NCBI RefSeq assembly: GCF_002549775.1
Contig: NZ_NMTR01000021.1
Location: forward strand, 496,001-560,000
Source of the DNA: Faecalibacterium langellae
Lineage (GTDB): Bacteria; Bacillota; Clostridia; Oscillospirales; Ruminococcaceae
Direction of reading: 5' to 3'
DNA length: 64,000 nt
Below, piece by piece: positions 1 to 64,000 of this stretch. The position numbers and the translations under genes were made by a program. The notes under the pieces were generated by a model, which saw only the letters and a program-made list of their open reading frames with translations, did not search any database and had not been told where the DNA came from. How positions within the stretch are numbered: the stretch's first letter is position 1; each line of letters opens with the position of its first letter.

Positions 1-1173
1 CTGGCGATCATTATTCTGAGCGCAAAATTCTGCGGCCTGGTGGCCCGCAAGTGCAAGGCCCCCCAGGTGGTGGGCGAGATCCTGGCCGGTCTGCTCATCG
101 GCCCGTGCGTGCTCAACCTGGTGCAGACCAATGACTCCATCTCCACCTTTGCCGAGATCGGCGTGGTGCTGCTGATGTTCTCCACCGGCCTTGGCACCAA
201 CCTCAAGGAGCTCATCAAGGCGGGCCCCATCGCCACCCTGATCGCCTGCGTGGGCGTGTTCGTCCCGCTGGTGGGCGGCACCTTATTATACAGCGCCTTC
301 TACGGCTTCTCGGCCGTGGGCAGCCCTGAGTTCTACCGCGCGCTGTTCATCGGCACCATCATGACGGCCACCAGCGTGTCCATCACGGTGGCCACCCTGC
401 AGGAGATGGGCCACCTGAAAAGCTTCCTGGGCACCACCATCGTCAGCGCCGCTGTCATTGATGACGTCATCGGCATCGTGGTGCTCACCTGCGTGCTGGG
501 CGCAAGCTCCGGCACCGGTACGGGTCTGGGCAAGGTGCTGGTCAACACGCTGCTGTTCTTTGCCACCGCTGTGGGCGTGGGCCTTGCGGTGCACTACGGC
601 ATGAAGTGGCTGGACAAGCGCAACCCCCACACCCAGCGCATCACCATCGTCAGCATGGCCTTCTGCTTTGCCATGGCCTACATCGCTGAGGAATACTTCG
701 GCATTGCCGATATTACCGGCGCCTACATTGCCGGCATCGTGCTGTGCACCATGGACGATGCATCCTATGTGGAGCGCCGCGTGGATATCAGCAACTATGT
801 GCTGTTCGCGCCAGTGTTCTTTGCGTCCATCGGCCTCAAGACCGACATCAGCGGCCTGACGCCGGAGATCCTGCTGTTCTGCATCTGCTTCGTCATCGTG
901 GCGCTGATCACCAAGATCATCGGCTGCGGCCTGGCCGCGAAGCTCTGCCGCTTCAACTGGGGCGATTCCCTCAAAGTGGGCGTCGGCATGATGACCCGCG
1001 GCGAGGTGGCGCTGATCGTGGCCCAGAAGGGCCTTGCCATCGGCGTGGTGGATGCGGTGTACTTCACGGCCGTCATCCTGCTGATCGTGGTGTCCAGTGT
1101 GGCGACCCCGCTGGTGCTGAAGGCGCTGTTCACCAAGCACCCGCCCGTGCCGCATCCCAGCCAGGTAAAATAA
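1..1173 (+). CDS. CPA2-family cation/proton antiporter, 5' end outside window
   Basis: Integral membrane exchanger that swaps Na+ or K+ for protons. The frame is open from base 1, so the gene begins upstream; 390 residues are visible. The protein is a series of about ten hydrophobic segments. Features typical of the monovalent cation:proton antiporter-2 family are the early APQVVGEILAGLLIGP stretch, the ATSVSITVATLQEMG segment followed by AAVIDDVIGIVVL (paired acidic residues expected at the ion site), and GMMTRGEVALIVA near the end. The protein stops soon after the last membrane segment, so the KefB-type nucleotide-binding (TrkA-N) tail is absent. It is followed by an ATGATGT-type repeat array and then a terminator. 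Family confident; ion not determined. Confidence 0.88.
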   Translation: MAIIILSAKFCGLVARKCKAPQVVGEILAGLLIGPCVLNLVQTNDSISTFAEIGVVLLMFSTGLGTNLKELIKAGPIATLIACVGVFVPLVGGTLLYSAFYGFSAVGSPEFYRALFIGTIMTATSVSITVATLQEMGHLKSFLGTTIVSAAVIDDVIGIVVLTCVLGASSGTGTGLGKVLVNTLLFFATAVGVGLAVHYGMKWLDKRNPHTQRITIVSMAFCFAMAYIAEEYFGIADITGAYIAGIVLCTMDDASYVERRVDISNYVLFAPVFFASIGLKTDISGLTPEILLFCICFVIVALITKIIGCGLAAKLCRFNWGDSLKVGVGMMTRGEVALIVAQKGLAIGVVDAVYFTAVILLIVVSSVATPLVLKALFTKHPPVPHPSQVK

Positions 1174-1256
1174 ATGATGTTGCTGCGCAAATGATGTGGC
1201 TTACGCCATGATGTCTGCTGCGCAGATGATGTGCACCGCACAGCGGTGCAATGAAA
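1174..1256 (+). repeat. ATGATGT spaced-heptamer array, copy 1
   Basis: The heptamer ATGATGT occurs at 1174, 1191, 1208 and 1226, a spacing of 17, 17 and 18 bases. Each is followed by a small palindrome (TTGCTGCGCAA, GGCTTACGCC, CTGCTGCGCAG, then a longer TGCACCGC...GCGGTGCA). The array starts three bases after the antiporter's stop codon begins and ends at the terminator. Related arrays lie at 1326-1385 (inverted) and 4805-4876. Confidence 0.85.
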
Positions 1257-1291
1257 ACACCCCGGAAGCTTTCGCGTTCCGGGGTGTTTTT
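1257..1291 (+). terminator. Rho-independent terminator, probably bidirectional
   Basis: 11-bp perfect stem (ACACCCCGGAA with TTCCGGGGTGT), 9-base loop, then TTTTT. The complement also ends in a short T run (TTTTCATT), so it could serve both the antiporter and the convergent galU. Confidence 0.9.
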
Positions 1292-1325
1292 CTGCTGTCG
1301 TATCGTCCTTCATGCGCCGCAGCGC

Positions 1326-1385
1326 ACATCATTTTTGCGAAGCAAAACATCATTGCGCCAGCACATCATGCCGAAGGCACATCAT
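1326..1385 (-). repeat. ATGATGT spaced-heptamer array, inverted copy
   Basis: The complement ACATCAT occurs at 1326, 1347, 1363 and 1379 (spacing 21, 16, 16), with short palindromes such as TTTTGCGAAGCAAAA between them. On the minus strand it lies immediately downstream of galU, so it too sits at the 3' end of a gene. Confidence 0.8.
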
Positions 1386-1395
1386 TGCGAAGCAC

Positions 1396-2271
1396 TCACA
1401 GTGTCTTGCAGAACTCTTTCAGGTAGGCGCGGAAGGCCTCGCCGATCTCCGGGTGCTGCAGTGCCAGCTCCACCTGGGCTTCCACCACCTTGAGCTTGTT
1501 GCCCATGTCGTAGTGCTTGCCGGTGAACTCCACCGCCGTCATGCCGCCGCGGGTGCGGGAGTACTCGGCCATGGCGTCGGTCAGCTGGATCTCGCCGCCT
1601 GCGCCGGGCTTGGTGTGGGCGAGGATGTCATAAATTTCCGGGGTCAGCAGCACGCGGCCCAGAATGGAATAGTTGCTGAACTCCTGACCCTTCTTGGGCT
1701 TCTCGATCATGTCATCCACAAAGAAATAGTTGTCGTGGAGGGGGGTGGTCTTCAGGCTGCAGTAGCGGCTCACGTCGGCCCAGGGCACCGCCGAGACACC
1801 GGCCACCGGGCGGCCGAACTCCTCATAAGCGCGGATCAGCTGGGCGCAGACCGGGTCCTCGCCCCAGATCACGTCGTCGCCGTAGATCACCACAAAGGGG
1901 TCGTCACCGGTAAAGGCTTTTGCCATGCTCACCGCGTGGCCCAGGCCCAGGGTCTGGTGCTGGCGCACGAACATGATGTTGGCCAGGTTCGAGATGCCCA
2001 GGCATTCTTCCAGCATCTTCTCCTTGCCGGGGGCGGCCAGCTTTGCTTCCAGCTCGGGGCTGCGGTCAAAGTGGTCTTCAATGATGCTCTGGCTGCGGCT
2101 CAGGATGATGAGGATATCGGTGATGCCGGAGCGCACCGCCTCCTCCACCAGATACTGGATGGCGGGCTTGTCCACGATGGGCAGCATGCCCTTGGGCATG
2201 GCTTTGGTGGCGGGCAGCACACGGGTGCCCAGACCTGCAGCGGGGATAACGGCCTTTGTGACCTTCTTCAT
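1396..2271 (-). CDS. galU: UTP-glucose-1-phosphate uridylyltransferase
   Basis: Cytoplasmic enzyme making UDP-glucose from UTP and glucose-1-phosphate, a precursor for cell-surface glycans and glycolipids. The 291-residue length is normal for bacterial GalU. The N-terminal nucleotide-binding signature AAGLGTRVLPATKAMPKGML is present, followed by VDKPAIQYLVEEA and VIYGDDVIW. The ATG at 2271 is preceded by AGGAG at good spacing. It lies 52 bp downstream of the zinc-finger membrane protein gene with no obvious terminator between, so the two may be co-transcribed. Confident family call. Confidence 0.95.
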   Translation of the reverse strand: MKKVTKAVIPAAGLGTRVLPATKAMPKGMLPIVDKPAIQYLVEEAVRSGITDILIILSRSQSIIEDHFDRSPELEAKLAAPGKEKMLEECLGISNLANIMFVRQHQTLGLGHAVSMAKAFTGDDPFVVIYGDDVIWGEDPVCAQLIRAYEEFGRPVAGVSAVPWADVSRYCSLKTTPLHDNYFFVDDMIEKPKKGQEFSNYSILGRVLLTPEIYDILAHTKPGAGGEIQLTDAMAEYSRTRGGMTAVEFTGKHYDMGNKLKVVEAQVELALQHPEIGEAFRAYLKEFCKTL

Positions 2272-2323
2272 GGTTCAACTCTCCTATTCTTAACAACTCG
2301 CACCGGTGTGCAGCCGGAAAAAC

Positions 2324-3289
2324 TCAGCCGACAAGGCCGGTCAGGGCGCTCAGATTGGGGCCCATCAGCAGGGTGAAGCAGGCACCCAGCACCATCAGCA
2401 GCACAAAGGCCCCCACGACGGCGGCCCAGCTCACGCCGCCCTGTGCGTTCAGCACGGCACGGCGCTGCACCTCGTCCGGGAACTCGCTGCGGATGCGCTT
2501 GATGTGGCTGGCCGCGCTCTTGCGGTAGAGCCACTTGGCGAACAGGGTGCGCACCATCACCAGCACGAAGCTCAGGATGGACATTACCCGGCTGAGGATG
2601 ACCAGCGTCGTGGTGCTCAGCCCGGCAGTCAGCGGGCTGTTGGTCACCCGCATCATGTCCAGCAGGGTGGGCAGCGCCAGCACCAGCTCCGCCGCCAGAA
2701 AGGCGAAGGCGGGCTTCCAGGCCTTGCGGTAGAAAAAGTAGAACGGGCCGAACAGCAGCGCCGAGAAGCTCATGGAGATTTTGGTGTGCTGCAGCTGCAT
2801 CCGGCTGTAATCGTTCAGGTAGGCGGGGGCCGCCTTGCCGATATAATCGCTCCAATCGCTGGACGGGATGCCGTCGATCAGCTCCTCCTGCCCGAAGGCG
2901 GTGCGCACATTCTGATGGGTGGGCTCCGCCACATTCTGGCGGTAGAAGCTGTCGTAGTCAAAGGTCTCGTTCTGCTCGTTCTGGGCAGCCCGGCGGTCGT
3001 TGGGCTCGGCGGCAGATTCCGGCGGCAGGGCGGCCCCGCAGCAGCGGCAGTTCGGCTCACTGCGCAGGGTGCGTTCGCCGCAGCTCGGGCAGGTGCGCAG
3101 CGCGGCGTCCTGGTAGGGGAACTTCCACTCATAGCCCGCGCCGTGGGCGGGGGTGTGGATGCAGCGGCCCAGTTTTTCGTAACAGTCGCGGTGGTAGGGC
3201 GCACCGCAGTCGGGGCAGACGACGATATCGTCTTTGAGGGTGAGCGGCTTTGCGCAGCCCTCACAGGGACAGCCATAATATTTCGGCAT
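2324..3289 (-). CDS. zinc-finger (prokaryotic RING-like) membrane protein with DUF2628-like region
   Basis: 321 residues. The first ~45 residues carry paired cysteines and histidine in the order expected of a prokaryotic RING/treble-clef finger (CEGCAKP, VCPDCGAPYHRDC); a second zinc ribbon follows (CPSCGERTL, CRCCGAAL). After a linker, the C-terminal half has a hydrophobic hairpin with the FGPFYFFYRKAWKPAF motif typical of DUF2628 proteins, then two or three membrane segments. It is probably an inner-membrane protein with cytoplasmic zinc domains; function unknown. The start has AGGAGG upstream, and a TATAAT box is seen at 3321-3326 (complement) with a poor -35. Confidence 0.75.
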   Translation of the reverse strand: MPKYYGCPCEGCAKPLTLKDDIVVCPDCGAPYHRDCYEKLGRCIHTPAHGAGYEWKFPYQDAALRTCPSCGERTLRSEPNCRCCGAALPPESAAEPNDRRAAQNEQNETFDYDSFYRQNVAEPTHQNVRTAFGQEELIDGIPSSDWSDYIGKAAPAYLNDYSRMQLQHTKISMSFSALLFGPFYFFYRKAWKPAFAFLAAELVLALPTLLDMMRVTNSPLTAGLSTTTLVILSRVMSILSFVLVMVRTLFAKWLYRKSAASHIKRIRSEFPDEVQRRAVLNAQGGVSWAAVVGAFVLLMVLGACFTLLMGPNLSALTGLVG

Positions 3290-3392
3290 GGTATCCTCCT
3301 GTTTTTTGGTTCATACTGGTATTATACTCCCCCAGAAAAGAAAAGAAAAGGTGAAAATCTTCAAAATTCCAGCAGGATAATAGTTTTACCTC

Positions 3393-3421
3393 TTTACTTT
3401 AACACGGATTGTAGGTATACT
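3393..3421 (+). promoter_or_regulatory. sigma-A-type promoter for prfB
   Basis: TTTACT (3393-3398), 17-base spacer, TATACT (3416-3421). Transcription would start about 250 nt before the prfB start codon. Confidence 0.65.
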
Positions 3422-3453
3422 AATGAAGTATCTGTGTATAAATTGTATCTTTT

Positions 3454-3617
3454 GGAGGACTCTCCCTCGGTGCAGGGAACGCATTCATGCGTTCCGTCTG
3501 CTCCCCGGCAGATGCTGTGTGCCCTGCGGAACGGATTGATCCGTTCCCTACTGGAGGACTCTCCCTCGGTGCAGGGAACGCATTCATGCGTTCCGTCTGC
3601 TGCCTGGCAGAGCGCAA
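3454..3617 (+). repeat. tandem hairpin element (family also at 28.1-28.3 kb), 99-bp period
   Basis: A 99-bp unit starting GGAGGACTCTCCCTCGG (3454) is repeated at 3553; the second copy is cut short near 3617. Each holds GGAACGCATTCATGCGTTCC, a perfect hairpin; the full copy also has GGAACGGATTGATCCGTTCC. The outer ends AGGGAACG and CGTTCCCT are complementary. Related to the 84-bp elements at 28105-28188 and 28251-28334. Confidence 0.85.
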
Positions 3618-3677
3618 GGGGGCATTTTCCCGGCCAAAAGACTTTACCTTATTACCATTGCGAGAGGAACAAAGAGA

Positions 3678-4799
3678 ATGATCACGATTGACGAACTGAA
3701 GGTGCAGCTTGCAGACTACGGCAAGGCGGTCAAGGATCTGGAGGAAGCTCTGGCCATCGACGCTTCCCGCAAGCGCGTGCAGGAGCTGGAGCACACCATG
3801 AGCCGCCCCGGCTTCTACGACGATGCCGACCTGAGCAAAAAGGTCTTTGACGAAGTGGGCGACCTGAAGGGCAAGCTGAGCCGCTTTGAAAAGCTGCAGG
3901 GTCTGTACGACGACGCCGAGACCATGCTGGAAATGCTGGACGAGGAATACGACCCCGCCATGATCCCCGAAGCCGAAGAATCCGTGAACGCGGTGGGCAA
4001 GGCGGTGGACGAGCTGCAGCTGATGACCATGCTGAACGGCGAATATGACCACAGCAACGCCATCCTCACCTTCCACGCCGGTACCGGCGGCACCGAGGCA
4101 CAGGACTGGGCCGAGATGCTGTACCGCATGTACAACAAGTGGGCCGCTGCCCACGGCATGACCGTGGAAGTGCTGGATTACCAGGACGGCGACGAGGCCG
4201 GTATGAAAAGCGCTTCCATGATGGTGAAGGGTGCCAACGCCTACGGCCTGCTCAAGAGCGAGAACGGCGTGCACCGCCTGGTGCGTGTTTCTCCCTTTGA
4301 CGCCAACGCCCGCCGCCAGACCAGCTTTGCTTCGCTGGAAGTCATGCCCGAGCTGGACAACACCATTCAGGTGGACATCCGCCCCGAGGACATCGAGATG
4401 CAGGTGTACCGCTCCTCCGGTGCAGGCGGCCAGCACATCAACAAGACTTCTTCCGCTGTGCGTCTGATCCACAAGCCCACCGGCATCGTGGTCAACTGTC
4501 AGACCCAGCGCAGCCAGTTCCAGAACCGCGACTACGCCATGGAAATGCTGAAGGCAAAGCTCTATCAGATCGCAAAGCAGCAGCACATGGACAAGATCGA
4601 CGACATCAAGGGCGTGCAGAACGAGATCGCCTGGGGCCACCAGATCCGCAGCTATGTGTTCATGCCCTACACCATGGTCAAGGACCACCGCACCAACTAC
4701 GAGACCGGCAACGTGGATGCCGTGATGGACGGCGATCTGGACGGTTTCATCTTTGCCTACCTCAAGGCCGCCAGCCGCGGGGAACTGCAGGACACCTGA
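3678..4799 (+). CDS. prfB: peptide chain release factor 2
   Basis: Recognises UGA and UAA stop codons and triggers peptide release on the ribosome. 373 residues, normal for RF2. The anticodon-like SPF motif is present (RVSPFDANARRQTSF), which separates RF2 from RF1, and the catalytic GGQ loop is SGAGGQHINKTSS. The N-terminal segment EEALAIDASRKR aligns with the E. coli RGYL-stop-DYDAKKER region, but the frame runs straight through, so there is no programmed +1 frameshift. The ATG at 3678 has AGAGGA upstream. Transcribed from a promoter about 250 nt upstream. Followed by an ATGATGT array and a terminator. Confidence 0.95.
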   Translation: MITIDELKVQLADYGKAVKDLEEALAIDASRKRVQELEHTMSRPGFYDDADLSKKVFDEVGDLKGKLSRFEKLQGLYDDAETMLEMLDEEYDPAMIPEAEESVNAVGKAVDELQLMTMLNGEYDHSNAILTFHAGTGGTEAQDWAEMLYRMYNKWAAAHGMTVEVLDYQDGDEAGMKSASMMVKGANAYGLLKSENGVHRLVRVSPFDANARRQTSFASLEVMPELDNTIQVDIRPEDIEMQVYRSSGAGGQHINKTSSAVRLIHKPTGIVVNCQTQRSQFQNRDYAMEMLKAKLYQIAKQQHMDKIDDIKGVQNEIAWGHQIRSYVFMPYTMVKDHRTNYETGNVDAVMDGDLDGFIFAYLKAASRGELQDT

Positions 4800-4804
4800 T
4801 AAAA

Positions 4805-4876
4805 ATGATGTGCTTGTGGCATGATGTGCGTGCGCAATGATGTTTGCTTTGCAAAATGATGTGCGCTGCGGCGCAT
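4805..4876 (+). repeat. ATGATGT spaced-heptamer array, copy 3
   Basis: ATGATGT at 4805, 4821, 4837 and 4856 (spacing 16, 16, 19), interleaved with imperfect palindromes such as TTTGCTTTGCAAA and TGCGCTGCGGCGCA. It begins just after the prfB stop codon and ends before the terminator, the same placement as at 1174-1256. Confidence 0.85.
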
Positions 4877-4894
4877 GAAAGAAGAAACTTTAAG

Positions 4895-4921
4895 GCTCTC
4901 CCGTAAGGGGGAGCTTTTTTA
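4895..4921 (+). terminator. terminator of prfB
   Basis: 8-bp stem (GCTCTCCC with GGGGGAGC, one G-T pair), GTAA loop, then a run of T. It reaches the stop codon of the convergent DnaD-like gene. Confidence 0.88.
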
Positions 4922-5716
4922 TTGCCTTTTTGTCAGCGGTCTTCGGCGAAAGGCCGCGTTTTGCAGCCAGTCGCTGCCGCTGGGTGTTTCGCGGTCTACA
5001 CGGGTGCCTTTGGCCCGGCTCCCGCCGATGGGTGCGCGCCGCTGATAGTCCTGCGCGGTCTGGCATCCCAGCCCGGCGGCATCTTCCAGAGCCTTGCGCA
5101 CATAGGCCCAGCTGTGCCCGCCAAGGTCGCCGCACTTGTGCAGCACGGCCGCCGTCACCTCATCCCCCAGACGGTCGGCATATTGAGCCAGCTCCGTTTT
5201 GCATCGGGGCGCAAGCTGACCGATATTTGCTTCGTATTCCTCAAAAACAAGAGCGTGCTCGCTCGTCGTCGTCGTTTCTTCGGAAGATGATGATGGTATT
5301 TCTGGTTCTGATGGTATTGATGGTAGAGTTGTTGCTGCCAGACTGGTATCAGCCGGTTGTTTGCCGGTTGCCTGCCTGTTATCCAGCCTGTTGAGCCCGG
5401 TGATCAAATTGTAATTTTCTAACGTGATCAGGCTGTATTTTGGCCCTGTTTTGACGGTTATGTAACCGGTTGTCTGCAAGTGTTTCAGGGCACTGCGGAC
5501 CTGCATGGTGGACAAATTGAGCTGTGCGGCAAGGTGCGGCTGGCTCGTCACCAGCTGTCCGGGCTGGATGGTGATGCCCTGCCACTGCTTGCGGCTCCAA
5601 TTTGCCGTGAGCAGAAGATGAAAATACAGCCGGGCGGTGTTGGGCTCGGTGTACCATTCCCAGTCGGTCAGGCCGCGCGGGAACGCCACGAACCCGCGGG
5701 AAAGTTCAATGTCCAA
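4919..5716 (-). CDS. DnaD-like replication/primosome protein
   Basis: 265 residues from a TTG start at 5716. I chose this because AGGAGG lies 8 bases upstream of it, whereas the open frame further upstream (to 5962) is low in plausibility and crosses a terminator hairpin. Residues ~5-110 look like the winged-helix domain of DnaD/phage replication-initiation proteins (TEPNTARLYFHLLLTAN, LAAQLNLSTMQVRSALKHL, TGYITVKTG). A Ser/Thr-rich linker follows, then a DnaD C-terminal helical domain (LGDEVTAAVLHKCGDLG, SWAYVRKALEDA). Known members bind DNA and help load the replicative helicase, and many are phage-derived; no phage genes surround this one. The last residues overlap the prfB terminator. Confidence 0.7.
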   Translation of the reverse strand: MDIELSRGFVAFPRGLTDWEWYTEPNTARLYFHLLLTANWSRKQWQGITIQPGQLVTSQPHLAAQLNLSTMQVRSALKHLQTTGYITVKTGPKYSLITLENYNLITGLNRLDNRQATGKQPADTSLAATTLPSIPSEPEIPSSSSEETTTTSEHALVFEEYEANIGQLAPRCKTELAQYADRLGDEVTAAVLHKCGDLGGHSWAYVRKALEDAAGLGCQTAQDYQRRAPIGGSRAKGTRVDRETPSGSDWLQNAAFRRRPLTKRQ

Positions 5717-6018
5717 GCGCGGTTCCTCCTTTTTGGCAGAGATTTTTCGTTCGAAAACAGCATAGCGCCAAAAGCGGCGGGAGGAAAGGGCGTACTTTTT
5801 ATCTGCACTTTTCAGTGGATGACCGTGCGCCGGAAAATGAGAAACAAAAAAGCACCTGCCTGCGAAAACAAAACGCAGACAGGTGTTTTTGTTTGTGATT
5901 CTGACTTGAATGCAAAAGAAACTGCAAACGAAGGAATGCGCGAAAACAGGGCAAAAAATCAAAGAAAAGAAGCAAAGATACAGAGCTTTGCGCTCTGCTG
6001 CACAGCGCCCCTTTTGTT
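5717..6018. other. 302-bp intergenic region with a bidirectional terminator
   Basis: Between two minus-strand transcription units. Holds the hairpin terminator at 5848-5890 and the leader of the DnaD-like gene. No convincing coding sequence: frames crossing it depend on reading through the hairpin. Confidence 0.6.
5848..5890 (-). terminator. bidirectional terminator below the DUF1836-DUF1653 pair
   Basis: 12-bp stem with one mismatch (CACCTGCCTGCG with CGCAGACAGGTG), A-rich loop, T run on both strands (TTTTTGTTTG on plus; GCTTTTTTGTTTC on minus). It separates the DUF1653 gene from the DnaD-like gene. Confidence 0.85.
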
Positions 6019-6267
6019 TCAGTGCCCCGCAGCGCTTTCGATCTCCTGCAACTCAAAGCGATATTCCTGCGGTGCATCGGGATATTTTGCCTTATCCACT
6101 TTGCTCAGGAACATTTCCAGCGGGCGCAGCCAGAGCCCGCCGTCGCCGTAAAGCTTGCGGTAGATGACGAACGGCTTCCCGGTCTCGGAGTCGTTGGCGA
6201 CGCCCTCCACAAGATAATAGTCGCCCTTGAAGTGGCGGTAAACACGCCCGATCCTGATCTCACGCAC
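6019..6267 (-). CDS. DUF1653 domain protein
   Basis: 82 residues from a GTG start at 6267, chosen because AAGGAGG lies 8 bases upstream. Nearly the whole protein is the DUF1653 fold: RVYRHFKGDYYLVEGVA at the start, then VIYRKLYGDGGLWLRPLEMFL. Members are small soluble proteins of unknown function, sometimes fused to other domains. The ribosome binding site overlaps the end of the upstream DUF1836 gene, so the two are co-transcribed and probably translationally coupled. Followed by a terminator. Confidence 0.8.
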   Translation of the reverse strand: MREIRIGRVYRHFKGDYYLVEGVANDSETGKPFVIYRKLYGDGGLWLRPLEMFLSKVDKAKYPDAPQEYRFELQEIESAAGH

Positions 6268-6283
6268 GAACGATTCCTCCTTC

Positions 6284-6829
6284 TTACACAAGGTCCGGCA
6301 GGATATCTGCCCAGAGATTTTCCTCCTGGCGCAGCGCATCGAAGCAGCAGTCCAGGTACATTTTGTTGGCGGCGGCCAGGATGGTGCTGCGCAGCAGCAT
6401 CCGTTCGTCGTTCACATCGGTTGGCAGGGGGGCGGCCTTTTGGTAGCCGAACACCACCGGAAGGCAGGCTTCCAGCTCGTTGCAGAAGGTATCGTAGGCC
6501 TCCCCGGCGGAATAGTGCTCCCGCTGCATTTTGAACAGGATGTCGATGTTTTCCATCGAGAGCACCGTCTTGGAGACCGCGATGTAGAGCAGGGAAGCCA
6601 GCTGCTCCCGGCTGTACTTTTTGCGCACCGGGTGCGGCAGGATGCCCTTTTTGACGTAGTTGCTCACCATGGAGGGGGTGAGCTCCACGCCGCAGAAGGT
6701 GCGGAAGTAGCCGTTGACGTACTGCACGGTCTGGTCCAGATACAGCCCCACCTGCGGGAGATCGGCGTACCGGGGCAGGGCAAACCCGGCGGCGCAGGCC
6801 GCAACGCGGCGTTTGGTTTCAGCGTTCAT
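6284..6829 (-). CDS. DUF1836 domain protein, putative DNA-binding regulator
   Basis: 181 residues. The core matches the DUF1836 family of Firmicutes: GVELTPSMVSNYVKKGIL followed by HPVRKKYSREQLASLLYI, which reads as a MerR-like helix-turn-helix and recognition helix. The remainder is helical. This suggests a transcription regulator but the target is unknown. First gene of a two-gene unit with DUF1653; divergent from degV. Confidence 0.75.
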   Translation of the reverse strand: MNAETKRRVAACAAGFALPRYADLPQVGLYLDQTVQYVNGYFRTFCGVELTPSMVSNYVKKGILPHPVRKKYSREQLASLLYIAVSKTVLSMENIDILFKMQREHYSAGEAYDTFCNELEACLPVVFGYQKAAPLPTDVNDERMLLRSTILAAANKMYLDCCFDALRQEENLWADILPDLV

Positions 6830-6971
6830 ACAGCATTCCGATAGCTCGTCCGGCGGCAGGCATGGCCCGCAGCCGAGGGAAAATGGTCGGTTTCATGGGT
6901 CCCAGTATAATGCATTTTGCCGCGCAGGTCAACGGGTCAAGAAAAACTTTTTAAAGATTTTATGAAACTGC

Positions 6972-7000
6972 TTGACAGGTTTTTGAAAAACTGATAAGAT
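6972..7000 (+). promoter_or_regulatory. strong sigma-A promoter for degV
   Basis: TTGACA (6972-6977), 17-base spacer, TAAGAT (6995-7000): near-consensus. The leader to the start codon is about 100 nt. Confidence 0.85.
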
Positions 7001-7106
7001 GTTTGCAGTAAACGGAACAAACCAGAGCGGCAGTGCGCGCCGGGCAGGGGATCCCCTGCAGCGGCCGACGCCTGCCAGACAAAAATAGATGCGGGAGCGT
7101 GCTTTT

Positions 7107-7943
7107 ATGAAAACCAAGATCGTTGTGGATTCCTCATCCAATTTGTATGAGCTGCCGGGAGCGGAGTTTGCCTGTGTGCCGCTGAAGATCGTCACCGACG
7201 AGCAGGAATATCTGGACGACGGCCATCTGGACGCTGTGGGCATGGCCCAGACTCTGCGCAGCTACAAGGGCAAGACCACCACGTCCTGCCCCAACGTGGC
7301 CGACTGGCTGGCCGCCTACGAGGGCGCGGAGCAGGTGTTCGCCGTCACCATCACCGGCACGTTGTCCGGCAGCTACAACGCCGCCCTGCTGGCGGCCGAG
7401 GAGTACAAGGCCGACCACCCGGAAGCCCGGGTCTTTGTGCTGGACAGCCTGTCCGCCGGGCCGGAGTGCCGCCTGCTGGCCGAACGGCTGCAGCAGCTGG
7501 TGGAAAGCGGCATGGACTTCGACGCCGTCTGCGAGGAAATTCTGGCTTACAAAAAGCACACCCACCTGCTGTTCTCGCTGGAATCGCTGGCAAACCTGGC
7601 CCGCAACGGCCGCGTGAAGCCTGCCGTTGCCGCCGTGGCGCGGATGCTGGGCATCCGGGTCATCGGCCGGGCAAGCGAGAGCGGCGAGCTGGAAGTGCTG
7701 TGCAAGACCCGCGGCGAGCACGGCGCACTGGAGCGCATCGTGCTGGAAATGAAGGCCGGCGGCTTCACGAATGGCAAAGTGCACATCGCCCACTGCGGCA
7801 ACCCGGAAGCCGCCAAGCGCCTGAAGCTGATGCTGCATGCGGTGTTCGAGGGCGCGCAGGTGGACGTGAGCGAATGCGGCGGCCTGTGCAGCTACTACGC
7901 CGAGCTGGGCGGCCTGATGGTGGGCTATGAGGAAAACCAATAA
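7107..7943 (+). CDS. DegV family fatty-acid-binding protein
   Basis: 278 residues. DegV/FakB proteins bind a fatty acid in a deep pocket; in Staphylococcus FakB presents it to FakA kinase for phosphorylation and use in phospholipid synthesis. Signatures: KIVVDSSSNL at the start, TTTSCPNVADWL, VTITGTLSGSYNAA (binding loop), VLDSLSAGPECRLL, and HLLFSLESLANLARNGRVK with the usual conserved N-G-R. The ATG at 7107 follows GGGAG at good spacing; an in-frame ATG at 7089 is less well placed. The gene ends in a strong terminator and the next gene is cardiolipin synthase, which fits a membrane-lipid role but is a separate unit. Confidence 0.9.
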   Translation: MKTKIVVDSSSNLYELPGAEFACVPLKIVTDEQEYLDDGHLDAVGMAQTLRSYKGKTTTSCPNVADWLAAYEGAEQVFAVTITGTLSGSYNAALLAAEEYKADHPEARVFVLDSLSAGPECRLLAERLQQLVESGMDFDAVCEEILAYKKHTHLLFSLESLANLARNGRVKPAVAAVARMLGIRVIGRASESGELEVLCKTRGEHGALERIVLEMKAGGFTNGKVHIAHCGNPEAAKRLKLMLHAVFEGAQVDVSECGGLCSYYAELGGLMVGYEENQ

Positions 7944-7956
7944 CACCAATAACGGA

Positions 7957-7995
7957 ACCGAAGCGGAGCAGCCTGGCTGCTCCGCTTTGGTTTTA
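7957..7995 (+). terminator. terminator of degV
   Basis: 15-bp stem built on CCGAAGCGGAGCAG and CTGCTCCGCTTTGG with a 5-base loop, followed by TTTT. Confidence 0.9.
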
Positions 7996-8003
7996 TCGTG
8001 TCC

Positions 8004-8032
8004 TTGCAAACGGTGCAAAACCGCGGTATACT
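8004..8032 (+). promoter_or_regulatory. promoter for cardiolipin synthase
   Basis: TTGCAA (8004-8009), 17-base spacer, TATACT (8027-8032), directly after the degV terminator. Confidence 0.8.
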
Positions 8033-8074
8033 TACACATATTATAAAGGAGTGCAGGAAAGGGGGGCGGGCCGC

Positions 8075-9616
8075 ATGTTCTACCGGCTGCCGTTCGTCAA
8101 ATTTTTCAGCCGCATTTTGAACCGCGTCACCGTCACGGTGATCCTGGTGGCGCTGCAGCTGCTGTGGCTGTGCTGGGTGTTCTTCGCCATCACCACCGGC
8201 ACCGGGCGGGTGTGGGTGAACGGCGTGCTCAACGCGCTGAGCCTGCTCATCATCCTGTATCTGGTGCGCAAGGACGAGAACAGCGCCTACAAGGTGGGCT
8301 GGATCGCGCTGATCGGCATCCTGCCGCTGCTGGGCGGGGCGCTGTACCTGGCCTTTGGCAACAAGCGGCCCTCCCGCCGCCTGCGCCTGAAGATGCAGGC
8401 CGTGGACGACGCCCACAAAAAGGACCTTGCCCAGCAGCCCGGCCCGGCCGACACGCTGGACGCCCGCGGGCTGGGCCAGAGCCGCTATGTGGCGAAATAC
8501 GGCCCCTACCCGGCCTGGCGGAACACCCGCACGCAGTATTTCTCCTGCGGCGAGGCCATGTACCCGCAGCTGCTGGCCGATCTCGAAAAGGCCGAGAAGA
8601 CGATTTTTCTGGAGTTCTTCATCGTCAGCCACGGATATATGTGGAACGGCATCGAGAAAATTCTGCGCCGCAAGGCTGCCCAGGGGGTGGACGTGCGGCT
8701 GATCTACGACGATTTCGGCAGCCTGCTGGGCCTGCCCACGGATTTTGTGGTGCGCATGGAGCGGGCGCACATCCGGTGCATCCCGTTCAACCCCGTGGTG
8801 CCGCTGCTCTCGCTGGTGATGAACCACCGCGACCACCGCAAGATCGTGGTCATCGACGGCACGGTGGCCTACACCGGCGGCGTGAACCTGGCGGACGAAT
8901 ATATCAACAAGGAGCAGCGCTTCGGCTACTGGAAGGACGCCGCCCTGCGGGTGGAAGGCGATGCTGCGTGGAATTTCACCGTGATGTTCCTCAACTTCTG
9001 GAACGCCTTCCGCCCCAGCGAGGAAGACTACAGCCCCTTCCGCCCCGCGCCGCTGGAGCCGCCGGTGTCGGACGGCGTGGTGCAGCCCTACGCCGACAGC
9101 CCGCTGGACGAGGAGCCCGTGGCCGAGACGATATACCTGAACATCCTGGCGCAGGCGCAGCGGTATGTCTATATTTACACGCCCTACCTTGCCATCGGCG
9201 AGGAAATGCTGGACGCGCTGCGGAACGCCGCCAAGCGCGGGGTGGATGTGCGGCTGGTGCTGCCGGGCATCCCGGACAAAAAGCTGGTGTTCCGGCTGAG
9301 CCGGTCCTATTATCTGCCGCTTCTGCAGGCGGGCGTGCGCATTTTTGAGTTCACGCCCGGCTTTCTGCACGCCAAGTGCTGGGTGAGCGACGACGTCACC
9401 GCCGTGGTGGGCAGCATCAACATGGATTACCGCAGCCTGTTTCTGCACTTCGAGTGCGGCGTGCTGCTGCAGCACAGCAGCCAGGTGGCCGTTCTGCGGG
9501 ACGACGTGCTGGCAACGCTGCCCCAATGCCGCGAAGTGCAGGTGACGGACTGCCGCACCAGCCTGCCCGGCACCGTGCTGGACAGCGTGCTGCGCCTGCT
9601 GAGCCCCTTGATGTAG
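8075..9616 (+). CDS. cls: cardiolipin synthase
   Basis: Membrane phospholipase-D-family enzyme that joins two phosphatidylglycerols into cardiolipin. 513 residues from ATG 8075, which follows an AGGGGGGC site; GTG 8051 is too close to its own AAAGGA to be used well. Two N-terminal membrane segments (~residues 8-70) with the PLD-nuclease-N motif GWIALIGILPLLGGALYL precede two catalytic HKD motifs: NHRDHRKIVVIDG near residue 250 and LHAKCWVSDD near residue 430, each with the downstream G-S/G-x-N partner (YTGGVNLADEY, VGSINMDYRS). Full length, no sign of damage. Confidence 0.93.
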   Translation: MFYRLPFVKFFSRILNRVTVTVILVALQLLWLCWVFFAITTGTGRVWVNGVLNALSLLIILYLVRKDENSAYKVGWIALIGILPLLGGALYLAFGNKRPSRRLRLKMQAVDDAHKKDLAQQPGPADTLDARGLGQSRYVAKYGPYPAWRNTRTQYFSCGEAMYPQLLADLEKAEKTIFLEFFIVSHGYMWNGIEKILRRKAAQGVDVRLIYDDFGSLLGLPTDFVVRMERAHIRCIPFNPVVPLLSLVMNHRDHRKIVVIDGTVAYTGGVNLADEYINKEQRFGYWKDAALRVEGDAAWNFTVMFLNFWNAFRPSEEDYSPFRPAPLEPPVSDGVVQPYADSPLDEEPVAETIYLNILAQAQRYVYIYTPYLAIGEEMLDALRNAAKRGVDVRLVLPGIPDKKLVFRLSRSYYLPLLQAGVRIFEFTPGFLHAKCWVSDDVTAVVGSINMDYRSLFLHFECGVLLQHSSQVAVLRDDVLATLPQCREVQVTDCRTSLPGTVLDSVLRLLSPLM

Positions 9617-9859
9617 GAGGAGAGAGACCGCGTGCCGGCAGCTTTCTCCTCAGACACGAATCGGGCCATTCCATCGCCCGCCCTATCGCCTGACGGCGAC
9701 AGGGTCCCACCCCAGCGGACGGTCTTCGGAGAAACTACCGGCCCACAGTCCGACTTCTGGTTTCGCATAGAAAAGTTGGCCTCTGCAATAATGCGCCGTT
9801 TTTCGGGCACACTACCTTCAAAGCCCCTGCGATGGGGCAGGAAAGGGAGCGTTATAACG

Positions 9860-10462
9860 ATGAAACAGACAGTTCGAGGCATGATCCTGGGCTGCACCCT
9901 GGCGGCAGCACTGGTGCTGACCGGCTGCATGAACAGCAATTCCGGCGCGAACAGCGCCTCGCAGAGCCACAGCACGAGCGGCACGGCTTCCGGCAGCGGC
10001 GCATCGCAGACGGAAGACCGCTCCGGCTGGCGCACCGGCATGAGCGTGCTCACCGAGATGACCGAGCAGGACGAAAACGGCAAGCTGAACACCATCACGG
10101 CGGCGGTGGTGCTGGACGGCGAGGGCCGCATCCGGGATGTGCAGCTGGATGAGCTGGAGCTCACGGTGACGGCGGACGACACCGGCAAGGTGGACCTGCC
10201 CTCCGACCACCGCACCAAGCGCCAGAAGGGCGAGGACTACCCGCTGGCAGCGGTCTCCTCGCTGAAGGCGGGCTGGGCCGAGCAGGTGGATGCCTTCGGC
10301 CGCTGGCTGACCGGCAAGACCGCAGACCAGGTGCGCGGGCTGGAACTGGATACGGACGGCAAGGCGCAGGACGCCGACCTGCTGTCCGGGTGCACCATCG
10401 CGGTGGAGAACTACCGCAACGCCGTGCTGCGTGCCTGCGCGGATGCGCGCGAGATGCGCTGA
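9860..10462 (+). CDS. putative lipoprotein (FMN-bind-like region)
   Basis: 200 residues from ATG 9860, 10 bases after AAAGGGAGC. A signal peptide ends in the lipobox LVLTGC, so the mature protein is probably lipid-anchored outside the membrane. A Ser/Gly/Ala-rich linker follows. The rest resembles FMN-binding-like lipoproteins of Clostridia in having a DGEGRIRDVQLDELEL segment (like the DGKI-x-V repeat of FMN_bind) and a C-terminal W-x-EQVDAFGRWLTGKT...DADLLSGCTI pattern. I could not identify the S/T-G-A-T flavinylation site, so cofactor binding is doubtful. Confidence 0.6.
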   Translation: MKQTVRGMILGCTLAAALVLTGCMNSNSGANSASQSHSTSGTASGSGASQTEDRSGWRTGMSVLTEMTEQDENGKLNTITAAVVLDGEGRIRDVQLDELELTVTADDTGKVDLPSDHRTKRQKGEDYPLAAVSSLKAGWAEQVDAFGRWLTGKTADQVRGLELDTDGKAQDADLLSGCTIAVENYRNAVLRACADAREMR

Positions 10463-10493
10463 CCGGGCGGGTCTGAACAAAAAAGCGGAACCG

Positions 10494-10530
10494 GGCCTCG
10501 GGAGACGAGTGGGTCTTCCGGGGCCTTTTT
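10494..10530 (+). terminator. terminator of the lipoprotein gene
   Basis: GGCCTCGG pairs with CCGGGGCC (one G-T pair) across a 16-base loop, followed by TTTTT. Confidence 0.7.
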
Positions 10531-10639
10531 GCGCGCCGGGCCGCGGGAGAAGATGCCGTGCGTTTTGTGCACAACTGCTAAACGTCTGGATAAAAACTGC
10601 CTGCAAAAAGGAGAAACTGCAAAAATTTGCGTTTCCCTC

Positions 10640-10668
10640 TTGCCAAACGGCGGCAAACGCGCTATTCT
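10640..10668 (+). promoter_or_regulatory. promoter of the amino-acid ABC transporter
   Basis: TTGCCA (10640-10645), 17-base spacer, TATTCT (10663-10668). Transcription should begin near 10675, just before the palindrome at 10687. Confidence 0.75.
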
Positions 10669-10686
10669 ATAGTCACGGTTTAACAC

Positions 10687-10708
10687 TTTAGCATGATAAA
10701 ATGCTAAA
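10687..10708. promoter_or_regulatory. perfect inverted repeat, probable operator in the ABC transporter leader
   Basis: TTTAGCAT-GATAAA-ATGCTAAA: 8-bp arms, 6-base centre, placed 10-30 bases downstream of the predicted transcription start. It has no T run, so it is not a terminator. Best read as a repressor site; regulator unknown. Confidence 0.65.
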
Positions 10709-10753
10709 CCGAGAGGGAAATACATTGGGAAACCGAAAGGGGAGGAACCTTTT

Positions 10754-11590
10754 ATGAAACGTCTTGTGTCTGCATTCCTGGCCGGTGCCATGGCGCTGAG
10801 CCTTGCCGCCTGCGGCGGTGCCGCATCCACTTCCACCGTGGCTTCTTCTGCCGCATCCGGCAGTGCCGCCGCTTCCGAGACCGCTGCCAGCGACCTGGAT
10901 TCCATCAAGGAAAAGGGCAAGCTGGTCATCGGCTACACCGTCTACGAGCCCATGAACTACACCGACGCCGACGGCAGCTTCACCGGTTTTGACACCGAGC
11001 TGGCAACGGCTGTGTGCGAAAAGCTGGGCGTGGAGCCGGAGTTCGTGGAGATCAACTGGGACACCAAAGTGGTGGAGCTGGACGCCAAGAGCATCGACTG
11101 CATCTGGAACGGCATGACCCTGACCGATGACATCATGGCCAACACCGCCACCACCAAGGCCTACGCCAAGAACGCACAGGTCGTGGTCGTGAAGGACGGC
11201 ACCGACTACAGCTCCACTGCGGATCTGGTGGGCAAGACTGTCGTCGCCGAAGCCGGTTCCGCCGGTGAGGCCGCCATTGAGGGCGACGAGAATCTGGCCC
11301 AGGCCGATTACGTCTCCAAGAGCGTGCAGACCGACTGCCTGATGGAAGTTGCCGCAGGCACTGCCGATGCCGCTGTGCTGGACCTGACCCTGGCCAATGC
11401 CATGATCGGCGAGGGCACCGACTACGCAAGCCTTGCGATCGTGGACGAGCTGAACGCCGAGGAATACGGCGTGGCCTTCCGCAAGGGCAGTGACGCCGCC
11501 GCCGCTGTGGATGCCGCCTTCGACGAGCTGAAGGCCGACGGCACCATGCAGGCGCTGGCCGAGAAGTACGATCTGGCTCTGGCCGACTGA
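10754..11590 (+). CDS. amino-acid ABC transporter substrate-binding lipoprotein
   Basis: Extracellular lipoprotein that captures an amino acid for the permease-ATPase encoded downstream. 278 residues. Signal peptide with lipobox LSLAACG, a Ser/Ala-rich linker to ~residue 52, then the family-3 solute-binding fold: GKLVIGYTVYEPMNYTDADG, TGFDTELATAVCEKLGVEPEFVEI, DCIWNGMTLTD and GKTVVAEAGSAGE. These are the hallmarks of polar amino acid/cystine binding proteins; the exact substrate cannot be read. Good AGGGGAGGA site before ATG 10754. A dispersed repeat element separates it from the permease gene. Confidence 0.9.
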   Translation: MKRLVSAFLAGAMALSLAACGGAASTSTVASSAASGSAAASETAASDLDSIKEKGKLVIGYTVYEPMNYTDADGSFTGFDTELATAVCEKLGVEPEFVEINWDTKVVELDAKSIDCIWNGMTLTDDIMANTATTKAYAKNAQVVVVKDGTDYSSTADLVGKTVVAEAGSAGEAAIEGDENLAQADYVSKSVQTDCLMEVAAGTADAAVLDLTLANAMIGEGTDYASLAIVDELNAEEYGVAFRKGSDAAAAVDAAFDELKADGTMQALAEKYDLALAD

Positions 11591-11622
11591 GAAATAAAAA
11601 GGATAACGTTGGTTTTAGCGTC

Positions 11623-11745
11623 CTCGCCCTCTCCGTCATTGCTTGCGCAATGCCACCTCCCCCAAAGGGGGAGGCAAGGGCCTTGCCGCTGTGTTCTTGG
11701 CTCTCCCTTTGGGAGAGCTGGCGCGTAAGCGCCTGAGAGGGCGAG
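11623..11745 (+). repeat. dispersed 123-bp hairpin element, copy A
   Basis: Begins CTCGCCCTCTC and ends GAGAGGGCGAG, an 11-bp perfect terminal inverted repeat. Inside are CCTCCCCCAAAGGGGGAGG and CTCTCCCTTTGGGAGAG hairpins. It lies inside the transporter operon between the binding-protein and permease genes. Other copies: 15701-15822 (inverted), 18451-18575, 25906-26029, and a diverged one at 47656-47792. Confidence 0.88.
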
Positions 11746-11769
11746 CCTGTTGACCGTTTAAAAAATTGG

Positions 11770-12438
11770 ATGGATGGGTGTGTTCCTGTGTCTGTGATTT
11801 TGGGGCGTCTTTCCGGCGCGTTTCTGCTCAACTGTGAGCTGTTTGCCCTGACCCTGCTGTTTGCACTGCCGCTGGGTCTGGTGGTGGCCTTTGGTTCCAT
11901 GAGCCGGTGCAAGCCGCTGGCCGGTGTGGTGAAGACCTTTGTGTGGGTCATCCGCGGCACGCCGCTGATGCTGCAGATCATCGTCATCTACCTGGGCCCC
12001 GGCCTGCTGGGCATGGAGAACCCCTGGCCCTCCGGTTCCGGCGGCCGCATGGTGGCGGCGGTGGTGGCCTTTGCCATCAACTACGCCTGCTATTTCTCCG
12101 AAATTTACCGCGGCGGCATCGAGGCCATCCCCAAGGGCCAGACCGAAGCCGGTCAGGTGCTGGGCATGACCAAGACCCAGATCTTCTTCAAGGTCACGCT
12201 GCTGCAGGTGGTCAAGCGCATCCTGGCCCCCATGGGCAACGAAGTCATCACCCTCGTCAAGGACACCTCGCTGGCCAATACCATCGCCAACAAGGAGATC
12301 ATCATGATGGCCAAGGAGTACAGCGCAAAGGGCCTGATCTGGCCGCTGTTCTCCACCGCCATCTTCTTCCTGGTCTTCGTGGGCGCACTCACCCTGCTGC
12401 TGGGCTGGGCCGAAAAGAAACTGGATTATTTCCGCTGA
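11770..12438 (+). CDS. amino-acid ABC transporter permease
   Basis: Inner-membrane permease of a polar amino-acid importer. 222 residues, about five membrane segments. The N-terminal LTLLFALPLGLVVAF block, VIRGTPLMLQIIVIYLGP, and the EAA loop EAGQVLGMTKTQIFFKVTLLQ are classic for the HisM/GlnP family. The ATG at 11770 has only a weak ribosome site (GGATGG region overlaps it); GTG 11788 or 11794 are alternatives that would shorten the protein by 6-8 residues. Placed between the binding protein and the ATPase. Confidence 0.9.
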   Translation: MDGCVPVSVILGRLSGAFLLNCELFALTLLFALPLGLVVAFGSMSRCKPLAGVVKTFVWVIRGTPLMLQIIVIYLGPGLLGMENPWPSGSGGRMVAAVVAFAINYACYFSEIYRGGIEAIPKGQTEAGQVLGMTKTQIFFKVTLLQVVKRILAPMGNEVITLVKDTSLANTIANKEIIMMAKEYSAKGLIWPLFSTAIFFLVFVGALTLLLGWAEKKLDYFR

Positions 12439-12459
12439 TGAAAGGGAGGAAACAACATC

Positions 12460-13242
12460 ATGGCATTGCTTGAAGCCTCCGGCATCGGCAAAAATTTCGG
12501 GGACACAAAGGTCCTCAAGGACATTTCGCTCACTCTGGAGCAGGGCGAAGCGCTGGCGATCATCGGCTCGTCCGGCTCCGGCAAGACCACCCTGCTGCGC
12601 TGCCTGAACTTCCTCGAGCGGCCGGACAGCGGCGTCATCAAGGTGAACGGCGAGACCATGTGGGACGCCGCCGACCCCGCCACCCAGCGGGAGAGCGAGG
12701 TGCGCAAAAAACGCCTGCACTTCGGTCTGGTGTTCCAGAACTTCAACCTGTTCCCGCAGTACACCGCCCTGCAGAACGTGATGCTGGCGGGCGAACTGCT
12801 GGCGAAGGAACGCCCGGACTACAAAGCCAACAAAAAGGCCATCCAGGCCGAGCTGGAGCAGCAGGCGAGGGAACTTTTGGCCCAGATGGGTCTTTCGGAG
12901 CGGGCGAACCACTACCCGCACCAGCTTTCCGGCGGCCAGCAGCAGCGCGTGGCCATTGCCCGTGCGCTGGCCCTGCACCCGGACATCCTCTGCTTCGACG
13001 AGCCGACCAGCGCCCTTGACCCGGAACTGACCGGCGAAGTGCTGCGCGTCCTGCGCGACCTCGCCGACCGCAAGACCACCATGATCATCGTCACCCACGA
13101 GATGCACTTTGCCCGCGATGTGGCCGACCGCATCCTGTTCATGGACGGCGGCGTGGTGGTGGAAGAAGGCCCCGCCAAGCAGCTCATTGAGCACCCGCAG
13201 GAGGAGCGCACAAAGCAGTTCCTGGCGCATTATTCGGAATAA
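12460..13242 (+). CDS. amino-acid ABC transporter ATP-binding protein
   Basis: Cytoplasmic ATPase that powers the importer. 260 residues. Walker A GSSGSGKTT (~residue 38), Q-loop VFQNFNLFPQYT, ABC signature LSGGQQQR, Walker B ILCFDEPTSALD, and switch histidine in IVTHEM are all intact. There is a modest insertion after the Q-loop (KERPDYKANKKAIQAELEQQ) compared with GlnQ. Last gene of the operon; AGGAGG-like site upstream of ATG 12460 and a strong terminator follows. Confidence 0.95.
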   Translation: MALLEASGIGKNFGDTKVLKDISLTLEQGEALAIIGSSGSGKTTLLRCLNFLERPDSGVIKVNGETMWDAADPATQRESEVRKKRLHFGLVFQNFNLFPQYTALQNVMLAGELLAKERPDYKANKKAIQAELEQQARELLAQMGLSERANHYPHQLSGGQQQRVAIARALALHPDILCFDEPTSALDPELTGEVLRVLRDLADRKTTMIIVTHEMHFARDVADRILFMDGGVVVEEGPAKQLIEHPQEERTKQFLAHYSE

Positions 13243-13248
13243 GCATAG

Positions 13249-13278
13249 CTCCCTCAGAGTTTTCTGGGGGAGTTTTTC
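13249..13278 (+). terminator. terminator of the ABC transporter operon
   Basis: 10-bp stem (CTCCCTCAGA with TCTGGGGGAG, one G-T pair), 4-base GTTT loop, TTTTT. Confidence 0.92.
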
Positions 13279-13294
13279 GCTGTATCGAAAAAAC

Positions 13295-13331
13295 TTGACA
13301 ATGCTGGTAAAATAATTATAATATAATTATG
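13295..13331 (+). promoter_or_regulatory. brnTA promoter with palindromic operator over the -10 box and start codon
   Basis: TTGACA (13295-13300), 16-base spacer, TATAAT (13317-13322). A perfect inverted repeat ATAATTATA-A-TATAATTAT (13312-13330) covers the -10 box and runs into the ATG at 13329. The predicted transcription start falls on or next to the ATG, so the toxin message would be leaderless or nearly so. Autorepression by BrnA or the BrnTA complex is known in other bacteria. Confidence 0.8.
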
Positions 13332-13613
13332 GAAACGATACAATTTGAATGGGACGAAAACAAGAACCAGATCAACCAGCGCAAGCATGGCATCTCGTTC
13401 CAGGAAGCAAAAACGGTGTTCTATGACGAAGAAGCACTGGTGATCGATGACCCGGAGCATTCTGAACAGGAGGACAGATTCATCATTCTTGGCTTGAGCA
13501 ATCAGGCAAATCTGCTCGTTGTGTGTCACTGTTACCGTGCGTCGGATACCGTTATCCGTATTATCTCGGCCAGAAAGGCGACCAAAACCGAATCGAAATA
13601 CTATGAAAAGTAA
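13329..13613 (+). CDS. brnT: BrnT family toxin (RelE-like ribonuclease)
   Basis: 94 residues, full length. BrnT toxins cleave RNA and are neutralised by BrnA. The start FEWDENKNQINQRKHGISFQEA is the family signature (W-D-x-x-K...KHGISFxEA). The middle FYDEEALVIDD and ...EDRFIILG, and the C-terminal RIISARKATKTE with conserved Arg and Lys, also fit. No ribosome site precedes the ATG, in line with leaderless initiation. The antitoxin gene follows 13 bases after the stop. Base composition is lower in GC than the neighbours. Confidence 0.92.
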   Translation: METIQFEWDENKNQINQRKHGISFQEAKTVFYDEEALVIDDPEHSEQEDRFIILGLSNQANLLVVCHCYRASDTVIRIISARKATKTESKYYEK

Positions 13614-13626
13614 GGAGGGCGTTATA

Positions 13627-13851
13627 ATGCTGAATGAATATGATTTTTCTCATGCAAAAAAGAACCCCTATGCAAAAGCACTGAAAAAGCAGATCACCAT
13701 CAATATCGATAGCAGTACGATCGATTATTTCAAGGCACAGTCGGAAGCGGTGGGCATTCCGTATCAGACGCTCATCAATTTGTATCTGAAGGATTGCGTG
13801 AATAATAAGCGCCGCCTTACGATGTCCTGGCAGGAAACAAAGACCGGCTGA
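13627..13851 (+). CDS. brnA: BrnA-like antitoxin, CopG/ribbon-helix-helix
   Basis: 74 residues from ATG 13627, with AAGGAGG eight bases upstream (much stronger than the toxin's initiation region). The C-terminal half reads as a ribbon-helix-helix DNA-binding domain: KKQITINIDSSTIDYFKAQ (beta strand, helix) then GIPYQTLINLYLKDC (second helix), typical of BrnA/CopG antitoxins. The N-terminal YDFSHAKKNPYAK region should wrap the toxin. Immediately follows brnT; probably represses the shared promoter through the palindrome there. Confidence 0.9.
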   Translation: MLNEYDFSHAKKNPYAKALKKQITINIDSSTIDYFKAQSEAVGIPYQTLINLYLKDCVNNKRRLTMSWQETKTG

Positions 13852-13915
13852 CCTTTCTTCGCAAAATGCCCAATTCTTCCGGCAAAAATTCAGAAATGTT
13901 GATGCAATGCAAATC

Positions 13916-13944
13916 TTGTAAATCCGGCGTCGGTCCGCTATAAT
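13916..13944 (+). promoter_or_regulatory. promoter upstream of the MATE gene
   Basis: TTGTAA (13916-13921), 17-base spacer, TATAAT (13939-13944). Predicted start near 13951. Confidence 0.8.
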
Positions 13945-13964
13945 ATCATTCATGAATGTACGCA

Positions 13965-13995
13965 ACGTCCTGCCATTTCCGGCAGGGCGTTTTTC
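13965..13995 (+). terminator. leader terminator/attenuator before the MATE gene
   Basis: 10-bp stem (ACGTCCTGCC with GGCAGGGCGT), 6-base loop, TTTTT. It begins about 14 bases after the predicted transcription start and 80 bases before the MATE ATG, so most transcripts would stop here unless prevented. It could also simply end brnTA read-through. Confidence 0.75.
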
Positions 13996-14073
13996 ACGGT
14001 CAAAATCACGAAGATACGCTTTTTGAATGCGAATGGAATCCCCGTTTCCCGGCGGGTAGGAGGACTTTACACT

Positions 14074-15423
14074 ATGACAAAGGATATGACCCAAGGCAGC
14101 CCGCTCAAGCTGATCCTTGCCTTCGCGGTGCCGCTGATGCTGGGCAGCCTGTTCCAGCAGTTCTACAATCTGGCCGATACCATCATCGTGGGCCGTTTCG
14201 TGGGCGTGGAAGCGCTGGCGGCCGTGGGCAGCGTGGGCGGCTTGAACTATCTGGTGCTGGGCTTTGTGAACGGCATCGCCTGCGGCTTTTCCATCCCCAT
14301 TTCGTGGACCTTCGGCGCGAAGGATTACGCCGAGATGCGCCGCTACACCGCCAACACCGTGTGGCTGTCCGTCTTTTTTGCGGCGGTGCTGACCATCGTC
14401 ACCGTGGCGCTCACCCGCCCGGTGCTGGTGTGGACCAACACCCCGGCAAACATCATCGACCTGGCGGATATCTACATCCGCACCATTTTCTGGGGCATCC
14501 CGTTCACCCTTCTTTATAATGTGACGAGCGCCCTGATGCGCGCCCTGGGCGACAGCAAGCGCCCGCTGTACTTCCTGCTGGTGGCAAGCTTTCTGAACAT
14601 CGGGCTCGACCTGTTGTGCATCATCGTGTTCCGCATGGGGGCCTTTGGCGCAGCCTTTGCCACCGTGTTCAGCCAGGGCGTGGCCGGCATCGGCAGCCTG
14701 CTGTACATTCTGCGCCACTACCACGAGCTGCACTGGAGCAAAGACGAGGGCGCTTTCAGCCTGACCCACTGCGCCAAGCTGTGCAACATGGGCATCCCCA
14801 TGGGCCTGCAGTGCAGCATCACCGCCATCGGCAGCGTGGTGCTGCAGGGGGCCGTGAACGGTCTGGGCAGCGACATCGTGGCCGCGCAGACCGCCGGCAG
14901 CAAGGCGGCCCAGTTCCTCTGCGTGCCGCTGGAGAGCATCGGCACCGCCATGACCACCTATGCCAGCCAGAACATGGGTGCCCACGACCTCAAGCGTGTG
15001 GACCGCGGCGTGAACACTGCCCTCGGCATCGGCTGCGTGTACAGCGTGGCCTCCTTCCTCATTCTGCGGGTGACGGACAAACTGCTCATCGGTCTGTTCC
15101 TGGACGCAGGCGAGACCGCCATTATGGCCAATGCGCAGGAGTTCATCTTCTGGAACAGCGTGTTCTACATCCCGCTGGCAGTGCTTATCATCTACCGCTA
15201 CACCATTCAGGGCCTGGGCTATTCCGGCCTTGCCATGTTCGCGGGTGTGGCTGAGATGGTGGCCCGTGCCATGGTGGGCTTCTGGTTCGTGCCGCTGTGG
15301 GGCTACTTTGCGGCCTGCATTGCAAACCCGGTGGCATGGTTCTTTGCCTGCTTCTTCCTGATCCCTGCCTATTTTGTGGTGCGCAGGAAGCTGCAAACCG
15401 AGAAGGACCTCGAGAAGGCGTAA
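14074..15423 (+). CDS. MATE family multidrug/sodium antiporter
   Basis: Twelve-segment inner-membrane exporter that uses a Na+ or H+ gradient to expel cationic drugs or metabolites. 449 residues from ATG 14074, preceded by TAGGAGGA. Family motifs: FAVPLMLGSLFQQFYNLADTIIVGRFVG at the start of the first half and GIPMGLQCSITAIGSVVLQ opening the second, with AQTAGSKAAQFLCVPLESIG. It belongs to the DinF/NorM-like Clostridial subfamily. Substrate unknown. The promoter-terminator leader suggests regulated expression. Ends before a long non-coding stretch. Confidence 0.92.
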   Translation: MTKDMTQGSPLKLILAFAVPLMLGSLFQQFYNLADTIIVGRFVGVEALAAVGSVGGLNYLVLGFVNGIACGFSIPISWTFGAKDYAEMRRYTANTVWLSVFFAAVLTIVTVALTRPVLVWTNTPANIIDLADIYIRTIFWGIPFTLLYNVTSALMRALGDSKRPLYFLLVASFLNIGLDLLCIIVFRMGAFGAAFATVFSQGVAGIGSLLYILRHYHELHWSKDEGAFSLTHCAKLCNMGIPMGLQCSITAIGSVVLQGAVNGLGSDIVAAQTAGSKAAQFLCVPLESIGTAMTTYASQNMGAHDLKRVDRGVNTALGIGCVYSVASFLILRVTDKLLIGLFLDAGETAIMANAQEFIFWNSVFYIPLAVLIIYRYTIQGLGYSGLAMFAGVAEMVARAMVGFWFVPLWGYFAACIANPVAWFFACFFLIPAYFVVRRKLQTEKDLEKA

Positions 15424-15598
15424 CGATTGAAAATGGCCGCCGCGTGCGCTTTGGCCGAGTTGTGGCACCCAGCGTCTGCTACGGCCCTTGAGCGGGCCTT
15501 GCATCCTGCTGGCCACGGCCCCAACAGCTCCTCCCTGCTTCGGCCGCAGGCCGCGGTCGTCGCCGTTGCATATTTAGCGGAACATTATTTTTTATTTG

Positions 15599-15638
15599 TA
15601 AAGCTGGAAAATCTGCGGATTTTCCAGCTTTACTTTTT
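15599..15638 (+). terminator. terminator, 15-bp perfect stem
   Basis: TAAAGCTGGAAAATC, TGCG loop, and its exact complement, followed by CTTTTT. Probably ends the MATE transcript, about 175 bp past the stop. Confidence 0.9.
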
Positions 15639-15700
15639 CACGGGAAGGGGCCGTAACGGCAAACGGCATATTGCCTGCGCTGGCTCCCTGCGGGGGAACG

Positions 15701-15822
15701 AACCCTCTCAGGCGCTTCGCGCCAGCTCTCCCGAAGGGAGAGCCAAGGGCGTAACGGGAGTGCTTCTTGCCTCTCCCTTTGGGAGAGGTGGCTGCGACCA
15801 TCGGGAGCAGACGGAGAGGGCG
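15701..15822 (-). repeat. dispersed hairpin element, copy B (inverted)
   Basis: Same family as 11623-11745 in reverse orientation: CCCTCTCAGGCGCTTCGCGCC at one end, GGAGAGGGCG at the other, and the two internal CTCTCCC...GGGAGAG hairpins. Confidence 0.82.
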
Positions 15823-16089
15823 CCCCCGCTCCCCTGCGGGGAGCTGCCGCCGCAACCCGTCGGATCCAGCGCGTCGAAATCGCTGTGACCTTGCCGCGCT
15901 GAACACGCGGCATTTGCTTCGCAAACCGGTCTGCGGCTTAAAAGCCCCACTGGGGCTTTCATGCCCTCCGGGCACCGCCGTCCTTTCTGGTTCTCTTTTG
16001 GGCGTCAAAAGAGAACATCTCCAATCGGGAAGCGCTTTAAAAGAAGGCAGCTCGGCTTTCCTCTGCCGACGCATTCGTTTCTTTGCGGA

Positions 16090-16118
16090 TTTACAAATCC
16101 CGCCAAAAGCGTTATACT
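16090..16118 (+). promoter_or_regulatory. promoter for recD2
   Basis: TTTACA (16090-16095), 17-base spacer, TATACT (16113-16118); leader of about 30 nt. Confidence 0.8.
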
Positions 16119-16152
16119 ACTTATGATTGTGCAAAAGGCAGGAGGTGAGTGC

Positions 16153-18378
16153 ATGGCCGAACAGCAGCTGGAACAGCTCGAGGGCACCGTGGAGGACATC
16201 ATTTACGAAAATCCGGACAACGGCTACACCGTGTTCGAGGTGTCCGGCGGCGGTGTGGTCACGGTAGTGTGCGGCATCGTGGGCGAACTGCACGCAGGTG
16301 AGAGCGTGGTCTGCCGTGGCCGGTATGAGAACCACGCCACCTACGGCCGCCAGTTCCACGCGCAGGAGTGCGAGACCGACATGCCCAAGGATCTGGAAGC
16401 CGTCTATGCCTTCCTTGCCAGCCGGTCGCTGCCCTACATCGGCGCGAAAACGGCGGATAAGATCATCGACAAATTTGGTGCCGAAGCGCTGGAGGTCATC
16501 GCCAACGACCCCGCCCGCCTGACCGAGATCCCCGGCATCTCGCCGGACAAGGCCGACCGCATCCAGCAGGAGTTCAAACGCATGTTCGGCATGCGGGAAC
16601 TCATCGCCTATCTCGCTCAGTTCGAGATCAGCCCCCGCAAGGCGATGGAAGTGTTCCGCACCTTCGGCCCCGGGGCCATGCAGGCCATCTCGGCCAACCC
16701 CTATCTGCTCTGCGGCGAACCGCTGCAGCTGGATTTCCGCCACGCGGACAGCATCGCACAGTATTACCACATGGAAGGGGACTGCGCTCAGCGGCTGGAA
16801 GCGGCTCTGCTGCGCACGCTGCGCCACAACGCGGGCAACGGCCACACCTGCCTGCCCCGGGCCCAGCTGCTGGAAACGGCGTCCAATTTCATCCACCAGC
16901 CGCCGGAAAAGCTGGCCGCCGCACTGGACAAATGCATTGAGACCGAAGAACTCTGCGTGAAAATGTTCGACGGGGTGCCGTATATCTACCTGCCGGACCT
17001 GCTGGCCGCAGAGCAGGATATCGCTGACCGGCTGGCGATGCTGGCCCAGCGGGGCAAAAACACGGCCCACGGACTGGACAAGAACATTCAGATTTTGGAG
17101 CTGACGCAGGGCTTTGCCTACGCGCCGCTGCAGAAGGAAGCCATCCGAAAGGCCATGACGGAAAACTGCCTTGTGCTCACCGGCGGCCCCGGCACCGGCA
17201 AGACCACCACCGTGAACGCCATCCTGCAATTGCTGGAAAATCAGGCCGAGCGGGTGGCCCTGTGCGCCCCCACCGGCCGCGCGGCCAAGCGCCTGAGCGA
17301 GCTGACCGGCCGCAAGGCCAGCACCATCCACCGCCTGCTGGAGGTGGACTACACCGGCGGGGTGGTCAGCTTCATCCACAACGACAAGAACCTGCTCAAG
17401 TGCGACGTGGTCATTCTGGACGAGATGAGCATGGTGGACGTGAAGCTGTTTCAGGCCCTGATCGCGGCCCTGCGCTACAGCTGCCGCATCATCATGGTGG
17501 GCGACGCCGACCAGCTGCCCAGCGTGGGCCCGGGCAACATTCTGGGCGAGATCGTCCGCTCCGGCTGTGTGCCCACCGTCTGCCTGAACGAGATCTTCCG
17601 GCAGGCGGCCCGCAGCCTCATCGTGGAGAATGCCCACCGCATTATCTCCAGTGAACCGCTGAAAAAGGGCGGCAAGACCGACGACTTCTTCTTTCTGGAG
17701 TCGGACGGCGACGCGGCCCAGAAGCTGGTGTGCGACCTCGTCACCACCCGGCTGCCGCGCAGCTATGGCTTCGACCCCATCAAGGATATTCAGGTGCTCT
17801 GCCCCACCAAGCTCGGGCCCACCGGCACCCAGGCGCTGAACGTGGAACTGCAGAACCTGCTCAACCCGGAGCAGAAGGGCAAGCCCCAGCTGCAGAGCGC
17901 GTCCCGGGTGTTCCGGGTGGGCGACAAGGTCATGCAGGTGCGCAACAACTACGAGATCGTCTGGAACCGCATCGGCGGGGAACAGGGCGTGGGTGCCTAC
18001 AACGGGGACATCGGCATCGTGGAGAGCATCAACACGCGGGACCGCTCCATGGTGGTGCGCATGGACGACCGGCGGCTCATCTACCCGGCCGAGAACCTCA
18101 ATGAGCTGGAGATCGCCTACGCCATCACGGTGCACAAAAGCCAGGGCAGCGAGTTCCCGGCGGTGATCCTGCCGGTGGCGCAGGTGCCGCCGCGCCTTTG
18201 CTACCGCAACCTGTTCTACACCGGCGTCACCCGCGCGCGGAAACTGTGCATCGTGGCGGGCAGGCGGGACGTTGTAAACCGCATGATGAGCAACATCCGC
18301 CAGAACCTGCGCTACAGCGGCCTGTGCGCCCTGCTGCAGGCGGAGCTGCCGCTGGAGCAGGTGCGTGTGGAGGAATGA
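16153..18378 (+). CDS. recD2: ATP-dependent 5'-3' DNA helicase RecD2
   Basis: Superfamily 1B helicase found without RecBC; unwinds DNA 5' to 3' and acts in repair and replication-fork maintenance. 741 residues from ATG 16153, seven bases after GGAGGT; the frame is open further upstream only by chance. N-terminal OB-like domain (GTVEDIIYENPDNGYTVFEV), helix-hairpin-helix region (PYIGAKTADKIIDKFG, IPGISPDKADRI), Walker A LTGGPGTGKTTT near residue 345, Walker B VVILDEMSMVD, and the C-terminal HKSQGSEFPAVILP and FYTGVTRARKLCIVAG motifs. Complete. Confidence 0.95.
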   Translation: MAEQQLEQLEGTVEDIIYENPDNGYTVFEVSGGGVVTVVCGIVGELHAGESVVCRGRYENHATYGRQFHAQECETDMPKDLEAVYAFLASRSLPYIGAKTADKIIDKFGAEALEVIANDPARLTEIPGISPDKADRIQQEFKRMFGMRELIAYLAQFEISPRKAMEVFRTFGPGAMQAISANPYLLCGEPLQLDFRHADSIAQYYHMEGDCAQRLEAALLRTLRHNAGNGHTCLPRAQLLETASNFIHQPPEKLAAALDKCIETEELCVKMFDGVPYIYLPDLLAAEQDIADRLAMLAQRGKNTAHGLDKNIQILELTQGFAYAPLQKEAIRKAMTENCLVLTGGPGTGKTTTVNAILQLLENQAERVALCAPTGRAAKRLSELTGRKASTIHRLLEVDYTGGVVSFIHNDKNLLKCDVVILDEMSMVDVKLFQALIAALRYSCRIIMVGDADQLPSVGPGNILGEIVRSGCVPTVCLNEIFRQAARSLIVENAHRIISSEPLKKGGKTDDFFFLESDGDAAQKLVCDLVTTRLPRSYGFDPIKDIQVLCPTKLGPTGTQALNVELQNLLNPEQKGKPQLQSASRVFRVGDKVMQVRNNYEIVWNRIGGEQGVGAYNGDIGIVESINTRDRSMVVRMDDRRLIYPAENLNELEIAYAITVHKSQGSEFPAVILPVAQVPPRLCYRNLFYTGVTRARKLCIVAGRRDVVNRMMSNIRQNLRYSGLCALLQAELPLEQVRVEE

Positions 18379-18739
18379 AGGCTGCACGGAGATCAACTTT
18401 TGCTCCGGGTCAAGCTGCAAAAGTTAATTTCCGTGTCTCAGGTCGGCGGCCTCGCCCTCTCCGTCACGCCTAACGGCGTGCCACCTCTCCCAAAGGGAGA
18501 GGCAAGAAACGTTCCGGTTACGCCCTTGGCTCTCCCTTTGGGAGAGCTGTCACCGAAGGTGACTGAGAGGGCGAGGCCGTTGCCCATGTTGGCAGAACTT
18601 TGCCGCACCCCGCATGAAGGCTGCAAAACCGGTATACTTTTTCCCGCAACTATGCTATACTGTACACTGGTATGTTTTCCGGCCGGGCGGGTCCGCCGGG
18701 CCGTTATGACGATAGAGGAACGAAAGGAACAGAGATCTT
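18379..18739. other. 361-bp intergenic region: dispersed repeat and mreB leader
   Basis: Holds copy C of the dispersed element (18451-18575) and a likely -10 box TATACT at 18656-18661 without a convincing -35. A second TATACT lies at 18633-18638. No gene seen. Confidence 0.65.
18451..18575 (+). repeat. dispersed hairpin element, copy C
   Basis: 125 bp; CTCGCCCTCTC at the left end, GAGAGGGCGAG at the right, with the two internal hairpins. Plus orientation, downstream of recD2. Confidence 0.88.
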
Positions 18740-19765
18740 ATGGCACAGAACGATATCGGTATCGACCTCGGTACCACCACCATCATCATCGCGCAGGAGG
18801 GCAAGGGCGTTGTGCTCAACCAGCCCAGCGTTGTGGCAATGGATACCCGCAAGAACACCGTGCTGGAAGCCGGTGACAAGGCGCTGGCCATGGTGGGCCG
18901 CACCCCGAACTACATCTCCGCCATCTTCCCGCTGAAGGATGGCGTCATCAGCGACCACACCATGACCCGTGAGCTGATCTGCCGCTTCGTCAAGCAGGTG
19001 TACAGCTCCCACATGGTCAAGCCCCGGGTGGCTGTCTGCGTGCCCGCCGCCATCACCGGCATCGAGAGCGACGCCGTGGTGGAGGCCGTGGTGGCCGCCG
19101 GTGCCCGCCAGGTCTACCTGATCGACGAGCCCATTGCCGCCGCCCTCGGCTCCGGCATCGACATCACTCTGCCGGACGGCCGCATGATCATCGACATCGG
19201 CGGCGGCACCACCGATATCGCCGTGCTTTCTCTGGGCGGCAAGGTCAAGGCCACCAGCGTGCGCGTGGCAGGCAACCACTACGATGAAGAAATTCTGAAG
19301 TACGTGCGCAACAAGTACAGCGTGGCCATCGGCCAGCGCACCGCCGAGGAACTGAAGAAAAACGTGGCCTGCTGCCCCCAGAAGACCGATTTCCACGAGA
19401 CCATGGAGATCAAGGGCCGCAGCCTGCTCACCGGCCTGCCGGTGCGCGTCAACGTCTCCACCGACGACCTCTACGAGCCTGTGATGATGCTGAGCGAGCA
19501 GATCGGCACCGCAGCGCACCAGGTGCTGGAGAAGACCCCGCCGGAGCTGGCAGGCGACATCTACCGCAACGGTGTCATGCTCACCGGCGGCGGCGCACAG
19601 CTGCACGGCCTGACCGAGTACCTCAGCGAGGAGCTCAAGGTGGAAGTGACCGTCTCGCCGGACCCCGTCAACTGCGTGGCGCTGGGCACCGCCATGAGCC
19701 TGGGCATCAACGACAAGCTGGAGACCGGCTTCATGGACGCAACGCCCCGCATCGGCCGCCGCTGA
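18740..19765 (+). CDS. mreB: MreB/Mbl-type rod-shape actin homologue
   Basis: Bacterial actin that organises lateral wall synthesis under the membrane. 341 residues, typical. Phosphate-1 loop IGIDLGTTTIII, the YLIDEPIAAALGSG block, phosphate-2 loop MIIDIGGGTTDIAVLSLGG, and the adenosine motif MLTGGGAQLHGL are all present. No mreC, mreD or rodA adjoins it, so it could equally be called mbl; paralogues cannot be separated here. GAACGAAAGGAAC upstream gives a modest ribosome site. Confidence 0.9.
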   Translation: MAQNDIGIDLGTTTIIIAQEGKGVVLNQPSVVAMDTRKNTVLEAGDKALAMVGRTPNYISAIFPLKDGVISDHTMTRELICRFVKQVYSSHMVKPRVAVCVPAAITGIESDAVVEAVVAAGARQVYLIDEPIAAALGSGIDITLPDGRMIIDIGGGTTDIAVLSLGGKVKATSVRVAGNHYDEEILKYVRNKYSVAIGQRTAEELKKNVACCPQKTDFHETMEIKGRSLLTGLPVRVNVSTDDLYEPVMMLSEQIGTAAHQVLEKTPPELAGDIYRNGVMLTGGGAQLHGLTEYLSEELKVEVTVSPDPVNCVALGTAMSLGINDKLETGFMDATPRIGRR

Positions 19766-19884
19766 TGCACCTGTACCGGCAGAAAAAGAATGCAGATGCG
19801 TGCACCGGGCGCAGAGCGCCGGGCAGCACCATTTGTCCATGCTTCTGGCACAAAGGGTCAAAAAGAAAAATTGTCCATTTTTGT

Positions 19885-19913
19885 TGAAATAAATGGGAAA
19901 ATAAGGTATACTA
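19885..19913 (+). promoter_or_regulatory. promoter for oadG-oadB
   Basis: TTGAAA (19885-19890), 17-base spacer, TATACT (19908-19913). Confidence 0.85.
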
Positions 19914-19981
19914 TACCCAAATTGATTTTCTGCTAACGAGCTTGTATCGGACGCAGTATACAAGAAACAGGAGGAAAAACC

Positions 19982-20353
19982 ATGGATTTAGGTTTTGACG
20001 TGGTCGTTACCATTACCGGCATCGTACTGGTGTTCCTGATCCTCGTGCTGTTGATGGCGATCATCACGCTGGAGGGCAAGATCTTCGATTCGATGAATGC
20101 CAAGAAGAAGGCTGCGAAGGAAGCTGCCAAGGCTCCCGCCGCAAAGCCCGCCGCAAAGCCCGCCGCACCCGTGCAGCAGGCTGCCGCCGCTCCGGCTCCG
20201 CAGGTCGAGGCAGGCATCCCCGGTGACGTGGTCGCCGCCATCATGGCCGCCATCCACGCCATGGGCAATGGCAAGTACACCCTCAAGGCAGTGCGCCGCA
20301 GCAAGAACGGCTGGGGCAATGCGGGCGTGAACGACACGACCGCACCGTTTTAA
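19982..20353 (+). CDS. OadG family small subunit of a Na+-pumping decarboxylase
   Basis: 123 residues. One N-terminal membrane helix (VVTITGIVLVFLILVLLMAIIT), then a charged turn, a long Ala/Pro/Lys linker (residues ~40-75), and a C-terminal segment ending GWGNAGVNDTTAPF. This matches the OadG/MmdD-type gamma or delta subunit that anchors and stabilises decarboxylase complexes. The Ala/Pro linker resembles the hinge of a biotin carrier but no MKM biotinylation site is present. 15 bp before oadB; AGGAGG precedes the ATG. No alpha subunit or biotin carrier lies in the window. Confidence 0.82.
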   Translation: MDLGFDVVVTITGIVLVFLILVLLMAIITLEGKIFDSMNAKKKAAKEAAKAPAAKPAAKPAAPVQQAAAAPAPQVEAGIPGDVVAAIMAAIHAMGNGKYTLKAVRRSKNGWGNAGVNDTTAPF

Positions 20354-20368
20354 CAGAGGAGGAAGAAC

Positions 20369-21577
20369 ATGACACAGTTTATTGATACTCTGGTCGGTAT
20401 TTTCCAAAGTTCCGGCTTTGCACGCTTTGGCGAGCCGGGCGGCTACCTGTACGCGATCATGATCGCGGTGGGCTGCTTTTTGCTGTACCTGGCCATCGTC
20501 AAGGAGTTCGAACCCCTGATCCTGCTGCCCATGGCCTTTGGCATGATCCTGGCAAACCTGCCGGGCAGCGGCGTCATCCACATGGAATATTTCGTCGGTG
20601 ACGGTCTGGAACACCCCATGTGGGTGGAGATCCTGAACAACGGCGGTCTGGCTGATATGCTGTACATGGGCGTCAAGCTGGGCATTTACCCCCCGCTGAT
20701 CTTCCTGGGCATCGGCACCATGACCGACTTTGCTCCGCTGATCTCCAACCCCAAGAGCCTGCTGCTGGGCGCTGCCGCACAGTTCGGCATCTTCGGTACT
20801 TACATGGGTGCCCGTCTGCTGGCCGCGACCGGCCTGGTGGACTTCACCCAGAAGCAGTCCGCCGCCATCGCCATCATCGGCGGTGCCGACGGCCCCACCG
20901 CCATCTTCGTTACCTCCCGTCTGGCTCCTGAGCTGCTGGGCTCCATCGCTGTTGCGGCCTACAGCTACATGGCTCTGGTGCCCGTCATCCAGCCGCCCAT
21001 CATGAAGGCTCTGACGTCCAAGAAAGAGCGTACCGTCGTGATGAAGCAGCTGCGCAGCGTTTCCAAGACCGAGAGGATCATCTTCCCGATCATGGTCACC
21101 ATCATCGTGTCCCTGATCGTGCCCGATGCCGCCGTTCTGGTCGGTATGCTGATGCTGGGCAACCTGATGAAGGAGTGCGGCGTCGTGGATCGTATCCAGA
21201 AGACTGCCGGCAATGAGCTGATGAACATCATCACCATCTTCCTGGCACTGTCCGTTGGTTGCACCACCTCTGCCAACACCTTCCTGAACACCCGCACCCT
21301 GTTCATCATCGTGCTGGGCCTGATCGCCTTCTCCTTCGGCACTGCTGCCGGTGTGCTGTGCGGCAAGGTCATGTACAAGCTGACCGGCGGCCAGGTGAAC
21401 CCCCTGATCGGTTCTGCCGGCGTTTCCGCTGTGCCTATGGCTGCTCGTGTTTCTCAGAAGGTCGGCCAGAGCGAGAACCCCTCCAACTTCCTGCTGATGC
21501 ACGCTATGGGCCCCAATGTGGCCGGTGTTATCGGTTCTGCCGTTGCTGCTGGTATCCTGATCAACATCTTCGGCTAA
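20369..21577 (+). CDS. Na+-translocating decarboxylase beta subunit
   Basis: Membrane subunit that couples decarboxylation of carboxybiotin to sodium export (oxaloacetate, methylmalonyl-CoA or glutaconyl-CoA decarboxylases). 402 residues, about ten membrane segments. The diagnostic IIGGADGPTAIFVTSRL segment carries the Asp implicated in Na+ and carboxybiotin chemistry. FLALSVGCTTSANTFL and the C-terminal MHAMGPNVAGVIGSAVAAG are also conserved. It shares a promoter with the upstream small subunit and ends in a strong terminator. Which acid is decarboxylated depends on an alpha subunit elsewhere. Confidence 0.93.
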   Translation: MTQFIDTLVGIFQSSGFARFGEPGGYLYAIMIAVGCFLLYLAIVKEFEPLILLPMAFGMILANLPGSGVIHMEYFVGDGLEHPMWVEILNNGGLADMLYMGVKLGIYPPLIFLGIGTMTDFAPLISNPKSLLLGAAAQFGIFGTYMGARLLAATGLVDFTQKQSAAIAIIGGADGPTAIFVTSRLAPELLGSIAVAAYSYMALVPVIQPPIMKALTSKKERTVVMKQLRSVSKTERIIFPIMVTIIVSLIVPDAAVLVGMLMLGNLMKECGVVDRIQKTAGNELMNIITIFLALSVGCTTSANTFLNTRTLFIIVLGLIAFSFGTAAGVLCGKVMYKLTGGQVNPLIGSAGVSAVPMAARVSQKVGQSENPSNFLLMHAMGPNVAGVIGSAVAAGILINIFG

Positions 21578-21600
21578 GCATTCCATAAAAAGCGATTTTC

Positions 21601-21638
21601 CCGCCCGTCGGTTCATCTGAACCGCCGGGCGGTTTTTG
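21601..21638 (+). terminator. terminator of oadG-oadB
   Basis: 15-base arms (CCGCCCGTCGGTTCA with TGAACCGCCGGGCGG, one mismatch), 2-base gap, TTTTT. Confidence 0.92.
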
Positions 21639-21649
21639 TTTGTGAACTA

Positions 21650-21678
21650 TTCTCAATCGTTTTAAAATGTGGTATACT
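21650..21678 (+). promoter_or_regulatory. possible promoter for pcrA-thyX-tmk
   Basis: Good -10 TATACT (21673-21678) with a weak TTCTCA 17 bases upstream. Confidence 0.45.
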
Positions 21679-21718
21679 GTACTTTGATAGTATAAACAGA
21701 AAAGGAACAGGGGAAACC

Positions 21719-24409
21719 ATGGCAACAGATCTCACACAGGAATTCTGCGCGCTGCGCGATACCTATATTGAAAAGCAGTTCGGCCGCCTGAACGACATGC
21801 AGCGGCAGGCGGTGTTCACCACCGACGGCCCACTGCTCATCCTCGCCGGTGCAGGCAGCGGCAAGACCACCGTGCTGGTCAACCGCATTGCAAACCTCAT
21901 CCGGTTCGGCTCGGCCCACGGTTCCAGGCAGACGCCCCGTCCGGCCACTGAGGACGACGTGAAAGCCCTGCGCAATGCCATCATGACCGGCACCGACGCG
22001 CCCAGCTGGCTGGACGGCATGCTGCGCCAGAACGCTGTGCGCAGCTGGAACGTGATGGCCATCACCTTTACCAACAAGGCGGCAGGGGAGCTGAAAGAGC
22101 GTCTGCGCCGGATGCTGGGCGGCGAGGAAGGCGACGAGGTGTTTGCCTCCACCTTCCACTCGGCCTGTGTGCGCATCCTGCGCCGCTGGGCGGAGGAGAT
22201 CGGCTACCCCCGCAGCTTCACCATCTACGATACCGATGACTCTCAGCGCGTGATGAAGGCCGTTTACAAGGACCTGAACGTGGACGACAAATTCCTGCCC
22301 ATCAAAGCAGCCATCAACCAGATGAGCCGCTGGAAGGACCAGCTGGTCAGCCCGGAGCAGGCCCTTGCCAGCCCCGCCAAGGACACAAAAGGTGCCCTGA
22401 CCGCCCGCATCTATGCGGCCTACGAGAAGCGCCTGAAAGAAGCCGGTGCCTTCGACTTCGATGATCTCATTTACCAGACCGTGCAGCTGCTGGCCGAGCA
22501 CCCGGACGTGCGGGAGTTCTACCAGAACAAATACCGCTACCTGCTGGTGGACGAGTATCAGGACACCAGCGTGGCGCAGTTCCGTCTGGTGAGCCTGCTC
22601 ACCGGCCCGGAGCGCAACATCTGCGTGGTGGGCGACGACGACCAGAGCATCTACCGCTTCCGTGGTGCCACCATCGAGAACATCCTCAACTTTGAAAAGC
22701 TCTACCCGGGCACCAAGACCATCCGGCTGGAGCAGAACTACCGCTCCACCTCCAACATCCTGAACGCCGCCAACTGCGTCATCCAGCACAACACCGAGCG
22801 CAAGGGCAAGACCCTGTGGACCGACAACGGCGAGGGCGACAAGGTGCAGGTGTACACCGCCGAAAACGAGCAGGACGAGGCCAGCCACATCGCGGACGTC
22901 ATCGGCCAGCACCTGAAGGAGGGCGGACATCTGGCCGACCACGCCATCCTCTACCGCATGAACGCCCAGTCGGCCCCCATCGAAAGCTACTTTACCCGCG
23001 CGGGCATCCCGCATAAGATCGTGGGCGGCCAGCGCTTCAACGACCGCAAAGAGGTCAAGGATATCCACTCCTACATGTCCATCGTGGCGAACCCGCGCGA
23101 CGACGTGCGCCTGCGCCGCATCATCAACGAACCGGCCCGCAAGATCGGCAACACCACGGTGGAAGTGATCGCCGACCTTGCCGCGCAGGAGGGCGTGAGC
23201 ATGCTGGATATCATCAGCCATGCCGACCAGTACGCAAAGCTCAGCCGCGCGGTGATGCCGCTGCTGAAGTTCTGGCAGATCTATCAGCGCCTGCAGGATT
23301 CGCTGGAGACCCGCACGCTGGACGAATTTGCATCCGATGTGATTGAGCTGACCGGCTACAAGGCCATGCTGGAAGCCGACGCTGCCAAGGGCCACGAGGA
23401 CGCGGCGGACCGCCTGCAGAACCTGGGCCAGCTGGTGAACAACGTGAAAAATTACTGCGACCAGCACGGCGAGGAAGCCACGCTGGAAGGCTATCTGGAA
23501 GACATCGCCCTTATCAGCGACATCGACAGCTACAACGAGAGCGCCGATCAGGTGGTGCTCATGACCATCCACTCGGCCAAGGGCCTGGAGTTCCCCTATG
23601 TGTTCCTCATCGGCATGGAGGAGGGCGTCTTCCCCAGCGAGATGAGCAAGTATTCCGAAGCGGACCTTGAGGAGGAGCGCCGTCTTGCCTATGTGGGCAT
23701 CACCCGCGCCAAAAAGGAGCTCTACATCTCCAACAGCGTGTCCCGGATGCTCTATGGCCGCACCCAGCGCAACGAGCCCAGCCGCTTTTTGCGCGAGATC
23801 GAACCCGAGTACATCGAGGAGACCCGCAGCCCGGTGCTGGAACAGCGTTCCCGTCTGGGCGGCTGGGGCAGCGGCTACAGCGACACGGTGCCGGGTGGTG
23901 CGTCCGGTTACTCCGGGCCGTCCGGCTGGGGCCGCAGCGCCGGGGGATACGGCGGCGGTTACGGTTCGGGCTACAGTTCCGGCGGCCGCAGCGGCTATCT
24001 GAACCGCGAATACAACGCCGGTGAGGGCCGTGGTTTCGGCTCGGCCTACGCAAATCGGGGTCAGAGCGCTGGCGGTTATGGCTCCGGCTATGGCCGCAGC
24101 GGCGGAAGCGCCGGATATGGTTCTGGTTACGGCTCTGCCTATGGTTCTGGAAAAACAAACGGTGCAGCGCAGCAAAATACTGCAAAGCAGATAAACTTTA
24201 CAGGCACACCGGCCCCGAAGCCGGTCTCCAGCGGCCCCAAACACTACGAGCCCGGCGATATCGTGGAGCACAAGGTGTTCGGCCGCGGCCAGGTGGTGGC
24301 GGTCAAACCCGCCGCCGGGGACCAGATCGTCGAGATCAACTTTGACAAGGTCGGCATCAAGAAGACCATGGCGAACTTTGCGCCGCTGACCAAGATTACG
24401 GAGGAATGA
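21719..24409 (+). CDS. pcrA: ATP-dependent DNA helicase PcrA/UvrD with a Gly/Ser/Tyr-rich insertion
   Basis: Superfamily 1A 3'-5' helicase for excision repair, replication restart and removal of RNA polymerase. 896 residues, longer than usual (~720-780). LNDMQRQAVFTTDGPLLILAGAGSGKTTVL contains Q motif and Walker A; later FTNKAAGELKER, YLLVDEYQDTS, VGDDDQSIYRFRGA, TIHSAKGLEFPYVFLIG and YVGITRAKKELY. The C-terminal Tudor-like domain (YEPGDIVEHKVFGRGQVVAV ... ITEE) that contacts RNA polymerase is intact. Between helicase and Tudor, residues ~710-820 are almost only Gly, Ser, Tyr and Arg in GYGSGYG-type repeats. First gene of a unit with thyX and tmk. Confidence 0.95.
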   Translation: MATDLTQEFCALRDTYIEKQFGRLNDMQRQAVFTTDGPLLILAGAGSGKTTVLVNRIANLIRFGSAHGSRQTPRPATEDDVKALRNAIMTGTDAPSWLDGMLRQNAVRSWNVMAITFTNKAAGELKERLRRMLGGEEGDEVFASTFHSACVRILRRWAEEIGYPRSFTIYDTDDSQRVMKAVYKDLNVDDKFLPIKAAINQMSRWKDQLVSPEQALASPAKDTKGALTARIYAAYEKRLKEAGAFDFDDLIYQTVQLLAEHPDVREFYQNKYRYLLVDEYQDTSVAQFRLVSLLTGPERNICVVGDDDQSIYRFRGATIENILNFEKLYPGTKTIRLEQNYRSTSNILNAANCVIQHNTERKGKTLWTDNGEGDKVQVYTAENEQDEASHIADVIGQHLKEGGHLADHAILYRMNAQSAPIESYFTRAGIPHKIVGGQRFNDRKEVKDIHSYMSIVANPRDDVRLRRIINEPARKIGNTTVEVIADLAAQEGVSMLDIISHADQYAKLSRAVMPLLKFWQIYQRLQDSLETRTLDEFASDVIELTGYKAMLEADAAKGHEDAADRLQNLGQLVNNVKNYCDQHGEEATLEGYLEDIALISDIDSYNESADQVVLMTIHSAKGLEFPYVFLIGMEEGVFPSEMSKYSEADLEEERRLAYVGITRAKKELYISNSVSRMLYGRTQRNEPSRFLREIEPEYIEETRSPVLEQRSRLGGWGSGYSDTVPGGASGYSGPSGWGRSAGGYGGGYGSGYSSGGRSGYLNREYNAGEGRGFGSAYANRGQSAGGYGSGYGRSGGSAGYGSGYGSAYGSGKTNGAAQQNTAKQINFTGTPAPKPVSSGPKHYEPGDIVEHKVFGRGQVVAVKPAAGDQIVEINFDKVGIKKTMANFAPLTKITEE

Positions 24410-24416
24410 CACGCTT

Positions 24417-25196
24417 ATGATGACCGTTCGTTTGATCGCCCATACCCCGGAACCGGAAAAGGTGGTGGCCGCTGCGGCAAAGCTGTGCTATTCCGACGCC
24501 CACATCACCGACCTGCTGGACGGCCTGACCGAGGAAAAGACCGCAAAGTTCCTCACCATGCTCAGCGACCTCGGCCATGCAAGCCCCATTGAGCACGCCA
24601 GCTTCACCTTTGGCATCGAGGGCGTCAGCCGCACCCTGCTGGCCCAGATCACCCGCCACCGCATTGCGTCCTTCAGCGTGCAGAGCCAGCGCTATGTGCG
24701 TCTGGACGATTTCCGCTATGTGGTGCCGCCTGAGATCGAGGCCATTCCCGAAGCAAAGGAGGCCTTCCTCGCCAGCATGGAAGAAGACGCCAGGCGCTAC
24801 CTCGACCTTGCCCACAAGCTGGAAGAAGGCCACACTGCCCGCCTGATGGCCGAGGGAATGCCGGAAAAGCAGGCCCGCGCCAAGGCCAGCAAGCAGGCCA
24901 ATGAGGACGCCCGTTTTGTGCTGCCCAACGCCTGCGAGACCAAGATGGTGGTCACCATGAACGCCCGCAGCCTGCAGAACTTCTTCCACCTGCGCTGCTG
25001 CAGCCGCGCCCAGTGGGAGATCCGGGAGCTGGCCGAAAAGATGTTCGAGCTGGTGTACCCCGTGGCCCCGCACATTTTTGCAAAGTCCGGCCCGGCCTGC
25101 GTCAGCGGCCCCTGCCCGGAGGGCAAGATGTGCTGCGGCAAAACGGCCGAGGTGCGCGCAAAATATGCCGCGATCAAGGAAGGTGCCGCCGTATGA
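24417..25196 (+). CDS. thyX: FAD-dependent thymidylate synthase
   Basis: Flavin enzyme that methylates dUMP to dTMP using methylene-tetrahydrofolate and NADPH. 259 residues. The ThyX signature RHRIASFSVQSQR matches RHRxxSxxxxSxR, near residue 80. A conserved helix HLRCCSRAQWEIRELAEKM follows. The C-terminus has a cysteine cluster (CVSGPCPEGKMCCGK) also seen in Clostridial ThyX. It starts 7 bases after pcrA and its stop overlaps the tmk start (ATGA), so synthesis of dTMP and its phosphorylation are translationally linked. ThyX replaces ThyA in this organism, at least from this locus. Confidence 0.95.
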   Translation: MMTVRLIAHTPEPEKVVAAAAKLCYSDAHITDLLDGLTEEKTAKFLTMLSDLGHASPIEHASFTFGIEGVSRTLLAQITRHRIASFSVQSQRYVRLDDFRYVVPPEIEAIPEAKEAFLASMEEDARRYLDLAHKLEEGHTARLMAEGMPEKQARAKASKQANEDARFVLPNACETKMVVTMNARSLQNFFHLRCCSRAQWEIRELAEKMFELVYPVAPHIFAKSGPACVSGPCPEGKMCCGKTAEVRAKYAAIKEGAAV

Positions 25197-25864
25197 GCAA
25201 GGGCAGACTGATCGTGCTGGAAGGGCTGGACGGCAGCGGCAAGGCCACCCAGGCAAAGCTGCTGGCGGCGCATCTTGCCGCACAGGGCTTTTCTGTGCGG
25301 GAGGTCACCTTCCCGAACTACGAGAGCGATTCCAGCGCGCTGGTCAAGATGTATCTGGCCGGGCAGTTCGGCCAGCACCCGGACGATGTGAATGCCTACG
25401 CCGCCTCCAGCTTTTACGCGGTGGACCGCTACGCCAGCTACAAAAAGGACTGGGGCAGCTTTTATGAGAACGGCGGCATCGTCATTGCCGACCGCTACAC
25501 CACCTCCAACGCGGTGCACCAGTGTTCGAAGCTGCCGCCGGAGCAGTGGGAAGCGTTTCTCGGCTGGCTGTTCGATTTTGAGTTCCATCTGCTGGGCCTG
25601 CCCGCGCCGGATAAGGTGATTTACTTACAGGTGGACCCGGCTGTGAGCCAGAAGCTGATGACCGCGCGCTACCACGGCGATGAGAGCAAAAAGGACGTGC
25701 ACGAAAAAGACACCGAGTACCTTGCCCGCAGCCGTGCCGCTGCCGAATACTGTGCCGCGCACCTCGGCTGGCAGACCGTCCACTGCACCAGCGGCGGCGC
25801 GATGCGCAGCATTGAGGACATTCAGGCCGAGGTGCAGGGCATCGTGCTGGGCCAGCTGAAATGA
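25193..25864 (+). CDS. tmk: thymidylate kinase
   Basis: Phosphorylates dTMP to dTDP. 223 residues from the ATG at 25193 that overlaps the thyX stop; AAGGAAGG lies upstream. P-loop VLEGLDGSGKATQAKLL near the start and the DRY motif in IVIADRYTTSN are diagnostic; YLQVDPAVSQKLM corresponds to the segment before the lid. It belongs to the longer Clostridial/eukaryote-like TMPK subgroup (KQYASSFYAVDRY-like stretch AYAASSFYAVDRYAS). No hydrolysis-site damage seen. Confidence 0.93.
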   Translation: MSKGRLIVLEGLDGSGKATQAKLLAAHLAAQGFSVREVTFPNYESDSSALVKMYLAGQFGQHPDDVNAYAASSFYAVDRYASYKKDWGSFYENGGIVIADRYTTSNAVHQCSKLPPEQWEAFLGWLFDFEFHLLGLPAPDKVIYLQVDPAVSQKLMTARYHGDESKKDVHEKDTEYLARSRAAAEYCAAHLGWQTVHCTSGGAMRSIEDIQAEVQGIVLGQLK

Positions 25865-25905
25865 TAAAATGAAGGCAGGTGCATCGGGAGTTTCTCTGAG
25901 GCGAC

Positions 25906-26029
25906 TTCGCCCTCTCCGTCATTGCTTCGCAATGCCACCTCTCCCAAAGGGAGAGGCAAGAAACGTTGCGGTCAGGTTCTTGGCTCCCCCTTTGGGGGAG
26001 CTGTCACCGCAGGTGACTGAGAGGGCGAG
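25906..26029 (+). repeat. dispersed hairpin element, copy D
   Basis: About 124 bp, from TTCGCCCTCTCC to GAGAGGGCGAG, with internal CCTCTCCCAAAGGGAGAGG and GGCTCCCCCTTTGGGGGAGC hairpins. Between tmk and the acetyltransferase-like gene. Confidence 0.86.
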
Positions 26030-26103
26030 CCTGCTGACCGATCATACGCCCGGCTGACAGGCCGGACATGCACATAAAATTCGATAAGAGGGGGTATCCT
26101 GAA

Positions 26104-26919
26104 ATGTATCGTCTGATGCAGCCGGAAGACAAACCGGCAGTGCTGGCTTTGTGGCAGAGCCAGCGCAAGGAATCCGAAGAATTTGCAAAAAAAGCCATGG
26201 AACAGTTTGCAGGCGAGCAGAACGTCTACGTCGCTGAGGAAAATGACGAGATCGTTGCCGTGGCGCTGGCCGTTCCGGTCACGCTGCAGGGCCGTACCGG
26301 CAACTATTTATATGGCCTGTGCGGCGAAGGCAGCCTGATTTTGGCGGGCCTGCTGGATCACCTGTGCGCCCAGCAGAAGCTGCGCGGTGCGGGCTTTACC
26401 GTGGCGGTGCCCAAAGGCCCCGAGCAGGCGGCCCTGCTGCAGGATAAGGGCTTTGCCTGGGCGTTCCCGCTGCGGTGCCTGCCCCGCGAGGTGGAGCGCA
26501 ACCTGTGGAGCCAGGCCGAGTTCGACTCGGTCACGGCCAAAAAGCTGTGTGAACTGCGGGAGCGCTTCTGGCCCGACACGGTGCAGCTGGACCCGGAGCG
26601 CATGGCTGTGGTGCTGGGCGACCTCTACTCGGCCGGTGCCACCATCGTTTCCAGTGAACACGGCTACGGCATCTACTTCCGCGAGGAAGACACCCTCTAC
26701 TTCGTGGAGCTGCAGGCCGATACCGACCGTGCCGCCGAAGTGCTGATGGAAGCCGCCCGCGAGAAGGAAGTCATCGTGGAGAAGGCGGTCATCACGGTGG
26801 GTGCTGCCCAGACGCTGTTCCTCGGCGAGGGCACCCGGCAGGAATACGGCATGATCCGCTTTGACGGCGAGCCCTTCGATGTGACCGAAAGCTACATGCG
26901 CCTGATGATGGAAAACTGA
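26104..26919 (+). CDS. GNAT-like acetyltransferase domain protein
   Basis: 271 residues from ATG 26104 with AGAGGGGG upstream; ATG 26068 would add 12 residues and is less well placed. The N-terminal YRLMQPEDKPAVLALWQSQRKES and YVAEENDEIVAVALAVPVTL fit the first strands of an N-acetyltransferase fold, and QQKLRGAGFTVAVPKGPEQ the coenzyme-A side, but the usual R/Q-x-x-G-x-G/A pyrophosphate loop is not clear. The arrangement recalls Eis-like GNAT proteins. Substrate unknown. It sits directly upstream of mltG (20 bp) and may be co-transcribed. Confidence 0.6.
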   Translation: MYRLMQPEDKPAVLALWQSQRKESEEFAKKAMEQFAGEQNVYVAEENDEIVAVALAVPVTLQGRTGNYLYGLCGEGSLILAGLLDHLCAQQKLRGAGFTVAVPKGPEQAALLQDKGFAWAFPLRCLPREVERNLWSQAEFDSVTAKKLCELRERFWPDTVQLDPERMAVVLGDLYSAGATIVSSEHGYGIYFREEDTLYFVELQADTDRAAEVLMEAAREKEVIVEKAVITVGAAQTLFLGEGTRQEYGMIRFDGEPFDVTESYMRLMMEN

Positions 26920-26938
26920 TTGGAAAAAAGGAGTGCAC

Positions 26939-28078
26939 ATGGCACAGAAACATTCCCATGCCGCCCGCAAAAAAGGCGGTGCATGGAAGATTTTGCTGGC
27001 AGTGGTACTGTTGCTGGTGCTGGCCGCCGGGGCAGCAGGGGTGTTTGCCTACAACGAGATCCACGGCAACGGAAAGCCCGGCACCGAGGTTACTGTCAGC
27101 ATCCCCCAGGGCAGCGGCGTGGCCTCCATTGCAAATCGGCTCAAGGAGGCCGGGGTGATCCGCTCCACCTACCTGTTCCGCTGGTATGTGGGGCAGAAGG
27201 GGGTGGCCGGGAAGCTGCAATACGGTGATTTTACCCTGCAGACCGGGGCCAACGCCTACGATGCTATCATCGCCGTTCTCTCCCAGTACGCCAAGGCAGA
27301 TACCGTGCGGATCACCATCCCGGAGGGCACCACGGCCATTGCCATTGCGCAGAAGATGGAAGCCGCAGGTCTGTGCAGCGCCGAGGACTTTTTAAAGGAA
27401 GCCAACGAGGGCGATTTCAGTGCGTACACCTTCTGGCAGGATGTGCCGGACGACGCCGATGCGCCGGACCGCTTCATGAAGTGTGAGGGTTACCTGTTCC
27501 CGGAGACCTACGAGTTCTTGAAGGACGACACGGTGCACAACTATGTGGCCACCTTCTACGCTCAGTTCGATGCTCAGATCACCGATGAAATGTACGCCGA
27601 ACTCAAAAAGCAGGAGATGACCCTGCCGGAGCTTATCACGCTGGCGTCCTTCGTGCAGGAGGAAGCCGGCAACAGCCAGGACTCCAACGTGGCACAGGTG
27701 TTCCGCAACCGTCTGGCGGAAGGTTCGCCTTACCCGCGCCTGCAGAGCAACACCTCCAGCTACATCCAGAGCGACGCCGACAACAATTACCTCTGGAACT
27801 GGGTGGCACCCTACTACGGCGGCTGGGATAACATCCCGGAAAACATCGTGGCTGCGTATGATACCTACAGCTGTAAGGGCCTGCCTGCCGGGCCCATCTC
27901 AAACCCGGGCCTTGCCGCCATCCAGGCGGCGCTGGACCCGCAGCCCGACGAGGATGCGAAAGACGCCTATTTCTTCGTCACCGACCTCAAGGGCAACTAC
28001 TACTATGCCCGCACCCTGAGCGAACACAACGCCAACTGCCAGACGGCAGCAGAGGTGAATAAAAGCGTAAAGGGGTAA
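26939..28078 (+). CDS. mltG: endolytic murein transglycosylase MltG
   Basis: Membrane-anchored enzyme that cuts nascent glycan strands and sets their length. 379 residues from ATG 26939, five bases after AAGGAG. Lys/His-rich cytoplasmic start, single membrane helix (ILLAVVLLLVLAAGAAGVFAY), LysM-like domain (GTEVTVSIPQGSGVASIANRLKEAGVI), and the YceG catalytic domain with LASFVQEEAGNS carrying the conserved glutamate, FRNRLAEGSPYPRLQSN and YDTYSCKGLPAGPISNPGL. Complete. The stop codon lies inside the first copy of a tandem 146-bp duplication. Confidence 0.94.
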   Translation: MAQKHSHAARKKGGAWKILLAVVLLLVLAAGAAGVFAYNEIHGNGKPGTEVTVSIPQGSGVASIANRLKEAGVIRSTYLFRWYVGQKGVAGKLQYGDFTLQTGANAYDAIIAVLSQYAKADTVRITIPEGTTAIAIAQKMEAAGLCSAEDFLKEANEGDFSAYTFWQDVPDDADAPDRFMKCEGYLFPETYEFLKDDTVHNYVATFYAQFDAQITDEMYAELKKQEMTLPELITLASFVQEEAGNSQDSNVAQVFRNRLAEGSPYPRLQSNTSSYIQSDADNNYLWNWVAPYYGGWDNIPENIVAAYDTYSCKGLPAGPISNPGLAAIQAALDPQPDEDAKDAYFFVTDLKGNYYYARTLSEHNANCQTAAEVNKSVKG

Positions 28079-28104
28079 GATCTCTCGGCATTGCGGCCGA
28101 TTCT

Positions 28105-28188
28105 CTGTAGGGAACGCATTTATGCGTTCCGCCTGTTCCCCGGCAGATGCATTTTGCCCTGCGGAGCGGATAAATCCGCTCCCTACAG
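28105..28188 (+). repeat. 84-bp hairpin element inside duplication copy 1
   Basis: Ends CTGTAGGGAACGCA and CGCTCCCTACAG are complementary; inside are GGAACGCATTTATGCGTTCC and GGAGCGGATAAATCCGCTCC. Same family as 3454-3617. Confidence 0.85.
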
Positions 28189-28250
28189 AAATACTGGCGG
28201 ATCATCTGCCGAAATAAAGGGTAAGATCTCTCGGCATTGCGGCCAATTCT

Positions 28251-28334
28251 CTGTAGGGAACGCATTTATGCGTTCCGCCTGTTCCCTGGCAGATGCATTT
28301 TGCCCTGCGGAGCGGATAAATCCGCTCCCTACAG
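28251..28334 (+). repeat. 84-bp hairpin element inside duplication copy 2
   Basis: Same element as 28105-28188, carried along by the tandem duplication, with one change near the centre (CCCTGG for CCCCGG). Confidence 0.85.
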
Positions 28335-28390
28335 AAATACTGGCGGATCATCTGCCGAAATAATTGTTATTAAAAGAGAGGAATTTGAAT

Positions 28391-29614
28391 ATGCTGCAAA
28401 TCCCGGAACTGCTCGCCCCGGCGGGCGACCTGGAACGCCTGCGCTATGCCGTGAACTACGGCGCGGATGCTGTTTACTGCGGCCTGCCGGAGTTCGGCAT
28501 GCGCTCTGCCCCGGCCAATTTCACGCCGGAGCAGCTGACGGAGGGCGTCATCTACGCCCACGCCCGCGGCCGCAAAGTCTACCTGACCATGAACACCCTG
28601 CCCACCAATGAGGAAGCCGACCGTCTGCCCGAGGCCATCCGGGAAGCCGCCAAGGCCGGTGTGGATGCCTTCATCGTGGCAGACCTGGGCGTGCTGGAGG
28701 CCTGCAAGACCTTTGCGCCGGACATCGACGTGCACATGTCCACCCAGACCGGCATCACCAACTGGGCTGCCGCCCGCGCCGCCTACGATCTGGGCGCAAA
28801 GCGCGTGGTGCTGGCCCGCGAGATGACCCTGCAGGACATTGCCACCATCCGCGACAAGACCCCGCCGGAACTGGAGATCGAAGCCTTCGTGCACGGTGCC
28901 ATGTGCATGAGCGTCTCGGGCCGGTGCCTGCTGTCCACCTACATGACCGGCCGCGACTCCAACCGCGGCCAGTGCGCCCAGCCCTGCCGCTGGAAGTACT
29001 TCCTCAGCGAGGAGAACCGCCCCGGCCAGCTCTATGAGATCGGCGAGAACGAGAACGGCAGCTACATCCTCAACGCCAACGATATGTGCACCGCGCCCTT
29101 CATCGACCTCATCTGCAAGGCGGGCGTGGACAGCCTGAAGATCGAGGGCCGCGCCAAGACCTTCTACTACGTCGCCAGCGTCACCGCCGCTTACCGCAAG
29201 GCGCTGGACGCCTACCTCGCCGACCCGCTCAATGATAACTTTGAACTGCCCGCCGAGGTGTACGAGGAGCTCACCCGCACCAGCCACCGCCACTATTCGC
29301 CCGGCTTCTACTTTGGCCGTGAGCAGGCAAAACAGTCCACCGACAGTGCCGCCTACATCCGCGATTGGGAGTTCGTGGGCACCGTGGACGGCTGGGAGAA
29401 CGGCATCGCCTCCTGCCAGCAGCGCGGCAAGTGGAGCCTGGGCGACCGGCTCGAAGCCCTCTGCCCGGACGGCCGCAGCATCCCGCTGACGCCGGAATGG
29501 ATCGAGAACGAAGCCGGTGAGCGGGTGGAGAGCACCCCTCATGCCATGGAAAAATACACCATCCCCACGCCGGAGCTGCCGCCCATGAGCCTGCTGCGGC
29601 GCAAGACCGTTTAA
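28391..29614 (+). CDS. U32 family peptidase / tRNA hydroxylation-type protein
   Basis: 407 residues from ATG 28391 with AGAGAGGA upstream. U32 proteins include TrhP (prephenate-dependent tRNA uridine hydroxylation) and older 'collagenase' annotations. PELLAPAGDLERLRYAVNYGADAVYCG at the start is the family's hallmark; FVHGAMCMSVSGRCLLSTYM and RGQCAQPCRW supply four cysteines that probably hold an iron-sulfur cluster. SLKIEGRAKTFYYVASVTAAYRKALD also fits. A tRNA-modifying role is more likely than proteolysis but is inferred. Confidence 0.88.
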   Translation: MLQIPELLAPAGDLERLRYAVNYGADAVYCGLPEFGMRSAPANFTPEQLTEGVIYAHARGRKVYLTMNTLPTNEEADRLPEAIREAAKAGVDAFIVADLGVLEACKTFAPDIDVHMSTQTGITNWAAARAAYDLGAKRVVLAREMTLQDIATIRDKTPPELEIEAFVHGAMCMSVSGRCLLSTYMTGRDSNRGQCAQPCRWKYFLSEENRPGQLYEIGENENGSYILNANDMCTAPFIDLICKAGVDSLKIEGRAKTFYYVASVTAAYRKALDAYLADPLNDNFELPAEVYEELTRTSHRHYSPGFYFGREQAKQSTDSAAYIRDWEFVGTVDGWENGIASCQQRGKWSLGDRLEALCPDGRSIPLTPEWIENEAGERVESTPHAMEKYTIPTPELPPMSLLRRKTV

Positions 29615-29626
29615 GGAGAACCTGTG

Positions 29627-31321
29627 ATGGAGCCAAAACGCCTGTGTCCTTATTGCCTGCAGCCGATCCCCCCGGCGGCACAGAGCTGCCCGCACTGCGG
29701 CAAAGTTTTCGCCGACCGCAACCCCGGCGGCACCCTGCCGGTGGGCACCGTGCTGGCCGGGCGCTACACCGTGGGCGAGATGCGCAGCATCGACGGTGAG
29801 GGCGTCCTGTACCGGGGCGTGGAAAATCTGGGCGGCTTCCGGGTGACCATCAAGGAATATCTGCCCGTCACCCTCTCGGCCGAGCGCACGGCGGAGAACA
29901 CTCTGTGCCCCAAGACCGGCAGCGAAGTGCTGTTCAAGACCACCCGCATGGATTTTGAGGACCTCTACCGCGCCATCCAGCGCATCACGCCAGCGAACGG
30001 TCTGGAAGCGGTGCTGGACGTGGTGGAGGCCAACAACACGGTCTATGCTGTCATGGAGAACCCCGGCGGCACCCTGCTCAGCCAGTGGCTGGAAGACCGG
30101 CCCGGCCCCCTCCGGCCGGAGGAGACCAGCGCCATGCTGCAGCCGGTGTTTGAGGGTGTGGCCGCCATGCACAAGATCGGCCTGGTGCACCGGGGCATCT
30201 GCCCGGAGAACATCCGCGTGATGGGCGACGGCCGGTGCCGTCTGGCGGGTTACGCCACGGTGGGCCTGCGCACGGCGGGCAGCGGCCTGCACGAGCAGCT
30301 CTACGAGGGCTATTCGGCCCCGGAACAGTATTCCACCGCCGAGTTTGAAGGCCGCTATACCGACGAATACAGCCTTGCGGCGGTGTTCTACCGCATGGTG
30401 TGCGGGCAGGCCCCGGTACCGGCCGCGCAGCGCATGGTGGCAGATTCGAACCCCAGGGCCAAAACGGTGAACAGCGCCGTGCCGGGCTATGTCTCGCAGG
30501 TGCTGCAGCTGGGCCTGCGGCTCAAGCCCATGGAGCGCATCCAGACGGTGCCGCAGCTGTATCAGGCCCTTTCTTCCAAAGAATACACCACCGAGCTCAC
30601 CCGCACCATGAAGCCGGAGACCCCGGTGCGCACGGCTGCCCCGGAGCCGGAACACCGCGAACACCTGCTCAGCCTGAAAGCCCTGCTGGCGGGCATTCTG
30701 ATCTTGCTTTCCATCCTCATCCTGCTCACGCTGTGGGGCATGATGAGTCACAAAAATGATTCGGCACCTTCTGCCGTGGAGCCGGAACCTGCCAGCAGCG
30801 AGGTGCTGGAACCCCAGAACCTTGTGCCGGACTTCCTTGGCATGGATTACGCGCAGGTGCAGAACAACCGGGAATACACCGGCATGTACCTGTTCTACGT
30901 CACCGAAGAATACAGCGACACCGCCCCGGCAGGCCAGATCATCCAGCAGGACCCGGCAGCTGACACCGTGCTCAAGGCAGGGGAGACCATCCGCCTTGTG
31001 GTGAGCAAGGGCCCGGAGACGGTGGAGATGCCGAACCTCATCGGCTTCACCCAGGACGGCGCGGTGAAGGAGCTGGAAGCTCGGGGCCTTGTGGCCAGCT
31101 GCTTCATGGTAGTGAACGATGGCTCCTACGCCGCAGGCTGCGTGGTGCGCGCCAGCGAGGAGCCGGGCACGAAGGTTGCCGTGGGCACGGTCATCACCGT
31201 GTATATCGCCGCGGACCCCAGTGTGCAGATCACCACGCCGGAGGAACCTGCCGCGACAGAACCCACCACCGAACCGGAAGCCCCTGCCGCCGAAGGGGAG
31301 ACGGAAGCGGGGTCACAATAA
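29627..31321 (+). CDS. zinc-ribbon, pseudokinase, transmembrane, PASTA-domain protein
   Basis: 564 residues from ATG 29627 (AAGGAGA 7 bases upstream). Residues 7-24: zinc ribbon (CPYC...CPHC). Residues ~47-320: protein-kinase fold, with the N-lobe Lys76 (VTIKEY), APE-like YSAPEQY and C-lobe helices kept. However the catalytic HRD is H188-R189-G190, the following Lys is Cys192, and the DFG Asp is Ala207 (CRLAGYA), so phosphotransfer is unlikely. Residues ~348-372: one membrane helix. Outside: two PASTA-like repeats (VPDFLGMDYAQVQ..., MPNLIGFTQDGAVKELEARG) and a Thr/Glu/Pro tail. The layout copies PrkC/Stk1 sensors of peptidoglycan fragments. Confidence 0.85.
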   Translation: MEPKRLCPYCLQPIPPAAQSCPHCGKVFADRNPGGTLPVGTVLAGRYTVGEMRSIDGEGVLYRGVENLGGFRVTIKEYLPVTLSAERTAENTLCPKTGSEVLFKTTRMDFEDLYRAIQRITPANGLEAVLDVVEANNTVYAVMENPGGTLLSQWLEDRPGPLRPEETSAMLQPVFEGVAAMHKIGLVHRGICPENIRVMGDGRCRLAGYATVGLRTAGSGLHEQLYEGYSAPEQYSTAEFEGRYTDEYSLAAVFYRMVCGQAPVPAAQRMVADSNPRAKTVNSAVPGYVSQVLQLGLRLKPMERIQTVPQLYQALSSKEYTTELTRTMKPETPVRTAAPEPEHREHLLSLKALLAGILILLSILILLTLWGMMSHKNDSAPSAVEPEPASSEVLEPQNLVPDFLGMDYAQVQNNREYTGMYLFYVTEEYSDTAPAGQIIQQDPAADTVLKAGETIRLVVSKGPETVEMPNLIGFTQDGAVKELEARGLVASCFMVVNDGSYAAGCVVRASEEPGTKVAVGTVITVYIAADPSVQITTPEEPAATEPTTEPEAPAAEGETEAGSQ

Positions 31322-31323
31322 AA

Positions 31324-31361
31324 GCAGAAGCGGGAGCCTGAATTCAGGCTCCCGCTTCTGC
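31324..31361. terminator. 38-bp perfect palindrome, bidirectional terminator
   Basis: GCAGAAGCGGGAGCCTGAA is followed at once by its exact complement (19-bp arms; effective loop AATT), then TTGTTT on plus and TTTATTGT on minus. It sits between the convergent pseudokinase gene and gltD. Confidence 0.9.
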
Positions 31362-31391
31362 TTGTTTAGGATAGGAAAGAGAATGGCTTAG

Positions 31392-32870
31392 TTAGAGGTT
31401 GGTGTAGCCCATCAGGTAGCGGTCTACCTCGGCGGCGCAGTCGCGGCCTTCGCGCAGGCCCCACACCACAAGGCTCTGGCCGCGGCGCATATCGCCGCAG
31501 ACGAACACCTTTTCCACGTTGGTCTTGAAGCTGTGGTCGGCCACGTTGCCGCGGGCGGTCAGTTCCACACCAAATGCATCGGCCACGTAGCTTTCGCAGC
31601 CGGTAAAGCCTGCGGCGATGAACGCCAGCTGGCAGTTGTAGGTAAATTCTTCACCGGTGGGCACCATGTTGGTGCGGCCGGTCTCCGGGTCACGCTCCGG
31701 CTTCAGGGTGCTGATGACGGCACCGGTCAGGTTGCCGGCCTCGTCCTTCAAGAACTCCTTCACGGTGGTCTGGTACACGCGCGGGTCCTTGCCGAACTTG
31801 GCAAGGCACTCGGTCTGGCCGTAGTCCACTTTGAGCACCCGGGGCCACTCCGGCCACGGGTTGGAAGCAGCGCGCTCCTTGGGCGGCTGAGGCATCATTT
31901 CCAGTGCTACCAGATCGGTGCAGCCCTGCCGCAGGGCCGTGCCCTGACAGTCGTTGCCGGTGTCGCCGCCGCCGATGACCAGAACGTTCTTGCCCTTGGC
32001 GTCAATGGCCTTGCCATCGGCAAACTGGCTGTCCAGCAGGCTTTTCGTCACGCTGGTCAGGTAGTCCACGGCAAAATGCACGCCGTTGGCATCGCGGCCG
32101 GGCACGTTCAGGTCACGGGCCTTCTTGGCGCCGCAGCACAGCACCACGGCATCGTAGCCGTTCAGCAGATCTTCGGCTGCCACGGCCCCACCGATGTCCA
32201 TATTGGTGCGGAACTCCACGCCCTCGGCCTGCATGATCTTGATGCGGCGCTCAATGACGGATTTGTCCAGCTTCATGTTCGGGATGCCGTACATCAGCAG
32301 GCCGCCCACGCGGTCGGCGCGCTCAAACACGGTCACGGCGTGGCCGCGCTTGTTCAGGTACTCGGCCACGGAAAGGCCGGACGGGCCGCTGCCCACCACG
32401 GCAACGCTCTTGCCGGTGCGTGCCGGAGGGGGAGCCGCGTGCAGCCAGCCCTTGGCATAGGCCGTCTCAATGATGGCGTGCTCGTTCTCGCGCACGGTCA
32501 CGCTGCTGCCGGTCACATCGCCGCAGGTGCAGGCGGCCTCGCACAGGGCGGGGCACACCCGGCTGGTGAACTCCGGGAAGCGGTTGGTGGCCATCAGGCG
32601 GTGCATGGCCAGCTCCCACTTGCCGTGGTAGACCAGGTCGTTCCACTCCGGGATGAGGTTGTTCAGCGGGCAGCCGGAGGCCATGCCGCCGATCATCATG
32701 CCGGCCTGGCAGAAGGGGACGCCGCAGTCCATGCAGCGCGCCGCCTGGGTCTGCTGCTCCTCGCGGGAGAGCCAGACGTGAAATTCGTTGAAGTTTTCCA
32801 TGCGCTCCAGCGGCGGCACATCCGTGCTGGTTTTGCGCGTATAATCGATAAATCCTGTTGTCTTGCCCAT
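31392..32870 (-). CDS. gltD: glutamate synthase small (beta) subunit
   Basis: FAD-containing NADPH-oxidising subunit that passes electrons to GltB. 492 residues. The N-terminal cysteine-rich iron-sulfur domain (CMDCGVPFCQAG, GCPLNNLIPEWND, VCPALCEAACTC) precedes two Rossmann folds: VAVVGSGPSGLSVAEYLNKRGH for FAD and VLVIGGGDTGNDCQGTALRQG for NADPH. The C-terminal VFVCGDMRRGQSLVVWGLREGR closes the FAD site. It starts 13 bases after the gltB stop. Confidence 0.96.
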   Translation of the reverse strand: MGKTTGFIDYTRKTSTDVPPLERMENFNEFHVWLSREEQQTQAARCMDCGVPFCQAGMMIGGMASGCPLNNLIPEWNDLVYHGKWELAMHRLMATNRFPEFTSRVCPALCEAACTCGDVTGSSVTVRENEHAIIETAYAKGWLHAAPPPARTGKSVAVVGSGPSGLSVAEYLNKRGHAVTVFERADRVGGLLMYGIPNMKLDKSVIERRIKIMQAEGVEFRTNMDIGGAVAAEDLLNGYDAVVLCCGAKKARDLNVPGRDANGVHFAVDYLTSVTKSLLDSQFADGKAIDAKGKNVLVIGGGDTGNDCQGTALRQGCTDLVALEMMPQPPKERAASNPWPEWPRVLKVDYGQTECLAKFGKDPRVYQTTVKEFLKDEAGNLTGAVISTLKPERDPETGRTNMVPTGEEFTYNCQLAFIAAGFTGCESYVADAFGVELTARGNVADHSFKTNVEKVFVCGDMRRGQSLVVWGLREGRDCAAEVDRYLMGYTNL

Positions 32871-32883
32871 AACGCAGCCCTCC

Positions 32884-35800
32884 TTACTTCTTCTTCTGCA
32901 CCGTGTAGAATGCTTCGATCTGCGCCTGCTCGCCGTCCAGACCGCGCTCCTCTACGGACGCGATCACCCGCAGCATGCGGTCGTAATCGTAAGGCAGAAC
33001 TTTCTTGAACTTGGGCAAAAATTCGCTGAAGTTGTCCAGAATTTCCTTGCCGCGGGGGGAGCCGGTGGCTTCCACATGCTCGCGGATGAGCTCTTTCAGG
33101 GTGGCAACGTCGTATTTGTGCTCCACGGGCTCAAGGCTGACGGTCTCCTTGTTCACGCGCTGGTAGAAGTCCCAGTTCTCGTCCAGTACATAGGCGATGC
33201 CGCCGGTCATGCCGGCTGCAAAGTTCTTGCCGGTCTGGCCCAGCACGACCACCGTGCCGCCGGTCATGTACTCGCAGCCGTGGTCGCCCACGCCCTCCAC
33301 AACGGCGGTAGCACCACTGTTGCGCACGGCGAAGCGCTCACCGGCCATGCCGGAGATGAACGCCTTGCCGCTGGTAGCACCATAGAGGGCCACGTTGCCG
33401 GTGATGATGTTCTCCTCCGGCTTGAAGGTGATACCCTCGGGCGGGCGCACCACGATCTTGCCGCCGGAAAGGCCCTTGCCCATGTAGTCGTTGCAGTCGC
33501 CCACAAGGTCCAGCGTCAGGCCATTCGGGATGAATGCACCGAAGCTCTGGCCGCCGGCACCCACGCAGTGGGCGGTGTAAACATCATCCGGCAGGCTGTT
33601 GCCATATTTGCGGGTGATCTCGCTGCCGAAGATGGCACCAAAGGCGCGGTCCGTGTTGGAGACATCCAGATTCACGCTCTGGGGATTCTTGCTGTTCAGC
33701 TTGAACTTCTTCATCAGCACCTTCATGTCGAGGGTGTTTTCCAGATGGAAGTCGTAGGTATCAGCAGGCACAAAGTGCACGTTGCTGTTCTCGATGGCAG
33801 GGTTGTGCAGGATGCAGTCCAGGTCCATCTTGGAGGCGCGGCTGCCGGGTGCGGCAGGCTTGACCTTGAGCAGGTCGGTGCGGCCCACCAGCTCGTCGAT
33901 GGTGCGCACGCCCAGCTTTGCCATGTACTCGCGCAGCTCCTGGGCCACAAAGGTCAGGTAGTTGATGATGTATTCCGGCTTGCCGCGGAAATTCTTGCGC
34001 AGCTCCGGGTTCTGGGTGCAGATGCCCATGGGGCAGGTGTCCAGGTTGCACACACGCATCATCACGCAGCCCTCAGCCATCAGCAGGGTGGTGCCGAAGC
34101 CGAATTCCTCCGCGCCCAGCATGCAGCTGATGGCCACGTCGCGGCCGCTCAGCAGCTTGGAGTCGCTCTCGATGCGCACGCGGGTGCGCAGGCCGTTCAA
34201 AATCAGGGTCTGGTGGGTCTCGGCGATGCCAAGCTCCCAGGGCAGGCCCGCGTTCTTGATGGAAGTGCGCGGTGCTGCACCGGTGCCGCCGTCGTAGCCG
34301 GACACCAGAATGACCTGTGCGCCGCCCTTGGCCACACCGGCCGCAATGGTGCCGACACCGGCCTCACTCACCAGCTTGACGTTGATGTTGGCGTTGCGGT
34401 TGGCGTTCTTCAGGTCGTAGATCAGCTCGGCCAGGTCCTCGATGGAGTAGATGTCGTGGTGCGGCGGGGGGGAGATCAGGCCCACACCGGTGGTGCTGTG
34501 ACGGGTCTTGGCGATCCACGGATACACTTTGGCACCGGGCAGGTTGCCGCCCTCGCCGGGCTTTGCGCCCTGTGCCAGCTTGATCTGAATTTCTTCGGCG
34601 CTCACCAGATACTTGCTGGTGACGCCGAAACGGGCGGAAGCCACCTGCTTGATCTTGGAATTGCTCTCGCTGTGGTAGCGCTCCTCGGGCTCGCCGCCCT
34701 CACCGGTGTTGCTGCGTCCGCCCAGACGGTTCAGGGCGATGGCAATGGTCTCGTGGGCTTCGCTGCTCAGGGCACCGTAGCTCATGGCCGCGCCCTTGAA
34801 CCGCTTGACGATGGAGCTCACCGGCTCCACTTCCTCCAGCGGGATGCCGCCGTCCGGGGCAAAGTTGAAGTCCAGCAGGCTGCGCAGATGAACGCCGTCG
34901 GTGCCCATGTTGTCCACGGTATTGGTGAACTGCTTGAAAGCACCGTAATCGTTGGTGAAGCAGGCCTTCTGGAACAGATGGATGGTCTGCGGGTTGAACA
35001 GATGATCTTCCTTGCCGCTGCGGAACTTGTGGGCACCGCCGTCGGCCAGCTCCATGTTGATGTCCAGACCCAGCGGGTCGAAGGCTGCGTTGTGCTGGGC
35101 TTCCACGTCGGCCTGAATATCTTCCAGACTGATGCCGCCCACACGGCTCACGGTGCCGGTGAAGTATTTGTCGATGACATCCTTCGAGATGCCCACCGCC
35201 TCAAAGATCTGGCTGCTCTGGTAGCTCTGGATGGTGGAGATGCCCATCTTGGAGGCGATCTTCACGATGCCGTTCAGGATGGCGTTGTTGTAGTCCTCCA
35301 CGGCGGCATAATAGTCCTTGTCCAGCAGACCTTCGTCAATGAGCTGACCGATGGTCTCGTGGGCCAGATAGGGGTTGATGGCGCAGGCACCGTAGCCCAG
35401 CAGGGTGGCGAAGTGGTGCACCTCGCGGGGCTCTGCGCTTTCCAGAATCAGGGCCAGTGCGGTGCTCTTTTTGGTGCGGATGAGGTACTGAGACACGGCG
35501 GAAACAGCCAGCAGGCTGGGGATGGTCACATGGTATTCATCCACGTCGCGGTCGGACAGGATGATGATGTTCGCGCCCTCTTTGTAGGCACGGTCCACTT
35601 CCAGGAACACGCGGTCGATGGCCTTTTCCAGGCTGGTGTTTTTATAATAGTTGATGGACACCGTGGCCACCTTGAAGCCCGGCACGTTCATGTACTTGAT
35701 CTTCAGCAGGTCGGTGCTGGTCAGAATGGGGTTGTGGACTTTCAGCACCTTGCAGTTCTCGGGCTTATCCTCCAGCAGGTTGCCGTGGGCGCCGATGTAC

Positions 35801-37431
35801 ACGCTGGTGGAGGTGACCACCTTCTCGCGGATGGCGTCGATGGGGGGGTTCGTCACCTGCGCAAAGCGCTGCTTGAAGTAGTTGAACAGCGGGGGATGCT
35901 GGTCGCTCAGCACGGCCAGCGGCGTATCAGTGCCCATGGCACCGGAAGGCTCTGCACCTGCCCGGGCCATGGCAAGGATCATGGTGTTCACGTCCTCATA
36001 CTTATAGCCGAACACCTTCTGCAGGCGGGTGAGCTGGTCGCCGGTGTAGCTTTCCACCTTCACGTTGGGGATCTTCAGCTTGGCCAGCTCCACAAGGTTG
36101 CGGTCGATCCACTCGCCGTAGGGTTCGCGGCTGGCGTAGAACTCTTTCAGCTTTTCGTCATCCACCACTTCGCCCTTGACGGTATCCACCAGCAGCATTT
36201 TGCCGGGGCGCAGGCGGTCCTTGACGAGGATATTCTCCGGGTCGCATTCCAGCACGCCCACCTCAGAGGACAGGATCATGCGGCCGTCCTTGGTGATGTA
36301 GTAGCGGCTGGGGCGCAGACCGTTGCGGTCCAGCACAGCGCCCATCACGTCGCCGTCCGAGAACAGGATGGCGGCGGGGCCGTCCCAGGGCTCCAGCATG
36401 GTGGCGTAATACTGGTAAAAATCGCGCTTTTTCTGGCTGATGTTCTTGTTGTTCTCCCACGGTTCCGGGATGGTGATCATCACGGCCAGCGGCAGGTCCA
36501 TGCCGTTCATCACCATGAATTCCAGCGCATTGTCCAGCATGGCGGAGTCGGAGCCGGAGGTGTTGATGATGGGCAGAATTTTGTTCATGTCGTCCTGCAT
36601 GATGGAGCTGGAAATGCTCTCCTCGCGGGCCAGCATGGCGTCGGTGTTGCCCTTGATGGTGTTGATCTCGCCGTTGTGCAGGATGAAGCGGTTGGGGTGG
36701 GCGCGCATCCAGCTGGGGTTGGTGTTGGTAGAGAAGCGGCTGTGCACCATGCCGATGGCGGATTCATAGTCGGGGTCCTGCAGGTCGGTGTAGAACAGGC
36801 GCAGATCGTGCACCAGGAACATGCCCTTGTACACGATGGTGCGGCTGGACAGGCTGGGCACATAGGTGCCGTTGCTGGCCTGCTCGAACACGCGGCGCAC
36901 GATGTAGAGCTTGCGGTCGAAGTCGATGCCCTTGCTCACCTTGGCGGGCTTTTTGATAAAGCACTGCCAGATGGCGGGCATACAGTCGCGGGCTTTCTGG
37001 CCCACGGCGTCCGGGTTCACGGGCACCTTGCGCCAGGCCAGAAATTCCAGGCCCTCTTTGCGGGTGACCACCTCGAACAGCTTCATGGCCTGGGCCCGCA
37101 GGTGTTCGTTCTGGGGGAAGAAGAACATGCCCACGCCGTATTCGCGCTCGTTGCCCAGGCGGATGTTCATTTCCTCGGCCACTTTGGAGAAGAACTTGTG
37201 GCTGATCTGCAGCAGGATGCCCACGCCGTCGCCGGTCTTGCCCTCGGCATCCTTACCGGCGCGGTGCTCCAGCCGCTCCACGATGGCCAGTGCATCGTCC
37301 ACGGTCTGGTGGCTCTTGCGGCCCTTGATGTCCACCACAGCGCCGATGCCGCAGGCGTCGTGCTCAAACTGTGGATCGTACAGGCCAAGGGTGTTTTTCT
37401 GCTCTGTAAAGTTTTCCATAGACTTTCCCAT
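32884..37431 (-). CDS. gltB: glutamate synthase large (alpha) subunit
   Basis: Makes two glutamates from glutamine and 2-oxoglutarate. 1,515 residues. The N-terminal class-II glutaminase has its catalytic Cys in EHDACGIGAVVD near residue 27, so a short leader peptide must be removed. The central FMN-binding barrel includes GGRSNTGEGGEP and KPGEGGNLPGAKVYPWIA; the 3Fe-4S cysteines are in CMMRVCNLDTCPMGIC; the C-terminal GXGXG beta-helix includes GAGGQSFGAFIPNGL. ATG 37431 has AAAGG directly against it; ATG 37419, four codons later, has better spacing and may be the real start. The leader contains a terminator (37479-37525), suggesting attenuation. Confidence 0.96.
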   Translation of the reverse strand: MGKSMENFTEQKNTLGLYDPQFEHDACGIGAVVDIKGRKSHQTVDDALAIVERLEHRAGKDAEGKTGDGVGILLQISHKFFSKVAEEMNIRLGNEREYGVGMFFFPQNEHLRAQAMKLFEVVTRKEGLEFLAWRKVPVNPDAVGQKARDCMPAIWQCFIKKPAKVSKGIDFDRKLYIVRRVFEQASNGTYVPSLSSRTIVYKGMFLVHDLRLFYTDLQDPDYESAIGMVHSRFSTNTNPSWMRAHPNRFILHNGEINTIKGNTDAMLAREESISSSIMQDDMNKILPIINTSGSDSAMLDNALEFMVMNGMDLPLAVMITIPEPWENNKNISQKKRDFYQYYATMLEPWDGPAAILFSDGDVMGAVLDRNGLRPSRYYITKDGRMILSSEVGVLECDPENILVKDRLRPGKMLLVDTVKGEVVDDEKLKEFYASREPYGEWIDRNLVELAKLKIPNVKVESYTGDQLTRLQKVFGYKYEDVNTMILAMARAGAEPSGAMGTDTPLAVLSDQHPPLFNYFKQRFAQVTNPPIDAIREKVVTSTSVYIGAHGNLLEDKPENCKVLKVHNPILTSTDLLKIKYMNVPGFKVATVSINYYKNTSLEKAIDRVFLEVDRAYKEGANIIILSDRDVDEYHVTIPSLLAVSAVSQYLIRTKKSTALALILESAEPREVHHFATLLGYGACAINPYLAHETIGQLIDEGLLDKDYYAAVEDYNNAILNGIVKIASKMGISTIQSYQSSQIFEAVGISKDVIDKYFTGTVSRVGGISLEDIQADVEAQHNAAFDPLGLDINMELADGGAHKFRSGKEDHLFNPQTIHLFQKACFTNDYGAFKQFTNTVDNMGTDGVHLRSLLDFNFAPDGGIPLEEVEPVSSIVKRFKGAAMSYGALSSEAHETIAIALNRLGGRSNTGEGGEPEERYHSESNSKIKQVASARFGVTSKYLVSAEEIQIKLAQGAKPGEGGNLPGAKVYPWIAKTRHSTTGVGLISPPPHHDIYSIEDLAELIYDLKNANRNANINVKLVSEAGVGTIAAGVAKGGAQVILVSGYDGGTGAAPRTSIKNAGLPWELGIAETHQTLILNGLRTRVRIESDSKLLSGRDVAISCMLGAEEFGFGTTLLMAEGCVMMRVCNLDTCPMGICTQNPELRKNFRGKPEYIINYLTFVAQELREYMAKLGVRTIDELVGRTDLLKVKPAAPGSRASKMDLDCILHNPAIENSNVHFVPADTYDFHLENTLDMKVLMKKFKLNSKNPQSVNLDVSNTDRAFGAIFGSEITRKYGNSLPDDVYTAHCVGAGGQSFGAFIPNGLTLDLVGDCNDYMGKGLSGGKIVVRPPEGITFKPEENIITGNVALYGATSGKAFISGMAGERFAVRNSGATAVVEGVGDHGCEYMTGGTVVVLGQTGKNFAAGMTGGIAYVLDENWDFYQRVNKETVSLEPVEHKYDVATLKELIREHVEATGSPRGKEILDNFSEFLPKFKKVLPYDYDRMLRVIASVEERGLDGEQAQIEAFYTVQKKK

Positions 37432-37478
37432 CCTTTATCAAAATCCTCACCGGATGCGGCACCCTCCGCATTCTGACA

Positions 37479-37525
37479 AAAAAGAAAAGCGCCCCGCAAG
37501 GGCAGAGTTTACCCTTGCGGAACGC
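37479..37525 (-). terminator. leader terminator/attenuator of gltBD
   Basis: On the minus strand a 14-bp stem (GCGTTCCGCAAGGG with CCCTTGCGGGGCGC, two G-T pairs), 9-base loop, then TTTTCTTTTTTG. It begins ~13 bases after the predicted transcription start and ends ~48 bases before gltB. Confidence 0.85.
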
Positions 37526-37544
37526 CTTTGTTCCGGTACCTTCT

Positions 37545-37572
37545 ATTATAGCGGGCGCTGAAAAATCTTCAA
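37545..37572 (-). promoter_or_regulatory. gltBD promoter
   Basis: On the minus strand TTGAAG (37572-37567), 16-base spacer, TATAAT (37550-37545). Confidence 0.8.
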
Positions 37573-37649
37573 GTGACAGCTGCACCAAATATGATGGCGG
37601 CTTTCCACCGCTTCTTGTGCGAAACGCCGCGAACGGCCCGAACTGTGCA

Positions 37650-37709
37650 CCGTACAAAAACAAAACCGCCGCATCCGGCCGCCTTTGCGGGGCAGGGGAT
37701 GCAGCGGTT
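37650..37709 (-). terminator. terminator of the LPXTG surface protein gene
   Basis: On the minus strand AACCGCTGCATCC pairs with GGATGCGGCGGTT (one G-T pair) around a 20-base loop that is itself GC-rich; followed by TTGTTTTTG. Confidence 0.82.
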
Positions 37710-37737
37710 TGTGTGCGCTCGTGTGGTTTTTCCGCCC

Positions 37738-40700
37738 TTAGTGCTTTGCAGCACGCTGTTTGCGGGTGAAGAACCATCCGCAGGCCAGCAGGCCGAAGCC
37801 GAAGCTCATCAGCACGACAGCCAGCCAGCCGGTGGTGCCGGTCTGGGGCAGGGTGTCGGCCTTGGTGGTATCCAGTGCGGGGGTCTCAGCCGGCTGGGCA
37901 GGCACGGTGGTGTCGTCCTGAGCCGGTTCCTCGCCGGGGGTCTCGTCCTGTGCAGGTGCGTCGGGCTCTGCAGGCTCCTCGGGGGTCTCCGGGGTCTCCG
38001 GACTCTCGGGCTCCGTGGGTTCCTCGGGCTCCGTCGGGACGACCGGGACATCGGGGATGTCCGTGCCGTTCTTCAGGTTGGTGAAGACGATCTCGGCGGT
38101 GTCATTCTTGGGCACAACGCCGGTGTCTGCGCCGCTGACGCTCTGCAGGGTCCAGCCGGTCTGGCGGACCTCGGCGATGGTGTAGCCAACGCCTGCAGGC
38201 AGGTTTGCGATGGTGATGCTTTCGCCGCCCTTCAGCGAGAAGGATGCGATGCCGTTTTCAAACTGCACGCCGTATTCTTCTGCGTCTGCGGTGGTGATGG
38301 TGTTGTCATCCAGCATCAGCATAAAGTTGAAGACGGTGTCCGCGTCGTCGGCGTCCAGCTCACCGGCCAGCTCCTTGGTGACCACCAGGGAACCGGTTGC
38401 GGTCTGCTTTTCGTTGACGAACGCGATCTCGGCGGTGGCGCGGTAGGGCACTTTGCCCTCGGCGTCGCCGTCCACCCGGGCCAGCAGCCAGCCGCCCTTG
38501 GACTGCTCGGTGATGGTGTAACCCATGCGAACAGGCAGGTTTTCGATGGTCTTGCTTTCGCCGTCTTTCAGGGTGAAGGTCGCCTTGCCGTTTTCGAACC
38601 GGACGCCGTACCGCTCGTCGTTCACGGTGTCGATGGTCTCATCGTCCAGCGTGAGCACGAAGGTGAACTCGGCGTCGCAGTCGTCCACCAGCATTTCACC
38701 GGTCATCTGCTTGTGGACGATCAGGCTGCCGGTGGGGCCGTGGGCGGCCTTGAGGGACAGGCGGTTGGTATAAGAAGTGACGGGTTCGACGAGAACCATG
38801 TGCAGGTCCGCTTCGTCCTCCGCGTGGGCGTTCCAGCGGGTGCTTTCATAGTCGTCGTACCAGCCGTCAATGGGGTGGTAGCAGTCCGGGTAACCGTCCA
38901 GTGCCCAGTCGCTGCCGGTAGCACCAAAGGTAATGGTGGCGCCGTCACCATTCTCAATGTCATCACCGCCAACCTTTGCATGGTTGTTGTACAGCTGCAC
39001 GTCATCCGAAAGAGTTGCAGTAGAATAGTTTCGGAGACCGCCGCCATACCAAGTGGAAGTGGTGTTATAACGAACACGGCCGGAGAGCAGCGTCAGGGTC
39101 GCATTTTCGTTATTGACAATGCCGCTGTTCTTGTTGTGCTCGACCTGCAGGTCAACGTCTCTTTCTACAGTAAACGTTCCACTCTTGGTGTTATAAATAC
39201 CGTAGGAATTGTTGTTATCGGCAGAAACATTTGCACCGGTCGCTACAATAAACGTTCCGAGGGAATTACCAATACCGAAAGATTTATTGTTGTCGGCAGA
39301 AACATTTGCGCCATTTTCTATGGTGAAAACTCCACCGTCATTGTAAATACCGTAGCCTTCGTTACGGTCGGCAGAAACATCTGCACCGCTCTGAATTGTA
39401 AAGTAGTCATCTGCAGGGGTGGAGAAATTTCCGTAGACGGTGTTGTAAATGCCAGCAGACGCATTGTTGTTGGCAGTGACATGTGCGCCGCCCTCAATGA
39501 GGAAGAAACCTGTTGCCCACGCTAGATCGCCACCGCCTGCATAGTTGTAGATGCCGACATCATTATTGTTTGCGGAGACATTGGCACCGCTTTTAATGGT
39601 AGTACGAGCATCGAAACTGTTTGCAAAGCCAAGCTGGCTATTGCCATCGATGATGACGGTTGCACCGCCTTCAATGTTCAGAATCCATTCGTTTAAAAGG
39701 CCGGACAAACCAACATTGTTGCGGGCATAGATATACGCACCGGATTCGATGGTCACGTTGCCTTCGTAGGTGGCATCGTCATGCTGTGCGTGCACGACAA
39801 AACCGCCGGTGGCACCATAAAGGTCAGCCTTACCGTTGCCCGTGCAGATAACCCGTCCACGAATATGACTTTCACCTTCACGGCTGTTGCCAATGCCGAC
39901 GCCAGAGCCGCCGCTGTCAGTAGCATACAACGTAGAAGCAGCATCCATATCAAGGACACCAGCATAAACGGCATAGCCATACCACCCGCCGGGGTTATTG
40001 GTTGCGGTGAGCGTGGAAGATATCATGGTCAACGTGCCGCCATAGCTTCCTACACCATAACAGCCGAGAGCACCGCCATAACCGTAGAGACCGTTACCAG
40101 TAAAATAGACATCGGCATTGTCCAGCGTGAGATTGATGGGGTCGATGGTCATTCCGTACCAGCCACAGTCTGTGACTTTCAGAGAAGACGAAGTGACCCA
40201 GATGCCGTGACCGTCTTCACTGTAACTCTCTGCGTAGATACCGCTGGCTTCTTCGGCAGCAAAACCGGAGATTTCAGCATTTGTATTGTCTTCAAAATAC
40301 AAATCACTGTCGTGCTCCAGGAAAATGCCGCTGCCCAAGATTTGGTCCGGTGTCAATGAGAATTCGACATGGCTCAAATGCAGCTTGCTGGAATGGGTGA
40401 TCAGGTTGGCCGTATTGCCTGCGCTGTGTTCATGGGTATGCTGAGCCGCATGAATGGTCAACGTGAGATCCTGGAACGTGATATCACTCTGATACGCATA
40501 CATGCCATACTGCTCCAGCGTCAGCGTGTAGGTATTGCCGCCGGAAATGGTCAAGTTCTTACTATGGAACTCAAGGCCCGTACTCAGCTCGATGTCCTGC
40601 AACAGATCAATCTGGGCGCCATCCGCTGCATCGTCGATCGCTTCGGTCAGCGTTGCATAGGTTTTGCCATTGATCGCACACACAGCCTGATCGCTGCCTG

Positions 40701-41094
40701 TGCCGTCCGCAGAGCCGGGCGTGTCCGCGTAGAGATCGGGGATGGGGTCGTCTGCATACAGGTCTTCCACAAACGGCGTTGTCGCGGCCGCCGCTGTTTT
40801 CGCACTGTTTGCATCCGCAGCGTCCTTCACCGGGTCCGTCTCCACCGGGTCCGTCTCCGCCGGGCCGGAAGCAGCATTTGTGCCGGGGTCCACAGCCACC
40901 GGGGTCTGTTCCTGTGAAACATCTGAAACATCTGAAACATCAAAGGAACAGAGATCGGTGGAAAGATCTTCCCAGCCAATAATGGTGCCGTCCGAATCCG
41001 TGATGGGGTCGGAACTCAGTGCAAGCGCACTCAGCGGCATGACACAAAGCAGCAATCCGATGGTCAGTATCGCTACAAACCATCTTTTTTTCAT
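37738..41094 (-). CDS. LPXTG-anchored surface protein with beta-helix and pilin-type isopeptide domains
   Basis: 1,118 residues, exported and sortase-anchored. Signal peptide (KKRWFVAILTIGLLLCVMPLSALA), an acidic Ala/Thr/Pro segment, then ~600 residues of right-handed beta-helix-like repeats. These include five related blocks of the type GANVSADNNxSxGIYN. Two Spy0128-like domains follow (GSLIVHKQMTG...AFVNEK and GSLVVTKELAG...VFTNLK); each shows the Lys, Glu (YTITE/YTIAE) and Asn expected to form an intramolecular isopeptide bond. A Pro/Glu-rich wall spacer leads to LPQTG at residues 1082-1086, a hydrophobic helix and RKQR. Likely an adhesin. The middle is visibly richer in A and T than the flanks. 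No sortase gene is nearby. Confidence 0.88.
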   Translation of the reverse strand: MKKRWFVAILTIGLLLCVMPLSALALSSDPITDSDGTIIGWEDLSTDLCSFDVSDVSDVSQEQTPVAVDPGTNAASGPAETDPVETDPVKDAADANSAKTAAAATTPFVEDLYADDPIPDLYADTPGSADGTGSDQAVCAINGKTYATLTEAIDDAADGAQIDLLQDIELSTGLEFHSKNLTISGGNTYTLTLEQYGMYAYQSDITFQDLTLTIHAAQHTHEHSAGNTANLITHSSKLHLSHVEFSLTPDQILGSGIFLEHDSDLYFEDNTNAEISGFAAEEASGIYAESYSEDGHGIWVTSSSLKVTDCGWYGMTIDPINLTLDNADVYFTGNGLYGYGGALGCYGVGSYGGTLTMISSTLTATNNPGGWYGYAVYAGVLDMDAASTLYATDSGGSGVGIGNSREGESHIRGRVICTGNGKADLYGATGGFVVHAQHDDATYEGNVTIESGAYIYARNNVGLSGLLNEWILNIEGGATVIIDGNSQLGFANSFDARTTIKSGANVSANNNDVGIYNYAGGGDLAWATGFFLIEGGAHVTANNNASAGIYNTVYGNFSTPADDYFTIQSGADVSADRNEGYGIYNDGGVFTIENGANVSADNNKSFGIGNSLGTFIVATGANVSADNNNSYGIYNTKSGTFTVERDVDLQVEHNKNSGIVNNENATLTLLSGRVRYNTTSTWYGGGLRNYSTATLSDDVQLYNNHAKVGGDDIENGDGATITFGATGSDWALDGYPDCYHPIDGWYDDYESTRWNAHAEDEADLHMVLVEPVTSYTNRLSLKAAHGPTGSLIVHKQMTGEMLVDDCDAEFTFVLTLDDETIDTVNDERYGVRFENGKATFTLKDGESKTIENLPVRMGYTITEQSKGGWLLARVDGDAEGKVPYRATAEIAFVNEKQTATGSLVVTKELAGELDADDADTVFNFMLMLDDNTITTADAEEYGVQFENGIASFSLKGGESITIANLPAGVGYTIAEVRQTGWTLQSVSGADTGVVPKNDTAEIVFTNLKNGTDIPDVPVVPTEPEEPTEPESPETPETPEEPAEPDAPAQDETPGEEPAQDDTTVPAQPAETPALDTTKADTLPQTGTTGWLAVVLMSFGFGLLACGWFFTRKQRAAKH

Positions 41095-41146
41095 AATTTA
41101 TTACCTCCTTCTTTCTAAAATATGGTGCATTTTGTGCACCATTCAT

Positions 41147-41175
41147 ATATTACCATCTGAATTCTGGAAAAACAA
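41147..41175 (-). promoter_or_regulatory. promoter of the surface protein gene
   Basis: On the minus strand TTGTTT (41175-41170), 17-base spacer, TAATAT (41152-41147). The 6-bp inverted repeat at 41124-41140 lies in the leader and could be an operator or a small hairpin. Confidence 0.6.
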
Positions 41176-41322
41176 GGGGTCCGAAAGATTTTGCACCACA
41201 AAAAAGCTGGCTTTTTGCGCCGATTGGGAACGGTACCGGAGTTTCTCCGGCATGTGCTGCCGAAACGGTCCTGAAAACGTGCATCCATGCCGAAAAGTAC
41301 CGGAAACGTGCACGAATTGCAA

Positions 41323-41354
41323 CAAATGAAAAGCTCCCGGAAAATACCGGGAGC
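41323..41354 (-). terminator. terminator of hcp
   Basis: 8-bp stem GCTCCCGG/CCGGGAGC with a 6-base loop; TTTTCATTTG follows on the minus strand. Confidence 0.85.
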
Positions 41355-41391
41355 AAAGCAGAAATGACAGGGGAAATGTCCGGCGGGGTGC

Positions 41392-42969
41392 TCAGCCGCC
41401 CAGAATGGCGTGCAGGTCGTCTTCCGGCGTGGTGACGGCTTTCAGGTCATATTTTTGCTGCAGCACCTGCACCACCCCCGGCGAGAGGAAGGCGGGCAGG
41501 GTGGGCCCCAGCCGGATGTTTTTGATGCCCAGCGCCAGCAGCGCGATCAGGATGCACACGGCCTTCTGCTCAAACCAGCACAGCACCAGCGAGAGCGGCA
41601 GGTCGTTCACCCCGCAGCCAAAGGCGTCTGCCAACGCCAGTGCGATGCGGATGGCACTGTAGGCGTCGTTGCACTGGCCCACGTCCAGAATGCGGGGCAG
41701 CCCGGTGCCGGGCACGTTGCCCAAAGGCAGATCGTTCAGCCGGAACTTGCCGCACGCCAGCGTCAGGATCACCGTGTCCTGCGGGGTGAGCTTGGCGAAC
41801 TCGGTGTAGTACCGGCGGGAAGGCCGTGTGCCGTCGCAGCCGCCCACCAGGAAAAAGTGCCGGATCTTGCCGTCCTTTACCGCCTGCACGATCTCGCCCG
41901 CATGGCGCAGCACGGCATCATGCGCAAAGCCGGTGACGACGGCCTTGCCGCCGTTCATGCCGGGCACGAGGGTGTCCTCTTTGTAGCCGCCCAGCTCCAG
42001 CGCCCGGCGGATGACGGGGGAGAAATCCCGCCCTTCGTCGATGTGCACGATGCCGGGGTAGGACACCACCGAGGTGGTGAACACCCGGTCGGCGTAACTC
42101 TCCCGCAGGGGCATGATGCAGTTGGTGGTGAACAGGATGGGCGCGGGGATATCCTCAAACTCGGTCTGCTGGTTCTGCCATGCGGTGCCGAAGTTGCCCT
42201 TCAGGTGGGGGTATTTCTGCTTCAGCTCCGGGTAGCCGTGGGCGGGCAGCATCTCCGAGTGGGTGTAGATGTGGATGCCCTTGCCCTTCGTCTGCTCGAG
42301 CAATTGCTGCATGTCGAACAGGTCATGGCCGGAAACCACGATGAACGGCCCTTTTTCAATGGTCAGCGGCACTTCCACCGGCACCGGGTCGCCAAAGGCC
42401 CCGGTGTTGGCGGCGTCCAGCAGCTCCATGCAGCGGTAGCTGGCTTCGCCGGTCTTCTGCACCAGCGCCCACAGCTCGTCCATGGAAAGGCCCTCGGCGC
42501 TCAGAGTTTCCAGCGCGGTGCAGAAAAAGCGGTCCAGCTCCGGGCTGATGCGGCCCAGCACCCGGGCGTGGTAGTTGTAGGCCGCCATGCCCCGCAGGCT
42601 GAACAGCACGAAGCTTTTCAGGCTGCGCACGTCCGGGTCCGGCTCGTGCCACAGCCGCTGCATGTCGTAGTCCGGCGCGACGGCCGGGCAGGCGGCGTGG
42701 ACCTTCTCGGTGAGGGCGTCCACGGTGGCGGCGTCAAAGTTGACATTGGTGATGGTGGTGAACAGCCCCTGCATCAGCAAAAGGGCCTGCTCCGGGGCCG
42801 GGGCGCGGCCCGCGTCCACCAGCTGCCCGGCATAGGTGATCAGCGCGCCGGTGAGCCGGTCCTGCGCGGCGGCTGTCTCGGCCGATTTGCCGCACACACC
42901 CGCTGCCCCGGTGCAGGCCGTGCAGCCCGCCGCCTGCTCACATTGAAAACAGAACATCCGCTCGTCCAT
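41392..42969 (-). CDS. hcp: hybrid cluster protein (hydroxylamine reductase)
   Basis: Iron-sulfur-oxygen enzyme that reduces hydroxylamine, and in other bacteria nitric oxide, under anaerobic nitrosative stress. 525 residues from ATG 42969, preceded by GGGAG; the open frame further upstream has no ribosome site. The N-terminal cluster motif FCFQCEQAAGCTACTGAAGVCGK is characteristic. Later cluster ligands lie in VVSGHDLFDMQQLLEQT, LFTTNCIMP, LVGGCDGTRPSRRYYTEFA and LACGKFRLNDLPLG. Complete. No Hcr reductase gene adjoins it. Confidence 0.94.
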   Translation of the reverse strand: MDERMFCFQCEQAAGCTACTGAAGVCGKSAETAAAQDRLTGALITYAGQLVDAGRAPAPEQALLLMQGLFTTITNVNFDAATVDALTEKVHAACPAVAPDYDMQRLWHEPDPDVRSLKSFVLFSLRGMAAYNYHARVLGRISPELDRFFCTALETLSAEGLSMDELWALVQKTGEASYRCMELLDAANTGAFGDPVPVEVPLTIEKGPFIVVSGHDLFDMQQLLEQTKGKGIHIYTHSEMLPAHGYPELKQKYPHLKGNFGTAWQNQQTEFEDIPAPILFTTNCIMPLRESYADRVFTTSVVSYPGIVHIDEGRDFSPVIRRALELGGYKEDTLVPGMNGGKAVVTGFAHDAVLRHAGEIVQAVKDGKIRHFFLVGGCDGTRPSRRYYTEFAKLTPQDTVILTLACGKFRLNDLPLGNVPGTGLPRILDVGQCNDAYSAIRIALALADAFGCGVNDLPLSLVLCWFEQKAVCILIALLALGIKNIRLGPTLPAFLSPGVVQVLQQKYDLKAVTTPEDDLHAILGG

Positions 42970-43036
42970 AGAAAAACTCCCTTTCCTGCGTGAGATACCG
43001 GGAGTATGGCCGAAAAGCGCCGCCGTTATGCACACA

Positions 43037-43079
43037 CAAAAAACAAGCGTGCACACGGGGCACTGCCCATGCGCACGCT
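43037..43079 (-). terminator. terminator of csoR-copA
   Basis: On the minus strand AGCGTGCGCA pairs with TGTGCACGCT (one G-T pair) across a 14-base loop, then TTGTTTTTTG. Confidence 0.8.
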
Positions 43080-43105
43080 CGTTTGGAAGGGAGCCTGGTT
43101 TTGGC

Positions 43106-43315
43106 TTACTGGATGCCGGTCACCTTGTAGTCCTGGTCCTCGACGGCCTTCTTCAGCACGTCGTCGGCCACTTCGGCGTTCAGGGTGACGATGGCGGTGC
43201 CGGCCTCGTGGCTCACCACGGCCTCGTCCACCTCGGGCAGGGCTTCCAGAGCCTTCTTCACGCGGGCCTCGCAGTGGCCGCACATCATGCCTTCTACGTT
43301 CAGGGTCTTCTTCAT
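43106..43315 (-). CDS. copZ: CopZ-like copper chaperone from an internal in-frame start in copA
   Basis: 69-residue heavy-metal-associated domain with the Cu+ motif GMMCGHC. It is in the same frame as copA and shares its stop codon. AAGGAGG (43330-43324) lies eight bases before ATG 43315, as good a ribosome site as any in the window. The residues just before ([11 protein letters not shown]) look like a flexible linker. A free chaperone would deliver Cu+ to the pump; the same output is achieved in E. coli copA by frameshifting. Translation of the separate product is inferred from sequence only. Confidence 0.6.
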
Positions 43316-45670
43316 GGAATTGTCCTCCTTGGTACTCTCTTTGTTTTCAACCGCTGCGGGCTGCGTCAGGGCAGCGGGCAGGGAAGATGCATTTTTGGGC
43401 GCATGGTCGCGCTTGGTGCTGTGCAGATCAAACAGGTTCAGGCGCAGGGCGTTGCTTACCACGCAGAAGCTGGAAAGGCTCATGGCAGCAGCACCGAACA
43501 TGGGGTTCAGCGTCAGGCCGAAGGGGATGAACACGCCTGCGGCCAGCGGGATGCCGATGATGTTGTAGATGAACGCCCAGAACAGGTTTTCGTGGATGTT
43601 GCGCAGGGCAGCACGGCTCAGGCGGATGGCGGCGGGCACGTCCGACAGCTTGGAGTTCATCAGCACCACGTCCGCCGCGTCGATGGCAACGTCGGTGCCT
43701 GCGCCGATGGCGATGCCGGTGTCGGCACGGGTCAGGGCCGGGGCATCGTTGATGCCGTCGCCCACCATGGCCACCTTGCCGGATGCCTGCAGCTGGCGAA
43801 TGACCGCTTCCTTGCCGTCGGGCAGCACGCCTGCGATCACCTCGTCCACACCGGCCTGCCTGCCAATGGCGTCGGCAGTGCGCTGGTTGTCACCGGTGAG
43901 CATGACCACGCGGATGCCCATGGCCTGCAGCTCCCGGATGGCGCGGGGGCTGTCCTCCTTGATGGTATCGGCCACCGCGATGATGCCCAGCAGACGGCCT
44001 GCTCCGCCGAAGAACAGGGGCGTTTTGCCCTGTGCGGAAAGGGCTGCGGCCTTCTCCTGCAGCTGTGCGGGCACGGTGACTTTGGTGCCGATAAAGGACG
44101 CATTGCCGCCAAAGATCTCCACGCCGTCCAGCTTTGCGGCCAGACCGTTGCCCGGCAGGGCGGCAAAGCCGGATACCTCGGGGGCGGTGAGCTTCTGCGC
44201 GTCGGTGCAGGCCAGCACGGCCTTTGCCAGCGGGTGCTCGCTCTTGCGCTCCAGTGCGGCGGCAAGGGTGAGCAGCTCCGTCTCGGAAACGCCCTCGGCG
44301 GGCAGAATGTCAGTCACTTTTGGTTCGCCGCTGGTGATGGTGCCGGTCTTGTCCAGCGCCACGATCTGGGTGCGGCCTGCAGCTTCCAGCGAAGCGGCGG
44401 TCTTGAACAGGATGCCGTTCTTTGCACCCAGACCGTTGCCCACCATGATGGCCACCGGCGTTGCCAGACCCAGCGCACAGGGGCAGCTGATGACCAGCAC
44501 GGAGATGCCGCGGGCCAGCGCATAGCCCAGCTCCCGGCCCAGCAGCAGCCACACGATGGTGGTGACCACCGCAATGGTAATGACCGCAGGCACGAAGAAA
44601 CCGGACACCGTATCGGCGATTTTTGCAATGGGAGCCTTGGTGGCGGCGGCGTCGCTGACCATCCGGATGATCTGGGCAAGGGTGGTGTCCTCACCCACGC
44701 GGGTGGCCCGGCACTGCAGGAAACCGGACTGGTTGGTGGTGGCAGCGCTCACCTTGTCGCCCTCGGCCTTGTCCACGGGGATGCTCTCGCCGGTCAGGGC
44801 GCTCTCGTTCACGGCGCTGGTGCCTTCCAGCACGATGCCGTCCACGGGGATGTTCTCGCCCGGGCGCACCACAAAGATGTCCCCCTTCTGCACCTGCTCG
44901 ATGGGCACGGTCACTTCGGCACCGTCCCGCAGCAGGGTGGCGGTCTTGGGGGCAAGCTTCATCAGGCTCTTGAGCGCGTCGGTGGTCTTGCCCTTGGAGC
45001 GGGCCTCCAGCATCTTGCCCACCGTGATGAGGGTCAAAATCATGGCGGCGGACTCAAAGTAGAACTCCATCATATAGTGCATGACCAGCTCACTGTTGCC
45101 GTCCACCTGCGCGCGGGTCATGGCGAACAGGGCGTAGGTGCTCCACACAAAGCTTGCCATGGAACCCATGGCCACCAGCGTGTCCATGTTGGGCGAGCCG
45201 TGGAGGAGCCCCTTGAAGCCGTTGATGAAGAACTTCTGGTTGATGACCATGACGATGCCCGCCAGCAGCAGCTGCACAAGGCCCATGGCGATGTGGTTGC
45301 CGTCGAACCAGCGGGGCAGGGGCCAGCCCCACATCATGTGGCCCATGGAGAAGTACATCAGCACCAGCAGAAAGCCCAGCGACGCAATGAGCCGCCGCTT
45401 GAGCTTGGGGGTCTCGTGGTCGGCCAGCGCGTCAAGGTCGGCGCTGGTGGAGCTGGCAGCCGCCGCGCCCGCACGCTTGGGGCTGGCACCGTAACCGGCA
45501 TCCTGCACGGCCTTGATGATCTCGGCAGAGCTGGCGGTGCCCTCCACGCCCATGGAGTTGGTCAGCAGGCTCACCGAGCAGCTGGCAACGCCGGGCACCT
45601 TGCTCACGGCCTTCTCCACCCGGGCGGAGCAGGCTGCGCAGCTCATGCCGGTAACGTTGTATTGTTCCAT
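43106..45670 (-). CDS. copA: copper-exporting P1B-type ATPase with a C-terminal CopZ-like domain
   Basis: 854 residues. The N-terminal metal-binding domain has [15 protein letters not shown]; a second HMA domain with [15 protein letters not shown] forms the C-terminus (residues 786-854), an uncommon place for it. In between: eight membrane segments, the Cu+ site CPC in [12 protein letters not shown] (~residue 396), phosphorylation site DKTGTIT (~440), HP motif SEHPLAKAV, and hinge [12 protein letters not shown]. It pumps Cu+ out of the cell. Lies 42 bp after csoR with no promoter between. An internal ribosome site and ATG start the C-terminal domain separately (next entry). Confidence 0.95.
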
Positions 45671-45712
45671 AAAATATCACTCCTACGTTGAGTATGCACG
45701 GGAACGGGCTTC

Positions 45713-46108
45713 TTATTTCATGAGCTTGGGCAGCAGATTCATCAGCTCGTCCAGCTTTACCTCGCTGCCCGCACGCAGGTCGTCCGCCACGCAGGTGGAG
45801 ATGTGCTGTGCCAGCAGCTCCTTGGAAAAGCTGTTCAGCGCCGAGTTCGCCGCCGCCACCTGCACAAGGATGTCCACGCAGTAGGCATCTTTTTCCAGCA
45901 TGCCGCGGATGCCGCGCACCTGCCCCTCGATGCGGCTGAGCCGGTTCAGCAGGGCCTTGTGTTCCTCAGGGGTGCGGTCCTTGTGGCGGCAGCAGGAGGG
46001 GGTGACGCTTTCGGTGGGCACAGCGGATGCGTCAACGGCCGGAGCCGTGGCAGCTTCGGGCTGGGCGGGCGTGCTGCAACAGCAGCAGGGCTTTTTCTCG
46101 TTGTCCAT
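45713..46108 (-). CDS. csoR: CsoR family copper-sensing repressor with Cys-rich extension
   Basis: Helical dimeric repressor released from DNA by Cu+. 131 residues against about 90-105 for typical CsoR. The core RTPEEHKALLNRLSRIEGQVRGIRGMLEKDAYCVDILVQ contains the first Cys ligand; the His-x-x-x-Cys pair is in HISTCV. The first ~45 residues form an extra tail, low in complexity, with clusters CCCC and SCCRH that may bind additional metal. It heads the csoR-copA operon and probably represses itself through the palindrome at 46122-46136. Confidence 0.9.
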   Translation of the reverse strand: MDNEKKPCCCCSTPAQPEAATAPAVDASAVPTESVTPSCCRHKDRTPEEHKALLNRLSRIEGQVRGIRGMLEKDAYCVDILVQVAAANSALNSFSKELLAQHISTCVADDLRAGSEVKLDELMNLLPKLMK

Positions 46109-46121
46109 AAAATATCTCCTT

Positions 46122-46136
46122 TACCCATAGGGGGTA
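46122..46136. promoter_or_regulatory. CsoR-type operator
   Basis: TACCC-ATAGG-GGGTA, an inverted repeat with the C-run/G-run layout of known CsoR sites (for example at Bacillus copZA). It is just downstream of the predicted transcription start and overlaps the csoR ribosome site. Confidence 0.75.
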
Positions 46137-46152
46137 TACATCTTACAGCATG

Positions 46153-46181
46153 AGTATAGCACAGCAAACCCGATAAATCAA
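46153..46181 (-). promoter_or_regulatory. promoter of csoR-copA
   Basis: On the minus strand TTGATT (46181-46176), 17-base spacer, TATACT (46158-46153). Confidence 0.82.
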
Positions 46182-46200
46182 GTAGGGAATTGAAAAATAC

Positions 46201-46240
46201 AAACAAAAAGAGGGAAGGCACTGCAAATGCCTTCCCTCTA
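46201..46240 (-). terminator. terminator of the hydrolase-like gene
   Basis: On the minus strand AGAGGGAAGGCA pairs with TGCCTTCCCTCT around a 7-base loop, followed by TTTTTGTTTG. Confidence 0.9.
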
Positions 46241-46251
46241 TCAAATCACTT

Positions 46252-47007
46252 TTACTTCTCCAGAATCCGCGGCACAAACAGGCCCAGCATCTTGCCCCAC
46301 CAGTACCACTCGTGGGAGACATCGCCGCCCCAGACCTCGAGGTGGGCGGGCAGGCCCTGTGCGGCCAGCACATCGGCCAGCGCCTGCGTGTCGGCTTTGG
46401 CATCGTCCTCGTAGGCACCCTGACCGGCGCAGAGCATCAGGCTGTTCTCCTTGGCCTTGGCCAGAGCCAGCTTGTCGGCGATGCCGTTCTCGGCCAGATA
46501 CTGCAGGGGAGAGCAGCGCAGCACCAGATCGTCGGCTTCACTGCCCCAGAAGCGGGCCAGATCGTAGATGCCGGAAAGGCCGATGGCACCGGCAAAGAGC
46601 TTGGGACGGCGCAGGCGGCAGTTGACGGCGTGCACAGCGCCAAGGTCGATGCCCACACACCACAGCTTGGCATCCTTTGCGGCACCGTTCAGGGCCAGCA
46701 CCCGGGGAGCCAGCTCGGCGGTAAGGTAGACGAAGTACTTTTCCTCCATCTCGGCGCGGCGGCGCACCGGGATGTCGCCGTTCAGTACGGCCTCGCCGTC
46801 AATGCTGTCGGCGCAGAACAGCTGCACCTTGCCCTCGTTCAGCAGCGGGGCAATGGCATCGGGCATGCCGTTGTTCTCCCAATCATAAAAGCGGCCGCCG
46901 CGGGCAGGCAGGGCCAGCACCGGCACACCGGCGCTGCCGTATACCTTGAACTCCATCTCGCGGTTCAGCACGCTGCTCCACTCTTTGTAATAGGTACCCT
47001 GGATCAT
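46252..47007 (-). CDS. esterase-like alpha/beta-hydrolase with Asp in the nucleophile position
   Basis: 251 residues. It resembles the small 'esterase/PHB depolymerase-like' proteins of Clostridia: VPVLALPARGGRFYDWEN near residue 30, QLFCADSIDGE, and the C-terminal HEWYWWGKMLGLFVPRIL with the expected catalytic His. At the nucleophile elbow the usual G-x-S-x-G reads G119-I-D121-L-G123, so Asp replaces Ser. It may be inactive or use a different chemistry. AAGGAG upstream of ATG 47007; a terminator follows. Neighbouring DUF4250 gene lies 100 bp upstream. Confidence 0.7.
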   Translation of the reverse strand: MIQGTYYKEWSSVLNREMEFKVYGSAGVPVLALPARGGRFYDWENNGMPDAIAPLLNEGKVQLFCADSIDGEAVLNGDIPVRRRAEMEEKYFVYLTAELAPRVLALNGAAKDAKLWCVGIDLGAVHAVNCRLRRPKLFAGAIGLSGIYDLARFWGSEADDLVLRCSPLQYLAENGIADKLALAKAKENSLMLCAGQGAYEDDAKADTQALADVLAAQGLPAHLEVWGGDVSHEWYWWGKMLGLFVPRILEK

Positions 47008-47107
47008 AAATCAAGCACTCCTTGTTTCTATATTCACCGGCCCAGGCGTAGTCGCTGCACGTCGGTGCCGGTCGTTAGCGATCAAAAGAAAGCTTTCTCT
47101 GGAAATA

Positions 47108-47284
47108 TCACACGAACTGGTTGCGCTGGGCATCGTACTCGTAGCCCACGGCCCGGAGCTTTGCGCAAAGGTCGGCCTTGTCGGCATCCATGTCTTCGCA
47201 CAGAGCATCGAGGTTTTTGTAAAAATCACGCAGCTTCAGGTTCACCACGCTCAGCAGCATGATGGGATCGTTGGGCAGAGCCAT
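47108..47284 (-). CDS. DUF4250 domain protein
   Basis: 58 residues from ATG 47284, with AGGAGG upstream. The entire protein is the DUF4250 family: LPNDPIMLLSVVNLKLRDFY, LDALCEDMDADKADLCAKL and VGYEYDAQRNQF. Small helical protein of Firmicutes with unknown function. It follows rpmB after a strong terminator. Confidence 0.85.
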   Translation of the reverse strand: MALPNDPIMLLSVVNLKLRDFYKNLDALCEDMDADKADLCAKLRAVGYEYDAQRNQFV

Positions 47285-47304
47285 GTGTTTTGCCTCCTTA
47301 CAGC

Positions 47305-47340
47305 AACAAAAAAAGCCGGCCACTCGACAAAGTGACCGGC
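47305..47340 (-). terminator. terminator of rpmB
   Basis: On the minus strand GCCGGTCACT pairs with AGTGGCCGGC (one G-T pair), 6-base loop, then TTTTTTTGTTG. Confidence 0.92.
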
Positions 47341-47353
47341 CACATACACCAAA

Positions 47354-47542
47354 TTAGACAGCGCGGGTAACTTTGCCAGCGCGCAGGCAACGGGAGCATG
47401 CGTAGACGTACTTGGGAGAACCCTCAACGACCGCCTTGACACGACGGACATTCGGCTTCCAGGTACGGTTGGAACGACGATGAGAGTGAGAAACCTTGAT
47501 ACCAAAGGCAACACCCTTGCCGCAGCATTCACATTTAGCCAT
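47354..47542 (-). CDS. rpmB: 50S ribosomal protein L28
   Basis: 62 residues from ATG 47542, with GGAGGTGCAAG upstream. MAKCECCGKGVAFGIKVSHS and the RTWKPNVRRVK block identify L28. Two pairs of cysteines (CECC and CSRC) show this is the zinc-binding form. Single-gene unit with its own terminator. Confidence 0.96.
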   Translation of the reverse strand: MAKCECCGKGVAFGIKVSHSHRRSNRTWKPNVRRVKAVVEGSPKYVYACSRCLRAGKVTRAV

Positions 47543-47655
47543 GGTACTTGCACCTCCTGCAGTGAAGTAAGGAATCAAAATAATCAGCTTGACTATTGTA
47601 GCAGATTACCGGGCAAAATGCAAGCCTTTTTTCAAAAAATATTGCGATTTTTTGG

Positions 47656-47792
47656 AAACTCCCTCCGTCATTGCTTACGCAATGCCACCTCCCTCGGGGA
47701 GGGAGGCTTTGGCAGTACGGCAAAGTTTTTCTCTCTGCCAAGGGCTCCCTCACTGAGGGAGCTGTCGAGCGCATGCGAGACTGAAGGAGTTT
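47656..47792 (+). repeat. dispersed hairpin element, diverged copy E
   Basis: AAACTCCCTCCGTCATTGC at the left and CTGAAGGAGTTT at the right form the ends; the body has CCACCTCCCTCGGGGAGGGAGG and GGCTCCCTCACTGAGGGAGC hairpins. Same plan as copies A-D with different arms. Confidence 0.72.
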
Positions 47793-47860
47793 ACCCCCTT
47801 GTCTAAAACCTCAAAAAATAGTATTATATATGGTATACTGAAAAAAGGCAGGAATATCGA

Positions 47861-48535
47861 ATGACCTCTCAGGGCATCTATTATCTCATCCGCGCGCTGG
47901 TGGCGCTGGTGGCCATCCCCTTCCACGAGTGCGGCCACGCGCTGGCAGCATGGCTGCTGGGCGACGACACCGCAAAGCGGCAGGGGCGGCTCTCCATGAA
48001 CCCCTTTGCCCACTTTGACCTGCTGGGCACGCTGTGCATGGTGTTTGCGGGCGTGGGCTGGGCAAAGCCCGTCTCCACCGACCCCCGCAATTTCAAAAAC
48101 CCCAAGTGGGGCATGGCTCTCACCGCGCTGGCTGGCCCTGCGGCAAACATGATCCTTGCCTATGTGGGCATGGTGGTGTGGAAGCTCATGTACTACTGGG
48201 CACCGGTGAACGATGCCACCATCTACATTGCCATGTTCCTGCAGTACCTTGTGCTGATGAACGTGAGCCTTGCCGTGTTCAACTTGATCCCGGTGCCGCC
48301 GCTGGACGGCAGCCGCATCCTGCTGGTGCTGCTGCCCCGGCGCATCTACTTTGGCCTGATGAAGTACGAGCGCTATATCATGATCGCCCTGCTGGCGGCA
48401 GTGTGGTTCGGCGCACTGGATACCCCCCTGTACTACCTGAACAACATTGTGTGGGAGCTGCTGGGCAAGGGCACCGGCTACATTGATAAGATCGCGTATT
48501 CCATCTACTATGCCGGCCTTGGGACGGTGGTGTGA
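47861..48535 (+). CDS. site-2 protease family (M50) membrane metalloprotease
   Basis: 224 residues, about six membrane segments. The zinc motif HExxH is in IPFHECGHALAAWLLGD, and the third ligand Asp is in FNLIPVPPLDGSRI. TDPRNFKNPKWGMALTALAGPAANMILA is the central GxxG/NP region. These rhomboid-unrelated intramembrane proteases cut membrane-bound substrates; this short subfamily without PDZ domain is common beside scpAB in Firmicutes. A TATACT box lies at 47834-47839. Stop overlaps the scpA start. Confidence 0.9.
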   Translation: MTSQGIYYLIRALVALVAIPFHECGHALAAWLLGDDTAKRQGRLSMNPFAHFDLLGTLCMVFAGVGWAKPVSTDPRNFKNPKWGMALTALAGPAANMILAYVGMVVWKLMYYWAPVNDATIYIAMFLQYLVLMNVSLAVFNLIPVPPLDGSRILLVLLPRRIYFGLMKYERYIMIALLAAVWFGALDTPLYYLNNIVWELLGKGTGYIDKIAYSIYYAGLGTVV

Positions 48536-49260
48536 GCGTGGCAGAAGAACTGACCTTCCATCTGGAAGATTTTGACGGCCCGCTGGAATTATTGCTGGCG
48601 CTTGTGGCCAAACATAAGATGGACCTGCACAACATCCCCATTCTGGAGCTGATCGACCAGTACACCGCCACGGTGGCGCGGGCCGACCCGGACCCGGAAG
48701 CCGCCAGCGCCTTCATCGAGATGGCCGCGCGGCTGGTGGAGATGAAAAGCTACCTGCTTTTGCCCCGCAGCGAAGAGGGCGAGCGCATGAAGCAGGAGTT
48801 CACCGGCCAGCTGATCGAGTACGACCAGTGCCGCCGCATGGCTGCGCTTTTGCGCCAAAAGGCCGAAGCTGCGCCGGTTTTTGTGCGTCCGCCCATGGAG
48901 ATGGAGTTCGATAACACCTACGACCTGCACCATGCGCCGCAGGTGCTGGCGGATTACTGGGCCGTTCTTTCCGGCCGCACCAAGCTGCGCCGGGAGCCTA
49001 CCCAGCAGCAGTTCGAGCCGCTGGTCACAGCGCCCATGGTGTCGGTGACGAGCCGGGTGGTGTACATTCTGCGGCACCTGATTGCCGGTACAGCGGCAAA
49101 AATGAGCCAGCTGTTCAGCCGCCAGCAGACCCGCAGCACCAACGTGGCCACCTTTCTGGCCTTGCTGGAGCTGGTGCGCGGCGGCCGTGTAAAGCTGGAC
49201 GACGAGGGCCGGCTGACCATGCAGCGGGGCCGCATCCAACGTGATAAGGAGAAGGAATGA
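48532..49260 (+). CDS. scpA: segregation and condensation protein A
   Basis: Kleisin subunit that bridges the SMC dimer for chromosome condensation. 242 residues from a GTG that overlaps the upstream stop (GTGA); a second GTG two codons on is possible. LTFHLEDFDGPLELLLALVAKHKMDLHNIPI is the diagnostic N-terminus, and YLLLPRSEEGE follows. The C-terminal winged helix VATFLALLELVRGGRVKL binds SMC. ATGA overlap with scpB. Confidence 0.95.
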   Translation: MSVAEELTFHLEDFDGPLELLLALVAKHKMDLHNIPILELIDQYTATVARADPDPEAASAFIEMAARLVEMKSYLLLPRSEEGERMKQEFTGQLIEYDQCRRMAALLRQKAEAAPVFVRPPMEMEFDNTYDLHHAPQVLADYWAVLSGRTKLRREPTQQQFEPLVTAPMVSVTSRVVYILRHLIAGTAAKMSQLFSRQQTRSTNVATFLALLELVRGGRVKLDDEGRLTMQRGRIQRDKEKE

Positions 49261-49808
49261 ACCAGAAACAGATCCGTGCAGCCGTGGAAGCCATGCTGTT
49301 TGCCAGCGGCGACCCCATTGGTGCCGACAAGCTGGCCCAGGCGGTGCAGCTGCCGCAGCTCAGCGTGGAAGCCGCGCTGGAAGCCCTGCGGGAGCGCTAC
49401 GCCCGGGAGGACAGCGGCCTGTGCCTGCTGCACCTGAACACCCGCTGGCAGCTTGCCACCAAGACCGAGTGGGCCGACTGCATCCGCCGCCTGCTGGACA
49501 GCCGCCGCGCAGTGCCCCTTGGCCCCGCCGCCATGGAGACCCTGACCGTGATCGCCTACAACCAGCCGGTGTCCCGCGCCTTCATCGAGCAGGTGCGCGG
49601 CGTGGATTCCTCGTCCAGCGTGTCGGGCCTGCTGGAAAAGGGCCTCATTGAGGAAGCCGGCCGCCTTGACCTGCCGGGCAGGCCGGTGAGCTTCCGCACC
49701 ACCGACACCTTTTTGCGGGTGTTCGGCCTTTCTTCTCTGGCCGACCTGCCGCCGGTGCACGGACAGGAAACGGAAACGAACGCATCACCGACAGAAAGTG
49801 AGGGGTAA
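49257..49808 (+). CDS. scpB: segregation and condensation protein B
   Basis: Partner of ScpA in the SMC complex. 183 residues. Two winged helices: AAVEAMLFASGDPIGADKLAQ at the start, then METLTVIAYNQPVSRAFIEQVRGVDSSSSVSGLLEKGLIEEAGR and the typical TDTFLRVFGLSSLADLP near the end. The start overlaps the scpA stop; DUF2953 follows after 3 bases. Confidence 0.95.
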   Translation: MNQKQIRAAVEAMLFASGDPIGADKLAQAVQLPQLSVEAALEALRERYAREDSGLCLLHLNTRWQLATKTEWADCIRRLLDSRRAVPLGPAAMETLTVIAYNQPVSRAFIEQVRGVDSSSSVSGLLEKGLIEEAGRLDLPGRPVSFRTTDTFLRVFGLSSLADLPPVHGQETETNASPTESEG

Positions 49809-49811
49809 CGC

Positions 49812-50561
49812 ATGGGAGCATTCCTCGCCGCGCTGGGCGCAGTGCTGCTGTTCATCCTCCGGGTGATCGGCATTCTGCTGCTGGTGGTGCTGATCTTACT
49901 GGTGCTGTTGCTGCTGTGCCCCTTCTGCGCAGACCTGTGCTGGGAGCACGGCGTGCTCACCGTAAAGGCCGGTGCGCTGGGCATCACCTTCCCGGTGTTC
50001 CAGTACCCGAAGCCGGAGCCGCCGCCCGCACCGGAAAACCCGGAGCCGCCCAGGGGCTTTGGCAAGGTCAAGGCAAAGTTTGCCGCATGGCGGGCCGAGC
50101 GCAAGCGGAAAAAGGCAGAGGAGAAGGCCCGCAAAAAGGCCGCCGCCGCTGCCGCCAAGGCAAACAAGCCCGCCCAGCCGCGCAAAAAGGCAAAGATCAC
50201 GCTGGAGATCCTCTGCACCATGCTCAAAGGTGCGGGCACTTTGACCAAAGCTGTGTTCGGTGCGCTGCGCATTACAAAAATACAGGTGCGCCTTGGTGTG
50301 CGCGGGGAGGACCCCGCCGCCGCTGCCCGCAGCTACGGCAAGCTGCAGGCGTGGCTGTACCCGGTGCTGGGCGTGCTGGACCGCTTTCTCTGGCTGCAGT
50401 TCGATGAGCTGCGCATCCTGCCGGACTTTGGCAGCGGACAGCCCACCGTGGAGGACCGGGTGTCCTGCCGGGTGAGCGCGCAGGCACTGTTCATCGTCCT
50501 TGCGGCGGTGCGGGTGCTGTACGAGTTCTGGCGCAAAAAAGTATTGGACATCTTCCTATAA
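49812..50561 (+). CDS. DUF2953 domain membrane protein
   Basis: 249 residues. One long N-terminal hydrophobic segment, then a Pro-rich and strongly basic Lys/Arg/Ala region (residues ~70-130), then the DUF2953 core (GAGTLTKAVFGALRITKIQVRL, EDPAAAARSYGKLQAWLYPVLG) and a C-terminal hydrophobic helix. In spore-formers DUF2953 genes sit beside gerW/ytfJ, as here. Function unknown. The gerW promoter lies in its last codons. Confidence 0.85.
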   Translation: MGAFLAALGAVLLFILRVIGILLLVVLILLVLLLLCPFCADLCWEHGVLTVKAGALGITFPVFQYPKPEPPPAPENPEPPRGFGKVKAKFAAWRAERKRKKAEEKARKKAAAAAAKANKPAQPRKKAKITLEILCTMLKGAGTLTKAVFGALRITKIQVRLGVRGEDPAAAARSYGKLQAWLYPVLGVLDRFLWLQFDELRILPDFGSGQPTVEDRVSCRVSAQALFIVLAAVRVLYEFWRKKVLDIFL

Positions 50562-50572
50562 TGTGGTACACT
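50544..50572 (+). promoter_or_regulatory. promoter for gerW
   Basis: TTGGAC (50544-50549), 17-base spacer, TACACT (50567-50572), partly inside the end of the DUF2953 gene. Confidence 0.65.
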
Positions 50573-50640
50573 ATAAGGGTATCCGGATCTGCAGACAACG
50601 GGCCTTTGCCCGAATCAAACCGATAAAGGAGAGCTGTTTT

Positions 50641-51048
50641 ATGGCTGAGCATCCCATTCAGGGCCTGATGAACGTTACTATGGAGAAGATCCACCAGATG
50701 GTGGACTCCAACACCATCATTGGCAAGCCCATCATCACCGAGGACGGCACCACCATCCTGCCGGTTTCCAAGGTGAGCTTTGGCTTTGCCTCCGGCGGCA
50801 CCGACTTTGACGGCAAGAACGCCGCCAACAAGGACCTGTTCGGCGGCGGCTCCGGTGCGGGTGTGAACATCCAGCCGGTGGCCTTCCTCGTGGTAAAGGA
50901 CGGCTGCGTGCGCACCATCCAGCTGTCGGACAACGCCGACACCATCAACCGTGCCCTGACCATGCTGCCGGAGCTGGTGGACAAGCTGGCCTCTATGGTC
51001 AAGAAGGACGAGAAGAAAGAAGAACCTGCTGCTCCGGCAGAGCAGTAA
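50641..51048 (+). CDS. GerW/YtfJ family protein
   Basis: 135 residues from ATG 50641 (AAAGGAG upstream). MEKIHQMVDSNTIIGKPIITEDGTTILPVSKVSFGFASGG is the family hallmark, with a Gly-rich middle (FGGGSGAGVNIQPVAFLVV). YtfJ/GerW is a sporulation protein linked to germination in Bacillus, yet homologues persist in Clostridia not known to sporulate. Has its own promoter and terminator. Confidence 0.9.
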   Translation: MAEHPIQGLMNVTMEKIHQMVDSNTIIGKPIITEDGTTILPVSKVSFGFASGGTDFDGKNAANKDLFGGGSGAGVNIQPVAFLVVKDGCVRTIQLSDNADTINRALTMLPELVDKLASMVKKDEKKEEPAAPAEQ

Positions 51049-51060
51049 ACCCAAGCCGTA

Positions 51061-51088
51061 ACTGCGGGCTTCCGACCCGCAGTTTTTG
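51061..51088 (+). terminator. terminator of gerW
   Basis: 8-bp stem ACTGCGGG/CCCGCAGT, 7-base loop, TTTTT. Confidence 0.92.
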
Positions 51089-51166
51089 ATACAGGCGCAC
51101 CTGTGCCTCAAAACAGGGGAGCAGTGCGCGTTTTGAGCGCCGGGAGGCGCACAAGGAGTTTTGATT

Positions 51167-51991
51167 ATGGCAGAAGAACGTATTCAGAAGATCATGGCGG
51201 AGCAGGGTCTGTGCTCCCGCCGCGCAGCCGAGCAGATCATTGCCGAGGGCCGCGTCAAGGTCAACGGCCACCCCGTGAAGGTGGGCGACAAAATGGACCC
51301 CAACCGCGATGTGCTGCATGTGGATGACGAGCGCATCTATATCAAAAAGGACCAGCAGCTGTACTATCTGGCCCTGTATAAGCCCCGCGGCTATGTGACC
51401 ACCGCCAGCGACGAGCTGGGCCGCAAGACGGTCATGGAGCTGGTGAGCGATATCCCGGCCCGCCTGTACCCGGTGGGCCGTCTGGATAAGGACAGCGAGG
51501 GACTGCTGCTGATGACCAACGACGGCGCCTTTGCGCAGGCCGTCACCCATCCGTCCGGCGGCATCTCCAAACTGTACCGCGTCACCGTGCAGCCCCGTGC
51601 CGATGAAAGCCAGATCTTGAAGCTGAGCAGCGGCGTTGTGCTGGACGACGGCACCAAGACCATGCCCTGCGCCATCAACGTCGTCACCGACGAGCCGGGC
51701 CGCACCGTTATGGAAATGACCCTGAAGGAAGGCAAGAACCGCGAGATCCGCCGCATGTGTGAGACCGTAGGCCTTGAGGTGGTGCGCCTGAAGCGCAACG
51801 CTGAGGGTGTCGTCAAGCTGGGTATGCTCAAGCCCGGCACCTACCGCGAGCTGACCAAGGCCGAGATCAACGGCCTGCGTGCCGCCGCTGCCAAGGGCCG
51901 CGCCCAGACCCGCAGCGCCGCGCTGCAGTCCAAGGCCGCCGAGCGCCGCCCCCGCGGCCCGGTGGGCAAGGGCACCCAGAAGAAGCGCTGA
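51167..51991 (+). CDS. RsuA/RluB family 23S/16S rRNA pseudouridine synthase
   Basis: Converts specific rRNA uridines to pseudouridine. 274 residues from ATG 51167 (AAGGAG eight bases upstream; TTG 51161 also open). S4 RNA-binding domain IQKIMAEQGLCSRRAAEQII...VKVNG, then YKPRGYVTTASDE and catalytic GRLDKDSEGLLLMTNDG. EGKNREIRRMCETVGLEVVRLKR is conserved. A basic Ala/Arg/Lys tail extends ~40 residues beyond the domain. RluB-like is most probable. Confidence 0.92.
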   Translation: MAEERIQKIMAEQGLCSRRAAEQIIAEGRVKVNGHPVKVGDKMDPNRDVLHVDDERIYIKKDQQLYYLALYKPRGYVTTASDELGRKTVMELVSDIPARLYPVGRLDKDSEGLLLMTNDGAFAQAVTHPSGGISKLYRVTVQPRADESQILKLSSGVVLDDGTKTMPCAINVVTDEPGRTVMEMTLKEGKNREIRRMCETVGLEVVRLKRNAEGVVKLGMLKPGTYRELTKAEINGLRAAAAKGRAQTRSAALQSKAAERRPRGPVGKGTQKKR

Positions 51992-52076
51992 TCGCAGACG
52001 AAAGCCCGCTGCCGGACACAGCAGAGAACAGAAAAACAAAATTCATACGCCCGGCAGTTCAATATGCCGCCGCCAA

Positions 52077-52112
52077 AAAAACCACGGTGCAGAGATGCAC
52101 CGTGGTTTTTTC
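52077..52112. terminator. bidirectional terminator between the pseudouridine synthase gene and the CRISPR array
   Basis: 15-bp stem on AAAAACCACGGTGCA and its exact complement, GAGA loop, T runs on both strands. It ends the plus-strand gene and lies beyond the distal end of the minus-strand CRISPR transcript. Confidence 0.92.
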
Positions 52113-52197
52113 TTGCCCGTGAAGGCCTTTCCGCCCGCCCCGAATGGGCCCGGAACAGGCGGTGGACGATGCCATGCAACGTATCTGTGCGGGGAGC

Positions 52198-55100
52198 GTT
52201 TCAACTCACGCCCTCCGCGAGGAGAGCGACGCAGCCTTGATGGCCTGACCGTCACTGGCGTCTGATTTCAATCCACGCCCTCCGCGAGGAGGGCGACCAA
52301 ACGTGCTCGGCACGATCGTCGGCTGGGTATCATTTCAATCCACGCCCTCCGCGAGGAGGGCGACGGCCGGCATCAAGGCCATCGGCCATCGCACCATTAT
52401 TTCAATCCACGCCCTCCGCGAGGAGAGCGACTTGTGGCAAGCTACCACATCCTGCCTGCGCTGGTATTTCAATCCACGCCCTCCGCGAGGAGAGCGACGT
52501 GGGAATAGCGATATTACTGCCGAAACTCACCTTATTTCAATCCACGCCCTCCGCGAGGAGAGCGACAATTCTCATTTTGTTTTTCTCCTTCTGTTGGCGT
52601 TATTTCAATCCACGCCCTCCGCGAGGAGGGCGACAGCTGGTCCGACAGGCAGATGCGCTGTCCGAAAAGATTTCAATCCACGCCCTCCGCGAGGAGGGCG
52701 ACGCTTTGCAAGCTGGGCGGCTTCCTCCGGGGTATAATTTCAATCCACGCCCTCCGCGAGGAGAGCGACGGTGCGTTGCAAAAACCTCATACTCGGACAG
52801 CAGATTTCAATCCACGCCCTCCGCGAGGAGGGCGACGATAAAGCTCAAAGATAGTTTCATGTCATCGGATATTTCAATCCACGCCCTCCGCGAGGAGGGC
52901 GACTTGTCTGCCACGTTTTTGATTGTCCGTTCAGACTATTTCAATCCACGCCCTCCGCGAGGAGGGCGACATCTCCGGTATGTGACGCTTTACGGCGGAA
53001 AGTGATTTCAATCCACGCCCTCCGCGAGGAGGGCGACGAGACCGATTATGCAGCACAAAAAAAGTTGCAAAATTTCAATCCACGCCCTCCGCGAGGAGGG
53101 CGACAGCTTTCACTGTGGCTTTTTCCATAGCTCCAGTTAATTTCAATCCACGCCCTCCGCGAGGAGGGCGACGACGACGGGGGCCCACCATGCTTCAAAC
53201 TCGGAAAATTTCAATCCACGCCCTCCGCGAGGAGGGCGACCCGCACGGTTGAGCGGACTTTGGCCGCGCTGGAAATTTCAATCCACGCCCTCCGCGAGGA
53301 GGGCGACAGGGCCGCATCCAGACCCGCCAGTATCAGGACAAATTTCAATCCACGCCCTCCGCGAGGAGGGCGACCCTGCTTCCACGCCGCCTCCGGTAAA
53401 GATTTTTTCATTTCAATCCACGCCCTCCGCGAGGAGGGCGACGAAAAAATGTTCTTTACTCGAGCAAATCACAACGAATTTCAATCCACGCCCTCCGCGA
53501 GGAGGGCGACGGCTGGGCCTGCGCCGCCAGCGGATCGGAGTGATCATTTCAATCCACGCCCTCCGCGAGGAGGGCGACTTACTCCATCATTGCCGACTGC
53601 CTGCGGCTTATCTGGATTTCAATCCACGCCCTCCGCGAGGAGGGCGACCTGCAGCATGGTCTGCACGTCCAGAATGCCGCTCAATTTCAATCCACGCCCT
53701 CCGCGAGGAGGGCGACCTGCAGCATGGTCTGCACGTCCAGAATGCCGCTCAATTTCAATCCACGCCCTCCGCGAGGAGGGCGACTTGCTGACCGCTGTAG
53801 CATGTCATGGCCCACTGAACATTTCAATCCACGCCCTCCGCGAGGAGGGCGACGGCCAGCACGAGCGCAAACTCGTCCGAAAAGCTGATATTTCAATCCA
53901 CGCCCTCCGCGAGGAGGGCGACCGGCCCGCATCACGGCAGTCACCCTGCAATCTCAATTTCAATCCACGCCCTCCGCGAGGAGGGCGACCGCCTATAACG
54001 ATAACTCTGCCAACAACACGCTGCTATTTCAATCCACGCCCTCCGCGAGGAGGGCGACTTACTCCATCATTGCCGACTGCCTGCGGCTTATCTGGATTTC
54101 AATCCACACCCTCCGTGGGGAGGGCGACCTCGAAGCTGGGAGGGGCGGCTCTTGCTGTAATAATTTCAATCCACGCCCTCCACGGGGAGGGCGACCCAGG
54201 ATATACCGCTGGTGCCGCTGATAGATGATGATTTCAATCCACGCCCTCCGCGAGGAGGGCGACCGCGTTCCGGGTAAAGCGCGGTCGGCGCTTCAGGATT
54301 TCAATCCACGCCCTCCGCGAGGAGGGCGACAACCTCTTATCAGGTTTTATGTGCCAGACGATCGTATTTCAATCCACGCCCTCCGCGAGGAGGGCGACAC
54401 CCGCGTGTATTTCATCGCACAGCGGCCAGCAAATTTCAATCCACGCCCTCCGCGAGGAGGGCGACCAACCACATCTTTTTCTTTCCACATTCTTTCCAAT
54501 TTCAATCCACGCCCTCCGCGAGGAGGGCGACTACTCCAGTAACCGCAATAGCTGCTGTCCATCGAAATTTCAATCCACGCCCTCCGCGAGGAGGGCGACA
54601 GGCGGGGTTGCGGCGGTCTTCCGCTCCTTTGCATATTTCAATCCACGCCCTCCGCGAGGAGGGCGACGCTGGATGGAGATATGCTGTGTTCCATCTGATC
54701 AACATTTCAATCCACGCCCTCCGCGAGGAGGGCGACCAGTGGAAAAAGGACAATCTGCCCACCCGGCAGGAATTTCAATCCACGCCCTCCGCGAGGAGGG
54801 CGACCGCAGGCGGCGGAAACTCATCAAACTGGAGCTATGATTTCAATCCACGCCCTCCGCGAGGAGGGCGACCAACGGACAAAACAGGAGGCTATGGACA
54901 GCAGAATTTCAATCCACGCCCTCCGCGAGGAGGGCGACAAGGCTTGACGGACACATAAACGCCAGCTAAAATAATTTCAATCCACGCCCTCCGCGAGGAG
55001 GGCGACACACCCGCGCGGCAAAGAGCCGGTGGGTAAGCTATTTCAATCCACGCCCTCCGCGAGGAGGGCGACGTCCAGCACCGGCACGACCACGCCGGAC

Positions 55101-57290
55101 AGCACAATTTCAATCCACGCCCTCCGCGAGGAGGGCGACGGGCAGCGTTGGAAATGTCCAGTTCAGCTGCGAAATTTCAATCCACGCCCTCCGCGAGGAG
55201 GGCGACCGCTGTCCGTTTTCCATCCGGTGATGGGGATAGTATTTCAATCCACGCCCTCCGCGAGGAGGGCGACGATGCAGAAGCTTCCTTACCCCCGATC
55301 GAACTACTATTTCAATCCACGCCCTCCGCGAGGAGGGCGACCATTCAGCGTAGCCTTTTCAATCTTCTTCATGCTTATTTCAATCCACGCCCTCCGCGAG
55401 GAGGGCGACCCGACGTGGTGGTTCCCGCTCTGACCGACGAGCAATTTCAATCCACGCCCTCCGCGAGGAGGGCGACCCGATTCCGCTAAGAATTCCAGAG
55501 CCACCAGAGGAATTTCAATCCACGCCCTCCGCGAGGAGGGCGACCCTGCGGCAGGCAGTGGCAGTGCAGCACTACTACATTTCAATCCACGCCCTCCGCG
55601 AGGAGGGCGACCGACAGAGACGCAGAGATTCAGAGCTATCTCGAAATTTCAATCCACGCCCTCCGCGAGGAGGGCGACTATTTTTTTCGTTACATAGCCT
55701 GCCGTGTAGCTATTTCAATCCACGCCCTCCGCGAGGAGGGCGACATCCCGGCTCAGAGGCCTTTCTAAGACGTTTTAAATTTCAATCCACGCCCTCCGCG
55801 AGGAGGGCGACAGTACTGCTTGCTCTCCCAGATTTGCGAAGACAGATTTCAATCCACGCCCTCCGCGAGGAGGGCGACCTGGTACCACTGGAAGCAGTTC
55901 ATGGGTGAGGTGATTTCAATCCACGCCCTCCGCGAGGAGGGCGACATGGCTGCAGCAGGCATACAACTACCAAAGCGGAATTTCAATCCACGCCCTCCGC
56001 GAGGAGAGCGACGGGGCGCACAGCTCCGGGAGGCCGGTATCACATGGATTTCAATCCACGCCCTCCGCGAGGAGAGCGACCATGGACGATAAAGGAGGAC
56101 ACCACCCATGAGTATTTCAATCCACGCCCTCCGCGAGGAGAGCGACAAAGATGGCAAAAGTAGACGGCGCTCACATCAAGATTTCAATCCACGCCCTCCG
56201 CGAGGAGAGCGACTCTACCGCAAGGACCGCACCCGCGCCAGCTACGAGATTTCAATCCACGCCCTCCGCGAGGAGAGCGACTATTTTGCTTTTGGAGCAC
56301 GTTCACACGATGGAAATTTCAATCCACGCCCTCCGCGAGGAGAGCGACTGCAGTCCAGCCGGGAAAAGCTTCGCCGTGCAGAGATTTCAATCCACGCCCT
56401 CCGCGAGGAGAGCGACCAGCATTTCCTTCTTGGCCTTCTCGCTCCATGCATATTTCAATCCACGCCCTCCGCGAGGAGAGCGACCCGTGAGATATGGTGT
56501 GCCGTATCGTGGCAGTAAATTTCAATCCACGCCCTCCGCGAGGAGAGCGACCGGTGCGCCCACGCTGAAGCCGTCCTTCGAAAGGAATTTCAATCCACGC
56601 CCTCCGCGAGGAGAGCGACAGGGATGGTTTGGCAATTGGCAGCTGTGGTATGCATTTCAATCCACGCCCTCCGCGAGGAGAGCGACTGACAGGTACTGGG
56701 AGATGGTCGGCAAGTTCAAAATTTCAATCCACGCCCTCCGCGAGGAGAGCGACTGCCCGTGTGAACGTGAGGTGCGTGTACTACATATTTCAATCCACGC
56801 CCTCCGCGAGGAGAGCGACGCGGGAAATGCACATTCGGCGGGGATTATTGCGATTTCAATCCACGCCCTCCGCGAGGAGAGCGACGAAAAAGCTGGGCCG
56901 CGCTATCGTGCGCCAGTTTATTTCAATCCACGCCCTCCGCGAGGAGAGCGACACACCAACCGCACAAAGGTGGTCGGCACTGGCCTATTTCAATCCACGC
57001 CCTCCGCGAGGAGAGCGACTCGCTGAGAAAAAGCTGACTGGTGAGTATATCTATATTTCAATCCACGCCCTCCGCGAGGAGAGCGACGTTGCAATTCCCG
57101 ACCGTGTAGGCATTCTGGACAGATTTCAATCCACGCCCTCCGCGAGGAGAGCGACCTGAACCAATCGACCACTGCACTCACGCCGCTGGTATTTCAATCC
57201 ACGCCCTCCGCGAGGAGAGCGACATGCGGATTTTTGCGGCAATTTTCTTGTGCTGCTATTTCAATCCACGCCCTCCGCGAGGAGAGCGAC
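52198..57290 (-). CRISPR. type I-C CRISPR array, 76 repeats and 75 spacers
   Basis: I count 76 repeats of 33 bp (first 52198-52230, last 57258-57290) and 75 spacers of 33-37 bp. On the minus strand the repeat begins GTCGC and ends GTGGATTGAAAT, with a CGCCCTCC/GGAGGGCG stem and TCGC loop, the I-C type. Two alleles exist: GTCGCCCTCC (repeats 2-3, 7-8, 10-28 and 31-56) and GTCGCTCTCC (1, 4-6, 9, 57-76). The change makes a G-U pair only in minus-strand RNA, which with the leader at 57291 supports right-to-left transcription. Repeat 1 is degenerate (distal end); repeats 29 and 30 are degenerate internally. Spacers 22 and 23 are identical, as are 21 and 28. All open frames in this region are artefacts. 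Confidence 0.97.
54096..54195 (-). repeat. two degenerate CRISPR repeats inside the array
   Basis: Repeat 29 (54096-54128) has CACACCCTCCGTGGGGAGGG and repeat 30 (54163-54195) CACGCCCTCCACGGGGAGGG in place of the standard CACGCCCTCCGCGAGGAGGG. Changes in stem and loop keep the hairpin foldable on the minus strand. Confidence 0.9.
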
Positions 57291-57471
57291 AGCAAAAGCA
57301 GCGAAAAAATCCAATGCTTTTGTTCCATTATACACGCTTGTGCACAATTTGAAAAGGAACTTTACAAAGGTTCCGGCAAAATGCAAAACAAATCGTGCTA
57401 AGGTGTCTGTTTTTGCAGTGCGAAGCGCCCGGGGAAACCATGGGAGCTTGTGCCTCGCACGGCGGGGGATG
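57291..57471 (-). promoter_or_regulatory. CRISPR leader with promoter
   Basis: 181 bp between cas2 and the first repeat, more A/T-rich than surroundings near the array. On the minus strand a promoter TTTTCA (57355-57350), 17-base spacer, TATAAT (57332-57327) would start transcription ~30 bases before the first repeat. A near-palindrome GGAACTTTACAAAGGTTCC (57356-57374) lies just upstream and could bind a factor or Cas1-Cas2 accessory protein. Confidence 0.75.
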
Positions 57472-57762
57472 CTAGAACATCAACACGTCATCCTGCGCAA
57501 AATCGGGGTGCAGGCCGACATGCTCCACCTTGCTCTGGTAGTTGTTGCCCAGCTGATAGAACCGCAGGCTGTCCAGTGCAGGGTCGATCAGCGCGGTCAG
57601 CTCGGCCTTCAAAACGGCGTACTGCGAAGCGTTCAGCAGGCACTCGAACACCGAGTTCTGCACCCGCTGGCCGTGGTTGACGCATTTCTTCGCCACCTTG
57701 CGCAGGCGCTTGCGGCCTGCAGGCGTTTCGGTGTTGACGTCGTAGGTGATGAGAACCAGCAT
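57472..57762 (-). CDS. cas2: CRISPR-associated endonuclease Cas2 (type I-C)
   Basis: Forms the Cas1-Cas2 complex that captures and inserts spacers. 96 residues from ATG 57762. MLVLITYDVNTETPAGRKRLRKVAKKC carries the conserved catalytic-site Asp after the first strand, and GQRVQNSVFECLLN follows; the C-terminal YQLGNNYQSKVEHVG is typical of I-C. Ten bases after cas1; last gene before the leader. Confidence 0.96.
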   Translation of the reverse strand: MLVLITYDVNTETPAGRKRLRKVAKKCVNHGQRVQNSVFECLLNASQYAVLKAELTALIDPALDSLRFYQLGNNYQSKVEHVGLHPDFAQDDVLMF

Positions 57763-57772
57763 GAACAGCACC

Positions 57773-58804
57773 TCACTTCCAGAAAAACGGCGGATATACG
57801 TCCAGATCGCCCCGCAAAGTCCGTGCCAGCAGCAGCGCCTGCACATAGGGCACAAGACCCCAGCTGAGCTTTTCTTTCAGGAAAGGGTGAGTGATGACCT
57901 CCCGCTTTTTCAGCTGCCAGGCGTGCAGGAAGGCGCGGCGGCCGTCCTCGGTCAGCAGAACGGCACCGTTTTCCTGCTTTTCAAACTGTTTCGCGTTTAC
58001 GACCTTCTGGTTGATGCAGGAGAGCACGAACCGGTCCGCGTAGACGGCACGCAGTTCCTCCATCAGGTCCAGCGCCAGGCTGCGCCGTCCGGGGCGGGCG
58101 CGGTGCAGGAAGCCCACATAAGGGTCCAGTCCGACCCCTTCCAGCGCGGCGGCACAATCGTTGGCCAGCAGGGAATACGCAAATGACAACAGCGCGTTCA
58201 CGTTGTCCCGCGGCGGTCGGCGGCTGCGGGAGGTGAAAGCAAAATCTTCTTTCTGCTGCAGGATCAGCGCATGGAACCGGTCGAAATACCGCTGCGCTGC
58301 TTCGCCTTCCAGACCGCGCAATTGCTCTAAATCTTCGCAGGTCTCCAAAAGCGGCAGTGCGGCGGCCAGCTGTGCGCTGGTCTGCTTGAGCTGCTCCACC
58401 GGCACCCGCTGGGGGTGGTCGCGGGTGGCACGCTCCAGCACCCAGCGGGCATTGTAAACCTTGCCCAGGATGAAATTGCGGGCGTAGGTGCAGCTGCGGG
58501 CCTCGCTGGCAGAAACTTCATACTGCGTCTGCCGCAGCAGAACATTGCCGCGTTCCTCGCCCACCGTGCGGGCCAGAAAGCGCCCCTGCGGTGAGAAAAA
58601 GCACAGGTCGATGCCCAGACGGCCGCACTTGCCCATCAGGGCGGGGGAGGCACCGGCGTAGCTGAAGCAGAGGATGCTTTCCAGCGTGTGCAGCGCCACT
58701 CGGCCGACTTCGGCCTTGTCGCAGCTGACGACCACATTTTCGCCGTCCAGCGAGAGGTAGGCGCTTTCGTTCAGCACGAACAGGGTGTTCAGGAATTGCC
58801 GCAT
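57773..58804 (-). CDS. cas1: CRISPR-associated integrase Cas1 (type I-C)
   Basis: Spacer integrase. 343 residues from ATG 58804 (GGAGGTGAC upstream); its start overlaps the last 16 bases of cas4. N-terminal beta domain LNTLFVLNESAYLSLDGENVVV and LCFSYAGASPALMGKC; C-terminal helical domain with NVNALLSFAYSLLANDC, GLDPYVGFLHRARPGRRSLALDLMEELR (conserved His and Asp/Glu metal ligands) and YADRFVLSCIN. Complete. Confidence 0.97.
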   Translation of the reverse strand: MRQFLNTLFVLNESAYLSLDGENVVVSCDKAEVGRVALHTLESILCFSYAGASPALMGKCGRLGIDLCFFSPQGRFLARTVGEERGNVLLRQTQYEVSASEARSCTYARNFILGKVYNARWVLERATRDHPQRVPVEQLKQTSAQLAAALPLLETCEDLEQLRGLEGEAAQRYFDRFHALILQQKEDFAFTSRSRRPPRDNVNALLSFAYSLLANDCAAALEGVGLDPYVGFLHRARPGRRSLALDLMEELRAVYADRFVLSCINQKVVNAKQFEKQENGAVLLTEDGRRAFLHAWQLKKREVITHPFLKEKLSWGLVPYVQALLLARTLRGDLDVYPPFFWK

Positions 58805-59475
58805 GATGTCACCTCCGTGGCCGCTTCGTCCAGATGGCTGCGCAGATAGGCCTTTGCGTCCGCGTTCCGGCAGAGCACGGGCAGGCAGAGCTCCTTCAGC
58901 GAGCAGGCGCTGCAGTGCTTGCCGGGCTTCACTTTGGGGGTGTAGCCGCGGGCGAAATACTGGTTCATTTCGTCGGCCATGCGCTGGGTGGCGGCGCGCA
59001 GTTCTTCCGTGAACGGCACCACCTCCCGGCGCCTGGTCTCGCAGTAATACAGCGCACCTTCCGGGATGCGGCACACCAGCATTTCCTCCAGCGCCATGGC
59101 CTGGGCGCAGAGCTGCAGCCGGTCGGCGTCGGTCTCCTTGGCGTGCCCGTGTTTATACTCCACCGGATATGGCTGCCAGAAGCCGGGGGCACTCTGCAAG
59201 GAAATGCCCGCCTCGCTGGCCCGAAATTCCACCACGTCGCAGTTGCCGGACATCCGCAGCCGATGGCTGACCACCCGCATTCCACGGGTGATGAGCAGAT
59301 CTTTGCGGCGCTCGGTCTGGGTGTCGTCGTGGCAGCGGGCGTGGTCCAGCTGCCCTTCGGTGGTGCGCAGATTTTCCGCCCACTGCTGCTCCAGGTGGAT
59401 CAATGCCCACTGACGGCGGCAGAAGGCAAAGTGCTGGATGCCGGACATCAGCAGGTAGTCGTCCGGCGCGTCCAT
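58789..59475 (-). CDS. cas4: CRISPR-associated exonuclease Cas4
   Basis: RecB-like nuclease that trims pre-spacers and selects PAM-containing ends. 228 residues. N-terminal FAFCRRQWALIHLEQQW has the first cluster Cys; PYPVEYKHGHAKETDADRLQLCAQAMALEE carries the nuclease E-x-K and Q-x-x-x-Y-like motifs. The C-terminal CSACSLKELCLPVLC provides the remaining iron-sulfur ligands. Start overlaps the cas7 stop (TGATG). Confidence 0.96.
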   Translation of the reverse strand: MDAPDDYLLMSGIQHFAFCRRQWALIHLEQQWAENLRTTEGQLDHARCHDDTQTERRKDLLITRGMRVVSHRLRMSGNCDVVEFRASEAGISLQSAPGFWQPYPVEYKHGHAKETDADRLQLCAQAMALEEMLVCRIPEGALYYCETRRREVVPFTEELRAATQRMADEMNQYFARGYTPKVKPGKHCSACSLKELCLPVLCRNADAKAYLRSHLDEAATEVTSCGNS

Positions 59476-60365
59476 CAGTTGAACCTCTTGCAGGTCACGC
59501 CGTCCGGCAGGGTGTCCGCAACGGTGACGGTGTAATCCTGATAGCTGCGGGGCGCGATGACATCCTCCTTCCGCTGGACTTTAACAGCATCAAACAGCTT
59601 GTAGGAGGGGGCGTTGCCCAGTTCGGAATCGTGTTTGAACACGATCAGTTCCCGCACGGCCATCTTGCCGCGGGCGGCGCTGTGGTCATTCTCGAACATG
59701 TTCAGGATGGCCTGCCACAGCAGCTGCAGGTCGTCTTCCGAGAAGCCGGTGGTCTTGCGGGCCAGATTAGCCGAAACATAGCCTTCGGCGCGGTACAGGC
59801 CGTACGGCACGATGTGCTTGCGGCCCATCTCGGTGCCCTTCTTTTCGGCGTCGGCTTCGGTGGTGATGGCCACGCGGGTGATGGTGACTTCCTGCGGCAG
59901 GATGGGGTCTACCGAGCGGGCAAAACTCAGCTGCACCGGGCCGCGCACCTGACCGCAGTTCAGTGCACCCTTTACAAAGGTGGTCATCACGGCACCAAAG
60001 GTGCGGATATCATAGAAATTCGCGCACATATAGTCGCGCAGTTTGCGGTCGATGTCCGGGTCGGATCGCTTGGCCTTTTTCAGGTCTTCGTCCGGGGCAA
60101 GGCCGCAGGCGGTCAGGGCTGCAGCGTCGCTGCGGTTCAGGGGCACGCCGTCCTTGATGTAGATGCGGTAGCCGTCTTCATCCTCTTTCAATGTTTCTAC
60201 ATAGTTGCGGATCTTGCGCTTGAGGCAGACGTCCGTCACCAGGCCGTAACCGGTCTCCGGGTCGATGCGGGGCATGTTGCCGGCATCCGGGTCGCCGTTG
60301 GGGTTGCCGTTTTCCACGTCGAACAGAATGACAAAATCGTAGCGGTTCTTGATGGGCTCAGACAT
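59475..60365 (-). CDS. cas7c: Cascade backbone protein Cas7 (Csd2)
   Basis: Polymerises along the crRNA in the I-C effector. 296 residues. The start YDFVILFDVENGNPNGDPDAGNMPRIDPETGYGLVTDVCLKRKIRN is the Csd2 signature; DIRTFGAVM and GPVQLSFARSVDPILPQEVTITRVAI follow. Part of the overlapping cas5-8c-7-4-1 block. Confidence 0.97.
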   Translation of the reverse strand: MSEPIKNRYDFVILFDVENGNPNGDPDAGNMPRIDPETGYGLVTDVCLKRKIRNYVETLKEDEDGYRIYIKDGVPLNRSDAAALTACGLAPDEDLKKAKRSDPDIDRKLRDYMCANFYDIRTFGAVMTTFVKGALNCGQVRGPVQLSFARSVDPILPQEVTITRVAITTEADAEKKGTEMGRKHIVPYGLYRAEGYVSANLARKTTGFSEDDLQLLWQAILNMFENDHSAARGKMAVRELIVFKHDSELGNAPSYKLFDAVKVQRKEDVIAPRSYQDYTVTVADTLPDGVTCKRFN

Positions 60366-60368
60366 GGT

Positions 60369-62132
60369 TTATTCCTCCTTGTTTTTCTTCTCAAAGCGTT
60401 TCTGGGTTTGATGATAATAGCCGATCTCAAACTTGCCCTGGTCCGGCAGGCTCAGCCGGGCGGGGAAGCCGCTTTCCGGCACAAGGGCGGCCAGCTCGGT
60501 GATCTGCTTGTTGTAGAAGACCGCCTTGCCGTCCGGCAGCTTCTGCAAATGTTTCTGTGCCAGCTTGAGCAGGGTGGGGAACACAAGAGCCGGGGTGGCG
60601 CAGGCCGAGTTGAAATACCGGTCTTTGATGGTGGTGTTGATGCCGGGGTTGGCATCGCTCTGCACTGCTTCCAGCACAGAGAACAGCCGCCCCAGAATGT
60701 AGGGCACATTGGTGGTTTCGTTCAGGCTCACAGTAAAGACCTCCTTGTTCAGATCGGTGGGGGAATTGCGCAGGTAATAGGCTTTCAGAATGGCGGCACG
60801 CCCGCGGGTCACGTCCTGCTCGGCGCGGATGCGCATCGTCACGCCGTTGAGCAGTGTGGCGGGGTAGCGCCCGCCGGTCAGCACGGCACGCAGCAGGTCA
60901 CCGGCCAGCTGCGGTGCGGGGGAGGGGCTGCGTTCCTTGCGGTTGACGGTCTCCATGGCCAGTGCCCAGACGGACAGCGTTTTGCGGTTATCATAGGCCG
61001 GGCGGGTGATCTCCAGTGCGTCGGCGTGTTTTTGCAGGTTCCGGGCAAAGGTTCCAAAAGTATCCCGCAAGAAGAACCGCACCGAGAGCCGCGCGGCATT
61101 GGGGGCCAGCCCCAGCACATAAAAATGCTGATCCGGCGCAAGCTCTTTTTCAAGGAACGGCACGGTCTGCCCGGCGGCCAGCCGTTTCAGCGCCGCCTGC
61201 ACATCCGCTTCCTCAATGCCGGAAGCTTCCTCTGCACCAAACAGGAACAGGCTGAACGCATCCTGATACGCAGGCTCCGCACTCTCGGCCCAGCAGACGA
61301 TGGTGGTGTCACCCACGCGCTTGCAGTGGTTCCGGTCTGCAATCAGCAGGTTCAGCGCGGTGGTGTAGGCAAAGGCGGCGTACTCGCTCACGGGAGCATT
61401 CTCGCCCTGCTCGTGGCCGTAGGAACAGAAGGCCGGTGCGTTGAAGGAGACCAGCGCGGCACCGGCGCTTTGCGCGCCCATCACGCCCTTGATGGCGGGG
61501 TGCACCAATGCGGCAGGGGCCTGCTTGCCGGTGATCAGGCACTGCATCGTGGCGGCGTCTGCGTCTGCGGCACCATAGTGGGCCTGCCAGGCCGCCTGAA
61601 TGGCGGGGGCATCGTTGGCGAGAATGTGGTGGTGGTCTGGCGCTTCGTAACCGAAAATCAGGTTGGAGTTTCCGGTCAGATCTTTCCATTCTGCGTTCAG
61701 CAGGGGATGTTCTGCCGCCTGCGCCGGGTCCCAGCTGTCAAAATAAGCCAGAATGGCTTTTGCGGCGGGGTCGTCCACGCCGTCCAGCAATTTATGGTGC
61801 AGCTGGGCACAGGCCTCGAAGCACTGTTTGGCGCGGTCCGGTTTGCCCTTTTCATCTGCGCCCAGAAGATAGGACGAATTGTCGCACAAAAAGTTGGCAG
61901 CGATGCCGACGGTACGCTTGACGTGGGCGGGTACCCGCAGCTCCCGGGGGACGATGACCGTCTTTTTGCCCTTGGTCTCGCTGACGCGCAGGTCCACAAC
62001 GTCCACCAGCTGTCCGGCATCGTTCAGACGCAGCTCATAGCTCACCTTGAAGCGGCCGTCCCAGCCGGGTGCGGCGATCTTGCCCTGCCGCAAAAGCTGC
62101 TCATAGTAGGCGGTCAATGCTTGCAGGATCAT
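60369..62132 (-). CDS. cas8c: Cascade large subunit Cas8c (Csd1)
   Basis: Large subunit that reads the PAM and recruits Cas3. 587 residues, usual length. MILQALTAYYEQLLRQGKIAAPGW is typical; later FLCDNSSYLLGADEKG, VSFNAPAFCSYGHEQGENAPVSEYAAFAYTTALN and YILGRLFSVLEAVQ. In other I-C systems an internal start yields a small Cas11c from the C-terminal third; I did not find a strong internal site by eye. ATG overlaps the cas5 stop (ATGA). Confidence 0.96.
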   Translation of the reverse strand: MILQALTAYYEQLLRQGKIAAPGWDGRFKVSYELRLNDAGQLVDVVDLRVSETKGKKTVIVPRELRVPAHVKRTVGIAANFLCDNSSYLLGADEKGKPDRAKQCFEACAQLHHKLLDGVDDPAAKAILAYFDSWDPAQAAEHPLLNAEWKDLTGNSNLIFGYEAPDHHHILANDAPAIQAAWQAHYGAADADAATMQCLITGKQAPAALVHPAIKGVMGAQSAGAALVSFNAPAFCSYGHEQGENAPVSEYAAFAYTTALNLLIADRNHCKRVGDTTIVCWAESAEPAYQDAFSLFLFGAEEASGIEEADVQAALKRLAAGQTVPFLEKELAPDQHFYVLGLAPNAARLSVRFFLRDTFGTFARNLQKHADALEITRPAYDNRKTLSVWALAMETVNRKERSPSPAPQLAGDLLRAVLTGGRYPATLLNGVTMRIRAEQDVTRGRAAILKAYYLRNSPTDLNKEVFTVSLNETTNVPYILGRLFSVLEAVQSDANPGINTTIKDRYFNSACATPALVFPTLLKLAQKHLQKLPDGKAVFYNKQITELAALVPESGFPARLSLPDQGKFEIGYYHQTQKRFEKKNKEE

Positions 62133-62776
62133 GTGAACACCTCCACATTCCGGCAGTCCAGCACGCCGTCCACCAGCTTTGCCCGGAAGAACTGAGGCTG
62201 GATGTTTTCCGGGTCCGCGTAGTCCAGGTCATAGAGCATGAAGCCCAGGTCCTGCGTGACGGGCAGGGCAGGGATGGGCTCCCCGGCGGGCCATTCGCGG
62301 AAGTTGGCCGGAAATTCCCGGCAGCCGAAACACGGCTGGTGATAGCACTGGCCTTTGTTCAGCCGCCGCCGCAGGATGTCCTGGAACTTGCCGGGATTAT
62401 CGCCGGGTGCGGCCTTGTCCGTCATGGTAAAGTGGCACTCGATGACGTAGTGCACATCCTGCAGCACCAGCGCGGCCCGCTGCTGAATGTCTGCCGAGGT
62501 GTACAGCACCGGCGCGGCACCGCCCTTGGCCGCACTGAGCGCCGCCGAGGAAAGCAGGGTGGATTTGACTTCGTTGCGGCGGATGTTGGTGAACCGCACC
62601 GGGTTCAGCAGGTAGATGCGATCAATATGGTACTTCATGCCCGGGTGCCAATAGATCGCTTCCACCAACCCTCTTGCCGCGGACGGCGTGATGATGTCGT
62701 AGCTCACGCGCTCTGTCTTCATCTCGGGACGGCTGAAGCAGGCGTAATCGCCCCACACTTCGATCAGCATTGACAT
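62129..62776 (-). CDS. cas5c: Cas5c (Csd5) crRNA-processing endonuclease
   Basis: In type I-C, Cas5 rather than Cas6 cuts the repeat RNA. 215 residues from ATG 62776, with AAAGGAGG upstream. IEVWGDYACFSRPEMKTERVSYDIITPSAARGLVEAIYWHPG is the family signature and contains the Tyr/Lys/His cluster of the active site region. RRNEVKSTL and CFGCREFPANFREWP also fit. A 23-codon upstream reading frame overlaps its start. Confidence 0.96.
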   Translation of the reverse strand: MSMLIEVWGDYACFSRPEMKTERVSYDIITPSAARGLVEAIYWHPGMKYHIDRIYLLNPVRFTNIRRNEVKSTLLSSAALSAAKGGAAPVLYTSADIQQRAALVLQDVHYVIECHFTMTDKAAPGDNPGKFQDILRRRLNKGQCYHQPCFGCREFPANFREWPAGEPIPALPVTQDLGFMLYDLDYADPENIQPQFFRAKLVDGVLDCRNVEVFT

Positions 62777-62835
62777 GGGTACCGCCTCCTTTCTGAATCC
62801 GGTCGTGCAGTCTGGCAGGAACTTGTCTTAGCCAT
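62764..62835 (-). CDS. possible 23-residue leader peptide overlapping the cas5 start
   Basis: ATG 62835 has AAGGAG eight bases upstream (62849-62844). It encodes 23 residues starting MAKTSSCQTARP and ends at a TGA 12 bases inside cas5. The overlap would couple its translation to cas5. No homologue known to me; its reality rests on the ribosome site alone. Confidence 0.35.
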   Translation of the reverse strand: MAKTSSCQTARPDSERRRYPCQC

Positions 62836-63062
62836 AACGTTCACTCCTTTCTGTTTCAAGCTTCATGAAAAAGGTCTTTGGCGTTATCTTGGCATACAGG
62901 CAGACAGCTGTCAATTTGTTTGGCGTATGTGACGCAAAATGGGGAGTGCAGCGCAGATGCCCGCAAAGGAAGAAGCTGCCCGGCCGCTTCTCTCTTTGTC
63001 TGTATTCTACCGGAACAAAAGTCCGATACACAGGACTTCTATCTGTTTTCAGCTGTTTTTTC
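62836..63062. other. gap between cas3 and cas5 with a probable second cas promoter
   Basis: 227 bp. On the minus strand TTGACA (62914-62909), 17-base spacer, CAAGAT (62891-62886) precedes the leader frame and cas5. No hairpin terminator for cas3 is clear. Confidence 0.55.
62886..62914 (-). promoter_or_regulatory. possible promoter for cas5-cas8c-cas7-cas4-cas1-cas2
   Basis: Perfect -35 TTGACA with 17-base spacing to a moderate -10 CAAGAT. Confidence 0.55.
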
Positions 63063-64000
63063 TCAGAAAAACAGGCCAATGCCGGTCTCCGCGTCCAGCG
63101 CAAGGCCGGTTTTGGCGCTGTACTGGTTCAGGTCCGTCAGGATGGCGCTGCCTTCTGGCAGCAGTTCCAGCGCCCCGGCAGCGTCCAGCTTTTCAAACTG
63201 CGGCGCATAGCAGGCCACGCTGTAGGTGCCCAGACGGCGGTACAAACTGCGGCTGACCATGCCGCTGCGCAGCTGGGCACAGAGTGCTTCCCCTTCGCCG
63301 ATGGGCAGATAGACCGTGCGGGTGGGCGTTTCGATCAGCTGGAATTCCGTGGCCACCTGCGCAAACGGGAACTGACAGCCGGAAATGCCGTGGCGGAACG
63401 CATCCAGAATGCCTTTTTTGTCCAGTGCCTCGGCACCCCGTGCAAAGTAAAGCTCCTGAAAATAAGTGCGGATGGCATCCGGGGTGTTGAGCTGCGCATA
63501 GTCATTTTCATGGCAGCGGGCGGCATACTGCAGGGCGTGCACATGCTGGTGCAGCATCTGCGGCACCGCGCAGCCTTCCAGCCGGAAGCAGGATACCCGG
63601 CTCTCTGCCGCGCTGCGGCGGCCCTCGCGGTTGCAGCGCCCGGCGGTCTGCAGCAGCGAGTCCAGCCCGCACTGCTCCCGGTAGGCGGCGGGGAAGTCTA
63701 CGTCCACACCGGCCTCGATCAGGGAGGTGGACACCACCCGGCAGGGCAGGCCGTCCGCCAGCCGCTGCCGGATTTCTTCCAGCTGGCGGCGGCGGTCTGC
63801 GGCGCACAGCAGGGTGGTCAGGCAGAAACTGCCTTCTTCGGGCAGGGCAGCATACAGTTCCTGCGCCGTCTTGCGGCGGTTCACCACGCACAGCACCTGC
63901 GGCAGGGCGGCCAGCTGTGCTGCAAGTTCTTCCTGCGGCAGCGTGCCAATGTCCCGGATGGTCGTGCGGCGGAGGGTCTCATAGAGCGTTTCCGTGTCCG
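63063..64000 (-). CDS. cas3: CRISPR-associated helicase/nuclease Cas3, C-terminal part
   Basis: The frame is open to the window edge, so the HD nuclease and first helicase domain lie outside. The visible ~310 residues include helicase domain 2: VLCVVNRRKTAQELYAAL (motif IV region), VVSTSLIEAGVDVDFPAAYRE (motif V) and SLLQTAGRCNREGRR (motif VI, Q-x-x-GRxxR), then the Cas3 C-terminal domain. Cas3 unwinds and degrades target DNA recruited by Cascade. First gene of the locus in reading order; 286 bp before cas5. Confidence 0.95.
   Translation of the reverse strand, partial: DTETLYETLRRTTIRDIGTLPQEELAAQLAALPQVLCVVNRRKTAQELYAALPEEGSFCLTTLLCAADRRRQLEEIRQRLADGLPCRVVSTSLIEAGVDVDFPAAYREQCGLDSLLQTAGRCNREGRRSAAESRVSCFRLEGCAVPQMLHQHVHALQYAARCHENDYAQLNTPDAIRTYFQELYFARGAEALDKKGILDAFRHGISGCQFPFAQVATEFQLIETPTRTVYLPIGEGEALCAQLRSGMVSRSLYRRLGTYSVACYAPQFEKLDAAGALELLPEGSAILTDLNQYSAKTGLALDAETGIGLFF

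Follow-up and report, generated by a model that had tools for sequence, protein, structure and literature searches.

The window, a 64,000-nucleotide stretch of Faecalibacterium DNA, carries on its minus strand a csoR-like gene (46108..45713) and then copA (45670..43106). The features identified at this locus are listed below.

46153..46181, minus strand: promoter-like sequence TTGATT-17-TATACT upstream of csoR (weak; 1 found against 0.5 expected from shuffles)
46122..46136, minus strand: inverted repeat TACCC-N5-GGGTA, read from the sequence
45713..46108, minus strand: csoR-like repressor gene, 131 amino acids (PF02583, 7.9e-30)
43106..45670, minus strand: copA, 854-amino acid P1B Cu-ATPase with HMA domains at the N- and C-termini (TIGR01511)
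45491..45661, minus strand: N-terminal HMA domain, residues 4-60, GMSCAAC (Pfam)
43316..43435, minus strand: variable, low-confidence linker, about residues 746-785 (pLDDT and linker lengths in relatives)
43324..43330, minus strand: internal Shine-Dalgarno (SD) sequence AAGGAGG (ΔG -11.4 and conservation)
43313..43315, minus strand: putative internal start ATG, Met786 (sequence and conservation)
43106..43315, minus strand: predicted nested copZ, 69 amino acids, calculated mass 7441 Da, CopZ-like HMA domain with GMMCGHC (PF00403)
43041..43084, minus strand: intrinsic terminator-like hairpin directly after copA/copZ (19 pairs)

The promoter-like sequence upstream of csoR was the only one in the scanned region (42900..46400), and none was found in the linker. 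Terminator-like hairpins numbered four in the scanned region against 2.4 expected. We take the TACCC-N5-GGGTA repeat to be CsoR-operator-like; as a raw count, TACCC-N3..6-GGGTA occurs within the first 3 kb in 56 of the 80 named loci compared (the best 80 of 594). In the csoR-like repressor, the N-terminal extension is rich in cysteine, with CCCC and a later CC. Among 61 csoR-like open reading frames (ORFs) at loci L039-L118, the extension contains a CC run in 38 and CCC or longer in 15, and possibly it provides extra copper binding.

The CopA amino acid sequence scored 589.6 bits against the TIGR01511 Cu-translocating ATPase profile (cutoff 397), and the membrane motif C396-P397-C398 and the D440-K-T-G-T sequence are invariant in 27 aligned proteins. 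An AlphaFold model built with 27 sequences (mean pLDDT 70.6, pTM 0.54) had copper P1B-ATPases as its top Foldseek matches. The Pfam HMA profile PF00403 recognized two stretches in the whole protein. One of them lies within the last 69 residues, which carry the GMxCxxC motif and scored 59.4 bits by themselves (cutoff 24.8), confirming the CopZ-like domain with GMMCGHC that the first-pass annotation had described. In the model, residues 760-784 of the linker have pLDDT values below 50, and residues 786-853 are predicted to form a β-α-β-β-α-β fold with values of 82-89 from residue 791. When the domain was compared with the sequences of solved structures, the CopA N-terminal domains 2rml and 1p6t ranked first; the CopZ structures 6ff2, 1k0v and 2qif were also matched, with CopZ ranking third. 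Filing the domain under the NCBIfam CopZ models was rejected since its scores are below both cutoffs (56.6 versus 85 for the equivalog model NF047957 and 54.2 versus 91 for the exception model NF033795). Whole CopA passes NF047957 (108.9), but by summing two stretches.

The AAGGAGG sequence (43330..43324) is followed, after an 8-nucleotide spacer, by ATG 43315, which encodes Met786 at the start of the 69-residue domain; these elements and their good spacing are as first annotated. The SD:anti-SD pairing at the internal start has a calculated energy of -11.4 kcal/mol, compared to -6.8 at copA's own start and -8.7 at that of csoR. As a measure of chance, in-frame ATGs inside 36 long ORFs of the window were scored, and 4 of 250 have an SD of -9 or better; copA is not in this set, its place being taken by a longer ORF on the opposite strand. 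When codons were resampled synonymously with the peptide kept (500 draws), an equally strong SD appeared in 67% of the draws because Lys-Glu in the codon usage of copA tends toward AAGGAG. Therefore, the SD and start at this single locus are suggestive only, and significance must come from the relatives. Taken alone, the site could be due to chance or to amino acid constraint, in that a linker rich in Lys and Glu, together with a conserved Met, would mimic an SD by coincidence; the frequency of KE at the site and the unexceeded synonymous null at this locus speak for it.

A total of 264 loci (L009-L272) were collected, 30 from the genus, 80 from named organisms and 154 from order, phylum and follow-up searches. 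The genus search covered 31 genomes; G026 showed no close copA match, and a second fused copy in G009 was left out. The named set consists of the best 80 of 594 loci, and the nearest named kin in it are Faecalibacterium. The order and phylum searches covered 297 and 398 genomes, respectively, and their loci were chosen from ranked lists, deliberately with weak matches and stop-containing loci, so that the survey is a non-random sample of mutually related loci. All 150 matches listed in the order search span the junction between pump and domain, and the four inside which one stop was flagged are all fused on HMM parsing. This parsing divided the 264 loci into 240 fused copA genes and 24 with copA and copZ separate. 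Removal of six duplicates left 258 distinct loci, 234 of them fused. A first set of 106 distinct loci (109 minus three duplicates) was analyzed without L060, which is included in the later sets. Fused copA genes were seen across the genus, the order and the phylum, and at two Synergistetes loci.

Each gene was examined for an in-frame ATG no more than 15 codons before the domain with an SD at ΔG ≤ -7 or ≤ -5.4. Both elements were present in 190 of the 234 distinct fused genes at the stricter threshold and in 216 at the other, and the SD and Met, which the first-pass annotation had pointed to in one genome, are thus kept in relatives. Eighteen shifted anchors used as controls gave a mean of 2.7% (maximum 11%) at ≤ -7 and 11.5% (maximum 38%) at ≤ -5.4. 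Divided by set, 29/30 genus, 77/77 distinct named (best 80 of 594) and 110/127 order/phylum genes passed at ≤ -5.4; at ≤ -7, the numbers were 28/30, 76/77 (again from the best 80 of 594) and 86/127. The internal ATG is found in all 30 genus loci, and the two exceptions at -7 are an anchor offset with -9.5 (L037) and a weak site of -5.5 (L019). Fourteen of the 234 failed a test for ATG or GTG, L037 and L229 being anchor offsets in which the start lies one codon on; in L186, the ATG is present and the SD is poor (-4.5). After thinning to below 65% identity (n = 37), ATG was found in 33 genes, and ATG with an SD in 29 at ≤ -5.4 and in 23 at ≤ -7. At 70 named loci, the internal SD was stronger than copA's own in 47, equal in one and weaker in 22 (medians -9.3 and -9.4, respectively; Wilcoxon p 0.008).

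The signal is localized. In the first 106 loci, SDs at ≤ -7 peak at positions -17..-13 (69-96 of 106), while each position from -99 to -19 has only 0-4. Among 1570 in-frame ATGs of the pump end, 85 have an SD at ≤ -7 and 364 at ≤ -5.4. A conserved SD and start thus lie inside the ORF at the domain border, as in genes with internal in-frame initiation. The coincidence described above would be extremely improbable: synonymous resampling of the first 106 loci predicts 51 sites at ≤ -7 against the 101 observed, other codon positions of the linker reach -7 in just 163 of 3999 cases (4.1%), and the SD occurs in differing codon phases over differing peptides. In the 220 fused genes with the ATG, GGAG falls in the three codon phases 152, 25 and 1 times and is missing from 42 genes, and the peptides beneath it include KE, which is common, EE, TE, QE, ME, GD, GE and others. 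Within the SD, the Glu codon is GAG in 145 cases and GAA in 17; the next Glu codon is GAG in 20 and GAA in 70, and the pump ends use 837 GAG and 779 GAA (p 6e-23 and 1e-27). Mean folding energies in 40-nucleotide windows are -6.7 to -10.3 kcal/mol at 60-100 nucleotides from the start and rise to -1.5 at the start itself, a dip in mRNA structure that is uncorrected for composition, G+C also dropping at the internal start. Together, the conservation, phase, codon and structure data point to selection on an RNA initiation signal rather than on the peptide.

Two other roles for such a sequence were considered. SD-like runs within genes have been proposed as signals that slow the ribosome, and a brake at this point might help the pump to fold or to insert into the membrane, with the Met incidental. 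A brake would not account for the 8-nucleotide spacing to the ATG in 162 of 220 genes, nor for loci where GTG replaces ATG with the SD kept (L133, L160) or where start and SD are found together 13-14 codons upstream (L203, L226). Moreover, an SD at ≤ -7 is present in the border region of 189/220 genes with the ATG and seldom in that of genes without it (3/14, p 5e-7). We consider pausing most unlikely. The second possibility is programmed frameshifting stimulated by the SD, as occurs in dnaX, which would produce a pump without the C-terminal domain. The SD does lie near Lys codons, and in the -1 frame a stop often follows within a short distance (median 12 codons). However, no slippery heptamer is conserved in the zero frame (at most 5 of 220 genes at any codon from -4 to +6), and the conservation of the ATG is left unexplained; a frameshift at the internal-start border was rejected on the heptamer counts, and we find this reading exceedingly improbable.

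The first-pass annotation had offered as its alternative a recent fusion of copA and copZ that kept the old start. The copA stop would have been lost and the leftover ribosome binding site (RBS) and start would make nothing relevant. Unfused copA-copZ pairs with an SD and a start do exist; in the comparison with separate genes that had been suggested, 22 of 24 pairs passed the same test. In addition, the CopZ domains of fused and separate genes intermingle to some extent in a poorly resolved tree. However, a leftover RBS would be expected to degenerate when the linker around it ranges between 12 and 97 codons in length, yet the SD, the choice of GAG and the ATG are all kept. Since the fusion is as widespread as described above and linker turnover has not erased the start and SD, a recent fusion is an inadequate explanation and was not borne out; a fossil start is highly unlikely. 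Like coincidence, pausing and frameshifting, it fits the data worse than internal initiation. Because 22 of the 24 unfused pairs carry the start and SD, the internal start may well descend from the RBS of a formerly separate copZ.

Fourteen fused genes have no ATG at the border. Three have a GTG, with the SD-like run kept in L133 and L160 and weaker in L194, two have the upstream start (L203 and L226) and nine have no credible start. In a tree based on few columns and with weak forks, these 14 rows require at least six changes by well-supported branches. Twelve genes were counted as start-less (L141, L156, L178, L179, L180, L190, L191, L195, L219, L232, L235 and L271), including L190, although its weak GTG passes the test, and L156, L232 and L271, in which an ATG is located away from the border. 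Among these, the loss of start and SD together is near-complete: an SD-like run of -7.2 remains in L179, and a TTG with -6.1 is present in L235. With neither a credible start nor an SD in about 12 of the 234 genes, and a poor SD in L186, the free form would not be universal.

A gene or domain of the HMA type adjoins copA in 7 of the 12 start-less genomes and, among the matches listed, in 2 of 52 others (Fisher p 4e-5), the two genomes with the upstream start (G159 and G549) being counted among the others. A CopZ-type gene with SD and ATG lies downstream of copA in G319 and G265, and a CopZ-like gene lies upstream of it in G678. In G617, copA contains a second C-terminal HMA domain with its own SD and ATG; in this 978-codon frame (L282), they precede the last of the two C-terminal HMA domains and not the first. 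A small HMA protein of another family is encoded downstream of copA in G304, G174 and G186. In G188, G129, G262, G528 and G036, no HMA gene adjoining copA was found. With CopZ-type neighbors only (G319, G265, G678), the contrast is weak (3/12 versus 2/52 among the matches listed, p 0.04). In G248 and G309, an HMA gene adjoins copA despite the internal start being kept (among the matches listed); it is a separate ORF of 129 amino acids from stop to stop, directly upstream (L287, L288). Small HMA proteins of the GMMCGMC type, a family assigned by eye, occur whether or not a genome has the internal start; therefore, adjacency to copA alone was compared. The idea that a free CopZ complements a lost start is partly supported by these gene neighborhoods.

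These observations make it very probable that copA is a nested gene in which a selected internal initiation yields a free CopZ of 7.4 kDa in addition to the fused pump. Ribosomes starting at 45670 would produce the 854-amino acid copper pump, with its CopZ-like domain held at the C-terminus by a flexible linker. Ribosomes recruited by the internal AAGGAGG would instead begin at ATG 43315, giving a free 69-amino acid cytosolic Cu(I) chaperone, which we infer to deliver Cu(I) to the pump. A single csoR-copA message, probably induced by copper, would then yield both proteins at a ratio set by the two RBSs. The proposal that one gene gives pump and chaperone is thus supported by start and SD conservation in the fused relatives. 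With somewhat less confidence, we think it likely that nested copA/copZ genes extend across much of the Clostridia, with examples in Synergistetes, that the start is kept by selection, that the arrangement is independent of the frameshift in E. coli, and that where the start is missing a chaperone-like neighbor tends to adjoin copA.

In E. coli, the chaperone CopA(Z) is the N-terminal domain of CopA, and work by Meydan and by Drees in 2017 reportedly described the programmed frameshifting that generates CopA and CopA(Z). Cas11 and SctQ-C are products of internal in-frame starts. PMC10187127 and PMC9548414 describe programmed frameshifting in E. coli copA as leading to the full pump and the free copper chaperone CopA(Z). 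As in that system, a single copA gene is proposed here to give a pump and a free chaperone; unlike it, the chaperone would come from the C-terminus, through internal initiation. The analogy to CopA(Z) drawn in the first-pass annotation would hold for the outcome, with a different mechanism; no conserved slippery heptamer was found at the internal-start border. The arrangement also resembles separate copA-copZ operons in domain type, order and RBS. In those operons, copZ follows the copA stop, whereas here there is no stop and the pump itself carries the CopZ-like domain. Another comparison system, described in PMC7558416, has CopZ fused to an iron-sulfur domain. As predicted here, the bacterial in-frame downstream starts described in PMC11005335 combine an SD and a start within a gene to give a shorter C-terminal protein; copA does not occur in that text. 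Among the open-licence papers listed by the literature searches, no title or abstract beginning describes an internally started CopZ in copA, and no report or data on a small CopZ product of a fused copA was found among them. An internally initiated CopZ would be a new route to a known one-gene pump-plus-chaperone outcome.

If this is correct, production of both proteins from one gene has evolved at least twice, by different translational mechanisms, and a hidden copZ may be present in gut bacteria whose annotation shows none. Standard ORF calling gives one 854-amino acid protein only and would miss the nested CopZ. By our reckoning, tryptic peptides near the internal start are common to the pump or too short, and therefore shotgun proteomics would likely miss the free form. 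The combination of a domain and an SD could be used as a signature to seek other hidden C-terminal proteins.

The genome to which the window belongs encodes another small HMA protein about 350 kb from copA, which might be an alternative free chaperone. A second small HMA family (GMMCGMCESHVNDAVR...) is represented in this genome by L289 (C11:887596-887802), far from copA, as in several relatives; judged by eye, members of this family also sit immediately after copA in three of the start-less genomes (L273, L276, L279). Another frame of this genome, on the minus strand of C76 at about 547-3225, resembles a heavy-metal ATPase and has three HMA matches in tandem at its N-terminus. Elsewhere in the window (41094..37738, minus strand), an ORF of 1118 amino acids resembles a surface protein, with repeated Cna-B-like stretches and a sortase-anchor-like LPQTG end followed by a membrane segment, as assigned by eye.
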